64,000 nt of DNA. Origin: Leisingera caerulea DSM 24564 (GTDB lineage Bacteria > Pseudomonadota > Alphaproteobacteria > Rhodobacterales > Rhodobacteraceae). The position numbers and the translations under genes were made by a program. The DNA is taken from positions 252,340 through 316,339 of the forward strand of contig NZ_KI421514.1 of NCBI RefSeq assembly GCF_000473325.1. Reading direction: 5' to 3'. Of the stretch, positions 1-64,000 are shown piece by piece; positions within the stretch are counted from its first letter, which is position 1; the number at the start of each line of letters is the position of its first letter. The notes beneath the pieces are model-generated. The model had not been told where the DNA came from and did not search any database. It saw nothing but the letters and a program-made list of their open reading frames with translations.

Positions 1-2039
1 GCGCGCCCTATGCCGAGGCTGCGGGTATTGCCATGGCAGTGGCCAGGGGCGAGCAAACCCTGACAGAGAATGAGGCCGACGCCATCAACCTCGTTCCCGA
101 CGACCTGCGCGGCCTCGACCGGTTCGAGGCGCGCAAACTGGTGGTGGAGCAGATCACCAGCGAAGGCCTGGCGGTGATGCAGACCGTCACCAAGACCGAC
201 CCGGACACCGGCGAAGACGTCCAGGTGCAGGTGCCTTACGTTGAGAACAAGCCGATCATGCAGCCCTTCGGCGACCGCTCCAAGGTGGTGATCGAGCCGA
301 TGCTGACCGACCAGTGGTTCGTGGACGCGGAAAAGGTTGTGGGCCCGGCTCTGGATGCGGTGAAGAACGGCGATGTGAAGATCCTGCCGGAGTCGGGTGA
401 GAAGACCTATTACCACTGGCTCGAAAACATCGAACCCTGGTGCATTTCGCGCCAGCTGTGGTGGGGCCATCAGATCCCGGTCTGGTACATCCCCGGCGAG
501 GAGGACTGGTACCCGATCTGTGCCGCAACTGAGCAAGAGGCGCTGGAAAAGGCGCGCCTCCAGTCGGCCGAAGGCACCGAATTCCGCATCGTTGCAGATC
601 AGCACGAAGCGGCGAAGGTTCTGGCCGAACAGGTCAAGCTGATGGATGTGCAGGACGAAGGCGCGATCCGCAGCTTTGACGGGCCGATGCAGGTGCCGAT
701 GTTCCGCGACCCGGACGTGCTGGACACCTGGTTCTCCTCCGGCCTCTGGCCGATCGGCACGCTGGGCTGGCCGGACACCACTCCGGAAATGGAGAAGTAC
801 TTCCCGACCTCGACCCTGGTCACCGGGCAGGACATCCTGTTCTTCTGGGTCGCCCGGATGATGATGATGCAGCTGGCAGTTCTGGACGAAAACCTGCCGG
901 TCAAGAAACGCATCCCCTTCGACACCGTCTACCTGCATGGCCTGGTCCGCGACGCCAAGGGCAAGAAGATGTCAAAATCCACCGGCAACGTGGTCGACCC
1001 CCTGGAGATCATCGAGGAATTCGGCGCCGACGCGCTGCGCTTCTCCTCCGCCGCGATGGCGGCGCTTGGCGGCGTGCTGAAGCTGGATATGGAGCGGCTC
1101 AAGGGCTACCGGAACTTTGGCACCAAGCTGTGGAATGCGGTGAACTTTGCCCACTTCAACAACGTCTATGACCCGAACGTCCCTGCCTACGCCTGCCCAG
1201 ACGCGCAGACGGCCGTGAACCAGTGGATCATCGGTGAAACCGCCAAGGTGCGGGTTGAGGTGGACGCCGCCCTTGAGGCGTTCCGCTTCAACGATGCGGC
1301 CAACGCGCTTTATGCCTTTGTCTGGGGCAAGGTCTGCGACTGGTATATTGAGCTGTCGAAGCCGCTGTTCGGCTCCGAGGATGAGGCGGTGATCGCCGAA
1401 ACCCGCCAGACGCTGGGCTGGGTGCTGGATCAGTGCATGATCCTCTTGCACCCGATCATGCCCTTCATCACCGAGGAGCTGTGGGGCAACACTGCCAAGC
1501 GTTCGAACATGCTGGTGCATGAAGACTGGCCGGCCTACGGCGCCGAGCTGGTCAACCCGCAAGCGGATGCCGAAATGAACTGGGTGATCACCGCGATCGA
1601 GAACATCCGTTCGACCCGCGCGCAGATGCATGTGCCGGCCGGTGCGAAGATCCCGATGGTGGTGACCGAGTTCTCCGATCAGGCCCGCGCGGCCTGGGAC
1701 AAGAACGAGGCGATGATCAAGAAGCTGGCCCGCATCACCTCGCTGGAACAGGTGGAGAGCTTCCCCAAAGGCTGCGCCTCTGTCGCCGCCCCCGGCGCCT
1801 CCTTCGGCCTGCCGCTGGCGGATGTGATCGACGTCGGCGCCGAGAAGGCGCGGCTCGAGAAAACCCTGGGCAAGCTGGCCAAGGAGCTGGGCGGCCTGCG
1901 CGGGCGGCTGAACAACCCGAAATTCGCGGCCTCCGCCCCGGAAGAGGTTGTGGCAGAAGCCCGTGAAAACCTTGCCGCGCGCGAAGAGGAAGAAGCCAAG
2001 GTCAAGGAAGCGCTGGCTCGCCTGGCCGAGATCGGCTGA
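1..2039 (+). CDS. valS: Valine--tRNA ligase, 3' part (gene begins upstream of window)
   Basis: Cytoplasmic class I aminoacyl-tRNA synthetase that charges tRNA-Val. The reading frame is open to the left edge, so about 680 C-terminal residues are present of the roughly 950-1000 usual for the family. The ATP-binding KMSKS loop is visible at 966-980 within [10 protein letters not shown]. It is followed by the anticodon-binding helical domain and a lysine/glutamate-rich C-terminal coiled coil that reads [19 protein letters not shown], typical of ValRS. The HIGH motif must lie outside the window. The ATG at 33 is internal and not a true start. Identity is very secure. Confidence 0.97.
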
Positions 2040-2077
2040 CCCGGCCCTGCCGCTGCTGCAATCATGACTGCAAAGCG

Positions 2078-2098
2078 CCCGCCTTGCAGGCGGGGGTT
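2078..2098 (+). terminator. Candidate hairpin after valS
   Basis: A six-pair stem CCCGCC/GGCGGG with loop TTGCA (2078-2094) lies 40 bases after the valS stop and is followed by only a short GGTT. It is a weak intrinsic terminator at best. Confidence 0.4.
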
Positions 2099-2236
2099 CT
2101 GCATTCCGGCGCGGAGGCTGTGAAGCGAGCGCAATTTCCGGCGGAACGGGGAAATTCTTAACAACCGGCCCATTGTCTTTGCCGCGCTTTTGTTCCAGCC
2201 TGCATTTAACCATAAAAAGACGGGAGACTGCAGCCG

Positions 2237-2530
2237 ATGCCCAAAGGATACTGGGTGGCCCATGTGGATGTGGCGGAGATGGAGCGCTACAAGGATTACG
2301 TCAGCGCCAACGGTCCCGTTTTTGCCGACTACGGCGCCAAATTCCTGGTGCGCGGCGGCCAGAAGGAAGTGCGCGAAGGGCAGATGAGATCGCGCACGGT
2401 GGTGATCGAATTCAAGGATTTCGCAACCGCAAAAGCCTGCTATGATTCAGTGGCCTACCAAGACGCCAAAGCCTTGCGTGATCCGGTGTCCGCCGGTGAT
2501 ATGGAAATCATCGAAGGCTACGGCGAATAA
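2237..2530 (+). CDS. DUF1330 family protein
   Basis: A 97-residue cytoplasmic protein that reads MPKGYWVAHVDVAEMERYKDY, the standard opening of DUF1330 (dimeric alpha-beta barrel fold), and ends at the usual family length. The conserved central stretch FLVRGG and the terminal DMEIIEGYG pattern fit. The ATG is preceded by GGGAG at 2222-2226. The family's biochemical role is not established. It stands alone between valS and the TerB-like genes; 37 bases separate it from the next gene, so co-transcription is possible. Confidence 0.85.
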   Translation: MPKGYWVAHVDVAEMERYKDYVSANGPVFADYGAKFLVRGGQKEVREGQMRSRTVVIEFKDFATAKACYDSVAYQDAKALRDPVSAGDMEIIEGYGE

Positions 2531-2567
2531 TCCCGCGCCCAGCTGCGCAGCTGACTGAGGTCACCGA

Positions 2568-3035
2568 ATGCCCCTGCTCAAGAAATTCTTCCAAGCTTTC
2601 CGCCCGTCCGAACCGCCGGCCCTGCCCGATCCGGACGCCGAACTGGCGCTGGGGGCGCTGCTGGTGCGGGTGGCGCAGTCCGACCGCGACTACCAGCTGG
2701 AGGAAATCAGCCTGATCGACCGGATTCTGGCCCGGCTTTACCAGCACAACGCGATTGAGGCCGCCAAGGTGCGCGCCACCTGCGAGAAACTGCACGCCGC
2801 CGCGCCGGAAACCGACACCTTCGGACGGCTGATCCGCGAAACCACCGGCCTTGAGGAACGCCTCGCTGCGCTGGACGCCCTGTGGGAAGTGGTTCTGGCC
2901 GACGGCAGCGCCCATGAGGGCGAGGTCACCATCGTCGAGGACGCCCGCAAGGCGATGGGGCTGTCCTACGCCGACAGCCAGAAAGCCCGCGAGCGCGCCG
3001 AGGAGAAACTCGGCAGCACCGCTGGAGAGCATTGA
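2568..3035 (+). CDS. TerB-like protein (first of a tandem pair)
   Basis: A 155-residue all-helical protein resembling the TerB/DjlA-type tellurite-resistance domain. ALLVRVAQSDRDYQLEEIS and WEVVLADGSAHEGE show the acidic AxxDGxxxxxE-type turns by which these domains are recognised. It has no signal peptide or membrane segment. The next gene is a clear paralogue (ALLVRIARSDHNYSEVE), so a duplication is likely. The stop overlaps the next start. Function is unknown; TerB domains are linked to metal or stress responses, but no other ter genes are nearby. Confidence 0.75.
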   Translation: MPLLKKFFQAFRPSEPPALPDPDAELALGALLVRVAQSDRDYQLEEISLIDRILARLYQHNAIEAAKVRATCEKLHAAAPETDTFGRLIRETTGLEERLAALDALWEVVLADGSAHEGEVTIVEDARKAMGLSYADSQKARERAEEKLGSTAGEH

Positions 3036-3475
3036 TGTTCAGGGAGCTTCTGCACCGCCTGCTGGAGCCCGCACCTGCCACGCTGGATGACGAAGGCGCG
3101 CGGCTGGCACTGACCGCGCTGCTGGTGAGGATTGCCCGCTCTGACCACAATTACTCCGAAGTGGAGAAAGACCGCATCGACCGCATCCTGAAAGCCCGCT
3201 ACGGGCTGGACACCGGCGGCGCGCTGATCCTGCGCGAACAGGCCGAGGCGATGGAGGCCGAGGCGCCCGACACCGTCCGCTTTACCCGCGCGATCAAGGA
3301 CGCGGTGGTCTATGAGGACCGCACCGGCGTGATTGAGGCGCTGTGGCAGGTGGCCCTGGCCGACGGCCGCCGCGATGCGAACGAAGACGCGCTCCTGCGG
3401 CTGTCTGCCAGCCTGCTGGGCGTATCGGACGTGGACAGCGCCAAGGCGCGCAAACGGGCAGAGGCTGCTTTATGA
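3035..3475 (+). CDS. TerB-like protein (second of a tandem pair)
   Basis: A 146-residue paralogue of the preceding protein with the same spacing of motifs: LTALLVRIARSDHNYSEVEK near the N terminus and WQVALADGRRDANEDALLR in the second half. I placed the start at the ATG at 3035, which shares one base with the upstream TGA; a TTG at 3032 is also in frame. Its own stop overlaps the next start in an ATGA, so the three genes are translationally coupled. The family is tellurite-resistance-like; substrate and role are unknown. Confidence 0.75.
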   Translation: MFRELLHRLLEPAPATLDDEGARLALTALLVRIARSDHNYSEVEKDRIDRILKARYGLDTGGALILREQAEAMEAEAPDTVRFTRAIKDAVVYEDRTGVIEALWQVALADGRRDANEDALLRLSASLLGVSDVDSAKARKRAEAAL

Positions 3476-4245
3476 TTGCTCATCTCGGAATGTACGACCG
3501 CCCGGAAACCGCTGCGGCGAACGACCGGTTCTGGGCCTCGATCCGCGATCATCTTGGCGGCGGGCCGGACCGGCTGACCCGCGGCGCCGACTTCTGGGAG
3601 GTCTGGAAATCCCCTGATCTGCTGCTGTCGCAGACCTGCGGCTGCCCCTACCGCACCCGGCTTTACGGCGAGGTGGAGCTTGTTGGCACCCCGGACTATG
3701 GTCTGCCCGGCTGTCCGCCCGGTTATTACAACAGCGTTTTTGTCGCCCGCCAGGAGGACGCGGACCAGCCGCTTGCCAGCTTTGCCGGCCGCCGGTTTGC
3801 CTATAACGAAGCACTGTCACAATCGGGCTGGGCGGCGCCGATGGTGCATCTTCACGACCGCAATGTGCTGCCCGGCGCGCTGGTGGAAACCGGCGGCCAC
3901 CGGCTGTCTGCCGAAGCTGTTGCCGAAGGCCGCGCCGACTTTGCCGCGCTGGACGCGCTGAGCTGGGAAATGGTCCGTGAATATGACGGTTTTGCCGCTG
4001 GGCTGACAGAGATCGAGCGCACCGAGCCAACGCCCGCCCTGCCCTATATCACCGCTCTGGGCAACGACACCAAGCCGCTGTTTTCCGCCATCGAATCCGC
4101 CATCCGCGGCCTGGACCCGGACACCCGCGAACGGCTGCATCTGAAAGGCCTGGTGCAGATCGCCCCCAGCGACTACCTGGCGGTGCCCACGCCGCCTGGC
4201 CCGGTGCTGACCAGCCAGCGCATCCGCACCGCGGAGCTGACGTAA
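3472..4245 (+). CDS. Phosphate/phosphonate-binding (PhnD-like) protein without signal peptide
   Basis: A 257-residue protein resembling the PhnD-type periplasmic binding fold: an N-terminal MIAHLGMYDRPET strand, a cysteine-containing segment SQTCGCPYRTRL, then YYNSVFVAR and AGRRFAYNEALSQSGW, the hinge and ligand-loop region of the family. No signal peptide or lipobox precedes the domain when translation starts at the ATG overlapping the TerB stop (ATGA at 3472), so it is predicted cytoplasmic, unlike a normal ABC binding protein. No permease or ATPase is adjacent in this operon. An intracellular sensor or enzyme role is possible; ligand unknown. Confidence 0.7.
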   Translation: MIAHLGMYDRPETAAANDRFWASIRDHLGGGPDRLTRGADFWEVWKSPDLLLSQTCGCPYRTRLYGEVELVGTPDYGLPGCPPGYYNSVFVARQEDADQPLASFAGRRFAYNEALSQSGWAAPMVHLHDRNVLPGALVETGGHRLSAEAVAEGRADFAALDALSWEMVREYDGFAAGLTEIERTEPTPALPYITALGNDTKPLFSAIESAIRGLDPDTRERLHLKGLVQIAPSDYLAVPTPPGPVLTSQRIRTAELT

Positions 4246-4379
4246 CGGCTCCGTCCGAAATGGAACCGCAACCGGCCATTTCGGCAGCTGCGGTGCCAGC
4301 TTATGCGGTTTGAACGTTGCATTCGGTCTTTTTTTCGGTCCAATAAGAACGAATTTCCACTCATAGGGACAACGACACC

Positions 4380-5159
<780 letters not shown>

Positions 5160-5206
5160 GCAATAACAAACAAGTCCAACAACCAACCAAAAACGGGAGT
5201 ATACTC

Positions 5207-5914
5207 ATGAAATCACTGATCCTTGGCACCGCCGCCCTGGCGCTGTCCGCGGGCATGGGCCTGGCAGAGACGGTGCGCCTGGGCACCGAAGGCGCCTATG
5301 CGCCGTGGAACTTCGTCAACGACGCGGGCGAAATCGACGGTTTCGAGCGCGAACTGGGCGACGAGCTGTGCAAGCGTGCCGAGCTGACCTGCGAGTGGGT
5401 CAAGAACGACTGGGATTCGATCATTCCGAACCTGGTGTCCGGCAACTACGACACCATCATCGCCGGCATGTCGATCACCGACGAGCGTGACGAGGTCATT
5501 GACTTCACCCAGCCCTACACGCCGCCGGATCCGTCCGCCTATGTTGCCCAGTCGGCAGACATCGACCTGGAATCCGGCGTGATTGCCGCCCAGGCCACCA
5601 CCATCCAGGCCGCCTTTGTGGCCGAGCAGGGCTGGACCCTGGTTGAGTTTGCCACCCCGGAAGAAACCGTCGCCGCCGTGCGCAACGGCGAAGCTGACGC
5701 GGTTCTGGCCGACAAGAGCTTCCTCGACACCGTGGTTGGTGACGATCTGGTGATGCTCGAAAAGACCGAAGCTCTGGGCGGCGGCGTCGGCATGGGCTTC
5801 CGCGAGTCGGACGCTGAGCTGCGCGGCAAGTTCGATGCGGCGATCCAGTCGATGAAAGATGACGGCTCGCTGAACGAACTGATCGCCAAGTGGGAAGTGT
5901 CCTCCCAGTGGTAA
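5207..5914 (+). CDS. Periplasmic amino acid/amine-binding protein of the ABC importer
   Basis: A 235-residue bacterial extracellular solute-binding protein, family 3. A classical Sec signal (MKSLILGTAALALSAGMGLA) precedes the mature start ETVRLGTEGAYAPWNF, the motif that opens basic amino acid and opine binding proteins. GFERELGDELCKRA and GMSITDERDEVIDFTQPY follow as in HisJ/ArgT homologues. I chose the ATG at 5207, behind GGGAG (5196-5200), because it starts the signal peptide. It sits between the ATPase and permease genes. The exact ligand cannot be read from the sequence. Confidence 0.92.
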   Translation: MKSLILGTAALALSAGMGLAETVRLGTEGAYAPWNFVNDAGEIDGFERELGDELCKRAELTCEWVKNDWDSIIPNLVSGNYDTIIAGMSITDERDEVIDFTQPYTPPDPSAYVAQSADIDLESGVIAAQATTIQAAFVAEQGWTLVEFATPEETVAAVRNGEADAVLADKSFLDTVVGDDLVMLEKTEALGGGVGMGFRESDAELRGKFDAAIQSMKDDGSLNELIAKWEVSSQW

Positions 5915-5937
5915 TCTGATCCTGTTCCAGGATCTGC

Positions 5938-5964
5938 AGGCCCGCCGCTGCGGCGCGCGGGCCT
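5938..5964 (+). terminator. Hairpin between binding-protein and permease genes
   Basis: An eight-pair stem AGGCCCGC (5938-5945) / GCGGGCCT (5957-5964) closes an 11-base loop in the gap after the binding-protein gene. Such hairpins often reduce read-through or protect the upstream message so that binding protein is made in excess over permease; here this is inference. Confidence 0.5.
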
Positions 5965-6024
5965 CATTCATTCTCTTCCGGCAGGCATGCTGCCGGGCAC
6001 GGCCGGAGAAAGACAGGCACCAAC

Positions 6025-6909
6025 ATGTTTTCCTATTGCACGGACCCGTCCACGCTTGAGGGGCTGAGCTGGCTCAGCTGCTACCTGACCACGGGCAAGC
6101 ATTTGAACCTCTATATCTCGGTCGTCGTGGTTCTGGTCCTGCTGGCCATCACCGCCCCGGTTGCGCTGCTGTTCGGATTTGGCGCCGCCAGCGCTGCCCG
6201 CTCTAAGTTCCTGCCGCTGCGCTGGTTCGGCAAGGGTTATACCAGCATCGTGCGGGGCGTGCCGGATATTGCCTTCTTCCTGTTTTTCGTCATCGCACTG
6301 GACCAGGCGTTCGAATGGATGCGCCACAAGGTGAAATGCCCGGATTGGGACCAGCCGATCCGTCAGGGCATCGACTTTGTGGTGTGTGACGCGGCCAAGC
6401 TGCCGCTGTCGACCTCCCCGCAGTGGGTGCATGAAACCTACGGCTTCTTCCTGGCGGTTCTGACCTTCTCGATCGTGTTCGGGGCCTTTGCCGCCAATGT
6501 CCTTTACGGCGCGATGCGGGCCGTTCCGCACGCCCAGATCGAAACCGCCGAGGCCTATGGCATGACCACCCGCCAGGCGTTCTGGCGCATCCTGGTGCCG
6601 CAGATGTGGGTCTATGCGCTGCCCGGCCTTTCGAACCTGTGGATGGTGCTGATCAAGGCCACACCGCTGCTGTTCCTGCTGGGGGTCGAGGACATCGTTT
6701 ACTGGGCGCGGGAGCTGGGCGGCACCAAGACCGCGCGCTTCACGGAATACCCGCATCCGAACTGGCACGTCTGGTACTTTGCCGCGCTGCTGGTGTTCTA
6801 TCTCTGCTTCACCAAAGTGTCCGAAGTGGTTCTGGACCGGATCATGAAGCGGCTGACCAAAGGCCAGGCCACCGCCGGCGGCGAAGCTCAAAGAAAGGCA
6901 GCGGCATGA
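6025..6909 (+). CDS. ABC transporter permease (HisQ-like)
   Basis: A 294-residue inner-membrane permease of the polar amino acid family. Hydrophobic segments occur near residues 30-58, 85-100 and 140-165, with more towards the C terminus. The EAA loop, which contacts the ATPase, is visible as AQIETAEAYGMTTRQAFWRI. It carries a larger loop between the first helices than typical HisQ (the HKVKCPDWDQPIRQ region). The stop overlaps the start of the second permease (ATGA), so the two are co-translated as a heterodimer. Confidence 0.92.
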   Translation: MFSYCTDPSTLEGLSWLSCYLTTGKHLNLYISVVVVLVLLAITAPVALLFGFGAASAARSKFLPLRWFGKGYTSIVRGVPDIAFFLFFVIALDQAFEWMRHKVKCPDWDQPIRQGIDFVVCDAAKLPLSTSPQWVHETYGFFLAVLTFSIVFGAFAANVLYGAMRAVPHAQIETAEAYGMTTRQAFWRILVPQMWVYALPGLSNLWMVLIKATPLLFLLGVEDIVYWARELGGTKTARFTEYPHPNWHVWYFAALLVFYLCFTKVSEVVLDRIMKRLTKGQATAGGEAQRKAAA

Positions 6910-7712
6910 GTTGCGTTGAAACCATCCAGGCCTATGCCTTCCGCTCCCTGGGGTTTGGCGAACGGCTGCTGCCGCGCGGCGAGTATACCCTGTGCGAGCA
7001 TTTCACCCTGATCGGCTCCGGCCTGATTTGGAACGTCTACTTCGGCGCGCTGGCGCTGATGACCGGCTTTTTCCTGGCAGTGGCGCTGGCGGTGGGCAAG
7101 TCCAGCCCCAACCCGCTGTGGCGCAAACCGGCGGAGTGGTTCATCTTTGTGTTCCGCGGCAGCCCGCTGTTCATTCAGTTCTTTTTTGCCTATGCCTGCT
7201 TCCTCAGCCTCAAGAGCGTTTCCAGCTTCTTCGACCCGTTCACCTCGGCCTGGCTGGGCGCGCTGATCGTGCTGTTCTGCAACACCGCCGCCTATTCGGG
7301 GGAGATCTTCTATGGCGCGCTGCTGTCGATCCCCAAGGGCGATATCGAGGCGGCGGATGCCTATGGCATGTCCGGCTGGACCCGGTTCCGCCGCATCACC
7401 TTCCCGACCATGCTGCGGCTGGCCTGGCCCGCCTACACCAACGAGGCGATCTTCTTGTTCCACGCCACCACGCTGGTGTTCTTCACCGGCTTTCCGGCCT
7501 GGCGGCAGCAGGGCGATGCGCTCTATTACGCCAGCTATTTCGCGGACAAGACCTTCAACCCCTTCGTTCCCTATCCGATCCTGGCGTTCTACTTCATCCT
7601 GCTGACCCTGGTGATCATCGCCATCTTCGGCGCCGTGAACAAACACCTGAACAAGCACCTGCCCCAGGAACGGCGCAAAAAATTTCGCTTGCGTCCTAAT
7701 CTGATCCGGTAG
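6906..7712 (+). CDS. ABC transporter permease (HisM-like)
   Basis: A 268-residue partner permease with the family EAA loop GDIEAADAYGMSGWTRFRRI and a cluster of hydrophobic helices (LALMTGFFLAVALAV and FYFILLTLVIIAIFG). VFRGSPLFIQFFFAYA is the conserved RGxP-type motif of polar amino acid permeases. The ATG at 6906 overlaps the upstream stop by four bases. It ends the importer part of the cluster; a 190-base gap with a palindrome precedes the enzyme genes. Confidence 0.92.
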   Translation: MSCVETIQAYAFRSLGFGERLLPRGEYTLCEHFTLIGSGLIWNVYFGALALMTGFFLAVALAVGKSSPNPLWRKPAEWFIFVFRGSPLFIQFFFAYACFLSLKSVSSFFDPFTSAWLGALIVLFCNTAAYSGEIFYGALLSIPKGDIEAADAYGMSGWTRFRRITFPTMLRLAWPAYTNEAIFLFHATTLVFFTGFPAWRQQGDALYYASYFADKTFNPFVPYPILAFYFILLTLVIIAIFGAVNKHLNKHLPQERRKKFRLRPNLIR

Positions 7713-7720
7713 TATCCATT

Positions 7721-7732
7721 ATTTGATCAAAT
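7721..7732. promoter_or_regulatory. Perfect 12-base palindrome, candidate operator
   Basis: ATTTGATCAAAT is a perfect palindrome in an AT-rich stretch just after the permease stop and about 170 bases before the glutamine-synthetase-like gene. The position suits an operator controlling the enzyme genes. No regulator gene is adjacent, so the cognate protein is unknown. Confidence 0.4.
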
Positions 7733-7904
7733 TCAAAGCCTGGGTGTCTGACCGCAGAATCGTGTGAGTTCATAGGCAAACTACAGGCTGCGCCGGATTA
7801 TGATCAAAAATATGGACCAGGGGTGATAAGCTGCCCCGGCCCTGCTGCGCACCGTCCGGGGGCGCTGGCGGCCGGCGGTGCCCCCGAAACCGTCAGGTGA
7901 TTGG

Positions 7905-9239
7905 ATGAAGAACTGGCTCAGGAAAAACCCGCATGTGCGCACCATCCGCGTTGCGGCGGCGGACATCAACGGTCAGGCCCGGGGCAAGCGCGTCCCTGCC
8001 CGCTTTGCCGACAAGGCGGTCGAGGAAGGCACCCGCTTTCCGCTGTCGGTTCTCAACCTGGACATCTGGGGCGAGGATATTGATGACAGCCCGCTGGTGT
8101 TTGAAAGCGGCGATGCCGATGGCGTGCTGAAGCCGACTGAGCGCGGCTTTGTGCCGATGCCCTGGCTGGAATCGCACTCCGCGCTGCTGCCGATCTGGAT
8201 GTACCGCGAAGACGGCCGCCCCTATGACGGCGACCCGCGCCATGCATTGCGCGCCGTGGTCGACCGCTACAAGGCGCTGGGGCTGACCCCGGTGGTCGCG
8301 GTCGAACTGGAGTTCTTTCTGATCGACGACAGTGGCAAGAACCTGCAGGTGCCGACCTCGCCGCGGTCCGGCAAGCGCCGCAAGGCGGCGGAGACCATGT
8401 CGATCCGGGCGCTGGACCAGTTCGACACCTTCTTCACCGACCTCTATGACGCCTGTGAGGATATGGACATCCCCGCCGACACCGCGATTTCCGAGGCGGG
8501 CCTGGGCCAATTCGAGATCAACCTGATGCACGGCCCCGACGCGCTGCGCGCCGCCGATGACGCCTGGCTGTTCAAGATGCTGGTCAAGGGCCTGGCCCGC
8601 CGCCACGGCTTTGCCGCCAGCTTCATGGCCAAACCGTACGAGGATTACGCCGGCAACGGCCTGCACACGCATTTTTCGGTGCTGGATCAGGACGGCAACA
8701 ACATCTTTGACGACGGCGGCCCCAAGGGCACCGATGCGATGCGCCACGCTGTCGGCGGCTGCCTGAAGGCAATGGGCGATTCCACCCTGGTCTTTGCGCC
8801 GCATGGCAACAGCTATGACCGGATGGTGCCGGGCGCCCACGCCCCCACCGGCATCTGCTGGGCCTACGAAAACCGAACCGCCGCCATCCGCGTCCCCTCC
8901 GGCAGCCCCAAGGCGCGCCGGATCGAGCACCGCTTTGCCGGCGGCGACGTGAACCCCTATCTGATGCTGACCGCCATCCTTGGCGCCGCGCTCTATGGCA
9001 TCGAAAATAAGATCGAGCCCTCGGAGCCGATCACCGGCAATGCCTATGCGCTGGACCTGCCGCAGGTGCCCAACACCTGGCAAAGCGCCATTGACGCGTT
9101 CGAGAACTCCGAGATCATCCCGCAGTTCTTCTCAGCCGAGATGATCCGCAACATGGTGCTGACCAAGCGCCAGGAGCTGCATTACATGGAAGAACTCACC
9201 CCGGAAGAGCGGGTGGAGATCTACCTGGATACGGTCTGA
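7905..9239 (+). CDS. Glutamine-synthetase-like ligase (probable gamma-glutamyl-amine ligase), copy 1
   Basis: A 444-residue member of the glutamine synthetase superfamily of the PuuA/GlnA3 type, which joins glutamate to an amine using ATP. Visible family motifs are VAVELEFFLID (first metal-binding glutamates), ETAISEAGLGQFEINL-like text (TAISEAGLGQFEINL), GLHTHFSVLD (nucleotide loop), NRTAAIRVPSG and RIEHRFAGGDVNPYL. The ATG at 7905 lies behind AGGTGA at 7895-7900; a GTG at 7878 is an in-frame alternative. The neighbouring amidotransferase, second homologue and amine oxidase suggest amine catabolism through gamma-glutamyl intermediates. The true substrate is unknown. Confidence 0.88.
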   Translation: MKNWLRKNPHVRTIRVAAADINGQARGKRVPARFADKAVEEGTRFPLSVLNLDIWGEDIDDSPLVFESGDADGVLKPTERGFVPMPWLESHSALLPIWMYREDGRPYDGDPRHALRAVVDRYKALGLTPVVAVELEFFLIDDSGKNLQVPTSPRSGKRRKAAETMSIRALDQFDTFFTDLYDACEDMDIPADTAISEAGLGQFEINLMHGPDALRAADDAWLFKMLVKGLARRHGFAASFMAKPYEDYAGNGLHTHFSVLDQDGNNIFDDGGPKGTDAMRHAVGGCLKAMGDSTLVFAPHGNSYDRMVPGAHAPTGICWAYENRTAAIRVPSGSPKARRIEHRFAGGDVNPYLMLTAILGAALYGIENKIEPSEPITGNAYALDLPQVPNTWQSAIDAFENSEIIPQFFSAEMIRNMVLTKRQELHYMEELTPEERVEIYLDTV

Positions 9240-9314
9240 CCTGACGGCCACTTGCCCGCCGTCCCGGCGGCGGGCTACCGTCCCGCGCAGCGAACTCCTT
9301 CTGACTGGTGACTT

Positions 9315-9995
9315 ATGAAAATCGGCATCCTGCAAACCGGCCACTCCCCCGAAGACCTGTATGAACCGTTTGGCGATTACGACGGCATGTTCCGCGACAT
9401 GCTGGACGGCAAGGGGTTCGCGTTTCAGACCTGGGCCGTGGTGGACGGCATCTTCCCGGACGGCCCGCAGGACGCCGACGGCTGGCTGATCACCGGCTCC
9501 AAGCATGGCGCCTACGAGGATCACGCCTGGATCCCGGCGCTGGAGGAACTGATCCGCGCCATTCATGCCAGCAAGCAGCCGCTGGCCGGCATCTGCTTTG
9601 GCCATCAGATCATCGCCCAGGCGCTTGGCGGCAAGGTCGCCAAGTTCGAGGGCGGCTGGGCTGTGGGCCGCGTCACCTACCAGACGCACGACGGCCCGCT
9701 GACCTTGAACGCCTGGCATCAGGATCAGGTGGTGGAACTGCCCGAGGGCGCGCAGGTGCTGGGCGGAAATGATTTCTGCCGGAACGGCATCCTGGCCTAT
9801 GGCGACCACATCATCTCCTGGCAGCCGCACCCCGAATTCCCCAGCCCCTTTGTTGGCGGCCTGATTGAAAAGCGCGGCCGCGGCGTGGTCCCGGACGAAC
9901 TGCTCGACAGGGCCGCCGCCGATCTGGACGCCCCCGTGGACAATCAAAACATCGCAACCATCCTCGCAGAGTTTTACAGGAAAGAGAGGACCTAA
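9315..9995 (+). CDS. Class I glutamine amidotransferase-like hydrolase (PuuD-like)
   Basis: A 226-residue stand-alone class I amidotransferase. The catalytic triad is readable: Cys94 in AGICFGHQII, and His172 and Glu174 in QPHPEFP. Stand-alone members can hydrolyse gamma-glutamyl amides (as PuuD does for gamma-glutamyl-GABA) or serve as GMP-synthase-like paralogues. Its place between two gamma-glutamyl ligase homologues favours the first role. The stop shares one base with the next start (TAATG at 9993-9997), so the two genes are tightly coupled. Confidence 0.87.
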   Translation: MKIGILQTGHSPEDLYEPFGDYDGMFRDMLDGKGFAFQTWAVVDGIFPDGPQDADGWLITGSKHGAYEDHAWIPALEELIRAIHASKQPLAGICFGHQIIAQALGGKVAKFEGGWAVGRVTYQTHDGPLTLNAWHQDQVVELPEGAQVLGGNDFCRNGILAYGDHIISWQPHPEFPSPFVGGLIEKRGRGVVPDELLDRAAADLDAPVDNQNIATILAEFYRKERT

Positions 9996-11353
9996 TGTCA
10001 GCTTGGCTCGACGCCCTTCCCGAAGCAGCAAAAACCTATCTGGAGGGCCGTCGTCTCGACGAAGTTGAATGCGTTATCTCGGACCTTCCCGGTATCGCCC
10101 GTGGCAAGGCGGTACCGGCATCGAAATTTGCAAAGACCGATTATTTCCATCTGCCGGACAGCATCTTCTACCAGACCATCACCGGGGACTGGGCCGATGC
10201 CGCGGACGAGGACGGCTGGATCGAAAAGGACATGACCCTGAAGCCGGACATGTCCACGGCCACCGCCGCGCCCTGGACCGGCGACTGGACCCTGCAGGTG
10301 ATCCATGACGCCTATGACCGGAACGACCAGCCGGTCCCCTTCAGCCCGCGAAACGTGCTGAAGCGCGTGGTGCAGCTCTACCGCGACAAAGGCTGGAAGC
10401 CGGTTGTGGCGCCGGAAATGGAATTCTTCCTGGTTGCCCGCAACATCGACCCGGCCAAAGAGATCGAGCCGATGATGGGCCGCTCCGGCCGCCCGGCGGC
10501 AGCGCGCCAGGCCTACTCGATGACCGCGGTGGACGAGTTCGGTCCCGTCATCGACGACATCTACGACTTTGCGGAGCATCAGGGGTTCGAGATTGACGGC
10601 ATCACCCAGGAAGGCGGCGCCGGGCAGCTGGAAATCAACCTGCGCCACGGCGACCCGGTCAAGCTGGCGGATGAGGTGTTCTACTTCAAGCGGCTGATCC
10701 GCGAGGCGGCGCTGCGGCATGACTGCTTTGCCACTTTCATGGCCAAACCGATCGAAAATGAGCCGGGCTCTGCCATGCACATCCACCATTCGATCCTGGA
10801 TGTGGAAACCGGCGAGAACATCTTCTCCGGCCCGCAAGGCGGCGAGACGGATGCGTTCTATCACTTCATCGCCGGGCTGCAGAACCACCTGCCCGCGGGC
10901 CTGGCGGTGATGGCGCCCTATGTGAACTCCTACCGCCGGTATGTGAAGGACCACGCCGCGCCGATCAATCTGGAATGGGCGCGCGACAACCGCACCACCG
11001 GCATCCGCATCCCGCTGTCGGGGCCAGAGGCGCGGCGGGTGGAGAACCGCATCGCCGGCATGGACTGCAACCCCTATCTGGGCATCGCCCTGTCGCTGGC
11101 CTGCGGCTACCTCGGCCTGATCAAGGAGGAGCGCCCGCGCAAGCAGTTCAAGGGCGACGCCTATGAGGGCGAAGGCGATATCCCGCAGGTCATGGGCCAG
11201 GCGCTGGACCTGTTCGACGAGGCCACCGAGCTGCACGAGGTTCTGGGACCGGAATTCGCCCGTGTGTATTCCATCGTGAAACGCACCGAGTATGAGGAAT
11301 TCCTGCAGGTGATCTCACCCTGGGAGCGCGAGCATCTGCTGATGAACGTCTAG
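9995..11353 (+). CDS. Glutamine-synthetase-like ligase (probable gamma-glutamyl-amine ligase), copy 2
   Basis: A 452-residue glutamine synthetase superfamily protein, homologous to but clearly diverged from the upstream copy. It has an N-terminal LEGRRLDEVECVISDLPGIARGK beta-grasp segment, metal motifs PEMEFFLV and QEGGAGQLEINL, and the arginine/nucleotide segments NRTTGIRIPLSG and RRVENRIAGMDCNPYLG. Ribosome-binding text AGAGAGG lies at 9984-9990. The length and lack of an adenylylation-type C terminus fit PuuA/GlnA-type ligases rather than housekeeping GlnA. Two different ligases around one amidotransferase may act on different amines or form a mixed oligomer. Confidence 0.88.
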   Translation: MSAWLDALPEAAKTYLEGRRLDEVECVISDLPGIARGKAVPASKFAKTDYFHLPDSIFYQTITGDWADAADEDGWIEKDMTLKPDMSTATAAPWTGDWTLQVIHDAYDRNDQPVPFSPRNVLKRVVQLYRDKGWKPVVAPEMEFFLVARNIDPAKEIEPMMGRSGRPAAARQAYSMTAVDEFGPVIDDIYDFAEHQGFEIDGITQEGGAGQLEINLRHGDPVKLADEVFYFKRLIREAALRHDCFATFMAKPIENEPGSAMHIHHSILDVETGENIFSGPQGGETDAFYHFIAGLQNHLPAGLAVMAPYVNSYRRYVKDHAAPINLEWARDNRTTGIRIPLSGPEARRVENRIAGMDCNPYLGIALSLACGYLGLIKEERPRKQFKGDAYEGEGDIPQVMGQALDLFDEATELHEVLGPEFARVYSIVKRTEYEEFLQVISPWEREHLLMNV

Positions 11354-11393
11354 AAACTCCGGCGCTGCGCCCCGGTGCAGCGCCCGTGCAATT

Positions 11394-11415
11394 GAGTATT
11401 TACGGAAAGATGAAG
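11394..11415 (-). repeat. Copy 1 of the TTCATCT..AAATA intergenic element
   Basis: Read on the minus strand, this spells CTTCATCTTTCCGTAAATAC plus two bases, matching elements at 26317, 49694 and 56170. It lies in the gap between the second ligase and the FAD oxidoreductase. Confidence 0.5.
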
Positions 11416-11464
11416 CGCGGGCGCCCTGATGGCGGGCCTGCGTCTGATGAGGTGCGCGATGGGG

Positions 11465-12769
11465 ATGAACCTGCTCTATTCCAATGACCGCAAGGGCGAG
11501 TATCCAAACAGCTGGTATGCGGCAACCGCCATTCCGATGGAGCGGTTTCCCGCCCTTGAAGGGGAGGTGAAGGCGGATGTCTGTATCGTCGGCGGCGGCT
11601 ATACCGGCCTGTCGGCTGCGCTGCATCTGGCCGAGGCGGGGATGTCCGTTGTGCTGCTGGAAGCGCAGCGCGTCGGCTTTGGCGCCTCAGGCCGCAACGG
11701 CGGCCAGCTGGGCAGCGGCCAGCGGATGGATCAGGAGGGGCTGGAGGCGCTGATGGGCGGGCCGGAGGCGCAAAAGCTCTGGCAGCTGGGCGAGGACGCC
11801 AAGGACCTGGTCAAATCGCTGATCGCCCGCCACGGCCAGGACTGCCACCTGAAGCCGGGCGTCGCCTGGACCGCCTTCTCTGAAAAGGAAGCGTCGGAGC
11901 TGCACGACTATGGCCGCCACTTGCAGGACCGGTACGGCTACAGCAGCATTGAGCTGCTCGGCAAGGACGCCTGCTGGGCCATGTGCCCCTCGCCCGCCTA
12001 TAAGGGCGGCATCCTGGATCATGGCGCAGCCCATCTGCATCCCTTGAATTATGTCTTCAGCCTGGCCCGCGCGGCCGCTGCCGCCGGGGCCCGGCTCCAT
12101 GAGGGCAGCGAGGTTCTGGATATTGAGAAAGGCGTAAAGCTGCGCGTGCGCACCGCAAGCGGCAGCGTCACCGCCGATCACCTGATCCTGGCTTGCAACG
12201 GCTATCTTGGCGGACTGAACGGCCAGGTGGCTGCGCGGGTCATGCCGATCAACAATTTCGTCGTGGCGACTGAGCCGCTGGGCGAGGACGCCGCCCGGGT
12301 GCTGGCCCGCGACGTTGCCGTGGCGGACACCAAGTTCGTGGTCAACTACTTCCGCCTCAGCCATGACAAACGGCTGCTGTTCGGCGGCGGCGAAAGCTAT
12401 GGCTACCGCTTCCCCTCCGATATCGCCGCCACCGTGCGCAAGCCGATGACGGAGATCTTCCCGCACCTGAAAGATGTGAAGATCGACTACGCCTGGGGCG
12501 GCACCCTGGGCATCACCATGAAGCGTATGCCCTACCTGGCGCGGCTGGCGCCCAATGTGCTGACCGCCTCCGGCTATTCCGGCCATGGGGTCGGCACTGC
12601 CACCCATGCGGGCCAGCTGATGGCTCAGGCCGTCCAGGGGCAGGCAGAGGGGTTTGACACCATGGCGCGCGTGCCTGCTCCGCGCTTCCCCGGCGGGCCG
12701 CGGATGCGCTCGCCGCTGCTGGTGCTGGCGATGACCTGGTTTGCCCTGCGCGACCGGCTGGGGGTCTGA
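11465..12769 (+). CDS. FAD-dependent amine/amino acid oxidoreductase (PuuB-like)
   Basis: A 434-residue DAO-family flavoprotein. The N-terminal Rossmann motif CIVGGGYTGLSAALHLAEAG lies about 35 residues in, followed by GFGASGRNGGQLG, the flavin-contact segment of the PuuB/OrdL group. The C-terminal AWGGTLGITMKRMPYL and SGYSGHGVGTATHAGQ are also typical of that group. These enzymes oxidise gamma-glutamylputrescine or similar secondary amines to aldehydes. I chose the ATG at 11465 (MNLLYSNDRKGEYPNSWYA); ATGs at 11459 and 11429 are in frame, and AGGTG at 11450-11454 could serve either of the first two. It completes the putative amine-degradation cluster. Confidence 0.87.
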   Translation: MNLLYSNDRKGEYPNSWYAATAIPMERFPALEGEVKADVCIVGGGYTGLSAALHLAEAGMSVVLLEAQRVGFGASGRNGGQLGSGQRMDQEGLEALMGGPEAQKLWQLGEDAKDLVKSLIARHGQDCHLKPGVAWTAFSEKEASELHDYGRHLQDRYGYSSIELLGKDACWAMCPSPAYKGGILDHGAAHLHPLNYVFSLARAAAAAGARLHEGSEVLDIEKGVKLRVRTASGSVTADHLILACNGYLGGLNGQVAARVMPINNFVVATEPLGEDAARVLARDVAVADTKFVVNYFRLSHDKRLLFGGGESYGYRFPSDIAATVRKPMTEIFPHLKDVKIDYAWGGTLGITMKRMPYLARLAPNVLTASGYSGHGVGTATHAGQLMAQAVQGQAEGFDTMARVPAPRFPGGPRMRSPLLVLAMTWFALRDRLGV

Positions 12770-12885
12770 CCCCCAGACCTTGGGCCGGTTTCCGCGCAAC
12801 TTCGCAACAGTTCTGTGAATTTTTGCCGGGCGCGGCAGATTTCGCCGCGTCCCCTCTTGGCACCGGTCAAAGTTAGTTTTACGTT

Positions 12886-12906
12886 TCCTGAAGAAACAAT
12901 TCAGGA
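12886..12906 (+). promoter_or_regulatory. Inverted repeat that could sequester the ribosome-binding site
   Basis: TCCTGAA (12886-12892) and TTCAGGA (12900-12906) form a seven-pair stem around a seven-base loop. The AGGA in the right arm is the likely Shine-Dalgarno of the ATG at 12916, so folding would occlude translation. It could equally be a DNA operator. Confidence 0.45.
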
Positions 12907-12915
12907 TTTTGAAAT

Positions 12916-14121
12916 ATGGCCCTGCCGCCCAACGTTCATGACGCTGAACCCATTCCCGCAGCCGCCCGCGAGGCCATCGACACCCTGATGCAATCCGGCG
13001 ATCTCTTCCGCTACACCGCGCCCCAGGACGCGCCGGTCACGCTGCTGGAACAGGAATATGCAGAACTGCTGGGCAGCAAATACGCGCTTGCGGTCTCCTC
13101 CTGCTCCGCAGCCTTGTTCCTGTCGCTGAAGGCGCTTGGCCTTCCCCGCGATGCGCGCGTGCTAATCCCCGCCTTCACCTTTGCCGCCGTGCCGTCCTCG
13201 GTCGTGCATGCCGACTGCGTGCCGGTGCTGTGTGAAGTGGGCGAGAATTACCGCATCGACCTGGGCGATTTCGAGTCCAAGCTGGACGGCGTGCAGGCGG
13301 TGATCATCAGCCACATGCGCGGCCATACCTCCGACATGGATGCGATCATGGCGCTGTGCGACGCCCGCGGCATCCCGGTGGTCGAGGACGCGGCCCATTC
13401 GCTGGGCACCACTTGGAACGGGCGGAACATCGGCACCATCGGCAAGGTCGGCTGCTTCTCCTTCCAGTCCTACAAGATGGTCAACGCAGGCGAAGGCGGC
13501 ATCCTGATCACTGACGACGCCGACCTGATTGCCCGCGCTGTGATCATGTCAGGCGCCTATGAGCACAACTGGAAAAAGCACAAGGGCCCGCACGGCGAAA
13601 ACACCCCGGATCTGGCGCAAGCTTTTTCAAAGTGGCAGAACCAGCTGCCGCTTTATAATCTGCGGATGAGCAACCTGTCCGCCGCCGTGATCCGCCCGCA
13701 GCTGCCGGAGCTGGCGCGCCGGGTGCGGGATGGCCTCGCCAACTACGATTACGTGGCGGAGCGGCTGAACGCCTCCCGCTTCTTTGACGTGCCCCAGCCG
13801 CTGGGCCCGGAACACCGCGCACCGGATTCGATCCAGTTCAACCTGGTGGGCCTGAGCGGAGACCAGACCCGCACCTTTGCCGCCACCGCAGAGGCCAAGG
13901 GCGTCAAGGTGCAGGTCTTTGGCCTGTCCACCGACAACGCCCGCGCCTTCTGGAACTGGCAGTTCCTGCGCGACCTGCCCGAGCTGCCGCAGACCCGCGC
14001 CATGCTGATGAAGGCTTGCGACGTGCGCCTGCCGGTGCGCCTGACCCGCGCTGAACTGGACGTGATCGCGGACATCCTGCTGGGGGCGGTCGAAGAAACC
14101 ATGGGCAAGGCCGCCGCCTGA
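12916..14121 (+). CDS. DegT/DnrJ/EryC1/StrS-family PLP aminotransferase
   Basis: A 401-residue fold-type I PLP enzyme of the sugar-aminotransferase family. VSSCSAALFLSLKALG is the cofactor phosphate-binding segment, VVEDAAHSLGT contains the ring-binding aspartate, and Lys187 in FSFQSYKMVNAGEGG is the Schiff-base lysine. Members usually aminate keto-sugars for surface polysaccharides or antibiotics, but no sugar-pathway genes are beside this one. The histidine-rich SHMRGHTSDMDA is conserved in the family. It is expressed alone, from a leader with an inverted repeat over the ribosome-binding site. Substrate unknown. Confidence 0.88.
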   Translation: MALPPNVHDAEPIPAAAREAIDTLMQSGDLFRYTAPQDAPVTLLEQEYAELLGSKYALAVSSCSAALFLSLKALGLPRDARVLIPAFTFAAVPSSVVHADCVPVLCEVGENYRIDLGDFESKLDGVQAVIISHMRGHTSDMDAIMALCDARGIPVVEDAAHSLGTTWNGRNIGTIGKVGCFSFQSYKMVNAGEGGILITDDADLIARAVIMSGAYEHNWKKHKGPHGENTPDLAQAFSKWQNQLPLYNLRMSNLSAAVIRPQLPELARRVRDGLANYDYVAERLNASRFFDVPQPLGPEHRAPDSIQFNLVGLSGDQTRTFAATAEAKGVKVQVFGLSTDNARAFWNWQFLRDLPELPQTRAMLMKACDVRLPVRLTRAELDVIADILLGAVEETMGKAAA

Positions 14122-14148
14122 GACTCAGCCAGGACCTGACAATTGAAG

Positions 14149-14169
14149 CCCCGGCCCTGCGCCGGGGTT
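14149..14169 (+). terminator. Intrinsic terminator after the DegT gene
   Basis: A seven-pair stem CCCCGGC (14149-14155) / GCCGGGG (14161-14167) with loop CCTGC, followed by TTA. It lies 27 bases after the stop codon. Confidence 0.6.
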
Positions 14170-14213
14170 ATTCATGATTGCAATCCAGGCTTGTGCCCTT
14201 CACCTTGCCACCC

Positions 14214-14735
14214 ATGAAAGCCCCGTCCGAATTCAAGCGGCGCCCGGCCACCGCGCTGGTTGCCATGGCCAACTCTCTGAGCATGGGGGATTCCCTCCCC
14301 AAGGGCGACCTGACCCGGATCATCAGCGCGGTTATCTCAGACCGGGCTGAACGGGCCGCCCTGCTTGCCGCTATCCGCGCATCGAATGACCCGGACTGCG
14401 GTCTTGCCGTGGCCGACCTGCTGACCGCCTTTGCCACCGAAGCGGCAGAGACAGAAGCCCAAGCCCGCGATGCAGATCAGGTCATCGGCCAATGGGCGCA
14501 GCGGCTGGCAGCCGGCGCGCTGCTGGCGAGCTTTGGTGCGGCGATTGCCGGCACGGTGACTGGCGGGCTGGCCTTCGGCCTCACCCTTCTGTCGTTCTCG
14601 GGCTTTGTCTTTGCCACCGCCTCCAGAATCGGCGGACGGGTGAACATGCGCCGCCACGCACAGGCACGCGACAGCGCCGACTCCCTGGCCCGCCACGTTT
14701 TGGAAGCTGGCAAAATCGGGCCGGACGGGAAGTGA
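14214..14735 (+). CDS. Hypothetical membrane-associated protein
   Basis: I do not recognise this 173-residue protein. The first 95 residues are soluble and helix-prone (DADQVIGQWAQRLAAG ends this part). A glycine-rich hydrophobic stretch LLASFGAAIAGTVTGGLAFG continues into LTLLSFSGFVFATAS, which looks like two closely spaced membrane segments. The tail is basic (GRVNMRRHAQARD). The start at 14214 is chosen because it opens a normal N terminus; a TTG at 14178 is in frame. It is co-directional with the small membrane gene that follows 53 bases later. Confidence 0.6.
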   Translation: MKAPSEFKRRPATALVAMANSLSMGDSLPKGDLTRIISAVISDRAERAALLAAIRASNDPDCGLAVADLLTAFATEAAETEAQARDADQVIGQWAQRLAAGALLASFGAAIAGTVTGGLAFGLTLLSFSGFVFATASRIGGRVNMRRHAQARDSADSLARHVLEAGKIGPDGK

Positions 14736-14788
14736 TATGGAATTTTCAGCATTCCTCCCCTATATTGACAGTGCAACCGGAGAAACAC

Positions 14789-14983
14789 ATGTTTGAAGCC
14801 ATGGGACTTGAGACTGTCATCGTCAGCACGATCATCGGCGCCTGCGCCCTGTCTTTTGGCGCCAGCGCCTATCTGTTCCTGCGCGCGCGCCCCGCTCCTG
14901 AGGCAAAGGATCTCGATCAGATCGTAAAGAACGCCCCGTATCACCGGCTGCACAACGTGCTGAAGGTCGAAGCCGGCTCCTGA
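14789..14983 (+). CDS. Small single-pass membrane protein, unknown
   Basis: A 64-residue protein with one hydrophobic segment, IVSTIIGACALSFGASAYLF, near the N terminus and a short soluble tail DLDQIVKNAPYHRLHNVLKV. CCGGAG at 14777-14782 precedes the ATG at a normal distance, and a terminator follows the stop, which supports a real gene despite its size. No family is recognised. Confidence 0.6.
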   Translation: MFEAMGLETVIVSTIIGACALSFGASAYLFLRARPAPEAKDLDQIVKNAPYHRLHNVLKVEAGS

Positions 14984-15010
14984 TCCGCCCCGCCAGACCG
15001 CGCAAGAAAT

Positions 15011-15040
15011 AAGCCCCCGCCAAACTGGACCGGGGGCTTT
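15011..15040. terminator. Bidirectional intrinsic terminator
   Basis: A perfect nine-pair stem AAGCCCCCG (15011-15019) / CGGGGGCTT (15031-15039) with A and T runs on its two sides. It sits between the convergent small membrane gene and phaR and can serve both. Confidence 0.8.
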
Positions 15041-15064
15041 GCTGTCAGTGCGAACCGCTCAGGC

Positions 15065-15622
15065 TCACTTCATCTTGGACAGCTTTTCCTGCAGCTCCGC
15101 CAGCTGCTTTTTGATGTCATCCAGATCCTCGCCGCCGCCGTCGGATTTCTCCTCATCGCGCGCGCCGCCGGTCCAGCCCGCCGTGCCAAAGCCGCTGGTC
15201 ATCGCCTTCAGGAACGCCTCCTGCTGCGCTTTCACCGCCTCGAACCCTGGTATCTTCGCCATCGGGTTCATCGCGTTCATGTTCTCCATCATCTTCGACT
15301 GGCTTTCGCGCAGCATGTCGAATGAGGTCTGCAGGAATTGCGGCATCACCCCGCCGCCGGGCACCATGTAGCTGCGCACCAGATCGTTGAGCACATTCAC
15401 CGGCAGCACGTTTTCCCCGCGGCTTTCATGCTCCGCGATGATCTGCAGCAGGTATTGGCGGGTCAGGTCATCGCCAGTTTTCAGATCGACGATCTGCACC
15501 TCGCGGCCATCCCGGATAAACCCCGCGATATCCTCCAGCGTGACGTAATCGCTGGTCTCGGTATTATACAGCCTGCGGCTGGCATACCGTTTGATCAGCA
15601 AGGGTTTGTCCTGTTCTGCCAT
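15065..15622 (-). CDS. phaR: PHA synthesis repressor PhaR
   Basis: A 185-residue DNA-binding and PHB-granule-binding autoregulator. The N-terminal domain reads LIKRYASRRLYNTETSDYVT, the invariant PhaR opening, followed by DIAGFIRDGREVQIVDLKTG; the central part contains FLQTSFDMLRESQSKMMENM. The C-terminal third is a glutamate/lysine-rich coiled coil. In related alphaproteobacteria PhaR represses phaP and itself until PHB granules titrate it away. GGGAGGGAG precedes the start. Candidate operators are seen near phaP and between phaC and phaZ in this window. Confidence 0.95.
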   Translation of the reverse strand: MAEQDKPLLIKRYASRRLYNTETSDYVTLEDIAGFIRDGREVQIVDLKTGDDLTRQYLLQIIAEHESRGENVLPVNVLNDLVRSYMVPGGGVMPQFLQTSFDMLRESQSKMMENMNAMNPMAKIPGFEAVKAQQEAFLKAMTSGFGTAGWTGGARDEEKSDGGGEDLDDIKKQLAELQEKLSKMK

Positions 15623-15821
15623 GTGCTCCCTCCCCGGTCATGACGCATCGCAGCAAAGCCTATGCCACTGCAGAACAAAAGGGAAGCCTCAGCGCAGTTT
15701 CCGCAACATTTGTTCCCGCAAGGGCCGCCGGCAGCCTGCCGTATCAACCCTTGACCTGAACCTGGCTTGAGCTTTTACAGATCTGTCCTGCAGCACAAAC
15801 CGCAGCAGGAGCGCACAGGAA

Positions 15822-16691
15822 ATGAAAATTCTGATTCTCGGCGGCACCGGGTCCATCGGCACTGCCGTCACCCACGAACTGGTCCGCAACGGCCATCATG
15901 TCACCGGCCTCAGCCGCTCGGCGGCCTCGGACCGCAATCTGGAGGCAATGGGCGCCCGCCCCCTGCGCGGCGATCTGCGCCGCCCCGGCAGCTGGGTCGG
16001 GGAGGTTATCGGCACTGATGCGCTGATCCAGCTGGCCGCCACCTTCGACGACGGCATGGCGCAGGCCGACACCGCCGCCGTTACCGCCATCCTGCGCCAG
16101 GCGGCCCTGCGCCCTGAGCCGCTGCGGCTGCTCTACACCGGCGGCTGCTGGCTTTATGGCGCCACCGGCAGCCGGGTTGCGGATGAGGCCAGCCCGATGC
16201 GGCCGATCAAACCCTTTGCCTGGATGCAGGAAAACAGCCAAAAGGTGCTGGCGTCCCCTGCCCTCTCTGCCGCGGTCGTGCACCCGGCGATGGTCTACCA
16301 CGAGGGCGGCGGCGCCTTCTCCCGCTATCTGGAGGCCGCCCGCGACGGCCAACCGTTCGAGATCTGGGGCAGCATCACCACCCGCTGGCCGCTGATCCAC
16401 CGGGCGGACCTGGCCCGGGCCTACCGGCTTCTGCTGGAGCGGCCGCAGCTCACCGGCCATTTCAATGCCAGTGCCGAAACCGGCGTTCCCGTTTCGGAAA
16501 TCACTGGTGAAATCGCCCGCCGCCACGGGCATGATGCCAGCTATGTGGTGCGCAGCCTGAAACATGTACTGATCAAATACGGCGCTTGGGCCGAGGGGCC
16601 GGCACTGGATCAGCAGATGGCGTCCGGCAGGCTGCGCCGTCTGACCGGCTGGAAAGTGCAGCACTCCAGCTTCCGCACTGCTCATTTTTGA
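15822..16691 (+). CDS. NAD(P)-dependent epimerase/dehydratase (extended SDR)
   Basis: A 289-residue Rossmann-fold protein. The dinucleotide motif is ILGGTGSIGTAVTHELVRNG at the N terminus, and a YXXXK-like catalytic region is replaced by AWMQENSQKVLA around residue 140, so the classical catalytic tyrosine is not obvious. That is common in atypical SDRs that act as NADP-binding reductases. AGGAA lies immediately before the ATG. There is no operon partner: phaR is upstream in the opposite direction and a cyclase gene follows. Substrate unknown. Confidence 0.8.
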   Translation: MKILILGGTGSIGTAVTHELVRNGHHVTGLSRSAASDRNLEAMGARPLRGDLRRPGSWVGEVIGTDALIQLAATFDDGMAQADTAAVTAILRQAALRPEPLRLLYTGGCWLYGATGSRVADEASPMRPIKPFAWMQENSQKVLASPALSAAVVHPAMVYHEGGGAFSRYLEAARDGQPFEIWGSITTRWPLIHRADLARAYRLLLERPQLTGHFNASAETGVPVSEITGEIARRHGHDASYVVRSLKHVLIKYGAWAEGPALDQQMASGRLRRLTGWKVQHSSFRTAHF

Positions 16692-16792
16692 CGCTGAAGC
16701 GGACCAGGCTGCGCCAGAATCTTCATTTTCTGCATCTAAAGAGCAGCAAAAGATTCTCAATGTGATACAATTAATGTCAGGTCTTTGAGTGC

Positions 16793-18556
16793 ATGGTAGC
16801 GGGGAAGATGGCTGACCAAGGGGACAGGCAAAGACAAGCCGCCGTTCTGATCGCAGACGTTGCGGGGTATTCCGCATTGGTTGAGGCGCAGGAAGCCGAA
16901 ACCATTGCGGCGGTCCGCGATCTTGGCAACCGCATCATCGCCCCGGCTGCCGGGGAGCACGGCGGACGGGTTGTCAAAACAGTGGGTGACGGTTTCCTGA
17001 TGGAGTTTCGCTCCGCGGTGCCAGCTGTGAAGGCGGCAATGGCTATTTCCGGCAAGGCAGCAGCCAGCCGCAACGGCCCCCGCGGGCTGAGCCTCAGACT
17101 GAGGATGGGCATCCACTCGGGCACGGTGTTCCCGTCGGACGATGACCTGCTGGGCAATTGCGTGAATGTTGCCTCCCGCCTGCAAAGCCTCGCTGCGCCG
17201 GGAGAAATCTGCCTCTCCGGCACCGTGCATGAACAGGTCCGCGGCAGGGTCGGCGCTGCATTCGACGACTTGGGTCTGCAGCAGGTCCGCAACATTGCCG
17301 AACCGGTGCGCATCTACCGCATCGCTGGCAACTCCCTGCCTGCCCTGGATCCTGAAGGCCCCTCGCCGGAGGCATCGGTGGCCGTGCTTCCCTTTGCCAG
17401 CGCCTCTCCGGCCAGCACCGAAGCCGAAGACATGGCGCAAACGCTAACTGAGGACATAACGATCGGGCTGTCCCGGTACCGCGCGCTGCGCGTTGTGTCC
17501 CGCAATGCGGCGCTGCAGTTCGCCGGCAGCAAAGCCAGCCCCTCAGTGGCGGCAGCCGAGCTGGGCGTGCGGTTTCTGGCTGAAGGAAGCGTCCGGCAGC
17601 TGCCCGGGAAGCTGCGTGTCACTGTCACACTTTCAGATGGCGCCAGCGGCCTGTCCCTGTGGAGCGGCCGCTATGACCGGGAAGATTGCACCGATTTTTC
17701 ACAGCAGGATGCGCTGGCCGCTCAGATCACCCAGACCCTCGCGACGCAGCTTCAGTCCGTTGCAAGCCAAAAATCAGCCATGCGCGCGGCCAAACGCGGC
17801 ACGCCGACGGGGCGGGAACTGGTAATGCAAGCCAGGTCCCTCATCTTGGATTCCCGCGGCAGGCTCACACAGTGCAGGACACTGTACCAGCAAGCCTGCG
17901 ATGCCGACTTCGGCAATGCAGCGGCCTATTCCGGGCTGGCGCTGACTTATTTGGTGGAGTGGATGAGCGGCTGGGCCGTGTCAGCGGAATTGACCTTGGA
18001 CAAGGCCTTTCCGCTGCTGCGCCATGCCGCCCGCATCGACCCGCTCGACAGCGTTGCGCAGCGCAGGCTTGCCGTGATGCATCTGTGCAAGGGAAACTTC
18101 ACACTGGCAGAGGACCACTTTCAGCGCGCCTTGATGCTGAACCCCAACGACACCGATACCATGGCTTTCCGCGGGCTGTCCCTGATCTATCAGGGCAGGC
18201 CGGAAAAGGCACTGGCGGAACTGGACCAGGCCACGGCCCTGAATCCGTTCCACCCGACATATTTCCACTGGTTCCGGGGGCTCGCCCTGTACATGTGCCG
18301 GGCCTATGATCCGGCTGTTTCCGAGGTCACCAAGGCGATTGAGCTGTTCCCGGGGTTCCCGGTCCCGCACCGCCATCTGGCCGCCTGCTATGCCCAGCTG
18401 GGGAACCGGCCCGCTGCAGCGCGGGAATGCGGGCGCGTTCTGGACCTGGAGCCCGGATTCTCGGTTGCCCGCATCAGCAAGACGCTGCCCTTTGCCCGGG
18501 CACAGGACCTGGAGCATTACTGCGAAGGCCTGCGCCAGGCCGGATTGCCTGAATAA
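16793..18556 (+). CDS. Class III adenylate/guanylate cyclase with TolB-like and TPR domains
   Basis: A 587-residue protein. The N-terminal class III cyclase domain (about 15-170) keeps its key residues: metal aspartates at 22 (IADVAGYS) and 66 (TVGDGF), Lys62, and the transition-state pair Asn125/Arg129 in NVASRL. A SVAVLPFASASPA-type segment (about 195-320) resembles the TolB/FlgO N-terminal domain often fused to such cyclases. Tetratricopeptide-like helices fill the rest. There is no membrane segment, so it should make a cyclic nucleotide in the cytoplasm under control of its TPR part. An ATG at 16808 is an alternative start. Confidence 0.85.
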   Translation: MVAGKMADQGDRQRQAAVLIADVAGYSALVEAQEAETIAAVRDLGNRIIAPAAGEHGGRVVKTVGDGFLMEFRSAVPAVKAAMAISGKAAASRNGPRGLSLRLRMGIHSGTVFPSDDDLLGNCVNVASRLQSLAAPGEICLSGTVHEQVRGRVGAAFDDLGLQQVRNIAEPVRIYRIAGNSLPALDPEGPSPEASVAVLPFASASPASTEAEDMAQTLTEDITIGLSRYRALRVVSRNAALQFAGSKASPSVAAAELGVRFLAEGSVRQLPGKLRVTVTLSDGASGLSLWSGRYDREDCTDFSQQDALAAQITQTLATQLQSVASQKSAMRAAKRGTPTGRELVMQARSLILDSRGRLTQCRTLYQQACDADFGNAAAYSGLALTYLVEWMSGWAVSAELTLDKAFPLLRHAARIDPLDSVAQRRLAVMHLCKGNFTLAEDHFQRALMLNPNDTDTMAFRGLSLIYQGRPEKALAELDQATALNPFHPTYFHWFRGLALYMCRAYDPAVSEVTKAIELFPGFPVPHRHLAACYAQLGNRPAAARECGRVLDLEPGFSVARISKTLPFARAQDLEHYCEGLRQAGLPE

Positions 18557-18573
18557 CCCCCCCTGAAACGCAA

Positions 18574-18601
18574 AAGGACAGGCCTTGCGGCCTGCCCTTC
18601 T
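18574..18601 (+). terminator. Intrinsic terminator after the cyclase gene
   Basis: An 11-pair stem with one mismatch, AAGGACAGGCC (18574-18584) / GGCCTGCCCTT (18589-18599), with loop TTGC and T residues after it. It can also serve phaP from the other side. Confidence 0.65.
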
Positions 18602-18653
18602 TCACGGTCCGGCTCCGTCAGGGAGGAGAGCGAGGGCCGGATCGCGGACGTGC

Positions 18654-19103
18654 TTACTTGGCGGTTGCCGAAGCTTTTTTCGCTGCGGTGGTCACTTCGT
18701 CAGTGGCCTTTTTCACGGCAGCGGTTGCTTCCTCGGTCATGTCCTTGCCAGCGGCCATCATCAGCTCGACGGTGTCCATCTGAACCTTCTTGGCCACTTC
18801 AGCAAAGGCAGCCATGTTTTCAGCAGCCACTTCAGCGGAAGCGGAAGCGAAATCGGTTGCGGCCTTGGCGTAGTCGGCCGGCTCTGCCTTGACCTTGGAA
18901 ACATCGCCCAGCTTGGAGATGGTTTCTTTGGTCCACTTGTTCGAGATCTCGGCGGATTTGCCGGCAGCGTCCAGCGCAACGGCGGACAGCTTTTCGTTCA
19001 GGGCTGCGGTGTTCTTGAACACGTCTTCCATCGCCTTGGTGTCGACCGGGAAGGCGCCCATGAAGTCTTTCATCATCGCGGTGAAGTCTTGGGTCTTTGC
19101 CAT
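18654..19103 (-). CDS. phaP: Phasin (PHA granule-associated protein)
   Basis: A 149-residue, alanine- and lysine-rich amphipathic helical protein of the phasin family that coats polyhydroxyalkanoate granules. MAKTQDFTAMMKDFMGAFPV and the long helical stretch through AENMAAFAEVAKKVQMDTVE are typical; the C terminus is an alanine/lysine-rich tail (TTAAKKASATAK). GAGGA precedes the ATG. It is downstream of phaC on the same strand, and a strong inverted repeat with a PhaR-type operator lies in its leader, so derepression by PHA is expected. Confidence 0.92.
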   Translation of the reverse strand: MAKTQDFTAMMKDFMGAFPVDTKAMEDVFKNTAALNEKLSAVALDAAGKSAEISNKWTKETISKLGDVSKVKAEPADYAKAATDFASASAEVAAENMAAFAEVAKKVQMDTVELMMAAGKDMTEEATAAVKKATDEVTTAAKKASATAK

Positions 19104-19172
19104 AGTTCTAATTCCTCAGAAAGCTGCAGCAGGACCATCCTGCGCTCTTAGCATGAGAGGAATATGCGTGCC

Positions 19173-19211
19173 GCACCGCAGCATTTCAAGGTTTTTTATG
19201 CTGCGGTGCAG
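19173..19211. promoter_or_regulatory. Inverted repeat with PhaR-type operator before phaP
   Basis: GCACCGCAGCAT (19173-19184) and ATGCTGCGGTGC (19198-19209) are perfect 12-base inverted copies. The right arm contains CTGC-GGT-GCAG (19201-19211), an exact match to the CTGC-N3-GCAG PhaR site known from Paracoccus; the left arm has a one-base variant. The repeat lies between the phaC stop and the phaP start. Confidence 0.65.
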
Positions 19212-19235
19212 AAAAAGTTTGTAAATCCCGTGGAA

Positions 19236-21038
19236 TCAACTGTTTGCCTTGACCTTCACATAGGACCCCGGCGCCGGCATCAAAGAGGGGTATCCCGAAT
19301 CCCCGACCTCGCGGGCGGTAACCTGCTTGCCGGACCGCTTTTTCAGCCAGTCATTCCAGCGCGGCCACCAGGAGCCCTCGTGGAACTCCGCGCCTTCCAT
19401 CCAGGCCTCGCTGTCGCCCTTCAGATCGTCGTTGGTGTAATGGCCGTACTTCTTCTTGCTGGGCGGGTTGACGATGCCCGCGATATGGCCGGACTGCGAC
19501 ACGATAAAGCCTTTGCTGCGCGACCCCATCTGCTGCACGCCGCGGTAGCAGTCCTTCCAGCGGGCGATGTGGTCGGTTTCGCAGGTGATCGACATCAGCG
19601 GCACATCCACGTCCTTGATATGCAGCTTGTGGCCCATCAGCTCGAACCCCTCGCCGACGAATTCGTTGTTCTGGCACAGCCCCCGCAGGTACTGGATCGC
19701 CATCCGCCCCGGCAGGTTGGCGCCGTCGCCGTTCCAATAAAGCAGATCAAAGGCGGGCGGTGTCTCGCCCATCATGTAGCTTTTGACAGCCGGACCATAG
19801 ATCAGGTCCTTGGAGCGCAGGAACGACATGGTCCGCGCGATCACCCACGACCGCAGCAGCCCCTCCTGCTCCACCTGCGCCTCGATACCGTCGACGAAAT
19901 CGTCCTGCAGGAAGGGGGTGAACTCGCCCTGCTCGCCGAAATCGGTCAAGGTGGTGAAAAAGGTTGCCGATTTCACCGACTTGTCGCCGCGCTGTTTCAG
20001 CAGCGACAGGGTCAGTCCAAGGGTGGTACCGGCGATGCAGTAGCCCACTGCATTGACCTGATCGACCTTGCAGACCTCCTTGGCCTTTTCGATCGCGGTC
20101 AGGAAGCCCTCCTGAATGTAATCCTCCATCCCGACATCGGCGAGGCTGGCATCGGCGTTGACCCAGGACACCACGAACAGCGTGTAGCCTTGCTCAGTCA
20201 CCCATTTGATCAGGCTGTTCTGCGCCTTGAGGTCGAGGATGTAGAATTTGTTAATCCAGGGCGGGAACAGCACGATGGGGGTTTCATGCACGGTTTCCGT
20301 CACCGGCTTGTACTGGATCAGCTCCATCATCCGGTTGCGGTAGATCACGTCGCCCGGCGTGGTGGCGATATTTCCGCCCAGCTCAAACGCGCTCTCATCT
20401 GCCAGCCGCACCACCAGCTCGCCGTTGTTGGCCTCCAGGTCGCTGACCAGGTTCTCCAGCCCGTCGACCAGCGACTGGCCTTCGGTTTCCACCGCCTTCT
20501 CCAGCGCATCCGGATTGGTGGGCAGGAAATTGGTCGGCGACATCATCTCGATGATCTGATCGGCAAAGTAGCTCAGCCGCTGCCTGTCCTTGCCATCCAT
20601 CTCGCCGGCACTCTGCACCGCCTTGCGGATCGCTTCGGCGTTGGTCAGGTACTGCTGTTTGACATAGTTGAAGTAAGGGCTGCTTTGCCACAGCGGATTC
20701 GAAAAACGGCGGTCCTTGGGGCCGCCGTCATCTGTGCTGTCCAATTGTCCGGTCAGAGCTTTCTGCGCCTCGGCGAAATTCAGCACAGATTTACTCCAGA
20801 ATTCGAGCTGATGCTCCAAAAGCTTGGCAGGATTCTGCATCGCCTCCGTCCAATAGGCGGTTGCTGCACGCGCATAAAGTTCTTGATTCGGACCGTCCAG
20901 AGCCGGGTTATGCGGCACTTTCCGGGACATCACCTCGGCCAGGCGCTTGCTCAACTCCTCGACGCGGCTCATATTTTCCTTAAGTTTTTCAAAGCTCTCA
21001 GAATTGGACGTTGCGGATACTTCGTCACTAGTTGTCAT
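19236..21038 (-). CDS. phaC: Class I poly(3-hydroxyalkanoate) polymerase
   Basis: A 600-residue class I PHA synthase that polymerises hydroxyacyl-CoA at the granule surface. The lipase-like box GYCIAG places the catalytic cysteine at residue 334. VLFPPWINKFYILDL and TLFVVSWVNADAS are conserved before it, and SQSGHIAGIVNPP near the C terminus supplies the catalytic histidine. The length matches class I enzymes. It is transcribed divergently from the depolymerase phaZ, 134 bases away, and upstream of phaP. The shared promoter region holds a PhaR-type site. Confidence 0.97.
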   Translation of the reverse strand: MTTSDEVSATSNSESFEKLKENMSRVEELSKRLAEVMSRKVPHNPALDGPNQELYARAATAYWTEAMQNPAKLLEHQLEFWSKSVLNFAEAQKALTGQLDSTDDGGPKDRRFSNPLWQSSPYFNYVKQQYLTNAEAIRKAVQSAGEMDGKDRQRLSYFADQIIEMMSPTNFLPTNPDALEKAVETEGQSLVDGLENLVSDLEANNGELVVRLADESAFELGGNIATTPGDVIYRNRMMELIQYKPVTETVHETPIVLFPPWINKFYILDLKAQNSLIKWVTEQGYTLFVVSWVNADASLADVGMEDYIQEGFLTAIEKAKEVCKVDQVNAVGYCIAGTTLGLTLSLLKQRGDKSVKSATFFTTLTDFGEQGEFTPFLQDDFVDGIEAQVEQEGLLRSWVIARTMSFLRSKDLIYGPAVKSYMMGETPPAFDLLYWNGDGANLPGRMAIQYLRGLCQNNEFVGEGFELMGHKLHIKDVDVPLMSITCETDHIARWKDCYRGVQQMGSRSKGFIVSQSGHIAGIVNPPSKKKYGHYTNDDLKGDSEAWMEGAEFHEGSWWPRWNDWLKKRSGKQVTAREVGDSGYPSLMPAPGSYVKVKANS

Positions 21039-21062
21039 ATAAAGGAATCCCTCATAGGCTTT

Positions 21063-21073
21063 CTGCTATGCAG
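21063..21073. promoter_or_regulatory. PhaR-type operator between phaC and phaZ
   Basis: CTGC-TAT-GCAG is an exact CTGC-N3-GCAG match in the divergent promoter region; a relaxed N5 copy follows at 21083-21095. Either promoter could be its target. Confidence 0.55.
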
Positions 21074-21172
21074 AATACTCGTCTGCAAAAGGCAGGGCAA
21101 AGCGGCGATTGGTCCGATGTTCCGGATTTTCTGGTCCGATGACGCGGGGACAGAGCCCGTAAGGAGACGCGC

Positions 21173-22447
21173 ATGCGATACATGATGACCTACGACCTGA
21201 TGGAGACCGTCCGGAACACCAACCAATGGCTGGGCGCCACCGCCCTCTCCATGGCATCTTACCCGGTCTTTTCCGCCTTGCCAAATCCCGCGCTCAGCTG
21301 GATGGCCGCGTGGGGCGAGGTGACCGAACGCACTTACCAGCGGATGGTGGTGAAACCCGACTGGGGCATCCGCACCTTCACCTGCGAAGACGGCAAGGAC
21401 CACTTGGTCGATATCACCACCGTGGTGGAACGCCCCTTTGGCGACCTGATCCATTTCAAGGTCAACGGCCGCGAGGAACAGCCGCGCAAGGTGCTGCTGG
21501 TCGCGCCAATGTCCGGCCATTACGCCACCCTCCTGCGGTCCACCGTCAAAAGCTTGATCGTCAACTGCGAAGTCTATGTGACGGACTGGCACAACGCCCG
21601 CGACATCCCTGTTTCCGCGGGGAAATTCGATATTGAGGATTACACGCTATACCTCGTCGATTTCATGCGCGAGCTCGGCCCCGACACCCATGTCGTCGCG
21701 GTCTGCCAGCCGGTGCCGCTGACGCTGGCCGCCACCGCATACCTGGCGGAGCGCGAGCCCAAGGCGCAGCCTTCCTCGCTGACCCTGATCGGCGGCCCGG
21801 TGGACCCGGACGCCACCCCGACGGAGGTCACCGACTTCGGCCGCCGCGTCACCATGGGCCAGCTGGAGGAGACCATGATCCAGCAGGTCGGGTTCAAATA
21901 CCCGGGCGTCGGGCGCAAGGTCTATCCCGGCCTGCTGCAGCTCTCCTCCTTCATGTCGATGAATGGCGAGCGCCATACCAAGGCCTTCATGGACCAGATC
22001 CAGCGTGTCTCCCGCGGGGAGGCCTCGGACCACGATGCCCACAACCGTTTCTATGATGAATACCTGGCGGTGATGGACATGACCGCTGAATTCTACCTGT
22101 CGACGGTGGAGCGGATCTTCAAGAAGCGCGAGATCGCCCGGAACGACTTTACCGTCAACGGCCACAAAGTCGATTTCAGCAAGATCACCGATGTGGCGGT
22201 CAAGACCGTCGAAGGCGCCAAGGACGATATCTCCGCCCCCGGGCAATGCGTCGCGGCGCTGGACCTTTGCACCGGCCTGCCGGAAAGCAAGAAGGCCAGT
22301 CATGTGGAGCCGGGCGCTGGCCACTACGGCATCTTTGCGGGCCGCAGCTGGCGCGACAACATCCGGCCGCTGGTGATCGACTTCATGAACGCCAACGGTC
22401 GCAGCAAACCGGCCCGCAAGCCGGCCAACAAGAACACGGCCGCCTGA
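21173..22447 (+). CDS. phaZ: Intracellular PHB depolymerase
   Basis: A 424-residue depolymerase of the PhaZ1 type that mobilises amorphous intracellular PHB granules. It has no signal peptide. The nucleophile is expected to be Cys178 in VAVCQPVPL, matching the cysteine of the Cupriavidus PhaZ1 family instead of a lipase serine. VLLVAPMSGHYATLLR and GHYGIFAGRSW near the C terminus (catalytic histidine) are also typical. It is divergent from phaC. Five bases separate its stop from the next gene, so co-transcription of that small zinc protein is likely. Confidence 0.93.
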   Translation: MRYMMTYDLMETVRNTNQWLGATALSMASYPVFSALPNPALSWMAAWGEVTERTYQRMVVKPDWGIRTFTCEDGKDHLVDITTVVERPFGDLIHFKVNGREEQPRKVLLVAPMSGHYATLLRSTVKSLIVNCEVYVTDWHNARDIPVSAGKFDIEDYTLYLVDFMRELGPDTHVVAVCQPVPLTLAATAYLAEREPKAQPSSLTLIGGPVDPDATPTEVTDFGRRVTMGQLEETMIQQVGFKYPGVGRKVYPGLLQLSSFMSMNGERHTKAFMDQIQRVSRGEASDHDAHNRFYDEYLAVMDMTAEFYLSTVERIFKKREIARNDFTVNGHKVDFSKITDVAVKTVEGAKDDISAPGQCVAALDLCTGLPESKKASHVEPGAGHYGIFAGRSWRDNIRPLVIDFMNANGRSKPARKPANKNTAA

Positions 22448-22451
22448 CGGG

Positions 22452-23024
22452 ATGGTTGCCGGCCTGGCATTCTCCTGCAATTGCGGGACCTTGCGCGGCG
22501 AAGTTTCAGCAGCGGGTGTCAAGACCGGCACCCGCGTTGTCTGCTACTGCGCCGACTGCCGCGCCAATGAGCTGTATCACGGCCAGCCGGATCCGGCCCC
22601 GGATCCGGTCGATTTGTTCCAGCTGTCGCCCGATACCATCACCATCACCCAAGGGGCAGAGCAGCTGAAGGCGATCCGCCTCGGCCGCCGCGGCCCTTTG
22701 CGCTGGTACGCCGCCTGCTGCGGCACGCCGTTTGCCAATACGCTGGCCAAGCCCGGCCTGCCCTTTGCCGGGATGCGCTCTGATGTGTTCGAGGACAAAT
22801 CCGCGCTTGGCAAGATCCGCGCCCAGGCCTTCCTCCCTGTCCCGGGCAAACAGTCCCGGACCAAAGGCGGCGGTGTCATGGCCTGGGGCATCCTCAGCCG
22901 GATGATCACCGCCCGCCTGTCGGGCCGCTGGAAAGAGACGCCATTCTTTGATGCGGAAACCGGCAAACCGGTGGCCGAGCCCGAATTGCTCAGCAAAGCG
23001 CAGCGCGCGGCGCTGTATCCTTAG
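22452..23024 (+). CDS. DUF6151/GFA-like zinc-binding protein
   Basis: A 190-residue protein with the cysteine pattern of GFA-type (formaldehyde-activating-enzyme-like) zinc proteins: SCNCGTLRG at the N terminus, CYCADCR around residue 32 and ACCGTPFANT around residue 90. These should bind one or two zinc ions. Its enzymatic role is unproven. It follows phaZ by five bases. Its stop overlaps the convergent hydrolase gene by four bases (23021-23024). Confidence 0.78.
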   Translation: MVAGLAFSCNCGTLRGEVSAAGVKTGTRVVCYCADCRANELYHGQPDPAPDPVDLFQLSPDTITITQGAEQLKAIRLGRRGPLRWYAACCGTPFANTLAKPGLPFAGMRSDVFEDKSALGKIRAQAFLPVPGKQSRTKGGGVMAWGILSRMITARLSGRWKETPFFDAETGKPVAEPELLSKAQRAALYP

Positions 23025-23743
23025 GCAGGTACCGCCAGCCAGTGCAGAAGCGCCCGGTTCACCGCATCGGGCGCCTCCAGCACCGGGAAATGCCCGGCCT
23101 CCGGGATGACCTCCAGACGCGCGTGCGGGATCAGCTGTGCCAGCAGCTCCTGCTTGGCCGGCGGCACGATGGTGTCATGCTCCCCCGACAGCACCAACGT
23201 TGGCATGTGCACCCGCCGCATCGTGGCCTGCTGGTCGGGCCGCCGCTGCAGGGCGCGCGCCTGCGCCACATACAGCTCCGGCCCCAGTTCCATCCCCATG
23301 TGGCAAAACAGGTTATGCACCTCCAGCCGCAAAGGCCCCGGCGCCAGCGCCTCCATCGGCAGCGCCGCGCGCAGGACATCCTCCAGCCGCCCGGCCCGCG
23401 CCGCGATGATCTGCGGCTCCCGGTCGGCGGCCTGCTCCGGCGTCTCCGCCAGCGGGCTCGCCCCCATCAGGCACAACCGGCTGATCCGCTCCGGCGCCCG
23501 GCGCACCAGCTCCATCGCCAGGATCCCGCCCATCGACAGCCCCGCCAGCGCAAAGCGCGGCGGCAGGTGGCTCAGCATCCGGGCGGCAATCTTCTCCACC
23601 GTGTCGCCGCCTGCCAGCGGCAGCACCATCACCGGCATGCTGCCGGAAAAGGTCCTGATCTGAGTGTCAAAGATCCGGCCGTCGCACATCATCCCCGGCA
23701 GCAGAACCAAAGGTTCGCGGCTCGGTTGCTGGTCTTGAGGCAT
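23021..23743 (-). CDS. Alpha/beta-fold hydrolase
   Basis: A 240-residue alpha/beta hydrolase. The oxyanion segment is LVLLPGMMCDGRIF, the nucleophile elbow is GLSMGG, the acid is in LVLSGEHDTIVPP and the histidine is in EAGHFPVLEAP, so the triad is complete. I placed the start at the ATG at 23743 behind GAGGG; a GTG at 23770 is in frame. It has no secretion signal. PMVLPL-type substrate pockets do not identify a ligand. It is convergent with the zinc-protein gene. Confidence 0.85.
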   Translation of the reverse strand: MPQDQQPSREPLVLLPGMMCDGRIFDTQIRTFSGSMPVMVLPLAGGDTVEKIAARMLSHLPPRFALAGLSMGGILAMELVRRAPERISRLCLMGASPLAETPEQAADREPQIIAARAGRLEDVLRAALPMEALAPGPLRLEVHNLFCHMGMELGPELYVAQARALQRRPDQQATMRRVHMPTLVLSGEHDTIVPPAKQELLAQLIPHARLEVIPEAGHFPVLEAPDAVNRALLHWLAVPA

Positions 23744-23865
23744 ATCCTGCCCTCGCGGTTTGCCTGCCACCCGTTGTTCCGACTTTGCGGATAGCCGGCC
23801 AGGGGATCAACAAAAACCTCCCGCCGCCAGCGATTTGCCCGACCGCTGCCGCCGCCGCGCCACGC

Positions 23866-24289
23866 TCAATAACCGTTCCAGCGAAAGGCGCCATTCTCCG
23901 CCAGCGGGGAAAACGGGTTGAAGGCGATCTCCCAGATATGCCCGTCCGGGCTGCGGAAATAGCCGTGATGGCCGCCCCAGAACACATCCTGCCGGCTTCA
24001 GAACCTTGGCGCCTGCGGCTTCTGCGGCCGCCATCAGCTCTGCTACCGCTTCCTTGCTGCGGGTGTTGTGGCTCAGCGTCATGGCACCGGTGCCCAGCTC
24101 CCGCTCCTCCAAACCAATATCGGCCGCCAGCGCCGCCAGCGGGTACAGCCCCAAGGTCTGCGAGATCAGGTCAAAGGCGATCACCCCGTCCGGGCTGTCT
24201 GCCCGCTGCCAGCCCAACGCCTCATAGAAAGCTGCGGCTTTCTCCATGTCCGGGACGCCCAGCGTTATCAGGCTTATTCTTTGATCCAT
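23866..24289 (-). pseudogene. VOC (glyoxalase-like) family gene with a frameshift
   Basis: The first two thirds reads as a VOC domain: MDQRISLITLGVPDMEKAAA, GVIAFDLISQTLGLYPL and AEAAGAKVLKPAG. After that the frame is lost near 23988-23993. In another frame the expected ending continues perfectly, with VFWGGHHGYFRSPDGHIWE, then IAFNPFSPLAENG and RWNGY, and a stop at 23866. The family pattern KPAxDVFWGG implies two missing bases (or one extra) at the break. This is either a recent inactivating mutation or a sequencing error. The start is an ATG at 24289 behind a GGGGG run. Confidence 0.8.
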
Positions 24290-24375
24290 CTTTCCCCCGC
24301 GTTTCAAACTGCGTCCAAAAATGCCGCTGCCCGCGCTGACCGGGCGGCAAAAGCCCACCCTCGGCCGGACCAGCC

Positions 24376-24403
24376 TGACCGGCGCTGACCGGCGCTGACC
24401 GGG
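24376..24403. repeat. Short tandem repeat, period 10
   Basis: TGACCGGCGC is repeated almost three times in the short gap between the VOC gene and the next hydrolase. A related CGCTGACCGGG occurs about 40 bases before it. Confidence 0.6.
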
Positions 24404-24417
24404 ACGATGGCGCGGCG

Positions 24418-25167
24418 TCAGCCCTCGCCCAGAATGTCCAGCACCGCATCTTCGATCATTTTCAGGCAAGGCCCGTCCGAAAACCGGTGATCGGCGTCTT
24501 TCACAAGGTTCAGCCGCATGTCCGGGCAGGTGGCGTGCTCCAGCAGCCGCAGCGCAGTATGGGTCGAAACCGCTGTGTCCGCAGTCCCCTGCAGGCAGCG
24601 CACCTTGAACGGCAGGAACAGGGGCGTGCGCAGCACCAGCCGCTTGCGCCCGTCTTCGATCATCCGCTTGGAGATGTGGTAGGGCTCCATGTAGTCGCTC
24701 GGCAGCTCCACATAGCCGTTGCTCTCCAGCTCCGCTTTCTGCTCCGCAGAGAAATTCGCCCAATAGCCATCCTCGGTGAAATCCGGCGCCGCGGCGATGG
24801 TCACCATCCCCTTGATCCGTTCCGGCATCTCGCGCGCCAGCAAAAGCGCCTGCCAGCCGCCCATCGAGGAGCCCACCGGCACGATCTCGCCCTCGGTCAG
24901 CTGCTCCACCGCCGCCAACGTGTCCTCATGCCAATCCCCGATGCAGCCTTCCTCGAATGTGCCGGAGCTTTCGCCATGGCCCGAGTAGTCAAACCGCAAA
25001 AACGCCTGGCCGCGCGCCTTGGCCCAGGCCTCCAGATGCACCGCCTTGGTGCCCTCCATGTCGGATTTCAGCCCGCCCAGAAACACCACGCACGGCCCCT
25101 GCCCTTCGCTCTTGTGATAGGCAATCCGGCGGCCTTGGGCGGTGTCGAGAAACGATGTGGCGGGCAT
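24418..25167 (-). CDS. Alpha/beta hydrolase (ABHD10-like)
   Basis: A 249-residue alpha/beta hydrolase with FLGGLKSDMEGTKA near the N terminus, FDYSGHGESSG, a nucleophile elbow PVGSSMGGWQAL, the acid in LQGTADTAVS and the histidine in DADHRFSD. This set of motifs is characteristic of the ABHD10 (thioesterase/acylprotein hydrolase) branch, whose bacterial members are mostly uncharacterised. It is cytoplasmic with no signal. Upstream is the divergent DUF4105 gene. Confidence 0.85.
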   Translation of the reverse strand: MPATSFLDTAQGRRIAYHKSEGQGPCVVFLGGLKSDMEGTKAVHLEAWAKARGQAFLRFDYSGHGESSGTFEEGCIGDWHEDTLAAVEQLTEGEIVPVGSSMGGWQALLLAREMPERIKGMVTIAAAPDFTEDGYWANFSAEQKAELESNGYVELPSDYMEPYHISKRMIEDGRKRLVLRTPLFLPFKVRCLQGTADTAVSTHTALRLLEHATCPDMRLNLVKDADHRFSDGPCLKMIEDAVLDILGEG

Positions 25168-25294
25168 GTCTTTGGTCTCCTGTCCTTTTCCTCAAGATGT
25201 GGCACGGCTTTGCCTGCCCTGCAAGCGGCAGCACAGCCTGCTTGCAAGCCCCCCGCCGTCCTCCTTATGGTCCGCCAAAATTTTCCGGGGGACC

Positions 25295-26305
25295 ATGCGC
25301 ATGTTCAAATTCTTCAAAACCGCCGCGCTGGCCGTTGCCATCCTCGCCGTGGCGCTGGCCACTGCCTGGGCAGCGCTGGCGCTGTGGTACCGGCTGCCCT
25401 TCGGCACATTGCCGCGCGCCGCCCTGTCGGGCGGGTTTGCCCTGCTGGGCCTGGCCGTCATGGCCGGGCTGTTCCGCCGACGCGCCTTGCGTGCGCTCAC
25501 CACATTTGCCCTGGCGCTCGCTGCGGTGATCCTGTGGTGGTCCACCCTCACCCCGCCCGAGGGCGGCAACTGGTCCCCCGATGTTGCCCGCCAGGTCACC
25601 GGCGAAGTGGAGGGCGATATCCTCACCCTCACCGATGTCCGCAACTTTACCTGGGAAACGCCTGAAGACTACACGGTGAACTGGGAAACCCGCAGCTACG
25701 ACCTGACTGCGCTCCAGACCGTGGACCTGTTCATGTCCTACTGGGCAGGGCCGCAGATGGCGCATATGATCGTCAGCTTCGGCTTTGAAAACGGCGGGCA
25801 GATCGCCTGGTCGGTCGAGGTGCGCCGCCAGGAGGGCGGCGGCTTCTCCCCCGTTGCCGACCTTTTCAAATCCAACACCCTGGTGCTGATCGCCGCGGAT
25901 GAGCGCGACCTGGTCGGCACCCGCACCAACGCCCGCGGCGAAGACGTGCAGCTGTTCCGCATCGGCGTCAGCCCCGACACCGGCCGCGCCCTGCTGCTGC
26001 GTTATGTGGCGGCCGCCAACAGCCTTGCCGCGCAGCCGCAGTGGTACAATTCGCTCACCACCAATTGCACGACCGTGGTGATGGCGCTGATCCGCACTTT
26101 CGCCGCAGAAGTACCGCTGGACTGGCGGGTGCTGGCCAACGGCTACCTGCCGGATTACGCCTGGGAGCAGGGTGTGCTGGACCAAAGCCGCAGCGTCGAA
26201 GAGCTGCGCGCTCTCGGCAGCATCACCCCCATCGCCCGGGCGCATGGCCTCACCCCGGACTATTCCGCCGTGATCCGCCAAGGCGTCCCCTCGCCCGCGC
26301 CCTGA
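25295..26305 (+). CDS. DUF4105 domain membrane protein
   Basis: A 336-residue protein. Two or three hydrophobic helices fill the first 90 residues (AALAVAILAVALATAWAALA, SGGFALLGLAVMAGLF and LTTFALALAAVILWW). A DUF4105 domain follows, presumably periplasmic, with FTWETPEDYTVNWETRSYDL, WAGPQMAHMIVSFGF and the conserved NSLTTNCTTVV, whose cysteine resembles a papain/NlpC-type centre. A hydrolase or peptidase activity is possible but unproven. The start at 25295 is behind GGGGG (25287-25291). The first in-frame GTG codons upstream would fuse extra residues before the membrane anchor. Confidence 0.8.
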   Translation: MRMFKFFKTAALAVAILAVALATAWAALALWYRLPFGTLPRAALSGGFALLGLAVMAGLFRRRALRALTTFALALAAVILWWSTLTPPEGGNWSPDVARQVTGEVEGDILTLTDVRNFTWETPEDYTVNWETRSYDLTALQTVDLFMSYWAGPQMAHMIVSFGFENGGQIAWSVEVRRQEGGGFSPVADLFKSNTLVLIAADERDLVGTRTNARGEDVQLFRIGVSPDTGRALLLRYVAAANSLAAQPQWYNSLTTNCTTVVMALIRTFAAEVPLDWRVLANGYLPDYAWEQGVLDQSRSVEELRALGSITPIARAHGLTPDYSAVIRQGVPSPAP

Positions 26306-26316
26306 GCCGGGATCCC

Positions 26317-26343
26317 CTTCATCTGGCCGGAAATATCCCGGGG
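26317..26343 (+). repeat. Copy 2 of the TTCATCT..AAATA intergenic element
   Basis: Reads CTTCATCTGGCCGGAAATAT then CCCGGGG, directly after the DUF4105 stop, and runs into two strong palindromes. Confidence 0.6.
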
Positions 26344-26346
26344 AGC

Positions 26347-26403
26347 GCGAGGGGCCGGCCCCTCGCTTACCTTCAGGCGGGCCGGACGCCCGCCTGAAGG
26401 TAA
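26347..26403. terminator. Two adjacent palindromes in a convergent gap
   Basis: 26347-26366 is a perfect 20-base palindrome (GCGAGGGGCC and its complement). 26367-26382 and 26388-26403 form a perfect 16-pair stem with loop CGGAC. They separate the convergent DUF4105 and small hypothetical genes and probably act as a bidirectional terminator or mobile palindromic unit. Confidence 0.6.
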
Positions 26404-26407
26404 GGCA

Positions 26408-26656
26408 TCAGGACAGGCCGGCAGCCGGTGCTCCGTCGGCCTTCTGCGTCTGCAAGCGGCCAAGCAGGCTCTGGATCCGGCCCAAGGCCTCCTTGGTTCG
26501 CACCGCCTTTTCCTGGCTGGCCCCGCCTTCGATATGCGCGCAATGCTCATAAGACAGATGGCGCTGGGACAGTATCTTTTGTGACTGGCACAGCGCGGTT
26601 TCAATCAGATCCACATCTTCAACCGTCAGGTCAAAGTTCGGGTTCGGGCGGGTCAT
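26408..26656 (-). CDS. Small hypothetical protein
   Basis: An 82-residue soluble protein, MTRPNPNFDLTVEDVDLIET then a helical histidine/cysteine-containing centre (LSYEHCAHIEGGA) and a helix-rich C terminus. AGGAG precedes the ATG at 26656 with normal spacing, which supports coding. I recognise no family; the pattern looks like a conserved Rhodobacteraceae hypothetical. It lies divergently upstream of thrS. Confidence 0.6.
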   Translation of the reverse strand: MTRPNPNFDLTVEDVDLIETALCQSQKILSQRHLSYEHCAHIEGGASQEKAVRTKEALGRIQSLLGRLQTQKADGAPAAGLS

Positions 26657-26937
26657 CGGAACACTCCTGGTATGTCCATTGGGCCTAAGATTTCGGCCAC
26701 CCTGCCCCGGATTGCCACGCATGGCAACATTTTTTTCTGTTATTTTTCAATCGCTTAACAGTATACACATATGTGCCATCGCATGCACAGGCACACAATC
26801 CGATTTTCCGTCGTGAATACAATCACGTGCAAAGCCGCCTTGACTTGCACCGGCTTTGACCGCAAAACGCGCGGACGAAACACATACCCGCAACCGGGCG
26901 TTCTGTGGGCGCCAAACCGACGAGGAGCAGCCAGCCA

Positions 26938-28884
26938 ATGGCCCAAATCTCTCTCACCTTCCCCGATGGCAATGCACGATCCTACGACGCAGGCGTAACC
27001 CCTGCGCAGGTGGCCGCTGACATCTCGACCTCGCTGGCCAAAAAGGCCATCTCCGCCACCGTCAACGATCAGCACTGGGATCTGCAGTGGCCGATCGACG
27101 GCGACGCCACCATCGCCATCCACACCATGAAGGACGAGGCGCAGGCCAACGAGCTGATCCGCCACGACCTGGCGCACGTCATGGCGCGCGCTGTGCAGGA
27201 AATCTGGCCCGACACCAAGGTCACCATCGGCCCGGTGATCGAAAACGGCTGGTACTACGACTTCGACCGTGCGGAACCCTTCACCCCGGAGGATCTCGGC
27301 GCCATCGAGAAGAAGATGAAGGAAATCATCAACAAGCGTGATGAGGTCCGCACCGAGGTGTGGGAGCGCGACCGCGCGATCCAGCATTACACCGACAATA
27401 ATGAGCCCTATAAGGTCGAGCTGATCGAGAGCATCCCGGGCGATGAGCCGCTGCGCATGTACTGGCACGGCGACTGGCAGGACCTGTGCCGCGGCCCGCA
27501 CCTGCAGCACACCGGCCAGCTGCCGGGCGATGCGTTCAAGCTGATGAGCATCGCGGGCGCCTACTGGCGCGGCGACAGCTCCCGCGCCATGCTGCAGCGG
27601 ATCTACGGCGTCGCCTTCACCGGCAAGGAAAAGCTGAAGGCGCATCTTCACATGCTGGAGGAGGCCGCCAAGCGCGACCACCGCAAGCTGGGCCGTGAGA
27701 TGGACCTGTTCCACATGCAGGAAGAAGCCCCGGGCCAGATCTTCTGGCATCCGAACGGCTGGACCGTCTACACCCAGCTGCAGGACTATATGCGCCGCCA
27801 GCAGCGCAAGGGCGGCTATGTCGAGGTGAACACCCCGCAGGTGGTCGACCGCAAGCTGTGGGAACGCTCGGGCCACTGGGACAAATACCAGGAGAACATG
27901 TTCATCGTCGAGGTTGACGAGGAGCACGCCCGCGAAAAGGCGGTGAACGCACTGAAGCCGATGAACTGCCCCTGCCACGTGGAGATCTTCAAGCAGGGCC
28001 TGAAGTCCTACCGCGACCTGCCGCTGCGCATGGCCGAATTCGGCTCCTGCAACCGCTATGAGCCCTCGGGCGCGCTGCACGGCATTATGCGGGTGCGCGG
28101 CTTCACCCAGGATGACGCGCATATCTTCTGCTCGGAAGATCAGATCGAGTCCGAGACCGCCACCTTCATCGAATTCTTGTCGACCATCTACAAGGACCTC
28201 GGCTTCGAGAAGTTCTCGGTCAAATTCTCCGACCGCCCGGACACCCGCGCCGGTTCCGATGAGGTCTGGGACAAGGCCGAGGCCGCGCTGCTGTCCGCCA
28301 CCCGCGCCGCTGGAATCGAGCCGGAACTGAACCCGGGCGAAGGCGCCTTCTACGGCCCCAAGCTGGAGTTTGTACTGACCGACGCCATCGGCCGCGACTG
28401 GCAGTGCGGCACCCATCAGGTGGACTTTGTGCTGCCGGAGCGCCTGGACGCCACCTATATCGGTGCTGACGGCGCCAAGCACCGCCCGGTCATGCTGCAC
28501 CGCGCCACCCTGGGCTCTTTTGAGCGTTTCATCGGCATCCTGATCGAGGAACACGCCGGCAAGCTGCCGTTCTGGCTGGCGCCGCGCCAGGTGGTGGTCG
28601 CCTCGATCACCTCGGAGGCGGATGACTACGTGATGGAGGTTGTTGCCGAACTGCAAAAGGCCGGCGTGCGCGCCGAGGCCGATATCCGCAACGAGAAGAT
28701 CAACTACAAGGTCCGCGAACATTCGGTGGGCAAGGTTCCGGTCATTCTCGCCGTCGGCCATCGCGAAGTGGAGGAGCGCACCGTCTCCGTCCGCCGCCTG
28801 GGTGAAAAGCAGACCAAGGTCGAGAGCCTCGAAAATGTTACAAAGGCGCTGGCGGCGGAAGCCACCCCGCCGGATCTTCTGTAA
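26938..28884 (+). CDS. thrS: Threonine--tRNA ligase
   Basis: A 648-residue class II synthetase that charges tRNA-Thr and edits misacylated serine. The order is an N-terminal TGS domain ([20 protein letters not shown]), a second N-terminal editing-type domain ([20 protein letters not shown]), the catalytic core with zinc ligands in [11 protein letters not shown] and CGTHQVDF, motif 2 with [20 protein letters not shown], motif 3 at [15 protein letters not shown], and the C-terminal anticodon-binding domain. The ATG at 26938 follows GAGGAG (26922-26927). Length and content are complete. Confidence 0.98.
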
Positions 28885-28906
28885 CAATTCCCCCTATTTT
28901 TAACGC

Positions 28907-28935
28907 AAGCGGCCCCCACTCGGGGGCCGCTTTGT
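28907..28935 (+). terminator. Intrinsic terminator of thrS
   Basis: A perfect 11-pair stem AAGCGGCCCCC (28907-28917) / GGGGGCCGCTT (28922-28932) with loop ACTC and following T residues, 22 bases after the stop. Confidence 0.9.
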
Positions 28936-28946
28936 TTCAACCGACA

Positions 28947-28961
28947 TTAAAACGCCTTTAA
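28947..28961. promoter_or_regulatory. TTAA-N7-TTAA, CtrA-like site upstream of the bufferin genes
   Basis: TTAA (28947-28950), seven bases, then TTAA (28958-28961) matches the spacing of the alphaproteobacterial CtrA motif. It lies 155 bases before the bufferin precursor start. The longer consensus ending in C is not met. Confidence 0.3.
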
Positions 28962-29115
28962 AGCAAACGGTTAAGTCACTTTCACACACCCCTTCGGGTC
29001 ACATGCTCTGACGCGGATGTGAGACACGGCCTCGTGACTTAAACTCCGGAAAACCTCGGGTTAGTGTTTCCGTGTCATCACGACACCGCATGTAGAACCG
29101 AAAGGAATTCACGAG

Positions 29116-29421
29116 ATGTCGAACACCGCAAAATCCCTGGCCGTTGCGGGTGCCGTAGCCGCCGCTCTGACCGCAGCTTCCACCATCCCCGCCGCCGCCG
29201 GCACCAAGGAAAAGTGCTATGGCGTATCGCTGGCAGGCCAGAACGACTGCGCCGCAGGCCCCGGCACCACTTGCGCAGGCACCTCGACCGTCGATTACCA
29301 AGGCAACGCCTGGACCCTGGTTGACGCAGGCACCTGCGAAGGCATGGAGCTGCCGGCCATGGCAGACGGCACTGAGCGCAACGGCTCGCTGGAGCCGCTG
29401 GAGCGCGACCTGCCGGCATAA
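29116..29421 (+). CDS. bufA1: Bufferin-type RiPP precursor (DUF2282, BufA1 family)
   Basis: A 101-residue DUF2282 protein. A Sec-type signal (about residues 1-28, hydrophobic [20 protein letters not shown]) precedes the conserved core, with cysteines at 34 (EKCYG), 45 (QNDCAAG), 53 (TTCAG) and 74 (GTCEG). This four-cysteine pattern is that of BufA1 precursors, whose central cysteines are modified by the DUF692 enzyme to sulfur heterocycles that bind copper in the periplasm. The three following genes supply the modifying enzyme, its partner and DoxX, so the locus is complete. Modification here is inferred from the family. Confidence 0.9.
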
Positions 29422-29437
29422 TCGCCGCTGAAGTTCA

Positions 29438-29463
29438 GGGGCGGGAGCGCAAACTCCCGCCCC
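29438..29463 (+). terminator. Strong hairpin between precursor and modifying-enzyme genes
   Basis: A ten-pair perfect stem GGGGCGGGAG (29438-29447) / CTCCCGCCCC (29454-29463) with loop CGCAAA, without a T run. It probably attenuates or stabilises the message so that precursor is made in excess over enzyme. Confidence 0.6.
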
Positions 29464-29489
29464 GGCTGCCCCCGTTAACAGGACCCGCC

Positions 29490-30344
29490 ATGCTTGACGC
29501 CGCTGCCCATGACAAACTGCCCGCCGCCCCCGGCGTGGGCTACAAGCCGCAGCACTTTGCCCGGATCACCACCGATGCCGGCGCGGTCAAATGGCTGGAA
29601 ATCCACGCGGAGAACTACATGGGCGACGGCGGCCGCCCGCTGGCGCAGCTGCGCCACCTGGCGGAACGCTTTGCCATGTCGGTGCACGGCGTTGGCCTCT
29701 CTATCGGCGGCGTAGGGCCGCTGGATGCAGACCACCTCGCCCGGCTCAAGCATTTGATTGGCTGGCTGAACCCGGCCAGCTTCTCCGAACATCTGGCCTG
29801 GTCCACCCACGACAGCCATTTCTATAACGACCTGCTGCCGCTGCCCTACACGGATGCCAGCCTGCAGCGGATCTGCGATCACATCGACGAGGTGCAAGAG
29901 ACCATCGGGCGGCGGATGCTGCTGGAAAACCCCTCCAGCTACCTCGCCTTTGCAGAAAGCACCTGGTCCGAGCCGGACTTCCTGGCGGAAATCTCCCGCC
30001 GCACAGGCTGCGGGCTGCTCCTGGACGTGAACAATGTCTTTGTCTCCGCCACCAACCTCGATTTCTCGCCGCAGGGCTACATCGACGCCCTCCCGCTGGA
30101 CAAGGTCGGCGAAATCCACCTTGGCGGCCATGACGAGGATGAGGACGGCCAGGGCCGCCCGCTGCTGATCGACAGCCACGGGCGCGCCGTGGTGGACCCG
30201 GTCTGGGCGCTCTTGGACTATACGCTGGTCAAATCCGGCCCCAAGCCGGTGCTGATCGAATGGGACAACGACGTGCCGGACTGGCCGGTGCTGGAGGCCG
30301 AGGCCGCCCGCGCCGCAAAAGCGCTGGAGCGCATCCCGGCATGA
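29490..30344 (+). CDS. bufB: DUF692 multinuclear non-heme iron oxidase (MNIO), bufferin-modifying enzyme
   Basis: A 284-residue TIM-barrel enzyme of the MNIO family. Its metal-ligand segments are visible: EIHAENYMG, SVHGVGLSIGG, SEHLAWSTH, LLENPSSYLAF, LLDVNNVFVSA and EIHLGGHDED. Family members use two or three iron ions and oxygen to rebuild cysteine residues of a precursor peptide. Here the substrate should be the DUF2282 protein encoded just upstream. AGGA lies before the ATG. The stop overlaps the next start (ATGA at 30341). Confidence 0.93.
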   Translation: MLDAAAHDKLPAAPGVGYKPQHFARITTDAGAVKWLEIHAENYMGDGGRPLAQLRHLAERFAMSVHGVGLSIGGVGPLDADHLARLKHLIGWLNPASFSEHLAWSTHDSHFYNDLLPLPYTDASLQRICDHIDEVQETIGRRMLLENPSSYLAFAESTWSEPDFLAEISRRTGCGLLLDVNNVFVSATNLDFSPQGYIDALPLDKVGEIHLGGHDEDEDGQGRPLLIDSHGRAVVDPVWALLDYTLVKSGPKPVLIEWDNDVPDWPVLEAEAARAAKALERIPA

Positions 30345-31096
30345 GTGTGACCCAGGCAGACTTCACCCGCGCCATGATGGATGCGGGCCAGCCGGTGCCG
30401 GACGGCCTCACCGATCATCTGGGCGCGCCTGCGGGCCGCCGGTTCAGCGTCTACCGCAACAATGTCGCGGTCTCGCTGACCGAGGCGATGCACAGCGCCT
30501 TTCCGGTGATTGCCAAGCTCCTGGGCAAGCAGAACATGGACGGGCTGGCGGGCCTCTACCTGCGCCAGCACCCGCCTTCTTCGCCGCTGATGATGTTCTA
30601 CGGCGGACACTTCCCGGCCTTCCTGGAAGGGATGGAGCAGCTCAAGCACTTGGGCTACCTCGGCGATGTGGCCCGACTGGAGCTGGCCTTGCGCCGCGCC
30701 TACCACGCCGCCGATGCCGCCCCCATCGCACCGGAGGCGCTCGGCGCGATGGCACCGGATACGCTGCTGAACACCCGGCTGGAACTGGCGCCGGCGGCGC
30801 AGGTGCTGCGCTCTCCCTGGCCCATTCACGCCATCTGGCGCTACAACACCGAAGACGGCGCGCCCAAGCCTGAACCGCAAGCCCAGGACGTGCTGATAAC
30901 ACGCCCCGAATTCGACCCCATCCCCCAGATCCTGCCGCCCGCCGGCGCGGTCTGGATCAGCGCCCTGATGGCGGGCGCAACCATCGGCGAAGCGACGGAA
31001 CACGCCGCCGCCGAAGACGAAGCATTCGACCTCGGCGCCACGCTGGCCCTGCTGTTGCAGGGCGGCGCGGTAACCGGCCTGGACAGCAAAGGGTAA
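30341..31096 (+). CDS. bufC: BufC-like partner protein (DUF2063, putative DNA-binding domain family)
   Basis: A 251-residue protein with the DUF2063 opening (QADFTRAMMDAG, then RRFSVYRNNVAVSLTEAMHS and AFPVIAKLLG). Despite the family name, in RiPP clusters it acts with the MNIO, probably to recognise the precursor leader. GYLGDVARLELALRRAYHAA and the C-terminal region are conserved in such partners. The ATG overlaps the bufB stop by four bases, indicating coupled translation and a complex with BufB. Confidence 0.9.
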   Translation: MSVTQADFTRAMMDAGQPVPDGLTDHLGAPAGRRFSVYRNNVAVSLTEAMHSAFPVIAKLLGKQNMDGLAGLYLRQHPPSSPLMMFYGGHFPAFLEGMEQLKHLGYLGDVARLELALRRAYHAADAAPIAPEALGAMAPDTLLNTRLELAPAAQVLRSPWPIHAIWRYNTEDGAPKPEPQAQDVLITRPEFDPIPQILPPAGAVWISALMAGATIGEATEHAAAEDEAFDLGATLALLLQGGAVTGLDSKG

Positions 31097-31100
31097 GACC

Positions 31101-31637
31101 ATGCACGCACTTGTCTCCACGTACTATTCCATCACCAGCAAGGCCGACAGAACGTCGGACTTCCTGGTCCCGACCCTGGCACGGCTGGTTTTCGCGGCCG
31201 TCCTCCTGGTCTATTACTGGAACTCCGCCGGGCTGAAGATCGACGGCTCTATCTTCACGCCTTCGGCCGGCGCTTTCGGGCAGATCTTCCCCAAGGCGGC
31301 TGAGGAGGTCCTCTATGACGTCTCCCAGATGAATATCTTCCAGCGGCTGGTGATCTTTGCCGGCACTGTCGCTGAATATGTGCTGCCCGCGCTGATCCTG
31401 ATCGGTCTTCTGACCCGCCTGGCCGCGCTTGGCACCATCGGATTCATCTGGGTGCAGACCCTGGTCGATGTCACCGGCCACGGCGTCAAGCTTGGCAGCC
31501 TGTTCGACAACAGCATCGGCCTGATCGACCAGCGTGTGATGTGGACCTTCCTGCTGCTTGTGCTGGTGGTCAAGGGCGCAGGCCCGCTGTCCCTCGACGC
31601 GCTGCTGCGGCGGGTGGCCAAACCGGCCGCTGCCTGA
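31101..31637 (+). CDS. DoxX family membrane protein of the bufferin operon
   Basis: A 178-residue inner-membrane protein with four hydrophobic helices (LARLVFAAVLLVYYWNSAG, LVIFAGTVAEYVLPALILIG, LAALGTIGFIWVQTLVDV and VMWTFLLLVLVVKGAGPLSL). This is the DoxX/DoxD fold. DoxX genes commonly end bufferin operons and may help handle electrons or redox state for the modification or export step, but its exact role is unknown. It is four bases from the BufC stop and followed by a terminator. Confidence 0.88.
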   Translation: MHALVSTYYSITSKADRTSDFLVPTLARLVFAAVLLVYYWNSAGLKIDGSIFTPSAGAFGQIFPKAAEEVLYDVSQMNIFQRLVIFAGTVAEYVLPALILIGLLTRLAALGTIGFIWVQTLVDVTGHGVKLGSLFDNSIGLIDQRVMWTFLLLVLVVKGAGPLSLDALLRRVAKPAAA

Positions 31638-31659
31638 CCTGCCCTGCCAGGCAAAGAAC

Positions 31660-31692
31660 AAGGCGCCCTGCCCCGGCAGCGGCGCCTTTTTC
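31660..31692 (+). terminator. Intrinsic terminator of the bufferin operon
   Basis: A long stem AAGGCGCC plus CTGCC / GGCAG plus GGCGCCTT (31660-31688) with one bulged base, followed directly by TTTTT-type sequence. It closes the operon 23 bases after doxX. Confidence 0.9.
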
Positions 31693-31708
31693 CGTCCCTT
31701 GGCAGGTG

Positions 31709-32077
31709 TCAGAAATGCGCCTTGGGTTCATCCGGCTGACCCGCGGCCAGCGCCATCAGCCCGGCAGTGACGGCAAAGCTGATCGGGAAGATGGTAAAGA
31801 CATTAAAGCCGAACCCCCCATACATGCCAGCGGCCGAGCCCAGCAGCAGAACGCCGCCCCACAGGGCCCGCGCCCGCGCCATTGCACCGCCGGCAATCGC
31901 CAGCAGCGGCGACAGCACTGCCAGCAGCCGCAGCTGCTGCACATTGCCGACCTGTTCCGCCAGCCCCTCAACCTCGCCGAAATGCTCAACCGCTGCGGTG
32001 TAGCCGTAACCGAAAAAACCCACGATCATGCCGAAAATTCCGGCGACAATCCCCAGAACCAGGGCTGCATTGCGCAT
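31709..32077 (-). CDS. Hypothetical four-helix membrane protein
   Basis: A 122-residue protein with hydrophobic segments near residues 4-26 (LVLGIVAGIFGMIVGFFGYG), 50-65, 72-88 and 95-112. A glycine-rich first helix and a short charged loop EHFGEVEGLAEQVGNV resemble DUF4064-type bacterial membrane proteins, but I am not sure of the family. Nothing in the sequence shows its substrate. It is followed on the same strand by no close partner; the ArsC-like gene is upstream. Confidence 0.65.
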   Translation of the reverse strand: MRNAALVLGIVAGIFGMIVGFFGYGYTAAVEHFGEVEGLAEQVGNVQQLRLLAVLSPLLAIAGGAMARARALWGGVLLLGSAAGMYGGFGFNVFTIFPISFAVTAGLMALAAGQPDEPKAHF

Positions 32078-32119
32078 CTTTATTCTCCCAAAACCTGCCG
32101 TACCGACATAGTCAGCCGG

Positions 32120-32437
32120 TCAAGCAGCACCAAGGGCGGCCCGCGTGTTCTGATCCCAACCAAGGAATAATTCCCCGTCGCGCTCGATCAGCGGCCGCTT
32201 CATCAGCGCCGGATGCGTCCGCAGCAGGGCCAGCGGTTCACCGCCCCGCTCCGCCTCGCTGAGCCCGCGCCAGGTGGTTGACCGCGTATTCACCAGTTTG
32301 GCACCGAATTCAGCATAGGCCGCCTCCAGCAAGCCGTCCGGCATTCCATCCGCGCGGATATCGACCAAACTGGAATCCGGCAATTGTTTCAAAGCCTTGC
32401 GGCAGGTATCGCAGTTTTTAAGCCCGTAGATTTTCAT
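32120..32437 (-). CDS. ArsC/Spx-like thioredoxin-fold protein
   Basis: A 105-residue protein starting MKIYGLKNCDTCRKALKQL. The CxxC pair (Cys9/Cys12, in NCDTCRK) and the downstream LKRPLIERDGE-like RPLIERDGELFLGW place it in the ArsC/Spx/YffB group. YffB-type proteins are glutathione-linked reductases; a true arsenate reductase would carry an Arg triad not evident here. Cytoplasmic. The start at 32437 is supported by AGGGGGAAG. No ars genes are adjacent. Confidence 0.85.
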   Translation of the reverse strand: MKIYGLKNCDTCRKALKQLPDSSLVDIRADGMPDGLLEAAYAEFGAKLVNTRSTTWRGLSEAERGGEPLALLRTHPALMKRPLIERDGELFLGWDQNTRAALGAA

Positions 32438-32470
32438 GCTTCCCCCTATGTCCCGCAAAGCGGCGAACAC

Positions 32471-32626
32471 AATTTATGGTAGAATTCACCAGTTTCTCTT
32501 GATTTTCATGCATCCCGTGCAACACTCAAGGTTGTCCGGCCTCGCCTTGCAGAACGACCCAAGGAACCGGCCGGATGCCCTGGGCAGCCCCCAAGGCAGA
32601 GTGCAAAGTAGAAGGAGACACGGGAA
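32471..32626 (+). promoter_or_regulatory. Long 5' leader of the cold-shock gene
   Basis: About 150 bases without a gene before the cold-shock ORF. Cold-shock genes often have long structured leaders that respond to temperature. I see an AT-rich promoter-like stretch at 32470-32510 and the ribosome-binding AAGGAG at 32611-32616, but cannot fold the leader reliably. Confidence 0.35.
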
Positions 32627-32833
32627 ATGCCAAGCGGCACCGTGAAGTGGTTTAACACCACCAAGGGGTATGGGTTTATTGAACCCGATGAAGGCGGCAA
32701 GGATGTGTTCGTGCACATTTCAGCGGTGGAGCGGTCGGGCATGACCGGCCTCGCCGACAATATGAAAGTCGGCTACGAGCTGTCCGAAGGCCGCGACGGC
32801 CGGAAAATGGCTGCAGAGCTTAAAGCGCTTTGA
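32627..32833 (+). CDS. cspA: Cold-shock domain protein
   Basis: A 68-residue single cold-shock domain, an RNA/single-strand DNA chaperone. It reads MPSGTVKWFNTTKGYGFIEP with RNP1 KGYGFI and RNP2 VFVHIS, the two nucleic-acid-binding motifs. Such proteins melt structured RNA; some are cold-inducible and others constitutive. Ribosome-binding AAGGAG precedes the ATG. The gene symbol is by family only, since genomes carry several copies. Confidence 0.93.
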   Translation: MPSGTVKWFNTTKGYGFIEPDEGGKDVFVHISAVERSGMTGLADNMKVGYELSEGRDGRKMAAELKAL

Positions 32834-32904
32834 TCAATTGATTACGCACTGCGCCCGGACTTGGGCTGGGCGCAGGCACTGACGGGCCGGGGATATTGCC
32901 CCTG

Positions 32905-33384
32905 TCACGCCCGCCTCAGATATTCAACCATCACGCAGGCCGGATCGCTGTCCCGCAGGACCGTTTCACCGGCCTTGACCCAATTGTCCGGATCGAACTC
33001 CGGGAAAAAGGCATCCGCCTCTTCAATGGTCAAATCCACCTCGGTGATCAGCAGCCGGTCCGCCATACCCAGCATCCCGCGGTAGATCCCCTCACCGCCA
33101 ATGCCGTAGACGCGCCGGTGCCCCTGCGCATGGGCCTCTTCCACCGCCGCTTCGATTGACGGCAGCACAATATCTGCCGCCTCGGGGTTCGAGGACACCA
33201 CCAGGTTCAGCCGGTTCTTCAAGGGTTTCACCGGCAGGCTGTCCCAGGTGTTGCGGCCCATGATGATGGCGCCGCCCAGGGTCTCGCGCTGAAACGCCTT
33301 CAAATCCTCCGGCGCAAACCAGGGGATATCATTGTCCTTGCCGATGGCCCCGTTGCGCGCCCGCGCAGCGATCAGGGTAATCAT
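32905..33384 (-). CDS. folA: Dihydrofolate reductase
   Basis: A 159-residue DHFR that reduces dihydrofolate with NADPH. The opening is MITLIAARARNGAIGKDNDI, then IIMGRNTWDSLP and GEGIYRGML, the conserved nucleotide and substrate-binding segments. It lies 18 bases after thyA on the same strand, a common operon in which DHFR regenerates the tetrahydrofolate consumed by thymidylate synthase. Confidence 0.95.
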   Translation of the reverse strand: MITLIAARARNGAIGKDNDIPWFAPEDLKAFQRETLGGAIIMGRNTWDSLPVKPLKNRLNLVVSSNPEAADIVLPSIEAAVEEAHAQGHRRVYGIGGEGIYRGMLGMADRLLITEVDLTIEEADAFFPEFDPDNWVKAGETVLRDSDPACVMVEYLRRA

Positions 33385-33402
33385 GGATGTTTTCCTTTGA
33401 AA

Positions 33403-34236
33403 TCAGACCGCGACCGGCGCTTTGATGCCCGGATCCGGGTCATAGTTCAGGATCTCGAAATCCTCGTACTTGAAATCGAAGATCGAGCTGACCTGCCGCT
33501 TGATCCGCAGCTGCGGCAGCGGCTTGGGGCTGCGCGACAGCTGCAGCTTCACCTGCTCCACATGGTTGGAATAGATATGCGCATCGCCCATCGTATGCAC
33601 GAAATCCCCCGCCTCGTATCCGGTCACATGCGCCAGCATGGCCAGCAGCAGCGCATAAGAGGCGATGTTGAACGGCACGCCCAGGAACATGTCGGCAGAC
33701 CGCTGGTACAGCTGCAAATGCATCTTGCCGCCCGCGACCCGCACCTGCCACAGCGTATGGCACGGCGGCAGCGCCATGTCCGGCACGTCCGCCGGATTCC
33801 AGGCCGAAACGATCAGGCGGCGGCTGTCGGGGCTTTTGCGGATCATCTCCACCAGATCCGCGATCTGATCGACACTGCCCGCCCGGTACAGCGGCTCATC
33901 CCCGGTGGTGCCTTCGGCCAGCTCCAGCTTGGGGAACCGGCGCCACTGGTGGCCGTAAACCGGACCCAGATCGCCGTTCTCATCCGCCCACTCGTCCCAG
34001 ATCGAAACGCCGTTTTCCTTCAGGTACCGGATGTTGGTGTCCCCCGACAGGAACCACAGCAACTCATGGATGATCGACCGCAGATGCAGCTTCTTAGTGG
34101 TGACCAGCGGAAACCCGTCGGCCAGGCTGTAGCGCGCCTGCATCCCGAAACAGCTCAGCGTGCCGGTGCCGGTGCGGTCGTCCGACGGTACGCCATTGTC
34201 CAGAATATGGCGCAGCTGATCCAGATAATGCTGCAT
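33403..34236 (-). CDS. thyA: Thymidylate synthase
   Basis: A 277-residue enzyme that methylates dUMP to dTMP using methylenetetrahydrofolate. The catalytic cysteine is Cys159 in [13 protein letters not shown]. The folate-binding [11 protein letters not shown] and the phosphate-binding [11 protein letters not shown] are in place. Length is about that of E. coli ThyA plus a small insert. I chose the ATG at 34236 ([15 protein letters not shown]), behind AGGGGGG; the longer ORF start adds unsupported residues. It forms an operon with folA. Confidence 0.96.
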
Positions 34237-34484
34237 GGAGCCCCCCCTGGCTTTGCCCTGAATGTCACGTCCCGGAATACCCCCTGCACCGCCAGCCGCC
34301 AAGAGCAAAAATCACCTTTGCGCCTGCCCCGCAGCACAAGATATGCTCAGACCGACCCCAAAAAGACCTATATACAGGTAGCGCATCCGCCACGGTTGCG
34401 CCGGAAACAGAAGTGTTCAATTGACTTTGCCACGGCCGCGCCCGATGGTGGCGCAAAACGATAAAGATATTGAGGTAAAGGCAG

Positions 34485-35390
34485 ATGAGGCGCTTTTGGC
34501 TAGGGATCGCGGCGGCGTCCGCGCTGTCCGCGTGCGGCGGGGGCAACCCGTTTACCACCGGGACAGATGATCCGGATGACGTCACCGGCACGATCCCGGA
34601 AGCTGTTGCAAACGATCTCGACAGCGTCAGCTACAATCCCGCAAGCCAGACCCTGACCGTGACTGGCGTCAGCTTGGACGAAACGCCCTTCTCCGCCACC
34701 TACGTGCGCAAACCGTCATTGGACCGCAACGGCTACGAGGCCTACACGGTTCAGGATTCTTCGCTCGACCGCCACTCCACCGCCTATGCGCGCGAGATCG
34801 AGGGCGGGTATGCTGTTGTTGTCGCAACGGGCGGTCAGTTCGGCTATTATTTCGCCGGCGCCAACTACGGCCGCAGCGGCGCTTATTCCGCGCCCGTCAC
34901 AGATCAGCCCTCCGGCGGTCTCGTCAGCTACGCAGGGTCCTACGTCGGCCTTTTGAATACCGCCGGCAGCGGCGAGGACCTGCTGCCCGTGACGCCCGGC
35001 ACTCCAACCGACGTGCTGCCGTCGCAAGCCGCCGAAATCACTGGCGACGTTCTGGTCAACGCAGACTTCACCGACAATGTGGTCAATGGCCTGATCTACA
35101 ACCGCGCCGTCAGGGATGACGGATCAGTGTCGCCGACAAATCTGGAACTGGCGCCGACTGCCATTGCTTCGGACGGCACTTTCTCCGGTTCGGCAACGAT
35201 CGGGCAGCAATCTGTCGGCGAATATGGCGGTGTGTTCTCCGGAACGAATGCCGCGTCGGTCGCCGGCGGTGTCCACGCCACCGGCCATATCACCGAATAC
35301 GGTTCGGATATCGAGGAATACGGCGTCTTTGTGCTTGGCCAATGCGGGGGCGCCAGCAGCGACCCGCTTTGCGACCAGCCGACGCCTTAA
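34485..35390 (+). CDS. Surface lipoprotein, TbpB-like beta-barrel (Slam substrate)
   Basis: A 301-residue lipoprotein. The signal ends in the lipobox LSAC with Cys17, so it is lipid-modified. Low-complexity GGGNPFTTGTDDPDD follows as a linker. The rest is beta-strand-rich, and the C terminus contains the pattern SGSATIGQQSVGEYGGVFSG with NAASVAGG, matching the GxYGxFxGxxAxxVGG signature of TbpB/HphA-type barrels, which carry ligands such as haem or transferrin. The Slam gene begins three bases after its stop. I infer that this protein is displayed on the outer surface; the ligand is unknown. Confidence 0.85.
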   Translation: MRRFWLGIAAASALSACGGGNPFTTGTDDPDDVTGTIPEAVANDLDSVSYNPASQTLTVTGVSLDETPFSATYVRKPSLDRNGYEAYTVQDSSLDRHSTAYAREIEGGYAVVVATGGQFGYYFAGANYGRSGAYSAPVTDQPSGGLVSYAGSYVGLLNTAGSGEDLLPVTPGTPTDVLPSQAAEITGDVLVNADFTDNVVNGLIYNRAVRDDGSVSPTNLELAPTAIASDGTFSGSATIGQQSVGEYGGVFSGTNAASVAGGVHATGHITEYGSDIEEYGVFVLGQCGGASSDPLCDQPTP

Positions 35391-35393
35391 ATC

Positions 35394-36830
35394 ATGCGGA
35401 AGGCAGCCGCCGCCGCGCTGCTGGGACTGGGGCTGTGTTCTGCGCAGCCCCAAGCGCAGGAAACCGGACGGCAACAGGCTCACCTGTCGCTCCAGCAGGG
35501 GCATATTCTGGCGGTGCACGCCTTGAATTCCGGCAACCCGCAGCTGGCGCTGCGGCTGTCGGACGCGCTGCTGCAGGCCGACCGCAAGAACCACCTGGCC
35601 TGGCATCTTCAGGCCGCCGCCTATGCCCAGGCCGGGCAGCCCGCCAAGGGCCGCAAATCCGCCGCCCGCGCCTTCCGCTTTGCCCCCGACGACGCCACCA
35701 AGTACCAGATGGCCCAGCTTGCCTCGCGCCTGGCGTTTCAGGGCGGCAGCGCGGTCCTGTCCCAGTACTGGCTGCGCCGCACGGCCGTCTACGCCCCCGA
35801 CAGCAAAGCCGAAGAGCTGATCGCCAAGGACTATCAGGCGCTGCGCCGCATCAGCCCCTGGTCCTTCCGGCTGAGCGGCGGCCTGAAGCCATCGAACAAC
35901 GTGAACAACGGCTCTGACGCCGCGACGCAGGAAATCGACGGGCTGTCCTCGCATGAAAACAGGTTCGGGCCGCGGGCGATTGCGCTGTCCGGCCTCACCG
36001 GTACCCTTGATGCCGGCATAACCCGCCGCCTGCGCCAGAGCGACGCCAGCCTGACCACGCTCAGCGGACGCCTTTACGTGCAGCGCGTGGCTCTGTCCTC
36101 CAGCGCCAAGGCAAAGGCGGCAGACCTTGCAGCCCGCACCATGACCACAGCACCGCGGAACTCGGAATTCGGATCCACCTACGGCGAGATCACCCTCAGC
36201 CACGCCTTCGCCGCCGGGCCTGCAGACAAGGGCGGCAACGCCCGGATCGCCCTCACTGCCGCCACCTCCTGGTACGGCGGGCAGCGAAACTACAATCTTG
36301 CAAAACTGTCTGCCGCCCGCAGCTGGGCCCTCTCGCCCCGCAGCCGCCTCACCCTCAACGGCAGCGCCGAGCACCGGCTGGATCCGCGCCTGAAAAGCCT
36401 GGAAGCCGATGTCTTCGGCCTTGGGGCGTCGCTGTCGCGCAAGCTCGAAAACGGCGACAGCCTCAGCTTCACCCTCGGCCTGCGCGACACCCGGGCAAAC
36501 AGCGTGAACTCCAGCGGCCATACCGCCACCGTTCACGTCGGCTATGCCTTCGGGCAGCTGGTCGGCCCTGCCAGGATCAGCACCGGCCTGATTTTGGGAA
36601 CCGCGGATTACCCCGACCACACCTTCTTTGACGGCAGCGACTGGCAGCCCATCCCGGGCGGCCGCCAGGACCATTCCGTCTATGCCGATCTGAACCTGTT
36701 CTTCGAAGACTACGACTATGCAGGCTTTGCGCCGATGCTGCGGGTCCGGGCCGGCAAGCGCAGCTCCAACCACAGCCGCTTTGACAGTTCGGAATTCTCC
36801 GTCTCGCTGGGGATCGAGTCAAAATTCTAA
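35394..36830 (+). CDS. Surface lipoprotein assembly modifier (Slam, DUF560 barrel)
   Basis: A 478-residue outer-membrane protein. It has a Sec signal (about 1-22, AAAAALLGLGLCSAQPQA), N-terminal TPR-like helices (about 25-145, with HLSLQQGHILAVHALNSGNP) and then alternating beta strands to the end, which closes with phenylalanine (SLGIESKF) as in outer-membrane barrels. DYAGFAPMLRVRAGKR is typical of the last strands of the DUF560 Slam barrel. Slam proteins translocate surface lipoproteins and are usually paired with one, as here. The ATG is three bases after the lipoprotein stop. Confidence 0.85.
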   Translation: MRKAAAAALLGLGLCSAQPQAQETGRQQAHLSLQQGHILAVHALNSGNPQLALRLSDALLQADRKNHLAWHLQAAAYAQAGQPAKGRKSAARAFRFAPDDATKYQMAQLASRLAFQGGSAVLSQYWLRRTAVYAPDSKAEELIAKDYQALRRISPWSFRLSGGLKPSNNVNNGSDAATQEIDGLSSHENRFGPRAIALSGLTGTLDAGITRRLRQSDASLTTLSGRLYVQRVALSSSAKAKAADLAARTMTTAPRNSEFGSTYGEITLSHAFAAGPADKGGNARIALTAATSWYGGQRNYNLAKLSAARSWALSPRSRLTLNGSAEHRLDPRLKSLEADVFGLGASLSRKLENGDSLSFTLGLRDTRANSVNSSGHTATVHVGYAFGQLVGPARISTGLILGTADYPDHTFFDGSDWQPIPGGRQDHSVYADLNLFFEDYDYAGFAPMLRVRAGKRSSNHSRFDSSEFSVSLGIESKF

Positions 36831-36905
36831 GACCGCCCCGGCGCTTTTGCTGGCCTTCGCGCCGTGGCCCGCTAAAGTCCCTGACAGCGATAACAGGAGA
36901 CCCCC

Positions 36906-37334
36906 ATGCCCCTCAAATACCTGCACACCATGGTCCGGGTGAAGGATCTGGAGAAATCCATGGCTTTCTATGAACTGCTGGGCCTCAAGGAGACCCGCCG
37001 CTGGGAAAACGAACAGGGCCGCTTCACCCTGATCTTCATGGCACCGCCGGGCCAGGAGGAAACCCCGCTGGAGCTGACCTACAACTGGGATGGCGACGAC
37101 GCGCTGCCCGATGACAGCCGCCATTTCGGCCATCTCGCCTATGGGGTGGACGATATCTATGCCACTTGCCAGCACCTGATGGACAATGGCGTCACTATCA
37201 ACCGGCCGCCGCGCGACGGGCATATGGCCTTTGTGCGCTCGCCCGACAATGTGTCGATCGAGCTGCTGCAGAACGGCGACTCGCTGGCCCCGGCGGAACC
37301 TTGGGCGAGCATGGAAAACACCGGCCACTGGTAA
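36906..37334 (+). CDS. gloA: Lactoylglutathione lyase (glyoxalase I)
   Basis: A 142-residue VOC-fold enzyme that isomerises the methylglyoxal-glutathione hemithioacetal. The metal ligands are readable: His in YLHTMVRVKD, Glu in PLELTYNWD, His in FGHLAYGVDD and Glu in SIELLQN. NRPPRDGHMAFVRSPDNV is a standard glyoxalase I segment. The length is that of bacterial GloA. A GC-rich hairpin follows the stop. Confidence 0.95.
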   Translation: MPLKYLHTMVRVKDLEKSMAFYELLGLKETRRWENEQGRFTLIFMAPPGQEETPLELTYNWDGDDALPDDSRHFGHLAYGVDDIYATCQHLMDNGVTINRPPRDGHMAFVRSPDNVSIELLQNGDSLAPAEPWASMENTGHW

Positions 37335-37341
37335 GAGCCGG

Positions 37342-37378
37342 CAGGCCGCGGGGCCCGGCAGGGCCCCGGGTGCGGCCT
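37342..37378 (+). terminator. GC-rich hairpin after gloA
   Basis: CAGGCCGC (37342-37349) pairs with GCGGCCTG (37372-37379), with an inner GGGGCCC/GGGCCCC stem, and T residues follow. A second stem, GCCCTCCGG (37407-37415) / CCGGAGGGC (37422-37430), lies just downstream. Confidence 0.6.
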
Positions 37379-37469
37379 GTGTTTTGGATCGGCTTAAAAG
37401 AAATCAGCCCTCCGGCTTGCACCGGAGGGCGATCAGGCGGCTTCGCACGCCGCGCTTCTGTCCGGACCG

Positions 37470-37661
37470 TCACGCCCGGCGGTTCTGGTATCCGAACGTC
37501 AGCGTCACTTGCGTGCGCTTTCCTGCGATGCAGGGGCTGCCGCCATCGGGACCGTCATCGTCCTCCTCTTCTCCATCATCAAGCAGGGCCGCCTGCATAT
37601 CCTCCAGATCGGCGCTGTGCAGAAAGCCCGCGCCGCTCAGCGGATGGGTGAACTGGAACAT
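37470..37661 (-). CDS. Small acidic protein, unknown
   Basis: A 63-residue protein, MFQFTHPLSGAGFLHSADLE then a very acidic run DDGEEEDDDGPDGG and a C terminus with strand-forming TQVTLTFGYQNRR. The ATG at 37661 is behind GGGAGG with good spacing. It is 13 bases after the DUF465-like gene, so the two are probably co-transcribed from the divergent promoter of the OxyR-like regulator. No family recognised. Confidence 0.55.
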   Translation of the reverse strand: MFQFTHPLSGAGFLHSADLEDMQAALLDDGEEEDDDGPDGGSPCIAGKRTQVTLTFGYQNRRA

Positions 37662-37674
37662 TACCGCCGCCTCC

Positions 37675-37914
37675 CTATGCCGATTGCTGCTGATTGAAGC
37701 CCGGCAGCCCGCTGCGGCGCAACTGACCCAGGCAGCGCATGATCTCATCCTTGGTCCGCAGGCGCTGGCGCTTCAGCCCTTGCAGCATCATGCTGCACGG
37801 CGACGGGCGTTTCAGCTCCTTGGCGATTTTCGCCTTCAGCGACTGATGTTTCAGGCGCAGCTTCGCCAGCCTCACCTGCAGCGAGAAAACCTTTACCCGT
37901 GGACTGTTGTTCAT
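37675..37914 (-). CDS. DUF465 (YdcH-like) small coiled-coil protein
   Basis: A 79-residue basic, helical protein. RLAKLRLKHQSLKAKIAKEL and LQGLKRQRLRTKDEIMRCL follow the DUF465/YdcH pattern of two helices with the LKxxKLxLKDEI motif. The ATG at 37914 has GGAGG before it. It is divergent from the OxyR-like regulator, and the ATAG-N7-CTAT box lies between them, so it is a likely regulator target. Role unknown. Confidence 0.65.
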   Translation of the reverse strand: MNNSPRVKVFSLQVRLAKLRLKHQSLKAKIAKELKRPSPCSMMLQGLKRQRLRTKDEIMRCLGQLRRSGLPGFNQQQSA

Positions 37915-38019
37915 CAATTGCCTCCTTTTTCCTGTGTCAGGCGGCGCGGCAAGCCGCGGCCTCACAGTCAAGATGGGCAGGCATTGCATTTTAAGAACCC
38001 AATACTATTGTCCTTTAAG

Positions 38020-38034
38020 ATAGGTTTTTCCTAT
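38020..38034. promoter_or_regulatory. OxyR-type ATAG-N7-CTAT site in the divergent promoter
   Basis: ATAG (38020-38023), seven bases, CTAT (38031-38034) matches exactly the half-site of the OxyR consensus. It lies 21 bases before the OxyR-like ATG and about 105 bases from the divergent DUF465-like gene. A further CTAT at 38005-38008 is not at the canonical spacing. Confidence 0.65.
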
Positions 38035-38055
38035 ATCTTGCGAGGAGAGCCACAG

Positions 38056-38979
38056 ATGCCGGAAATCACCCTGCGCCAGCTCCGCTATTTCGCCGTCCTC
38101 AGCAACGCCTTGCAGTACCGCAGCGCAGCCCGGCAACTGGGGATCAGCCAGCCCTCCCTCAGCTTGCAGATCGCCGCCCTGGAGAAAGCCCTGGATACCC
38201 GGCTGATCGAACGGCGGCGCAACGGCCTGATCCTGACCCCGGCAGGGCGCAACACCGCGGCCCAGGCCGAAAGGATCCTGCAGGACGTGGAACGGCTCAG
38301 CCAAACCGCCGGCGCCTCCGGCAACGCTCTGGACGGCACCCTGCGGCTGGGGTCTTCGCCGACAATCGGCCCCTACCTGCTGCCGCGGGTGCTGCGGCGC
38401 CTGCATCAGTCTTTTCCGGACCTCAAGCTGGTCATCCGCGACGCTCCCCCGCGCGAGCTGACCGAGGATCTGCTGGCGGGCCGGCACGATCTGATCCTGA
38501 CCCAGCTGCCGGTGCCGCGCGATGACATCCGCCACACCTTCCTGTTCCGGGAGCCGCTGAGCCTGGCCGTGGCCCGGGATCATCCCCTGGCCGGCCGGAG
38601 CCGGGTGAAGACCGCGGATCTGGACGGGGAGAACCTGCTCAGCCTCAACCCGTCTTACACGCTGAGCCGCCAGGTATCGCAGCTCTGCGCGGCATCGGGG
38701 GCGAACCTGCGCGAGGATTTCGAAGGCACCAGCCTTGATGCGCTCCGCCAGATGGTATCGCTCGGCATGGGCGCAACCCTGCTGCCTGCGCTTTATGTCG
38801 AGTCCGAGGTGAAACGCGGCGAAGGCGATGTCGCCGTGGTTCCCATGCAACCGCTGCTTTACCGGCAGGCAGGCCTCGCCTGGCGCCGCAGCAGCGGCAG
38901 CCCGCCTGCCTTCCTAATGCTTGCAGATTTCATCCGCAGCGTCATCGAGCAGGAGTTTGCCAATCAGGTGATTTTGTAA
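38056..38979 (+). CDS. OxyR-like LysR-family regulator lacking the peroxidatic cysteine
   Basis: A 307-residue LysR-type regulator. The winged helix is at residues 1-65 (TLRQLRYFAVL, SQPSLSLQIAALEKAL) and the effector domain is at 90-300. The C-terminal half reads like OxyR: EDFEGTSLDALRQMV and GATLLPALYVE are hallmark segments. In OxyR the sensing pair lies in a GHCxxxxxxxxC stretch. Here the first cysteine position is Thr202 while the second, Cys211, is kept. So peroxide sensing by a disulfide is unlikely. The ATG at 38056 has GAGGAG before it. An OxyR-type box lies just upstream. Confidence 0.85.
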   Translation: MPEITLRQLRYFAVLSNALQYRSAARQLGISQPSLSLQIAALEKALDTRLIERRRNGLILTPAGRNTAAQAERILQDVERLSQTAGASGNALDGTLRLGSSPTIGPYLLPRVLRRLHQSFPDLKLVIRDAPPRELTEDLLAGRHDLILTQLPVPRDDIRHTFLFREPLSLAVARDHPLAGRSRVKTADLDGENLLSLNPSYTLSRQVSQLCAASGANLREDFEGTSLDALRQMVSLGMGATLLPALYVESEVKRGEGDVAVVPMQPLLYRQAGLAWRRSSGSPPAFLMLADFIRSVIEQEFANQVIL

Positions 38980-39512
38980 GGCAGAGTGGCACCGCCGCCG
39001 GGCTGCCCTCAGCCAGTCTCAGTCTGCTGCCGCCACTGGCAGCCGCAGCTGCCCCCTTGGGCCTGGGGGACCGGACGGAACCCGGCCCGCTGCCGGCCCG
39101 CCCCGGCCCGTCCGGGCGTTGCAAGCGCGGCGGCCGGAGCCGCGCAGGCGTCAGCAGCCGCATGACGCCGTAAAACGCAAATGACCCCGCATAACGCAAA
39201 AAACCGGCACAGCGCCTGTCCGGTGCTGTCCGTGCCTGGCGGTGCAATGACCCGCCTTCCGGTTTTCTGAAAAACACAAACCAATAACAATTTCCCGCCT
39301 AAGCAGGACCAGCCGCCCCGGGACAAAATCCTCTCGCGGCAGCAAGGGCGGTCACTTCTGCAACCTTCAGCCGTGGCCCCGTGCGGGTCCCGGCGCTTTG
39401 CCCTTCAATACAGCCGGAGCACGGTTTCCCCTCATGCCCCGATTTGGCCTGCCGGTGCTTTGCCGGTGTTTTGCGGCCCGTTGCCCACCGGAACCCTCTC
39501 CCGGCCAGCGCC
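38980..39512. other. 533-base gap without a convincing gene
   Basis: No ORF here has a plausible start and family match; the minus-strand ORFs are low-complexity shadows. A long-range inverted repeat AAAACCGG (39200-39207) / CCGGTTTT (39259-39266) with a shared AACGCAAA motif around 39175-39200 is the only structure seen. Confidence 0.6.
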
Positions 39513-40010
39513 TTAGTAGATATAGCGGATCTGATCCGACCAGTAGCGCTCCACCCGCTTGAGCGAGGCGGTGATATCCTCAATCCCCTGCGAGGAGATC
39601 ACGTTCTTGCCCTCCAGCCCCTCGGCATGGCGGGAGAACAGCGCCGACACGATATCGCGGATCTCGCGGCCGCGCGGGGTCAGCCGCACCCGCACCGAGC
39701 GGCGGTCGATTTCACAGCGCTGGTGGTGCATATAGCCCATCTCGACCAGCTTCTTCAGGTTGTAGCTGACATTGCTGCCCTGATAGTAACCGCGGGTCTT
39801 CAATTCCCCGGCAGTCACCTCGTTGTCACCGATGTTGAACAGCAAAAGCGCCTGAACCGCGTTGATTTCCAGCACGCCAACGCGTTCAAACTCGTCCTTG
39901 ATGACATCCAGCAGCAGACGGTGGAGACGCTCGACAAGGGCCAGCGCCTCCAGGTAGCCAGTCATGAAACCTTTCCGGTCTGTCTGGCCAATTGGCATTT
40001 CCATACTCAT
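39513..40010 (-). CDS. MarR-family winged-helix regulator
   Basis: A 165-residue MarR-like regulator. LEALALVERLHRLLLDVIKD opens the helical dimer interface. EINAVQALLLFNIG, then GELKTRGYYQGSNVSYNLKK, gives the recognition helix, and RRSVRVRLTPRGREI is the beta wing. The GYYQGSNVSYNL pattern is that of the LdtR/PetP alphaproteobacterial subgroup rather than classical MarR. The chosen ATG at 40010 follows GGAG with six bases; longer starts are in frame. No drug or efflux gene is next to it. Confidence 0.82.
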   Translation of the reverse strand: MSMEMPIGQTDRKGFMTGYLEALALVERLHRLLLDVIKDEFERVGVLEINAVQALLLFNIGDNEVTAGELKTRGYYQGSNVSYNLKKLVEMGYMHHQRCEIDRRSVRVRLTPRGREIRDIVSALFSRHAEGLEGKNVISSQGIEDITASLKRVERYWSDQIRYIY

Positions 40011-40086
40011 TCGCATCTCCGACTCGAATTTGCTTCTAAGACAAGATGCCAACAATTCCCGAAAAATCGGTTAAGCCGGTATTTTA

Positions 40087-40344
40087 TTATTTTTGGTAGG
40101 TTTGCGCTATGTCCGCGACCAGTGCGCGGAACCGCTCTCGCGGCTCCGCCTGGCCGGTCACCCACTGGTACAGATCCTGGTCGTTTTCGTGCAACAGCTG
40201 GTCATAAAGATCCAGCTGCGCAGCGTCCATCTGCTCCAGATTCGCGGCTGCAAAGGCCGACAGCAGGATATCCATTTCCTTGATACCCCGGCGCATAGAG
40301 CGCATCTGCAGCCGCTTCAGGCGGATGGTCCGGTCTTCCTGCAT
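40087..40344 (-). CDS. sdhE: Succinate dehydrogenase assembly factor 2 (FAD assembly factor)
   Basis: An 85-residue SdhE/SDHAF2 protein that helps attach FAD covalently to SdhA. RTIRLKRLQMRSMRRGIKEM is the invariant opening with the RGxxE motif (RRGIKE), followed by DLYDQLLHENDQDLYQWVTG. It is next to an XRE regulator gene; the start is uncertain. The ATG at 40344 gives a normal length, while an ATG at 40380 would overlap the upstream stop by 29 bases. No sdh operon is in the window. Confidence 0.92.
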   Translation of the reverse strand: MQEDRTIRLKRLQMRSMRRGIKEMDILLSAFAAANLEQMDAAQLDLYDQLLHENDQDLYQWVTGQAEPRERFRALVADIAQTYQK

Positions 40345-40351
40345 CCTGGTC

Positions 40352-40768
40352 TCAGGCGACTTCTGTGGTCTGGCCGTCATTGACCTGAAGCAGGGTCCGC
40401 AGCTTCTTCTCCAGGCGTGCAGCCCGCTCCGCATTCTGGCGCATTTCGCTGCGCAGATCACGCAACTCGTTCAGAACGCTTGTGAAATCGCCTGCTTCCA
40501 GCTCCAGCGGCGCCGGTTCCGACATGCCTTCGCCTTCGCCGGTCAGCAGCCAGGACATCGACACGTTCAACACGCCGGCCAGCATCGTCAGCTTGTTGGC
40601 GCGCGGCTCCGCCAGGTCGCGTTCCCAGGCGCTGAGCGTGGACTTCTTGATCCCAAGCCGGCGCGCGAGCTGGCCCTGGGTCATCCCGGCAGCTTCCCGT
40701 GCAGCCGCCACGCGGTCGCCAAATGTCGCTGCGTCCGGGCCGTACCAGTCTGTAGTCTGCTCCGTCAT
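40352..40768 (-). CDS. XRE-family helix-turn-helix regulator with coiled-coil tail
   Basis: A 138-residue protein. The Cro/CI-type HTH is at about residues 18-72 (RVAAAREAAGMTQGQLARRL, KKSTLSAWERDLAEPRANKL). A SMSWLLTGEGEG linker follows, then a heptad-like coiled coil LNELRDLRSEMRQNAERAAR. The architecture suggests a dimeric regulator. It lies seven bases upstream of sdhE on the same strand and divergent from aspartate aminotransferase, 97 bases away; regulation of either is possible but unproven. Confidence 0.88.
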   Translation of the reverse strand: MTEQTTDWYGPDAATFGDRVAAAREAAGMTQGQLARRLGIKKSTLSAWERDLAEPRANKLTMLAGVLNVSMSWLLTGEGEGMSEPAPLELEAGDFTSVLNELRDLRSEMRQNAERAARLEKKLRTLLQVNDGQTTEVA

Positions 40769-40828
40769 TGCCAGTTCTCCTAATCCAGTTTGAACGCGGC
40801 TTGATCGCCGTTAAGCCGCACCCTATGA

Positions 40829-42067
<1,239 letters not shown>

Positions 42068-42081
42068 ACAGGAGACCAGGC

Positions 42082-42495
42082 ATGAGCGCAGATCTGCCGG
42101 AGTATTATTTCCGCGTCCGTGAAAACGGCGCTTTTGTCTTCCGCGTCGATACCGAGAACCGCCAGCGGCGGATCGAGATGGACCAGATCGCCGTTGTGAA
42201 CATCCGCAACGGCGAGATCAAACCGCACGGCCAGCGCCAGCTCAGCGATCAGGACATGGCCGAGATCAAGTCGTGGATGGCGGCCCGCACCGCCACCCTC
42301 GCCGCCCGCGATACCGACGACATTCACCGGGCCATCGACCATCTGAACCTGACCGCCCACTGGGCCAACAGCCGCGCCACGGATGAGCAACTGGAAGACG
42401 TCACCGACGCCCTGCTGCTGGCAATGCACGACCTGCGAAGCGTGCTGGTGCGCAAGAAGGCCGACCGGCTGATCAAGGCCCGAGGCGGCGCATAA
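42082..42495 (+). CDS. Conserved hypothetical protein
   Basis: A 137-residue soluble protein, MSADLPEYYFRVRENGAFVF RVD-type opening with strand-like first third, then helices (DMAEIKSWMAARTATLAARD, LEDVTDALLLAMHDLRSVLV). No domain family is recognised. It is co-directional with aatA, 14 bases behind its stop, and so likely in the same transcript. Looks like a Rhodobacteraceae-specific protein. Confidence 0.65.
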   Translation: MSADLPEYYFRVRENGAFVFRVDTENRQRRIEMDQIAVVNIRNGEIKPHGQRQLSDQDMAEIKSWMAARTATLAARDTDDIHRAIDHLNLTAHWANSRATDEQLEDVTDALLLAMHDLRSVLVRKKADRLIKARGGA

Positions 42496-42516
42496 GCCAT
42501 CCGGCGCGCGGCCGGT

Positions 42517-43281
42517 TCAGCCGCAGAACAGCGAGCGCACCGTATAAGACCGGAACCGCGCCGGCGGCCGCTGCCCGACCCGGCTCTCCAGCCCCGAAGC
42601 ACGCGGCGGCAGCAGCGGGTTGCCCAGCAGAAACAGGCTGCGCTGCCACTGCTCCAGCGGCGTTCCGGCCCGCGGCCCGCCCAGTTGCAGCCGCCACTGC
42701 AGATGCAATATGCCCCGTGACCGCGCATCGCCGCCCAAATGGAACTGGCGCAAGGGCTGCGCGCGCCCTGGCAGCAGCTCCGGCGCCTCCAGGCTGGCGA
42801 TCTGGCAGATGTACTGCGCCTTCACCGCCGCTTGCAGGCCGCCGCCCGGCGGCTCCCGCGACAGGGTCACCACATGGCCGCCTTTGATACCGGCCCCGCG
42901 GATGGCAAATTCCAGCGGATACGGCAGCTCAAACCGCTGCGTTTGCGCCCCCGGCCCGAACAGCCGCTCCTCGCCCTGCCAGCGCTTGCCGCTGGCAAAG
43001 CGCAGCACATAGCGCCCCGGCGGCACCAGCACCTTGAAGAACTTGCCGCCCTCGATATAGGCCCCCAAAGCCGCCGCGCCGGTTCCCGCATCGCTGAGGA
43101 TGAGGTAATAATCCGCCCCCGCCGGCGTCCTGACCTGCAGCGGAAACACCGCGGGCAGCCCGGTGCGGTTCCACATCAGCCCGGCCCGCGGCGGCGCTGC
43201 CATCAGTGCCAGCGGCACAAGGCAGGCCAGCAGCACGGCCAGCAGCCGGCCTGCGCCTTTTTCAGCACATCTGAATGTCAT
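42517..43281 (-). CDS. Secreted hypothetical protein
   Basis: A 254-residue protein with a signal-like N terminus (GRLLAVLLACLVPLALMAAP) followed by beta-rich text with LILSDAGTGAAALGAYIEGG and FFKVLVPPGRYVLRFASGK. The segment PPGRYVLRFASG is typical of bacterial carbohydrate-associated or carboxypeptidase-regulatory-like domains, but I am unsure. The C-terminal 100 residues are rich in arginine and glutamine. AGGAGG precedes the ATG at 43281. No partner is adjacent. Confidence 0.6.
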   Translation of the reverse strand: MTFRCAEKGAGRLLAVLLACLVPLALMAAPPRAGLMWNRTGLPAVFPLQVRTPAGADYYLILSDAGTGAAALGAYIEGGKFFKVLVPPGRYVLRFASGKRWQGEERLFGPGAQTQRFELPYPLEFAIRGAGIKGGHVVTLSREPPGGGLQAAVKAQYICQIASLEAPELLPGRAQPLRQFHLGGDARSRGILHLQWRLQLGGPRAGTPLEQWQRSLFLLGNPLLPPRASGLESRVGQRPPARFRSYTVRSLFCG

Positions 43282-43459
43282 CGCAGCCTCCTTACCGCCA
43301 CTGCTGCGCGGCTGCTGCCAGACTAACACAAATGCCGCGCGGCCAGCGCAGCCGCCCTGCAAACCCTGCGGTTTCTGCCCCCGGCCAGACCGCCCCGCCG
43401 GAACAATCAGCCAGCCGGGACGTTGGTTTTCCATCCACACGAGAAACAGGAGCAAGACC

Positions 43460-43822
43460 ATGCAACAGGCTCAACACGGCTCTGGCGGCAGCCTCGTCTC
43501 GACAAATGAGATCACCGGCACCGCGGTCTACGGCGAAACCGGCGAAAAAGCCGGTACCATTGACCACCTGATGATCGACAAGACGTCGGGCAAGGCAGCC
43601 TATGCAATCATGACATTCGGCGGCTTCCTGGGCCTTGGCGAACAGGAATTCGTCATTCCCTGGGGTGCACTTTCATACGACAGCGGCCTGGACGGGTACC
43701 GCACCAGCATTACCCCGGACCAGCTGGAAAGCGCCCCGGCCCAGTACGAGGGCTGGCACCGTGACCGCAAGCACGAGGAAAGCATCTACGACCATTACCA
43801 CGTACCCTATTACTGGTTCTGA
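43460..43822 (+). CDS. PRC-barrel domain protein
   Basis: A 120-residue small beta-barrel. LVSTNEITGTAVYGETGEKA, then GTIDHLMIDKTSGKAAYAIM and TFGGFLGLGEQEFVIPWGAL give the PRC-barrel pattern found in photosynthetic reaction centre H subunits and RimM. A tyrosine/histidine-rich tail (HYHVPYYWF) ends it. AGGAG precedes the ATG. Roseobacter copies of this family are often stress-associated; function here is unknown. Confidence 0.88.
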   Translation: MQQAQHGSGGSLVSTNEITGTAVYGETGEKAGTIDHLMIDKTSGKAAYAIMTFGGFLGLGEQEFVIPWGALSYDSGLDGYRTSITPDQLESAPAQYEGWHRDRKHEESIYDHYHVPYYWF

Positions 43823-43846
43823 TCGCCCAGCCCCAGCCCGGCGCCC

Positions 43847-44293
43847 CTATTCGGCGATGTCCTCCGCCCACAGCTCCGGCTTTTCGCGGATGAACCGCTG
43901 CATTAGCGCGATGCAGTCCGGGTCCTCGGCAATCACCACCTCGACCCCGCGGGAGCGCAGGAACTCTTCGTTGCCGCCGAAATTCTGCGCGTCGCCGATC
44001 ACCACCCGCGGGATACCGAACTGCACGATGGTGCCGCTGCACATCATGCAAGGCGACAGCGAGGTGTACAGCACCGTATCGCGATAGGACGCCTGCCGCC
44101 CCGCCTTGCGCAGCGCATCCATCTCGCCGTGGGCAATCGGGTCGCCCTTCTGCACCCGCTGGTTGCGCCCCTGCGCCACCACCTGGCCGCCCCGCGCCAG
44201 CACCGATCCGATCGGGCAGCCGCCCTCATCAAATCCCGCCTTGGCTTCTTCATAGGCGATCCGCAGCAGGCGCTTGTCGTCGTCGGTCATCAT
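43847..44293 (-). CDS. Cytosine deaminase of the small yeast (Fcy1) type
   Basis: A 148-residue zinc deaminase. Zinc ligands and the acid are His55, Glu57, Cys82 and Cys85 (HGEMD and PCMMC). Unlike bacterial CodA it matches the yeast fold: AYEEAKAGFDEGGCPIGSVL near the start, LYTSLSPCMMCSGTIVQFGI and the conserved ending IREKPELWAEDIAE, parallel to the Fcy1 ending. It should convert cytosine to uracil, though related deaminases of this small class act on other bases. The start is an ATG at 44293; an overlapping ATG at 44290 is equally possible. Confidence 0.8.
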   Translation of the reverse strand: MMTDDDKRLLRIAYEEAKAGFDEGGCPIGSVLARGGQVVAQGRNQRVQKGDPIAHGEMDALRKAGRQASYRDTVLYTSLSPCMMCSGTIVQFGIPRVVIGDAQNFGGNEEFLRSRGVEVVIAEDPDCIALMQRFIREKPELWAEDIAE

Positions 44294-44465
44294 GGGCAAT
44301 GGGCCTTCCGGTTGCAAAATCAGACTGTTCAAAGACCCTGCCCCCAGCGCAGATGGCGGTCAACCCTGCCCCGCGCTCCTCAGCAAGAGGCTGGAGTGAA
44401 ACGCCTCCCCATGCCACACTCGCCAAGGCCGGGGGCTGCCCGGGCCAAGCCTTGGGAGGGCCGCC

Positions 44466-44834
44466 ATGTATGTCGCCGGATTCGTGATCCCCGTCCCCGA
44501 AGAAAACTTCGAGGCGTACAAGGCCTGGGCCCAAGCCAGCGCCGAACTGTTCCGCGAATACGGCTGTCTGGAGATCGTCGACTCCTGGGAGGACAACGTG
44601 CCGGACGGCCAGCACACCGATTTCCGCCGCGCCGTTGCCGCCCGTAAGGGGGAGCGCATCGTCCTCTCCTGGCAGGTCTGGCCCAGCCGGAAGGAGATGG
44701 AGGAGGCCGAAGCCCGGATCGCCAAAGACACCCGGTTCGACATCCCGGTCGAAATCCCCTTTGACCACCGCCGCCTGATCCTGGGCGCGTTCTCTCCCAT
44801 TCACACAATGGGCCGCAGCACCGCCGGGGGCTGA
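44466..44834 (+). CDS. DUF1428 family protein
   Basis: A 122-residue protein of the DUF1428 (dimeric alpha-beta barrel) family. The opening YVAGFVIPVPEENFEAYKAW, and the CLEIVDSWEDNVPDGQHTDF stretch, and VLSWQVWPSRKEMEEAEARI are the family pattern. No enzymatic function is established. It faces the deaminase divergently, 172 bases away. Confidence 0.85.
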   Translation: MYVAGFVIPVPEENFEAYKAWAQASAELFREYGCLEIVDSWEDNVPDGQHTDFRRAVAARKGERIVLSWQVWPSRKEMEEAEARIAKDTRFDIPVEIPFDHRRLILGAFSPIHTMGRSTAGG

Positions 44835-44859
44835 GACGCAGGGAACAGCGCCGCCCGGC

Positions 44860-46242
44860 TTACGCGGCCTGCAAACCCACCCGTTTGATCGACTTGCCCC
44901 AGAACCGCCGCATCAGGAACAGCCCTGCCGCCGACAGGCCCGCAACCAGTCCCATCCAGACACCGACGCCGCCCCAGCCGAGCACAAACCCCATGACATA
45001 AGAGGCCGGGATGCCCACCGCCCAATAGCTGAGCGCGGCAATCACCATCGGCACGCCGGTGTCCTGCACGCCCCGCAACAGGCCCAGCGCAATCGCCTGC
45101 ATCCCGTCCATCATCTGAAACAGCGCCGCCGCCGCCAAGAGGCCCGCACCGATCAGCAGGATCTGATCCTTCTGCGGGTCGGCCGAATCCAGGAACAGCG
45201 ACATCAGCGGGCCGGGAATGGTCAGGAACAGGGTGATCCCCACCACTGAAACCCCCAGCGACATCGCCGTCACCACCTTGCCGCCGCGCGCCATATGCGC
45301 CCGGTCGCCGCGCCCGAAGGCGTTTCCTGCCCGGATGGTGGCGGCATTGGACAGCCCCAGGTGCACCATGAACGTCAGCCCCGCCAGCGAGATCGCAATC
45401 CCATGCGCCGCCAGCGGCACCGTGCCCAGCCACCCCATCATCATCGCCGAGGCCGCAAACAGGCTGCTCTCGCTCAGCGTGGTGAGGCCAATCGGAGTGC
45501 CCATCCGGAACACCCGGCCCAGCATCTCCCAGTCGGGGCGCTGGAAATTCTTCAGCAGCTCATGCTCCGGCAGCGCCTTCAGCGCATAGGCCAGCACCAG
45601 AACAAAGGACACCCCGTTGGTCACCAGGGACGCAATCGCCGCCCCGGTTATGCCCAGCTCCGGCGCGCCCCAGTTGCCGAAAATCAGCGCATAGTTCACC
45701 AGCGCATTCAGCACCGCGCCGATCACCGACAGCCACAGCACGATCTGGGTCCGCTCCAGCGCCGCCAGATAGGATTTGGCCACCATGTACAGAAGCGCAG
45801 GGAAAATCGCCCAGCCGGCAATCCGCAGATACGCCGCCGCCGCATACGCCACCTCCGGCTCCTGCCCCAGCAGCAGCAGGATCGGCTCGGACCACCACAG
45901 CAAGGGCATCGCCAGCGCGCCATAGGCCAGCGACAGCCACAGCCCCATGCGGGTGGACCGGCGGATCTGCCGCTCCTCGCCCGCGCCGGCCGCCGCCGCC
46001 ACCATCGGCATCACCGCAAAGGCAAATCCGGACCCCAACAGGAAGATCGAGAAGAAATAGGTCGCGCCCAGCGTTACCGCCGCCAGCTCCTCCACCCCGT
46101 ACCAGCCCAGCATCACCGTATCGGTCAGGCCGATGGCAAACTGCGCCACATGGCCGCCGATCAGCGGCAGGCCAAGAACGGCAATCGCCCGGGCATGGCC
46201 GCCCGGTGACATTTCGGTGTGTCTGGTGGTTAACGTGCTCAT
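44860..46242 (-). CDS. MATE family multidrug/Na+-coupled efflux transporter
   Basis: A 460-residue inner-membrane transporter with about 12 hydrophobic helices in two repeats of six. The N terminus contains LIGGHVAQFAIGLTDTVMLG and WYGVEELAAV, the MATE opening with the conserved aspartate in helix 1. GNWGAPELGITGAAIASLV and the equivalent LGNAATIRAGNAFGRG in the second half mark the repeat. It expels organic cations or secondary metabolites. Start chosen at 46242 (MSTLTTRH); an upstream ATG extends it by 12 residues. Confidence 0.93.
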   Translation of the reverse strand: MSTLTTRHTEMSPGGHARAIAVLGLPLIGGHVAQFAIGLTDTVMLGWYGVEELAAVTLGATYFFSIFLLGSGFAFAVMPMVAAAAGAGEERQIRRSTRMGLWLSLAYGALAMPLLWWSEPILLLLGQEPEVAYAAAAYLRIAGWAIFPALLYMVAKSYLAALERTQIVLWLSVIGAVLNALVNYALIFGNWGAPELGITGAAIASLVTNGVSFVLVLAYALKALPEHELLKNFQRPDWEMLGRVFRMGTPIGLTTLSESSLFAASAMMMGWLGTVPLAAHGIAISLAGLTFMVHLGLSNAATIRAGNAFGRGDRAHMARGGKVVTAMSLGVSVVGITLFLTIPGPLMSLFLDSADPQKDQILLIGAGLLAAAALFQMMDGMQAIALGLLRGVQDTGVPMVIAALSYWAVGIPASYVMGFVLGWGGVGVWMGLVAGLSAAGLFLMRRFWGKSIKRVGLQAA

Positions 46243-46360
46243 AATGCCAGCCTTAGGCCCGCCGGACGGTTCCGGCAAGAGCAGAGTCTCCTTGCCCCCC
46301 GTACAGGCCCATGTTGGTATTCTGCACAGACCGCCCCACCGCTTGCAGGAGCCTTTTCAA

Positions 46361-47011
46361 ATGACCAACCCCTTTGCGCAGCTGATCCCCGACGCCCGCG
46401 CCTTTCTGACGGAGCTGTCGCAGAACAACAGCCGCGACTGGTTCACTGCGCACAAGGACCGCTATGAGGCGCAGCTCAAATCCCCCGCCCTGCTGCTGCT
46501 GGACGAGGTCGCGCAGGCAATCACCAAACGGACCGGTGTGCAGGCCGTGCCCAGGCTGTTCCGCCCCCAGCGCGACATCCGGTTTTCCAAAGACAAGACG
46601 CCCTACAAGACCCATCTGCACATGATGTGGACGGTCAATGGCGCGGGCTGCGCGCTGTTCTTCGGCATCGACCCCGGCTCCTGCACCACCGGCGGCGGCA
46701 TCATGAACTTCACCAAGCCGCAGATCCCCCTTTGGCGCGAGGCGGTGGACGGTGAAACCGGGGACGAGGCCGCAGCCCTGGTGGATATCCTCGCGCTCAA
46801 GGGTTTTGCCACGAATGAACCCGAGCTGAAGCGCGTCCCCGCCCCCTATGGCAAGGCGCACCCCCACGGCCACCTGCTGCAGCGCAAGTCCCTCACCTTC
46901 TGGCATGAGATGAGCCCGCGCGAACAGGCCGCTCCGATGGCAGCACTGATGTCCGCCTATCTGACGCTGGAGCCGATGTTCACTCTGCTGCAGGAGGCGC
47001 TGGAGGCGTAA
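46361..47011 (+). CDS. DUF2461 (TIGR02453) family protein
   Basis: A 216-residue soluble protein of the TIGR02453/DUF2461 family, which has no known enzyme activity. FLTELSQNNSRDWFTAHKDR and RPQRDIRFSKDKTPYKTHLH are the hallmark segments. GGGIMNFTKPQIPLWREAV and LTFWHEMSP are also conserved. CAGGAG precedes the ATG. It ends next to a NicO-type transporter running convergently. Confidence 0.85.
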   Translation: MTNPFAQLIPDARAFLTELSQNNSRDWFTAHKDRYEAQLKSPALLLLDEVAQAITKRTGVQAVPRLFRPQRDIRFSKDKTPYKTHLHMMWTVNGAGCALFFGIDPGSCTTGGGIMNFTKPQIPLWREAVDGETGDEAAALVDILALKGFATNEPELKRVPAPYGKAHPHGHLLQRKSLTFWHEMSPREQAAPMAALMSAYLTLEPMFTLLQEALEA

Positions 47012-47014
47012 CCG

Positions 47015-47929
47015 TCACAGCGCCCGCAGCATGATCTGGCTGGCCAGCACGGCCACCACCCCGCCCGCCAGGATCTCCAGCACCGCGGCTGCGCGCAGGG
47101 CGCCGGTGCCCTGCATCTGCGCCAGCGTCCCCTTGCGCATGGTGACGGCAGCAACAGCCACGGCAACGGTGACAGTGGCCGTCCCTAAACCCATGGCAAA
47201 GGCTCCGGCGATCCCGGACCACAGCACGCCCATGCGCCAAGTCAGCAGCAGCAGGAACACCGCGCCGGTGCAGGGACGCAGCGCCACCGCGCCCACAATC
47301 GCCAGCGCATCACGCAGCGAATGGACATTGGCCGCTTCCTCCGCCGTCGGCCCGTGCCGGTGCCCGCAGGAGGCGCAGACCTCCCCGGTCTCATCATGGT
47401 GGTGGTGATGGTCATCAGCGCCATGTGCGCCAGCCCGGCTGCCCAGCAGCCGCCGCAGGCCCCGCGCCAGCAGCCACAGGCCCACCAGCGCAATCAGCCC
47501 ATAGGACAGCGGCGCCAGCACATCCTCGGCCGCGCTGGTCAGCTGCTCGCGGCCCCAGTCCAGCAGCATCAGCCCGCCCGCGACCAGCAGCACTGCCGTC
47601 GCCGCCTGCGCCAAAGAGGACGCCAGCGCCAGCCCGGCCAGCCGCAGCAAGGGCACAGGCTTGCCCATGCCATAGCCGCCGATCACCAGCTTGCCATGCC
47701 CCGGCCCCGCGGCGTGGAAAAACCCGTAGGCAAAGCACAGGGACAAAAGCGCCGTCAGCGCCCCCGGCTCGCCCGCACGCAAGGCCCGCAGCCCCCGCGC
47801 CATCGCGTTCTGTGCCTCCCGCTGGCCTTCAGCAGCCCAAACCGCAATGGTCCCTGCGCCGCCAAAGCCCCATAGCCAGACCGCCAAGACCGCCACGCCC
47901 AGCGCCGCTATCGTTAATAAAATCTTCAC
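47015..47929 (-). CDS. NicO/RcnA-type nickel/cobalt transporter
   Basis: A 304-residue inner-membrane protein. [20 protein letters not shown] is the first signature helix of the NicO family. A cytoplasmic or periplasmic loop rich in metal ligands follows ([20 protein letters not shown] with HRHG). Hydrophobic helices are visible at about 75-110, 125-150, 215-240 and 260-300. Direction of transport cannot be read from sequence; RcnA-like proteins export. It is next to a DUF1007 gene, two bases away, the usual pair in this lineage. Confidence 0.88.
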
Positions 47930-47930
47930 C

Positions 47931-48566
47931 TTACGCGCCGCAGCTCAACCGCACGGTATCGGCAAAGGCCTCGCCCACCTCCGGATAAGCCTCCTCCGCC
48001 TGACCGGCCGGCATCGCATACAGAAGCTCCTCCACCTTGGTGTACGCCGCGTCCAGGTTTGGCGGTGTCACCTCGCCAGTGCAGCCGCCGGTGACCTCCA
48101 GCCCGCCTGTCAGCGTGTAGGCGGTGTAATAGGTCGGATCAAAGGCCTTGATCACCACACCGTCCGCCGCCTGCGGCTCTGCCAGCACCCGCCGGTGCCG
48201 GGTGGTGATGCGCCCGTCCGCCACTTCGGTGGCCAGATGCACCGGCGCCCCCAGCGCCAGCGCTTCACCCGCGCGGGTCAGATAGGTGTCGCCCTGAAAC
48301 CCCTCAGTCCAGGCCATGTCGAAGCCTTGCAGCTTTGACAGCTCATCCGCCGTCAGCGCGCCATCAAAATCGCCATCCAGCCCCCGGTCCTCAAAGATCA
48401 GCAGCGAATAGAACTCGTCATAGGCCCAGGTGATTTCGACCGCTTCCAGCTGGCCGGTGTCCGAGACAATCACCTTCATGGCAGTATCGACAAAGATATG
48501 CGGATGCGACCCGGCATCCTGCGGGGCCAGCACTGCGGCGGCAAGCAAGGGAACAATACGCTTCAT
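47931..48566 (-). CDS. DUF1007 secreted protein with EF-hand-like motif
   Basis: A 211-residue secreted protein: the signal ([18 protein letters not shown]) precedes [16 protein letters not shown], the DUF1007 start whose histidines may bind metal. A loop [15 protein letters not shown] fits the DxDFDGxLTxxE calcium-binding EF-hand pattern. Later text [20 protein letters not shown] is conserved in the family. The gene forms a two-gene operon with the NicO transporter, suggesting metal delivery or exchange in the periplasm. The metal is not known. Confidence 0.82.
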
Positions 48567-48629
48567 GGCTCAAAGCTTTACGCGCCCGGCTGCAGCCCCG
48601 CAACCGCAGGGCCGCGCCGCAGGCAAGGA

Positions 48630-49571
48630 TCAGCGCGCCCGGGTCTCGGGATGCAGCGCCTTGCCCAGGATGTGGTCGGACTGATGGATCACGTGATGCG
48701 CCTGCCCGACAATCAGCGGATCCGGCGCCTGCACAATCGCCGGGTCCTTGCCCGGATAGTCGAGCGACGCCAGGAAGTGCCGCATGCAGTTCAGCCGCGC
48801 CCGCTTCTTGCAGTTCGACTTGATCACCGTCCAGGGCGCATCCGCGGTATCGGTGTAAAAGAACATCGCCTCCTTGGCCTCGGTGTAGTCATCCCACTTG
48901 CCCAGGGACGCCTTGTCGATCGGCGACAGCTTCCACTGCTTCAGCGGGTCGGTCTCGCGCGAGTCGAACCGCCGCTTCTGCTCTTCCTGGGTGACCGAGA
49001 ACCAGTATTTGTAAAGCCGGATGCCCGAGCGCACCAGCATCCGCTCGAACTCCGGCGCCTGGCGCATGAACTCCAGATACTCGTAAGGCTCGCAAAAGCT
49101 CATCACCCGCTCGACGCCTGCGCGGTTGTACCAGGAGCGGTCATAGAACACGATCTCGCCGCTGGTCGGCAGATGCTGCACATAGCGCTGGAAATACCAT
49201 TGCCCGCGCTCCTCGTCCGAGGGTTTGTTCAGCGCAACCACCCGGGCCGAGCGCGGGTTCAGGTGCTCGGTGAACCGCTTGATGGTGCCGCCCTTGCCCG
49301 CCGCATCGCGACCCTCGAACAGCATCACGAACTTTTCCCCGGTCTCCTGCGCCCACAGCTGCACCTTCAAAAGCTCCGCCTGCAGCCGCGCCTTCTCCGC
49401 CTCATAGGCCCGGCGCGCCATCTTGCGCGGGTAAGGATACTCGCCGCTTTCAAAGGCCCGCCGGATATCCTCCGCGCTTGGCGCCCGCGGCGCGGCCGGC
49501 ACCGGCTCCTGCACTGTCCCTACCGCTGTCCCTGCGGCGCTGTTCACAATCTTCTCTGCTGCGGCGTCCAT
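48630..49571 (-). CDS. ppk2: Polyphosphate kinase 2
   Basis: A 313-residue PPK2-family kinase that moves phosphate between polyphosphate and nucleoside di- or monophosphates. Walker A is GRDAAGKGG (residues 87-95). Walker B is FYDRSWYNRAGVERVM. The lid has RRFDSRETDPLKQWKLSPID. The length and the single domain match class I PPK2. The N-terminal extension of about 30 residues is weakly conserved. The start at 49571 has GGGAG before it; the longer ORF adds an unsupported 46 residues. Confidence 0.95.
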   Translation of the reverse strand: MDAAAEKIVNSAAGTAVGTVQEPVPAAPRAPSAEDIRRAFESGEYPYPRKMARRAYEAEKARLQAELLKVQLWAQETGEKFVMLFEGRDAAGKGGTIKRFTEHLNPRSARVVALNKPSDEERGQWYFQRYVQHLPTSGEIVFYDRSWYNRAGVERVMSFCEPYEYLEFMRQAPEFERMLVRSGIRLYKYWFSVTQEEQKRRFDSRETDPLKQWKLSPIDKASLGKWDDYTEAKEAMFFYTDTADAPWTVIKSNCKKRARLNCMRHFLASLDYPGKDPAIVQAPDPLIVGQAHHVIHQSDHILGKALHPETRAR

Positions 49572-49693
49572 AAAAAACTCCCTCTTCCAATCTGCGCCGC
49601 AACCATACCGCCGCCGCCGCCGCCCTGCCCTGACCTGCATCAAAAGATATGCGGTTTGCACATCAAAAGCGGCCCCCCGGGCCGCTTGATCCG

Positions 49694-49720
49694 CTTCATC
49701 TGGCTGCAAATATCACGGGG
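49694..49720 (+). repeat. Copy 3 of the TTCATCT..AAATA intergenic element
   Basis: Reads CTTCATCTGGCTGCAAATAT then CACGGGG, between ppk2 and the AhpD-like gene. A short GC-rich inverted repeat (GAGGGGC AGC GCCCCTC) follows at 49738-49754. Confidence 0.6.
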
Positions 49721-49752
49721 TGAGGCCCGCAGGGGCCGAGGGGCAGCGCCCC

Positions 49753-50361
49753 TCAGGTGTGGCCCCAGTCGTCCGGGTTCTCGGAATTGTTCGGGCTCAG
49801 CCCCAGCACATCCCCCTTGGTGGAGCACCCAAGCCCCAGCACCGTCCGGTTGGCATAGGCGAAATAGGCGGTCACCTGATTGATCTCCAGGATCTCCCCA
49901 TCCTCGAACCCCGCCTCCCGCAGCGCCTCGATATCCGCCGCGGTCACGCTGGCGGGTTCCTCCGTCAGCATCCGCGCATACCCCATCGCCAGCACCTGCG
50001 CAGGCTCCAGCGGCGCCGCCTCCGGCTCGCGCGCCTCGATCGCCGCCCGGATCGCTTGCCCGCGCGCCTCGTCCCCCAACAGCCGCTGCAAGCCCGCAAA
50101 GTGATGCTCGACGCAATAGGCGCAGTCGTTCAAGGACGACACCCACACCCCCAGCACCTCCAAAAACCACTTCGGCACCTTGTTGCCCGTATGGTGCAGA
50201 ACGTTCTTGTACAGCGCCATATGGCCTTCCATCGAATGCGGCCGCAGGGAATGCACCATCATGATGTTGTCGACATTGCCGCCCGGCCCGGTCACCCGCT
50301 CATAGAGTTTCTTCAGCTTGCCGGTTGCCTCTTCAAACGGAACGGTCCTGATCCAGGCCAT
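49753..50361 (-). CDS. Carboxymuconolactone decarboxylase/AhpD-like peroxidase-related protein
   Basis: A 202-residue helical protein. The redox motif CAYCVEHH (LNDCAYCVEHHFAGL) is the AhpD-type CxxC plus histidine. Conserved helices include PHSMEGHMALYKNVLH and EILEINQVTAYFAYANR. Family members reduce peroxides with thiol donors, but some are non-enzymatic, so substrate is open. The C terminus GLSPNNSENPDDWGHT is typical of the peroxidase-related subgroup. It ends in a repeat-rich gap before a PLP decarboxylase. Confidence 0.9.
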   Translation of the reverse strand: MAWIRTVPFEEATGKLKKLYERVTGPGGNVDNIMMVHSLRPHSMEGHMALYKNVLHHTGNKVPKWFLEVLGVWVSSLNDCAYCVEHHFAGLQRLLGDEARGQAIRAAIEAREPEAAPLEPAQVLAMGYARMLTEEPASVTAADIEALREAGFEDGEILEINQVTAYFAYANRTVLGLGCSTKGDVLGLSPNNSENPDDWGHT

Positions 50362-50449
50362 GTCTCTCTCCCTGACTGTTTGGCCGGGAGAGTAGCGGCT
50401 GCCAACGGCAATGGAAGGAAAAACGGAGCGTCAGATCCCACCTGGCCTT

Positions 50450-50497
50450 GGGACGTGAGGCGCCGGCCGCACGGCCCGCGCCTGACCTTCCCCCGGA
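50450..50497 (+). repeat. First unit of a 47-base direct repeat
   Basis: TTGGGACGTGAGGCGCCGGC leads into CGCACGGCCCGCGCCTGACC. The same sequence recurs with two changes at 50615-50661. It carries the left arm of the palindromic element. Confidence 0.75.
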
Positions 50498-50498
50498 A

Positions 50499-50570
50499 GT
50501 TCACGCCGGTTCCTGCAGGGACAAATAGTCCGGGGGGACTGTTTGAGGCGTGGACGGGCGGAGCCCCTCG
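50499..50570 (-). repeat. 72-base inverted copy of the repeat at 56029-56099
   Basis: On the minus strand this aligns with 56029-56099 at roughly 90 percent identity, including the shared GACGGGCGGAGCCC motif and a central hairpin. The hairpin arms are AAATAGTCC (50523-50531) and GGACTGTTT (50536-50544). Marks the left end of a possible inversion unit. Confidence 0.75.
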
Positions 50571-50614
50571 CAACCAACCGCGCAAATCAAAGAACGGTAC
50601 TGGCAGAATTTCTC

Positions 50615-50661
50615 TTGGGACGTGAGGCGTCAGCCGCACGGCCCGCGCCTGACCTTCCCCC
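50615..50661 (+). repeat. Second unit of the 47-base direct repeat
   Basis: Matches 50450-50497 with two changes (GCGCCGG versus GCGTCAG). Confidence 0.75.
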
Positions 50662-50702
50662 CGGGAAGGCGCTTCACGCCTCCCCAAGGTCAGGCGCTGG
50701 CC
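50640..50702. repeat. 63-base palindromic element, left copy
   Basis: GGCCCGCGCCTGACCTT (50640-50656) and AAGGTCAGGCGCTGGCC (50686-50702) are near-perfect inverted arms. The 29-base middle is the exact reverse complement of the middle of 55899-55961, so the two elements are inverted copies about 5 kb apart. Confidence 0.8.
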
Positions 50703-50730
50703 TTGTGTCGCGGCGTGTTAACAGCATGCC

Positions 50731-52146
50731 TTATTCCGCCGCTTCCCGCGCCACCGCCGCAATGGCCGCCCGCACGTCCGCCTCGCGGCTGCGGTGGTTG
50801 GTGATCGCGGCGCGCAGCATCACCCGGCCGCCTGCCCGGGTGGTCGAGAACACCGCCTCGCCGCTTTCCTGCAGGGTCTGGGCAATGCGGGCATTCACCT
50901 CCGACTGCGCCTCCCGCGGCAGATCGCTGCGCGCAGTGAACACACAGACATTCGACACCACCGGCGCCCCCAGCGCCATGCCGGGCTGCGCCTCCACCTC
51001 AGCGGCCATAAACGCCGCCAATTCGCAATTGCCGGTGATCGCCTCCGAAAACGCCGCTTCGCCATAGGTCTCCAGCGCCGTCCAGACCTTCAGCGCCCGG
51101 TTGCCGCGGCTCAGGTCGATGCCGTAATCGCAGAACCACGGCTCGCCGCCCGCCAGCCCGCGCTCAGCGCCCTCCAGATACGCAGGCCGCGCCGCAAAGG
51201 CTGCCCTGTGCTCTTCCTCGTTGCGCAGCAGCGCCATGCCGCAGTCATAGCCCACATACATCCACTTGTGGAAATCCAGCGCGATGCTGTCTGCCCGCCC
51301 GATGCCGTCGGACAGCGACCGGAAAGGCTCTGCCGCGATCCGCGTCCAGGCGCCAAAGGCCCCGTCCACATGCAGCCACAGCCCCAGCGACGCCGCCGCA
51401 TCCGCCAAGGCGTTCAGATCATCAAACAGCCCCAGGTCCACCGTGCCGGCATTGCCCACCACGAGGAAGGGCACCGCGCCTGCAGCCTTGTCTTCGGCCA
51501 CCATCGCCGCCAGCGCGCTGCAATCCATGCACCCATCCGCCAACGGCACCTTGCGCAGGTTGTCCGAGCCGATGCCCAGAAGCTCCACCGCCTTCAGCGT
51601 CGCATTATGCACGCCCTCGCCCGCATAGGCGGTCAGCCGCACATCGCCCTGCCCCTGTTTGCGCAAATCCTTCAAGACCCGCAGCCGCGCCGCCTGAAAG
51701 GCAATCACCGTCGCCTGCGAGGTGCCCGTCACCAGAATGCCGCTGGCCCCCTCCGGCATCCCCATCTTGCGGCGGGTCCAGTCGACCACCGCGCGCTCCA
51801 TGTAATTCGCGCCGTGGTCGCGCCCGCCCATGTTAGCATTGACCGCCGCCGCGGCCACGCTGCTGATCAGGTCCGAGGCCAGCCCCGACCCCTGCACCCA
51901 GCCCCAGAACCGCGGATGGGTATTGCCGCCATGATAGGGCAGCACATCGCGGATGATCCGGTCCACCGCCGCCTGCGGCCCCAGCGCCTCCGCCGTCACC
52001 GCATAACGCGCATCAATGTCGTCCGGCACCGGCTGCCAGGGGCGCTCCGCAGCCTGCTGCATCTGGTCCAGCGCCGCCTCCAGCATCCGCTGTGCTTCCG
52101 CCCGGAACGCCGCCCAGTCCTGCGTCTTGATCCCCTTCTCAGCCAC
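50731..52146 (-). CDS. PLP-dependent decarboxylase (aromatic L-amino acid decarboxylase family)
   Basis: A 471-residue group II decarboxylase. The Schiff-base lysine is Lys294 in LDFHKWMYV. SQATVIAFQAARL and LWLHVDGAFGAW hold the cofactor aspartate and stacking histidine region. The family includes tyrosine, tryptophan, DOPA and glutamate-type decarboxylases, so the amino acid is not fixed by what I can see. HPRFWGWVQGSGLASDLIS is typical. The gene sits inside the inverted repeat interval and is not in an operon. Confidence 0.9.
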   Translation of the reverse strand: MAEKGIKTQDWAAFRAEAQRMLEAALDQMQQAAERPWQPVPDDIDARYAVTAEALGPQAAVDRIIRDVLPYHGGNTHPRFWGWVQGSGLASDLISSVAAAAVNANMGGRDHGANYMERAVVDWTRRKMGMPEGASGILVTGTSQATVIAFQAARLRVLKDLRKQGQGDVRLTAYAGEGVHNATLKAVELLGIGSDNLRKVPLADGCMDCSALAAMVAEDKAAGAVPFLVVGNAGTVDLGLFDDLNALADAAASLGLWLHVDGAFGAWTRIAAEPFRSLSDGIGRADSIALDFHKWMYVGYDCGMALLRNEEEHRAAFAARPAYLEGAERGLAGGEPWFCDYGIDLSRGNRALKVWTALETYGEAAFSEAITGNCELAAFMAAEVEAQPGMALGAPVVSNVCVFTARSDLPREAQSEVNARIAQTLQESGEAVFSTTRAGGRVMLRAAITNHRSREADVRAAIAAVAREAAE

Positions 52147-52315
52147 CCGCGCGCCCTCCTCATGCCCTTCGCTGGCAGAGGTCTAACGCGCAGCCCCTTG
52201 CGCCGCACGGAAAATATCGACGCACCCGGATAACCGCAGGCGCGCTTCGAAAAATCCGAAACTCAGATCTGGGCCGAAACGGCGGAACGCCGTAGAATAT
52301 GCGGCTGCGGCGGCG

Positions 52316-52690
52316 TCAGAACGCCTTGCCTGGCCTGATTTCGGAATACTGCTTCTTGCGCTTCGTAGTGCCGAAAACCTGATAGAAGCTCTGCTCGTCG
52401 ATCTTCTCGAAACCGATACACTCGGCGCCTCCAAACATCTTCAGCTCATAACAAATGCGCCCTCTGGACCTCAACTTGTAGGTGGTGGTCTCAGTTTGAC
52501 CTTCCCATATCACATCCATGGTCCCGTCAGGTTTGACATACATCGCCCCCTCGTTGTTCTTGCCCAACGGATATGTGTTGCCGGTCAGCAGCTTCCTTAC
52601 TTCTTTCTTTGAAAAGGATGGACCGGCTGCAGCTGGCAGTGCCAGTGAAACTGCAACTAGAAATACGGAAATTGCCCGTGCAAACTGCAT
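52316..52690 (-). CDS. Secreted hypothetical protein
   Basis: A 124-residue protein with a Sec signal (MQFARAISVFLVAVSLALPAAA). The mature part, SFSKKEVRKLLTGNTYPLGK, then VKPDGTMDVIWEGQTETTTY and FGTTKRKKQYSEIRPGKAF, is beta-rich with two cysteines (ICYELKMFGGAECIGF) that could form a disulfide. No family recognised. GGGAGGGAGCC precedes the ATG. Faces parE divergently. Confidence 0.7.
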   Translation of the reverse strand: MQFARAISVFLVAVSLALPAAAGPSFSKKEVRKLLTGNTYPLGKNNEGAMYVKPDGTMDVIWEGQTETTTYKLRSRGRICYELKMFGGAECIGFEKIDEQSFYQVFGTTKRKKQYSEIRPGKAF

Positions 52691-52810
52691 GGCTCCCTCC
52701 CTTGAGTTACTGGTAAAAGATGAATGGTTAACAGACCGGCATCTTACCACAGTTGCACTTTCCTTTCAAAGAAGTAGCCCTGCGGTTGACAGGCTGCCCG
52801 CCCCAGCGCC

Positions 52811-52819
52811 TTATCCACA
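52811..52819 (+). promoter_or_regulatory. Perfect DnaA box upstream of parE
   Basis: TTATCCACA matches the strong DnaA-box consensus and lies 84 bases before the parE ATG. Only one box is seen, so this is a possible regulatory site and not an origin. Confidence 0.45.
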
Positions 52820-52902
52820 GCCCCGAGCCCCCCTCTTCCACCCGGCTGCGACACCTGCCATAATGGCCGCCAATCAACACCAAGGAAGAGCAGTTCCCGC
52901 AC

Positions 52903-54861
52903 ATGGCCGACGACCTCCTCAGCACGCCTGCAGCCGATACCTATGACGCCTCCTCCATCGAGGTTCTGGAAGGCCTCGAACCGGTCCGCCAGCGCCCCGG
53001 CATGTATATCGGCGGCACCGATGAGCGCGCGCTGCACCACATGGTGGCAGAGATCCTCGACAACTCCATGGACGAGGCCGTCGCGGGCCACGCCAACCGC
53101 ATCGAGGTGACACTGCACGCGGACTATTCCGTCACCATCTCCGACAACGGCCGCGGCATCCCGATCGACCCGCACCCCAAGTTCCCCGACAAATCCGCGC
53201 TGGAGGTGATCCTCTGCACCCTGCACGCGGGCGGCAAGTTCTCCGGCAAGGCCTACCAGACCTCCGGCGGCCTGCACGGCGTCGGCTCCTCTGTGGTGAA
53301 CGCGCTGTCGGACTCGATGGTCGTGCAAGTTGCCAAGAACAAGGAACTGTTCGAACAGCGCTTTTCCCGCGGCCTGCCGCTTGGCCCGGTTGAGAAGATC
53401 GGCGCCGCCCCCAACAAGCGCGGCACCTTCGTGACCTTCCACGCCGATGAGCAGATCTTCGGCTCCCACCGCTTCAAGCCCAAGCGCCTGTTCACCCTGG
53501 TGCGCTCCAAGGCGTATCTGTTCTCCGGCGTCGAAATCCGCTGGAAATCCGAAATCGACGACAATGAGACCCCGACCGAGGCCACCTTCCACTTCCCCGG
53601 CGGCCTCAAGGACTACCTGACAGAGGTGCTTGGCAAATCCTCCGTCTACGCAGAGGCGCCCTTTGCCGGCAAGGTGGAGTTCCGCGAGAAATTCAACGCG
53701 CCGGGCTATGTCGAATGGGCGATCAACTGGACGCCTTCGCGCGACGGTTTCACCCAGTCCTACTGCAACACCGTCCCCACGCCCGAGGGCGGCACCCATG
53801 TGGCGGGCTTCTGGGCCGCGATTCTCAAGGGCATCAAGGCCTATGGCGAGCTGGTGGGCAACAAGAAGGCCGGCAATATCACCCGCGACGACCTGATGAC
53901 GGGCGGCTGCGCGCTGGTGTCCTGCTTCATCGCCGACCCGGCATTCGTCGGCCAGACCAAGGACCGCCTGTCGACCGAGGCCGCCAACAAGATGGTGGAA
54001 AACTCGGTCCGCGACCATTTCGACAACTGGCTCGCCGCCGACACCAAATCCGCGGGCGCCATCCTCGACTTCCTGATCCTGCGCGCCGAGGAACGCCTGC
54101 GCCGCAAGCAGGAGAAAGAGACCCAGCGCAAGTCCGCCACCAAGAAGCTGCGCCTGCCCGGCAAGCTCACCGACTGCACCGCCAAGAACCGCGCCGGCAC
54201 CGAACTGTTCATCGTCGAGGGCGACTCCGCGGGCGGCTCCGGCAAGGGCGCGCGCAACCGCGAAAACCAGGCGCTGCTGCCCCTCAAGGGCAAGATCCTG
54301 AACGTCCTTGGCGCGGCCTCCAATAAACTGGGTTCAAACGCCGAAATCAACGACCTCTGCGAGGCGCTTGGCGTCGGCCTCGGCACCAAGTTCAACCTCG
54401 ACGATCTGCGTTATGACAAGATCATCATCATGACCGACGCGGACGTCGACGGCGCCCATATCGCCTCGCTGCTGATGACCTTCTTCTTCACCCAGATGCG
54501 CCCGCTGATCGACAACGGCCACCTCTACCTCGCCTGCCCGCCGCTTTTCCGCCTGACCCAGGGCGCGCGCCGCGTCTACTGCCTGGACGAGGCCGAGCGC
54601 GACCACTGGCTGGAAAAGGGCCTGGGCGGCAAGGGCAAGATCGACGTCTCCCGCTTCAAGGGTCTTGGCGAAATGGACGCCAAGGACCTGAAGGAGACCA
54701 CGATGGACCCCAAGACCCGCAAGCTGATCCGCGTCACCATCGACGAGGACGAGCCCGGCGAGACCGGCGACCTGGTCGAGCGCCTGATGGGCAAGAAACC
54801 CGAGCTCCGCTTCCAGTATATCCAGGAAAACGCGAAGTTCGTGGAGGAGCTGGATGTTTGA
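52903..54861 (+). CDS. parE: DNA topoisomerase IV subunit B
   Basis: A 652-residue type IIA topoisomerase ATPase subunit. The GHKL domain includes VRQRPGMYIGGTDERALHHM, EILDNSMDEAVAG, SDNGRGIPIDPHPKFPDKSA and GGLHGVGSSVVNALSD. The TOPRIM domain has LFIVEGDSAGGSGKGARNRE and IIMTDADVDGAH with its metal aspartates. The PHPKFPDKSALEVILCTLHA insertion and length distinguish ParE from GyrB. It relaxes and decatenates DNA with ParC, which is not in the window. The stop codon overlaps the TTG start of the next gene (TTGA). Confidence 0.97.
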   Translation: MADDLLSTPAADTYDASSIEVLEGLEPVRQRPGMYIGGTDERALHHMVAEILDNSMDEAVAGHANRIEVTLHADYSVTISDNGRGIPIDPHPKFPDKSALEVILCTLHAGGKFSGKAYQTSGGLHGVGSSVVNALSDSMVVQVAKNKELFEQRFSRGLPLGPVEKIGAAPNKRGTFVTFHADEQIFGSHRFKPKRLFTLVRSKAYLFSGVEIRWKSEIDDNETPTEATFHFPGGLKDYLTEVLGKSSVYAEAPFAGKVEFREKFNAPGYVEWAINWTPSRDGFTQSYCNTVPTPEGGTHVAGFWAAILKGIKAYGELVGNKKAGNITRDDLMTGGCALVSCFIADPAFVGQTKDRLSTEAANKMVENSVRDHFDNWLAADTKSAGAILDFLILRAEERLRRKQEKETQRKSATKKLRLPGKLTDCTAKNRAGTELFIVEGDSAGGSGKGARNRENQALLPLKGKILNVLGAASNKLGSNAEINDLCEALGVGLGTKFNLDDLRYDKIIIMTDADVDGAHIASLLMTFFFTQMRPLIDNGHLYLACPPLFRLTQGARRVYCLDEAERDHWLEKGLGGKGKIDVSRFKGLGEMDAKDLKETTMDPKTRKLIRVTIDEDEPGETGDLVERLMGKKPELRFQYIQENAKFVEELDV

Positions 54862-55649
54862 ATCTTAGAAAACTCGAACGGCTTCAGCAGACTCTTGAAG
54901 TTGACCAACATCGACTACCGCACTTTGCTTTTGTGGATGCTGACAACATGCACAAAAGCTTTTCGAGCTGGCTGGACAATTTCAAGGTCCCGTCAGAACA
55001 AAAGAAATACTTCTCTTTTCCCAAGCTTTTCACGGCTCACCGATTTGATCGAGTTTATTTTTATTCAGCTGTTGAGGACATGAACAACCTCCCAGACTGG
55101 CTGGAAGAGATACGATCTCAAGATGGCTTTGTTTTGAAGCTAGGAACGCTCACAAAGAAAGGTAAGCAAATCAAACAAGAGGGTGTTGACGTCAAACTGG
55201 CGATTGACGCAACAAGATTTGCTTACACTTCGACAATGCGCTCTTGCACTCTATTCGGTGCGGACGGCGACTTTATCCCTTTAGTTGAGGCTGTCAGCGA
55301 CGCCGGCTGCAAAGTCAACATTGTCTCTTTCAATGACCCGAAGAAAGGCAGAGTTGCACCATTACTACAAGCCGAGGCTGATACTTACACGAGAATAAAC
55401 GGCCCTTGGCTATATTTTGCCAACACGTTTTCGTCTTCAGTCAATCAGCGCATGGAACGTTACCACGATTTCCGGCGATGCCCTGAAAAAACTTTCGAGT
55501 TTGTTCACGATCAGAAAATTGAAATCGCAAGACTGGGCGGCGAATATGTTGCCCAGATAGGACCAGACGCTCCAAGTAGTATGTATGGGGCCAGCAATAT
55601 CGAACAGTTAATCACTTGGGTAAAAATGCACTACGCTCCTAGAGGGTAA
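54858..55649 (+). CDS. NYN/PIN-like domain protein, low GC, overlapping parE
   Basis: A 263-residue protein of the NYN (LabA/DUF88-like) PIN-related nuclease family. Conserved acidic positions are readable: Asp27 and Asp29 in FVDADNMHKS, Asp111 and Asp117 in GVDVKLAIDATR, and Asp136/Asp138 in GADGDFIPLVE. Such domains are predicted metal-dependent RNases. Codon use is A/T-rich, unlike neighbours, which points to horizontal acquisition. The likely start is TTG at 54858, sharing bases with the parE stop, so it may be coupled to parE translation. The C-terminal 70 residues are unrecognised. Confidence 0.78.
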   Translation: MNLRKLERLQQTLEVDQHRLPHFAFVDADNMHKSFSSWLDNFKVPSEQKKYFSFPKLFTAHRFDRVYFYSAVEDMNNLPDWLEEIRSQDGFVLKLGTLTKKGKQIKQEGVDVKLAIDATRFAYTSTMRSCTLFGADGDFIPLVEAVSDAGCKVNIVSFNDPKKGRVAPLLQAEADTYTRINGPWLYFANTFSSSVNQRMERYHDFRRCPEKTFEFVHDQKIEIARLGGEYVAQIGPDAPSSMYGASNIEQLITWVKMHYAPRG

Positions 55650-55756
55650 CAGTAAAATCTTACTTTCGCTCACTCAAAACCCGGTTCACACTTATTTTGC
55701 GTTTGATACTATTTTCAATCTCGTAGCACGCTTTCTTGCCACCCTCCAGTGACTCA

Positions 55757-55800
55757 AGGCCCGCGCCTGACCTTGGGAGGGCGCGAAGCGCCTTCCCGGG
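55757..55800 (+). repeat. Truncated copy of the palindromic element
   Basis: AAGGCCCGCGCCTGACCTTG is followed by the GGGAGGGCGCGAAGCGCCTT core, but the right arm is replaced by other sequence. Confidence 0.6.
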
Positions 55801-55819
55801 GGGAGTGAAGGCCGTCTCG

Positions 55820-55863
55820 GAAACGCTCCGGGGGAGCGTTTCAGGCCTGAACGGGCGGAGCCC
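55820..55863 (+). repeat. Variant hairpin with the GACGGGCGGAGCCC-type flank
   Basis: GAAACGCTCC (55820-55829) and GGAGCGTTTC (55833-55842) pair perfectly around GGG. ACGGGCGGAGCCC follows at 55851-55863, as it does beside the hairpin near 50530. The stem sequence differs but pairing is kept. Confidence 0.65.
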
Positions 55864-55898
55864 AAGGCGCGTTTTCCTGCACAGGTCATGCACCACAA

Positions 55899-55961
55899 GG
55901 CCCGCGCCTGACCTTGGGGAGGCGTGAAGCGCCTTCCCGGGGGGAAGGTCAGGCGCGGGCC
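55899..55961. repeat. 63-base palindromic element, right copy
   Basis: GGCCCGCGCCTGACCTT (55899-55915) and AAGGTCAGGCGCGGGCC (55945-55961) are perfect 17-base inverted arms enclosing an inner GGGAGGCG/CGCCTTCCC stem. It is the inverted partner of 50640-50702. Confidence 0.85.
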
Positions 55962-56028
55962 GTGCCGCTGCGCACCACGCCCCAAAGGCACACACCGCCA
56001 CCGTCACGTTCCAAAGCACCGGCACCAG

Positions 56029-56099
56029 CGAAGGGCTCCGCCCGTCCACGTCTCAAACAGTCCCCGGACTGTTTGTCCCTGTGGGAACCGGCGTGAACT
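56029..56099 (+). repeat. Inverted partner of the repeat at 50499-50570
   Basis: About 90 percent identical on the plus strand to the reverse complement of 50499-50570. A perfect stem AAACAGTCC (56055-56063) / GGACTGTTT (56066-56074) is conserved. Confidence 0.75.
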
Positions 56100-56169
56100 C
56101 CCGAAGGTAAGGCCACACACAGGCCCTACCGCTGCGCGCCACGCCCCAAGGGGGCACACCGCGCCCCTA

Positions 56170-56197
56170 TTCACCTTTGCAAAATACTCCCGCCGGA
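56170..56197 (+). repeat. Copy 4 of the TTCATCT..AAATA intergenic element
   Basis: Reads TTCACCTTTGCAAAATACTC then CCGCCGGAGG. It is the least exact TTCATCT (TTCACCT) but keeps the spacing. Confidence 0.5.
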
Positions 56198-56409
56198 GGC
56201 ATCCCACGATAGGTCTGCACCTGCCTGGGCGGGCGCGAATGCGCCTGTCCGTTTTGCCGGAGGCAAACCTCCGGTTTGACGGGCAGGCAGGCGCAGACCG
56301 GGCCGCAAGCGACCCGGTCAAGACGGCTCGCACCCGTTGCGCCAAACCCCAATCCACCGCACGCCCCGCTTGCGCGCCCTTAACCCCGCTCTGCCATACT
56401 CCAATGCGT

Positions 56410-56545
56410 CGCGACACCGGTGCGGGCTGACACCCCGCACCACCAGGAGATACGGGAACCCCCAAGACCACATCTTCATCGGGTGCAGGGGGTCTCCGCA
56501 AAACGAGAGCTTTCGAGCGGACATGGGGGCTTGCGACCCCCGCCG
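56410..56545. other. Candidate structured RNA or leader
   Basis: Three stems lie in order: GGTGCGGG/CCCGCACC (56419-56441); GGAGA plus CCCCC pairing with GGGGG plus TCTCC (56446-56497) around a 24-base loop; and GGGGG/CCCCC (56525-56541) with loop CTTGCGA. The region is 220 bases before the next plus-strand ATG. It could be a non-coding RNA or leader; strand is unclear. Confidence 0.35.
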
Positions 56546-56764
56546 GCCCTCCGCCATCTGGCGGCGCCGCCACCTCTTAACCGGCCAGCACGACACGGCC
56601 AAGCAGCATAACGGCCCACCGGCCCCAGACAGCCAGCCACCGGACAGGGATGCCCTCCCGCCCGGCCGAACCCGCGCATCCGGTGACAGCTTCGTGAGGG
56701 CTGTTGCCTGAAACCCCTGTCCGTTCCTAAGGTTAGGCCAGGCATTCACAGCACGGGAACGGTC

Positions 56765-57526
56765 ATGAGCTTCATCGCGGACAACCAGCTGCCCCTGCTG
56801 ATCCTGTTCTTCCTCACCGGCCTCATCGGCACCGCCTTTCTGTTCCGCAAACCCGCAGGCCACCGCGCCTGGAAACTGGCGGACCTCGTCTGGGTGGTCT
56901 TGGGCGGCTTCGGCGCGCTGGTGGCGGTGATCTCCGGCATTTACGCCGCCGACAGCTCCAAGCTCGAACGCCAGATCGACATCGCCTATGCCGCCACCGC
57001 GGCCTTCGACCGTGACGCCGCCCGCTTCCGCCTGCGCTTCTGCGACCCCGCCTATGACGCCGACATCGCGGTGCTGTGCGAAAAGGTCGAATTCCTGTCG
57101 GCTTCCACTGCGGGCAACGCCGAACTGCCGCTGTTCATCGCGGTCACCGATGAAGTCGCGCCCCTGCAGGGCCTCAGCTTCCTGTTCGGCAGCCGCAGCG
57201 GGATGGAGGAGATGTCGGAAATGGAAGCCCAGGCCAGCGCCTTTGACCCCGCGGCGTTTCTGGTTTTCACCTCGCTCGACGAACCCGCCCAGGCCGCGGT
57301 CGACAACATGCGCCGCAAGGTGCCCGCCATCGCCGGCGACTACCTGATCATCGCGCGGGCCTATGACGACCTCATCGCCCATGTGTCCAAGCTCAAGGAC
57401 GAGTGGGAATACCTGCAGGACAACGCCCATATCCTGGTCTTGCAGATCATCGCGCTGTGCCTGGTCAGCTTCGCCGCCCCCTTCCGCCTCGGCAAATCCA
57501 TTGTCGAGCTGCGCCGCCCCCGCTAA
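56765..57526 (+). CDS. Hypothetical membrane protein
   Basis: A 253-residue protein. N-terminal helices are LLILFFLTGLIGTAFLF and LVWVVLGGFGALVAVISGIY. A C-terminal helix is ILVLQIIALCLVSFAAP. Between them is a 150-residue soluble part, SSKLERQIDIAYAATAAFDR, possibly helical and periplasmic, with cysteines at CDPAYDADIAVLCEKVEF. I know no family for it. It lies 30 bases upstream of the glycosylase gene and may be co-transcribed. Confidence 0.6.
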   Translation: MSFIADNQLPLLILFFLTGLIGTAFLFRKPAGHRAWKLADLVWVVLGGFGALVAVISGIYAADSSKLERQIDIAYAATAAFDRDAARFRLRFCDPAYDADIAVLCEKVEFLSASTAGNAELPLFIAVTDEVAPLQGLSFLFGSRSGMEEMSEMEAQASAFDPAAFLVFTSLDEPAQAAVDNMRRKVPAIAGDYLIIARAYDDLIAHVSKLKDEWEYLQDNAHILVLQIIALCLVSFAAPFRLGKSIVELRRPR

Positions 57527-57556
57527 CCTGACCGGACCGCCAACAGGACCCCGCCC

Positions 57557-58213
57557 ATGCGCAGCTTTGACGAGATCCACGCCATTTCCGCAGACCGCCA
57601 CGGCGGGCCGGAGGCGCTGGAGGCAAAGCTCAGCAAACCCGATCCCGATGTGACGGAGCTGCCCGAGGACCGCTGGCTGTCCGTGATGACCAAATGCATC
57701 TTCCAGGCGGGCTTCAACTGGAAAGTGATCGAGGCGAAATGGGACGGCTTCGAGGAGGTCTTCCACGGCTTCGACCCCGGCGCCTGCGCCTTCATGAGCG
57801 AGGATGAATTCGACCGGATCCTCAGCGACACCCGCGTGGTCCGCAACGGCGCCAAACTGGCCACAGTGCGCGCAAACGCCGCCTTCCTGATGGAACTCCG
57901 CGACCAGGGCGGCGCAGGCCAGGTGCTGGGCGGCTGGCCCTCCGCCGACTACACCGGTCTTTTGGAGATGCTCAAGAAACGCGGCAGCCGTCTGGGCGGC
58001 AACACCGGCCAATACGCCATGCGCTTTGCCGGCCGCGACAGCTTCATCCTCAGCCAGGACGTCACCGCCCGGCTGATCGCCGAGGGTGTGATCGACAAGC
58101 CCGCCGCCTCCAAAACCGCGCTGAAAGCGGTGCAGGCGGCCTTCAACGAATGGATGCAGCAGTCGGGCCGCTCGCTCACCGAAATCAGCCGCGTGCTGGC
58201 GCTGAGCTGCTGA
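57557..58213 (+). CDS. DNA-3-methyladenine glycosylase I (Tag-like)
   Basis: A 218-residue member of the HhH-GPD/Tag superfamily that would remove 3-methyladenine from DNA. The segments LSVMTKCIFQAGFNWKVIEA and KLATVRANAAFLMELRDQGG align with Tag, and FEEVFHGFDP keeps its helical core. The zinc-binding cysteine/histidine set of classical Tag is not clear, so it is likely a Tag-like variant. ACAGGA precedes the ATG. Followed after 9 bases by a lipoprotein gene. Confidence 0.82.
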   Translation: MRSFDEIHAISADRHGGPEALEAKLSKPDPDVTELPEDRWLSVMTKCIFQAGFNWKVIEAKWDGFEEVFHGFDPGACAFMSEDEFDRILSDTRVVRNGAKLATVRANAAFLMELRDQGGAGQVLGGWPSADYTGLLEMLKKRGSRLGGNTGQYAMRFAGRDSFILSQDVTARLIAEGVIDKPAASKTALKAVQAAFNEWMQQSGRSLTEISRVLALSC

Positions 58214-58222
58214 GCTGAGGCG

Positions 58223-58909
58223 ATGCCCATGATCCGCTGCCTGCTCCTCGCGCTCCTGCTCCTCGCCGCCTGCGGCCGCCCGCTGACAGAGACAGAGCGC
58301 GCCTATCTGGGCACCCTGCACGGGACCAGCCTGAACCCGGACAGGGTCCGCGTCGTGGACGGCGCCCCCCTGGGGCCTGTCACCCTGCGCCGCACCCCGC
58401 GGCCCCGCGTCACCTGCCGCGAGCGCATCCTGCCCCCGGTCAGGGACGAGATCATCACCACCAAACCCGCCGCCGTCGCCCTGTTCAACCGGATCTTCTT
58501 CACCCGGGAGTGGTACGTGGACAACTACCTGCCGGAATACCCGCAGCGGCTGCACCTGGTGGAGGCGATGCTGCTGGCGCATGAGGCCACCCACGTCTGG
58601 CAATGGCAGAACCGCGGCCGCACAGGGTATTCCCCGCTGCGGGCAGCGGCAGAGCACGGCCCGGACCGCGACCCCTACCTGTTCGACCTGGAGGGGGAGG
58701 CCGACTACCTCGCCTACGGATTTGAACAGCAAGGCGCAATCATGGAGGAATACGTCTGCTGCCGCGCCCTGGCCCCGCAAGCCGCGCGCACCAGACGGCT
58801 GCACAGCATGCTGGCCGCCGCGATGCCGGTCAGCCCGCTGCCGCAAAGCCGCGAAAGCGATGTCTACCTGCCGTGGAAGGGGGCAGAGCTGGACGGCATC
58901 TGCAATTGA
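58223..58909 (+). CDS. Lipoprotein with HEXXH zinc metallopeptidase motif
   Basis: A 228-residue lipoprotein: lipobox LAAC with Cys17. The motif HEATH (His120, Glu121, His124) in LLAHEATHVWQWQN fits the zinc-dependent HEXXH centre, with Glu157 or Glu159 in DLEGEADYLAYG as the likely third ligand. No further peptidase domain is recognised, so substrate is unknown. CGRPLTETERAYLGTLHGTS is the mature start. Ten bases after the Tag-like stop, so an operon with it is likely. Confidence 0.8.
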   Translation: MPMIRCLLLALLLLAACGRPLTETERAYLGTLHGTSLNPDRVRVVDGAPLGPVTLRRTPRPRVTCRERILPPVRDEIITTKPAAVALFNRIFFTREWYVDNYLPEYPQRLHLVEAMLLAHEATHVWQWQNRGRTGYSPLRAAAEHGPDRDPYLFDLEGEADYLAYGFEQQGAIMEEYVCCRALAPQAARTRRLHSMLAAAMPVSPLPQSRESDVYLPWKGAELDGICN

Positions 58910-59061
58910 CCCGCCGTTTTCCGCCGCGGAAAACGGCTAAGACAATCGGTTTTTGTGGCCGGAATCCAGGCCGGATTCCGGCGCCGCGCCGCAACGTTGC
59001 ACTTGTCTTACCACCAGGGTTGCGGCCACAACTTTGCTGACACCCCTGCAGGAGCCGCACC

Positions 59062-59496
59062 ATGACCCAATACGCCCTCATCATGCTGGCCGCAGGCCTT
59101 GGCATCCCGGTGCTGGCGGCGCTGAACGCTGCGCTCGGCAAGCTGATCGGCTCCCCCGCCTCGGCCGCGGTGGTGCTGTTCCTGATCGCGCTGGTTGCCA
59201 CCATCCTTTATGCGCTGATCTCCGGCCCGCAGGCCCTGGCGCAAATCCCCGCCGCACCCAAGCACCTGCTGCTGGCCGGTGTGCTGGTGGCCTTCTACGT
59301 CTTGTCGATCACCCATGTGGCGCCGCATTTCGGCGTCGGCAACGCGGTGTTCTTCGTGCTGATCGGCCAGCTGATCTCCGCCGCCGCCATCGACCATTTC
59401 GGCTGGTTCGGCGCCCAGGTCAGCCCGCTGACGCTCACCCGCGCCGCAGGCATTTCGGTGATGGCGCTGGGGGTCTGGATCACCCAGATGGCCTAA
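59062..59496 (+). CDS. YdcZ (DUF606) family DMT transporter
   Basis: A 144-residue, four- or five-helix membrane protein. Helices are visible at 5-25, 35-55, 70-90, 93-110 and 125-143. [20 protein letters not shown] and [20 protein letters not shown], then [20 protein letters not shown] are the duplicated small-transporter pattern. This half-length DMT may dimerise. CAGGAG precedes the ATG. The stop overlaps the convergent PhnA-type gene by four bases. Substrate unknown. Confidence 0.87.
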
Positions 59497-59834
59497 CCGG
59501 ACACTTTCTTCACGAACTGCGATTTCAGCCCGATCGGCCCCACCCCCGGCACCTTGCAGTCAATGTCGTGATCGCCGTCCACCAGCCGGATGCCGCGCAC
59601 CTTGGTGCCGACCTTGATGACCGAGGACGTGCCCTTCAGCTTCAGATCCTTGATCACCGTCACGGTGTCGCCGTCCGCCAGCACATTGCCAACGCTGTCG
59701 CGCACCTCCTTGGCCTCGCCCGCGGCCTCCCCGGCCGCCCATTCATGGGCGCATTCGGGGCAGATCAGCAGGGCATCCACCTGATAGGTATAGGCAGAGG
59801 AACATTCGGGGCACGGCGGCAAGGTATCAGTCAT
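59493..59834 (-). CDS. yjdM: PhnA/YjdM-type zinc ribbon protein
   Basis: A 113-residue protein. The N-terminal zinc ribbon [14 protein letters not shown] and [10 protein letters not shown] provides four cysteines. The C terminus [17 protein letters not shown] is the invariant YjdM/PhnA end. Despite the old name alkylphosphonate uptake protein, no phosphonate role is proven. Start placed at the ATG at 59834. Overlaps convergently with the YdcZ gene. Confidence 0.9.
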
Positions 59835-59931
59835 GCCCCGCCAATAGCCCGGAACCCGGCGCAAGGCCAGAGACAGATCCGCCCGGGCCCGCCTGTGCTA
59901 GACTGCCCCGGACCAGCGGAGGGCCAGGATC

Positions 59932-60753
59932 ATGACCGGCGGTGTGAAAAAACATTACAGCGGCAGCGGCAGCCTGGCGGACCGGATCGCCGGTGCGCTG
60001 CGCGCCAAGGGGCTGGAGCCCTCAAGCCTCACGCCCGCCGATTTCGAGGCGGTGGATGAATTCCACTTCCGCGGCCGGGCCGCAACTCTGGAACTGGCTT
60101 CACTCATGCAGCTGACAGCGTCGTCCAAGGTGCTCGACATCGGCGCAGGGCTTGGCGGCGTTGCACGGACCCTTGCGGAAACAGCCGGCTGCCATGTCAC
60201 TGGCATCGACCTGACGCCAGAACTGTGCGCAGCGGCGGCAGAGATTTCCGGCTGGCTTGGCATGTCAGATCAAACGGAGTTTGTTCAAGGCGACGCAACA
60301 AGCCTGCCGTTTGCGGACGGTGCCTTTGATGCCGCCATCACGGCGCACGCGGCCATGAACATCCCCCGCAAAGACCGGATGTATACTGAGGCGCGGCGGG
60401 TTTTGCGGCCGGGCGGGAGTTTTGTTGCCTATGATATTCTGCAGGGCGAAGGCGGGGCCATGCTGTACCCCGCGCCTTGGGCGGCGGAGCCGTCAATCAG
60501 CCACTTGGCCACCCCGCAGGAGATGCGAACCCTGTTGCAGGGGGCCGGGTTCACACTGCTGAAAACCATCGATTCAACACATGACAGCCTGCGCTGGCTG
60601 GAGCAGCGGACCGCAAGCGGCGGTACCGCGGAGGCGGTGCCGGTTACCGCCAAGCTGCTGTTCGGCACCAGCTACAGGGAGATGGTTCAAAACCAGCTGC
60701 GCGCCCTTCGCGAGCGGCGGATGCTGACCTGCAGCTTCCTCTGCGCGGCTTAG
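59932..60753 (+). CDS. SAM-dependent methyltransferase
   Basis: A 273-residue class I methyltransferase. VLDIGAGLGGVARTLAETAG is motif I with the SAM-binding glycines, followed by VTGIDLTPELCAAAAEISGW and GDATSLPFADGAFDAAITAH. The preceding DEFHFRGRAATLELASLMQL is close to sarcosine/dimethylglycine-type N-methyltransferases or UbiE-like enzymes, but the acceptor is not decided. Ends four bases into the convergent bactofilin gene. Confidence 0.88.
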   Translation: MTGGVKKHYSGSGSLADRIAGALRAKGLEPSSLTPADFEAVDEFHFRGRAATLELASLMQLTASSKVLDIGAGLGGVARTLAETAGCHVTGIDLTPELCAAAAEISGWLGMSDQTEFVQGDATSLPFADGAFDAAITAHAAMNIPRKDRMYTEARRVLRPGGSFVAYDILQGEGGAMLYPAPWAAEPSISHLATPQEMRTLLQGAGFTLLKTIDSTHDSLRWLEQRTASGGTAEAVPVTAKLLFGTSYREMVQNQLRALRERRMLTCSFLCAA

Positions 60754-61073
60754 GAGGCCGACTTGCCGCTGACCTTGATATTGCCCTGCAGCTGGGCGCC
60801 GCTTTCGGTCGACATGCTTTGCGCCGACACATCCGCCTGCACCTGAGAGCTGGCCGCCAGCTGCAGGTCCTCGCATTGGATCTTGCCGCTGTAGATGCCC
60901 TCCACGGTGACAGACTTGGCGCTCAGCGCACCATCCACGGTGCCGCCTTCCAGCACCGTCACCGCCTGCGCCGACACATCCCCCACGACGCGGCCGCGGA
61001 CCTCGACGCTGCCTTTGCTGGAGGTGATATTGCCTTCGACCGTCACATCTTTTTCGATTACCGAATTCACCAC
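60750..61073 (-). CDS. bacA: Bactofilin
   Basis: A 107-residue polymer-forming cytoskeletal protein. The repeated beta-helical text EKDVTVEGNITSSKGSVEVR, GDVSAQAVTVLEGGTVDGAL and SAKSVTVEGIYSGKIQCEDL forms the right-handed beta-helix core. Bactofilins assemble filaments at membranes and place enzymes for cell shape or division. The start is a GTG at 61073. No peptidoglycan gene is adjacent, unlike some bactofilin operons. Confidence 0.92.
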   Translation of the reverse strand: MVNSVIEKDVTVEGNITSSKGSVEVRGRVVGDVSAQAVTVLEGGTVDGALSAKSVTVEGIYSGKIQCEDLQLAASSQVQADVSAQSMSTESGAQLQGNIKVSGKSAS

Positions 61074-61212
61074 GTCTCAGCCCTTTCTGCGCATCCCCGG
61101 ACAGCCTAGCCCGCCGGGGCCAATTTGAACAGCAGATAGCAAACTGCCGCCCCGGGGCCAAAGCCGCCCCGCCCTGGCAGGCAAGGTTCCGCCGCCCCGC
61201 CCTGCTGCGGGT

Positions 61213-61857
61213 CTACTCCACCTGCGGAAAGGGGGCTGGCAGCGGTGCGGCGCTGTATTGGTAGAGCGATCCCCAGAACCCGCCCGGGCTGGGCTGCCAG
61301 GGCGCGCTGTTCATGTCCAGCGCCGCGCAGGGCGAGGATCTTGTGGCCGGGTTTTCCTTGGCCCGCTCGCAGCGTTCCGGCGTGCTGTGGCAGGCCACCA
61401 GATAGGCCTGCGGCCCTTTCTTGCCGCTGTCCTCCTGATAGCAATAGCGGATCGCTTCCTCCTGCAGCTGGGCACGGGCCTGTTCGACCAGCTGCTGATT
61501 GACTGCCACCGTCTTGCTGGCCGCCTCCAGCGCCACGGCGGCGTCCTGCTGTACCAGCTCGGCCTCGCGCTCCAGCTCCCCGGTGCCGCCCCCGGCGGCC
61601 TGCAGCGCCTGGGTCAGCCGGGCGTTCACCTTCTGCGCCTCCGCCAGCGCGGTCTGCAGCTCGGCCACGGCGGCGTCGTATTCCACCAGCTTGGATTTCC
61701 ACTTGAAGCCGGCAAAGCTGCCCTCCTCAAACCCCGCGCTGACCAGAATGCCGTTCAGCGTCTGCGGAAACAGCAGGAAGACCGCAAACAGCGCAATCAC
61801 CGAGGCATCGCGCAAAAGAACCACGAGGTCCTTCAGGACCGAAACCGTCTTCTGCAT
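61213..61857 (-). CDS. Hypothetical membrane-anchored coiled-coil protein
   Basis: A 214-residue protein. A hydrophobic segment (ASVIALFAVFLLFPQTLNGI) anchors it near the N terminus. A long helical, coiled-coil-like region follows (DAAVAELQTALAEAQKVNAR to AARQLVEQARAQLQEEAI-like helices). The C terminus has four cysteines (IRYCYQEDSG, VACHSTPERCER, SPCAALD) that may pair. No family recognised. Likely Rhodobacteraceae-specific. Confidence 0.65.
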   Translation of the reverse strand: MQKTVSVLKDLVVLLRDASVIALFAVFLLFPQTLNGILVSAGFEEGSFAGFKWKSKLVEYDAAVAELQTALAEAQKVNARLTQALQAAGGGTGELEREAELVQQDAAVALEAASKTVAVNQQLVEQARAQLQEEAIRYCYQEDSGKKGPQAYLVACHSTPERCERAKENPATRSSPCAALDMNSAPWQPSPGGFWGSLYQYSAAPLPAPFPQVE

Positions 61858-61991
61858 CTGAACCCACCGTCACTGGAACCCTACGATGCCACTGTGAACC
61901 AGCGCTACAGCCTGGGTCAAATCGCCCGGCGGCGCTGCGTGCCTTGTTCCGGGCGTGATGGTGGAACATTAACAGGTTGGCCCTTCTCCGC

Positions 61992-62675
61992 CTAAACCGG
62001 CACCAGCAGCCCGTTCTCCAGCTTCACCTGCCGGTCCATCCGCGCCGCCAGCTCCAGGTTGTGGGTGGCAATCAGCGCCGACAACCCCGTGCCGCGCACC
62101 AGCTCCATCAGCGCCGCAAACACCTGGTCGGAGGTGCCGGGGTCCAGGTTCCCGGTCGGCTCATCCGCCAGCAGCACCCGCGGCGCATTGGCCAGCGCCC
62201 GGCAGAAGGCGACCCGCTGCTGCTCGCCGCCCGACAGCGCCGCCGGACGGTGATCTGCGCGCCCTGCAAGGCCCACGGTGCCCAAAAGATCCGCCGCCCG
62301 CGACACCGCGGCCTTCTGCGAAGCGCCATTCGCCAGCTGCGGCAGCACAATGTTCTCCAGCGCTGAAAACTCCGGCAGCAGGTGGTGGAACTGGTAGACA
62401 AAGCCAACTTCTTGGCGGCGCACACGGGTGCGGCGGCGGTCGCCCTTGCGGGTCACGTCCTCGCCCGCCACGTGCACTTCGCCCGCGTCCGGCGTGTCCA
62501 GAAGCCCTGCGATGTGCAAGAGCGTCGACTTGCCCGCACCGGACGGTGCCACCAGCGCCACGACCTCGCCCGCCTGCAGGCTCAGATCCGCACCGCGCAA
62601 CACGTCGACCTGCCCCGGCGTGCCGGTCAGGTAGGATTTGGTGATCCCCTTCAGCTCCAGCGTGATCTCACTCAT
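61992..62675 (-). CDS. lolD: Lipoprotein-releasing ABC transporter ATPase LolD
   Basis: A 227-residue ATPase that powers release of outer-membrane lipoproteins from the inner membrane to LolA. Walker A is APSGAGKST, signature LSGGEQQR and Walker [33 protein letters not shown] is typical of Lol[21 protein letters not shown] holds the Q-loop. The 5' end overlaps the upstream permease gene by eight bases, so the two are co-translated. Confidence 0.96.
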
Positions 62676-63954
62676 AGCGCAGTGCCTCCACCGGGTTGAG
62701 GCGCGCCGCGCGGCGGGCCGGGAAAATGGTCACGAAGAACGACAGCCCCAAGGACAGCGCCGTGGCCGAGACCACATCCGCCAGCCGCAGCTGTGCCGGC
62801 AGAGCATAGATGCCGCGGATCGACGGATCCCAGACACCGCCGCCCATGACGTAGTTCACAAAGGAGAAGATCGGGTCGATATAAAGCGCAAACAGGCAGC
62901 CCAGCACCACGCCGCAGATGGTGCCGATCACGCCGGTGAAGGCGCCGCAGATGAAGAACACCCGCATGATAGACCCTTCGCTGAGGCCGATGGTGCGCAG
63001 GATGCCGATGTCGCGGCCCTTGTTCTTGACCAGCATGATCAGGCCCGAGACGATGTTCATCGCCGCGATCAATACAAGGATCGAAAGGATGATGAACATC
63101 ACGTTGTCCTCGACCTCCAGCGCCCGCAGGAAGCCGCCGGAGGCATCGCGCCAGGTCCACACACCCGCGGTGCCGCCCGCCGCCTGCTGGATCGCCAGCG
63201 CCATTGCGTCAACGTTTTCGGGATCTTCCACCATCACCTCGATCTCATCCGCGATGCCTTCGCGGTTGAAAAAGGCCTGCGCCTCGGCAAACGGCAGGTA
63301 GACCCGGGTGCGGTCGATGTCCCAGCGCCCGGCGGTGAAGACATAGACCACCTCATAGGCGTTGACCCGCGGGCTGGTGCCAAAGGCGGTTTTGACGCCA
63401 TTGGGCGAGATCAGCTTGATCTTGTCCCCGACCGAGACCCCCAGCTCCCGCGCGACGCCGGAGCCGATGGCGATGCCGTCTTCGAAGCGGGCCAGATCGC
63501 CCACGGCCTCTTCGCTTTGGGCCACGCCCGGGATGCCCTGGATGTCAGCGGCGGAGATGCCATAGACCTCGACGCCCGCATTGCGCTGGCGCAGGTTTGC
63601 CATCACCTGCCCCTTGACCAGCGGCGCGGCGCGGGTGACGCCCGGCACCGCAGCCACGGTCTCCGCCAGCGCCTCGTAATCCTTCAGCGAGCGGTCCAGC
63701 ACGCCCGCCTCGTTCACCTCGCCATAGGAATAGAGGGTCACATGGGCGTTGGCGCCCAGGATGGTGCCAACGAATTCCGACCGGAAGCCGGAGCGCACCG
63801 CCAGCGTGGCAATCAGCGCAAAGACCGCAAGGGTGATGCCGATCAGGCTGATCCAGGTCATCACGCTGACCCCGCCCTCGGCCTTGCGGGCGCGCAAGTA
63901 GCGCCAGGCGATGATCCATTCGAAACGGGAAAACGGCGGTGGTGTCGTGGCCAT
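62668..63954 (-). CDS. Lipoprotein-releasing ABC permease (LolC/LolE type)
   Basis: A 428-residue permease with the LolC/E layout: helix 1 ([20 protein letters not shown]), a large periplasmic domain, and three C-terminal helices ([40 protein letters not shown] and [20 protein letters not shown]). [20 protein letters not shown] is the conserved N-terminal cytoplasmic motif. Only one such permease is in the window, consistent with lineages that use a homodimer in place of LolC/LolE. It is complete: the start is 46 bases inside the window. Confidence 0.95.
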
Positions 63955-64000
63955 GTGGGGGTCCTGCCCGGGAAATTTGCCTGCAACCTGTGCTGCATAA

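Follow-up and report, generated by a model that had tools for sequence, protein, structure and literature searches.

Organisation of the regulator locus

The window, i.e. the whole 64,000-nucleotide stretch of the Leisingera caerulea DSM 24564 genome that was analysed, carries a LysR-type regulator gene and, divergent from it, a gene for a small basic protein of the DUF465 family. The features of this locus are the following:

38056-38979, plus strand: LysR-type regulator gene, 307 aa, OxyR fold, Thr202 in the place of Cys199 and a single cysteine, Cys211
38042-38047, plus strand: Shine-Dalgarno-like GAGGAG of the regulator gene (from the sequence, by eye)
38020-38034, no strand: palindromic putative operator ATAGGTTTTTCCTAT (ATAG-N7-CTAT), 21 bp before the start codon
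37995-38003, no strand: second conserved element GAACCCAAT, at a fixed distance upstream of the box
37675-37914, minus strand: divergent gene for the DUF465 (PF04325) small basic protein, 79 aa, ATG at 37914

The reading frame of the regulator opens at the ATG at 38056 and ends at 38979. Position 38020, taken as the start in an earlier note on this DNA, is the first base of the box; it holds for the element and not for the gene. The Pfam domains HTH_1 and LysR_substrate both score above their cut-offs, which makes the protein LysR-type by domain content, and the divergent partner gene, with a palindromic T-N11-A site in the promoter that the two genes share, is the arrangement of a LysR-type regulator. 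Pfam DUF465 was found with 44 bits in the longer reading frame of the partner, 37675-37989.

The top NCBIfam model for the regulator is OxyR with 192 bits (cut-off 329), the next being GltC with 141. The OxyR cut-off is not decisive here, because the genome's own two-cysteine OxyR, with 255 bits, likewise falls under 329. This canonical OxyR has both cysteines (GHC...FC) and adjoins a katG-like reading frame (katG by eye); for Rhodobacterales and Rhizobiales, a published account places oxyR upstream of katG (PMC11975290). A position of the regulator in the CbbR/CcmR branch was rejected, since its NCBIfam CbbR score is 89 bits compared to 192 with OxyR, and six further members of the clade described below gave 92-107 bits with CbbR compared to 195-250 with OxyR. 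The AlphaFold2 model of the regulator has a pLDDT of 91.7 with OxyR chains as the best PDB matches, and the resemblance of its effector domain to OxyR (TSLDALRQMV...GATLLPAL), noticed earlier, is real in the alignment to 1i69/1i6a.

Two other genes lie close by: an LdtR-like MarR-family regulator downstream (39513-40055, minus strand; NCBIfam 232.8 bits, cut-off 250) and, close to DUF465, a lactoylglutathione lyase-like gene (36906-37334, plus strand; NCBIfam 100 bits, cut-off 120).

A clade of OxyR-like proteins without Cys199

Pairwise alignment to 1i69/1i6a places Thr202 opposite Cys199 of E. coli OxyR, as the earlier note had proposed, and the same pairing (Thr202/Cys211 with Cys199/Cys208) comes out of a multiple alignment that includes full-length E. 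coli OxyR, Cys211 being the retained equivalent of Cys208 in both alignments. Judged from these alignments, the peroxidatic Cys199 of two-cysteine OxyR is absent. Cys211 is the only cysteine in the whole regulator, and the idea that a different cysteine supplies the peroxidatic site was rejected, as no second one is present. With just one cysteine an OxyR-type intramolecular disulfide is impossible, so that the supposed absence of disulfide-based sensing is borne out.

Among the best 120 of 2441 homologs at E 1e-40, none has a cysteine at position 202 (0/120), the residue there being Ala in 51, Thr in 41 and another in 28; Cys is found at position 211 in 58/120, and 45/120 contain no cysteine at all. 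The closest ortholog, from Leisingera aquaemixtae (L061, 92% identical), has Ser at 211 and zero cysteines, and still has the exact box and the DUF465 neighbour. The Cys211 equivalent is kept in 48/60 clade rows, namely at 19/22 clade loci of other families compared to 29/38 rows of the window genome's family, and the clade loci of other families have His, Arg, Gln or Tyr at 202. With Ser in the 92%-identical ortholog, Cys211 is not conserved, and the regulator does not have the conserved single sensing cysteine of a 1-Cys OxyR.

The loci were taken, mostly as best matches, from samples of 295 family, 120 family, 21 genus, 385 class and 150 phylum genomes, and the gene starts of the relatives were extrapolated from tblastn. 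L146 and L061 represent one species; the former was left out of the box counts and of the promoter columns anchored on the box, both are included in the DUF465 (61 loci), pocket (60 rows) and Cys208-equivalent counts, and L146 alone is in the transport count. Homologs at E 1e-60 or below were found in 7/21 same-genus and 43/295 sampled family genomes, and because of this restricted presence the role of the regulator is accessory.

For a first tree the 137 rows were reduced to 93 by locus number; in it all 42 rows that lack Cys199 fall into a single clade with support 99/99, apart from the Cys199-bearing OxyRs. The second tree, of 41 rows with other LysR genes as the outgroup, recovers the 20 rows without Cys199 as a clade at 100/100. 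One two-cysteine protein groups with the Cys199-less clade, at 95/57 in the 93-row tree and 100/96 in the 41-row tree:

L184:1423-2376, minus strand, and L184:2466-3470, plus strand: two-cysteine OxyR-like protein and divergent TerC-like gene

The L184 locus, in which the TerC-like gene is divergent from the OxyR-like gene, has no exact box; as the sister of the clade in the best tree, its protein is a possible intermediate. The best tree implies a single old loss of Cys199, and the AU test, in which monophyly of the two-cysteine rows as a whole was not rejected (p = 0.264), leaves standing the alternative that Cys199 was never present. On either course, the absence of Cys199 is ancient in the clade. 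A recent loss in the window regulator was rejected, no homolog or clade row examined having Cys199.

We compared the effector pocket of 60 clade rows with that of 64 Cys199 rows. T129, which together with its neighbours we take to contact peroxide in OxyR, is replaced by Pro in 56/60 clade rows. At R201, where 62/64 OxyR rows have Arg, the 60 clade rows include 41 with His, 10 with Ser, 3 with Tyr and 3 with Asn; A147 is replaced by Gln in 41 of 60; and H114 (56/60) and D225 (59/60) are fixed in the clade rows, not in the OxyR rows. The residues round the peroxide site change together, in a pattern more in keeping with a new ligand site than with decay. Because the pocket substitutions are themselves conserved in the clade, the regulator looks like an altered sensor rather than a broken one. 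In view of the transport genes beside many relatives (see below), the clade may sense a signal other than peroxide. The suggestion of a recently degenerate OxyR was not upheld, as Cys199 is missing from all clade rows examined and the replacement pocket residues are themselves conserved.

In two-cysteine OxyR, Cys208 is the resolving residue and not the peroxidatic one, which argues against a one-cysteine thiol sensor in which Cys211 alone would be converted to sulfenic acid and switch the protein. Such a sensor has a precedent in DrOxyR of Deinococcus radiodurans, whose one conserved cysteine, C210, is described as needed for H2O2 sensing and as being oxidised to sulfenic acid (PMC2225504). 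The mutagenic primer printed in that paper translates to FDQVMHW[C210A]ADAGFT, which by eye aligns with the E. coli OxyR segment around Cys208 and not with Cys199, so that by the printed primer and the published description DrOxyR and the window regulator share a single cysteine in the Cys208 region; the Cys208 equivalent is, moreover, common in the clade, both in the other families and in the window genome's own (counts above). However, the cysteine that is needed for sensing in DrOxyR, as published, is replaced in close relatives of the window regulator: the 92%-identical ortholog with Ser211 lacks it and has the box and the DUF465 neighbour, and cysteine-free proteins make up 45/120 of the best 120 of 2441 homologs. 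We regard this kind of sensing as unlikely here; given where the primer puts C210, it stands as a rival reading for those clade members in which the residue is kept.

A further described protein, Dinoroseobacter shibae OxyR1 (Dshi_0727), is one of three OxyR-like proteins of that organism and accumulated under thiol stress (PMC8007024). Compared by the published description, it shares with the window regulator the presence of only the Cys208 equivalent, and it may be a member of the Cys199-less clade.

The ATAG-N7-CTAT box in the clade and at OxyR promoters

The earlier note was right in placing an exact ATAG-N7-CTAT half-site in the regulator's own divergent promoter: ATAGGTTTTTCCTAT is the single such match in the window. 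An exact box was found within 200 bp in 45/68 clade promoters, compared to a base-shuffled mean of 0.185, and a box with at most one mismatch in 62/68, compared to 4.3, the shuffles preserving base composition only. It is the exact count against its shuffled mean, and not the single match, that puts the box above chance. The exact boxes of the clade promoters lie at -81 to -16 from the start. When the 62 promoters with no more than one mismatch are aligned on the box, an A stands at -23 from the box start in 32/32 loci of the first family samples and 29/30 of the rest, and a CAAT-like stretch, less marked outside the family, is found at -20 to -17. This upstream element is about one LTTR dimer spacing away from the box. 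We infer that the regulator binds the box, and GAACCCAAT is likely a second LTTR contact site. A sigma-70 promoter over the box was considered and rejected, the scan of 37850-38120 having given no match.

In the rest of the genome, ATAG-N7-CTAT has 10 matches, compared to 8 for the reversed control pattern. One of the 10 exact sites is before the regulator, one at L105, one at L111 and seven are inside called frames; the box of the regulator itself also falls within a spurious open frame, about 597 codons long, in which the regulator gene lies. The stricter form ATAGG-N5-CCTAT occurs in 2 copies in 5.34 Mb (control 0), of which one is at the regulator gene and the other inside a thiolase-like reading frame, so that outside reading frames the strict box is unique; with up to one mismatch it gives 40 matches compared to 46 for the control. 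A use of the box as a genome-wide regulon marker was rejected, the counts of 10 versus 8 and 40 versus 46 being near control. The L105 site (1501-1515, ATAGGTGAAATCTAT) is an exact ATAG-N7-CTAT at another LysR gene of the same genome, placed 4 bases before or overlapping the called LysR start and opposite a solute-binding-protein-like gene (by eye), and the L111 site stands before a hydrolase-like reading frame.

The promoters of same-family oxyR genes hold the exact box in 1/30 and a box within one mismatch in 8/30. Six of those 8 sites overlap the oxyR start, among them that of the window genome's own oxyR, where ATAGGTTTTGATTAT, a one-mismatch relative of the box, lies over the start. The canonical oxyR promoters of this set (L115-L144) share, by eye, another array, GATTAG...TTAAGTTGCATTTTCTGAT...CGATAAG, running into the start codon. 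For the Cys199-bearing OxyR promoters of the wider phylum (n = 34, E. coli included), the exact box is found in 10/34 and a box within one mismatch in 23/34, and at one of them, L170, the 15-mer is identical to the window box. Since 23/34 of these promoters have it within one mismatch, the box alone is no clade marker. Near the regulator gene, the best fit to the 37-mer OxyR consensus has 9 mismatches, and one exact half-site is present. By these counts, the half-site is OxyR-like and the clade holds it more strictly than the OxyRs do; cross-binding with OxyR is conceivable. The retention of OxyR DNA specificity, which had been suggested for the regulator, is made plausible by the sharing of the box with OxyR promoters.

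Gene neighbourhoods and proposed role of the regulator

A DUF465 ortholog (61-100% identity) adjoins the regulator in exactly the same 7/21 same-genus genomes that have the regulator; of the other 14, 13 have only matches of 25-31% identity and one has none. A DUF465 profile, trained on the same loci in which it was counted, is positive in 31/61 clade loci, compared to 0/30 canonical oxyR, 0/33 wider Cys199 and 1/29 other LysR loci (same genome; E 0.004), the genome's own OxyR locus sitting in two of the control sets (L003, L115). Ten of the profile matches were checked by Pfam: 8 are PF04325 at E 0.01 or better, 7 of them above the cut-off, and L188 and L041 gave no PF04325 match. By its position and co-occurrence, the DUF465 gene is likely to be the regulator's partner and one of its targets; instead of selection for the co-occurrence, the pair may have been gained and lost as a block. 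DUF465, an uncharacterised family and the commonest clade partner in the loci seen here, would thereby gain a regulatory context. At one clade locus (L231), three DUF465-like profile matches lie within about 2 kb of the regulator.

Near other clade members we found genes for MrpA, NhaA, SbtA with a P-II-like partner and a BicA-like SulP protein, and also carbonic anhydrase, TerC/Alx, UspE-like and isocitrate dehydrogenase genes. Pfam and NCBIfam matches back those transport-set neighbours that were tested; the BicA-like, UspE-like, MrpA (L037), carbonic anhydrase and isocitrate dehydrogenase proteins score under the NCBIfam equivalog cut-offs, in some cases where the locus ends inside the gene. 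In a tblastn search with one representative query each, at least one transport-set gene was found within 1.5 kb at 24/59 clade loci and at 1/92 control loci (1/33 wider Cys199, this being TerC at L184, 0/30 and 0/29); the queries were picked after viewing the clade neighbours, so that the contrast with the controls is partly built in and the shared theme is not. Within about 5 kb, 28/40 wider clade loci have a transport-set gene, and none of the set was found in that range on each side at the other 12 (L212, L220, L221, L224, L231, L232, L235, L237, L238, L239, L245 and L251). In the window genome, the regulator has no transporter gene next to it. As there is no such neighbour and the strict box occurs just once outside reading frames, the ion and carbon theme is carried over to the window regulator from relatives that are about 39-51% identical.

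We consider that the regulator is probably a ligand-responsive, self-regulating LTTR tied to ion and inorganic-carbon homeostasis. A small ligand would be bound in the rebuilt effector pocket, in place of OxyR disulfide sensing. The tetramer would sit on the ATAG-N7-CTAT box and the upstream element and, following standard LTTR behaviour, would repress its own promoter, while ligand binding would change the expression of the divergent gene, here DUF465. Because antiporter, bicarbonate import, carbonic anhydrase and similar genes lie near clade members, the signal is probably tied to cell Na+, pH or inorganic carbon, or to a metabolite connected with them, for example 2-oxoglutarate.

The locus could also be an ordinary local LTTR divergon with a generic T-N11-A site, DUF465 as its sole target and, in the relatives, ion and carbon neighbours that are unrelated acquisitions. 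The generic LysR site T-N11-A has been described in an extended form, CTATA-N9-TATAG (PMC5002191), the clade neighbours vary between lineages, and outside reading frames the window genome has the strict box only once, all of which would suit such a divergon. However, separate lineages have functionally matching partners (MrpA, NhaA, SbtA with P-II, BicA-like SulP, carbonic anhydrase), and these partners are almost never found in the control loci, so that we judge a purely local role improbable. A variant of OxyR locked in one state, binding OxyR sites as a constitutive form or an antagonist of the true OxyR, as the earlier note had supposed, would agree with the OxyR fold, the OxyR-type half-site at its own promoter, the two-cysteine OxyR beside a katG-like gene in the same genome and the one-mismatch boxes at 8/30 family (including ATAGGTTTTGATTAT) and 23/34 wider oxyR promoters, but it is very unlikely given the clade-wide conservation with its own fixed pocket residues, the exact box at just 1/30 same-family oxyR promoters, which leaves an antagonist without direct support, and a strict box found in the genome only at the regulator gene and inside the thiolase-like frame.

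The ligand-responsive LTTR that we favour differs from E. coli-type OxyR, its nearest family by sequence, with which it shares the fold and the ATAG-N7-CTAT half-site, by the lack of Cys199, the rebuilt pocket and the adjacency of DUF465, not katG; OxyR has a tandem array of half-sites, whereas the window holds one exact half-site and a conserved, unlike upstream element. In cyanobacteria CcmR, described as a CbbR homolog, regulates itself, sbt, ndh-I3 and mnh, and bic in one species, with 2-oxoglutarate and NADP+ as co-repressors (PMC3401165). By that description, CcmR/NdhR is likewise an autoregulated LTTR, whose regulon partly matches the gene classes near the clade; however, it belongs to the CbbR branch and the window regulator to the OxyR branch, and in view of the scores of 89 bits with CbbR and 192 with OxyR the likeness is one of gene content alone. 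We put forward, tentatively and with more doubt than belief, that the clade is an OxyR-branch LysR family of the Alphaproteobacteria and at least one other class whose signal is linked to a metabolite or an ion, in place of thiol redox sensing, and whose targets are Na+/H+ antiport, bicarbonate import and carbonic anhydrase, as the counterpart of the CcmR circuit on a different LysR branch. In the literature searched, we found no link between the Cys199-less OxyR-like clade and these transport genes.

If this holds, the regulator would be one of Na+, pH and inorganic-carbon homeostasis that has gone unrecognised and can be tested through one conserved operator. Many of the named homologs among the best 120 of 2441 are labelled 'hydrogen peroxide-inducible genes activator', and the name of a peroxide regulator would then mislead for the whole branch. 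The clade together with L184 would offer a natural series for how the OxyR sensor domain changes its signal.

Additionally, in L236 (G084) and L046 (G235) the clade regulator has a second, similar LysR gene immediately upstream, with UspE-like matches nearby, and in L213 an ion-channel-like gene (Pfam Ion_trans) is found downstream of the clade regulator.
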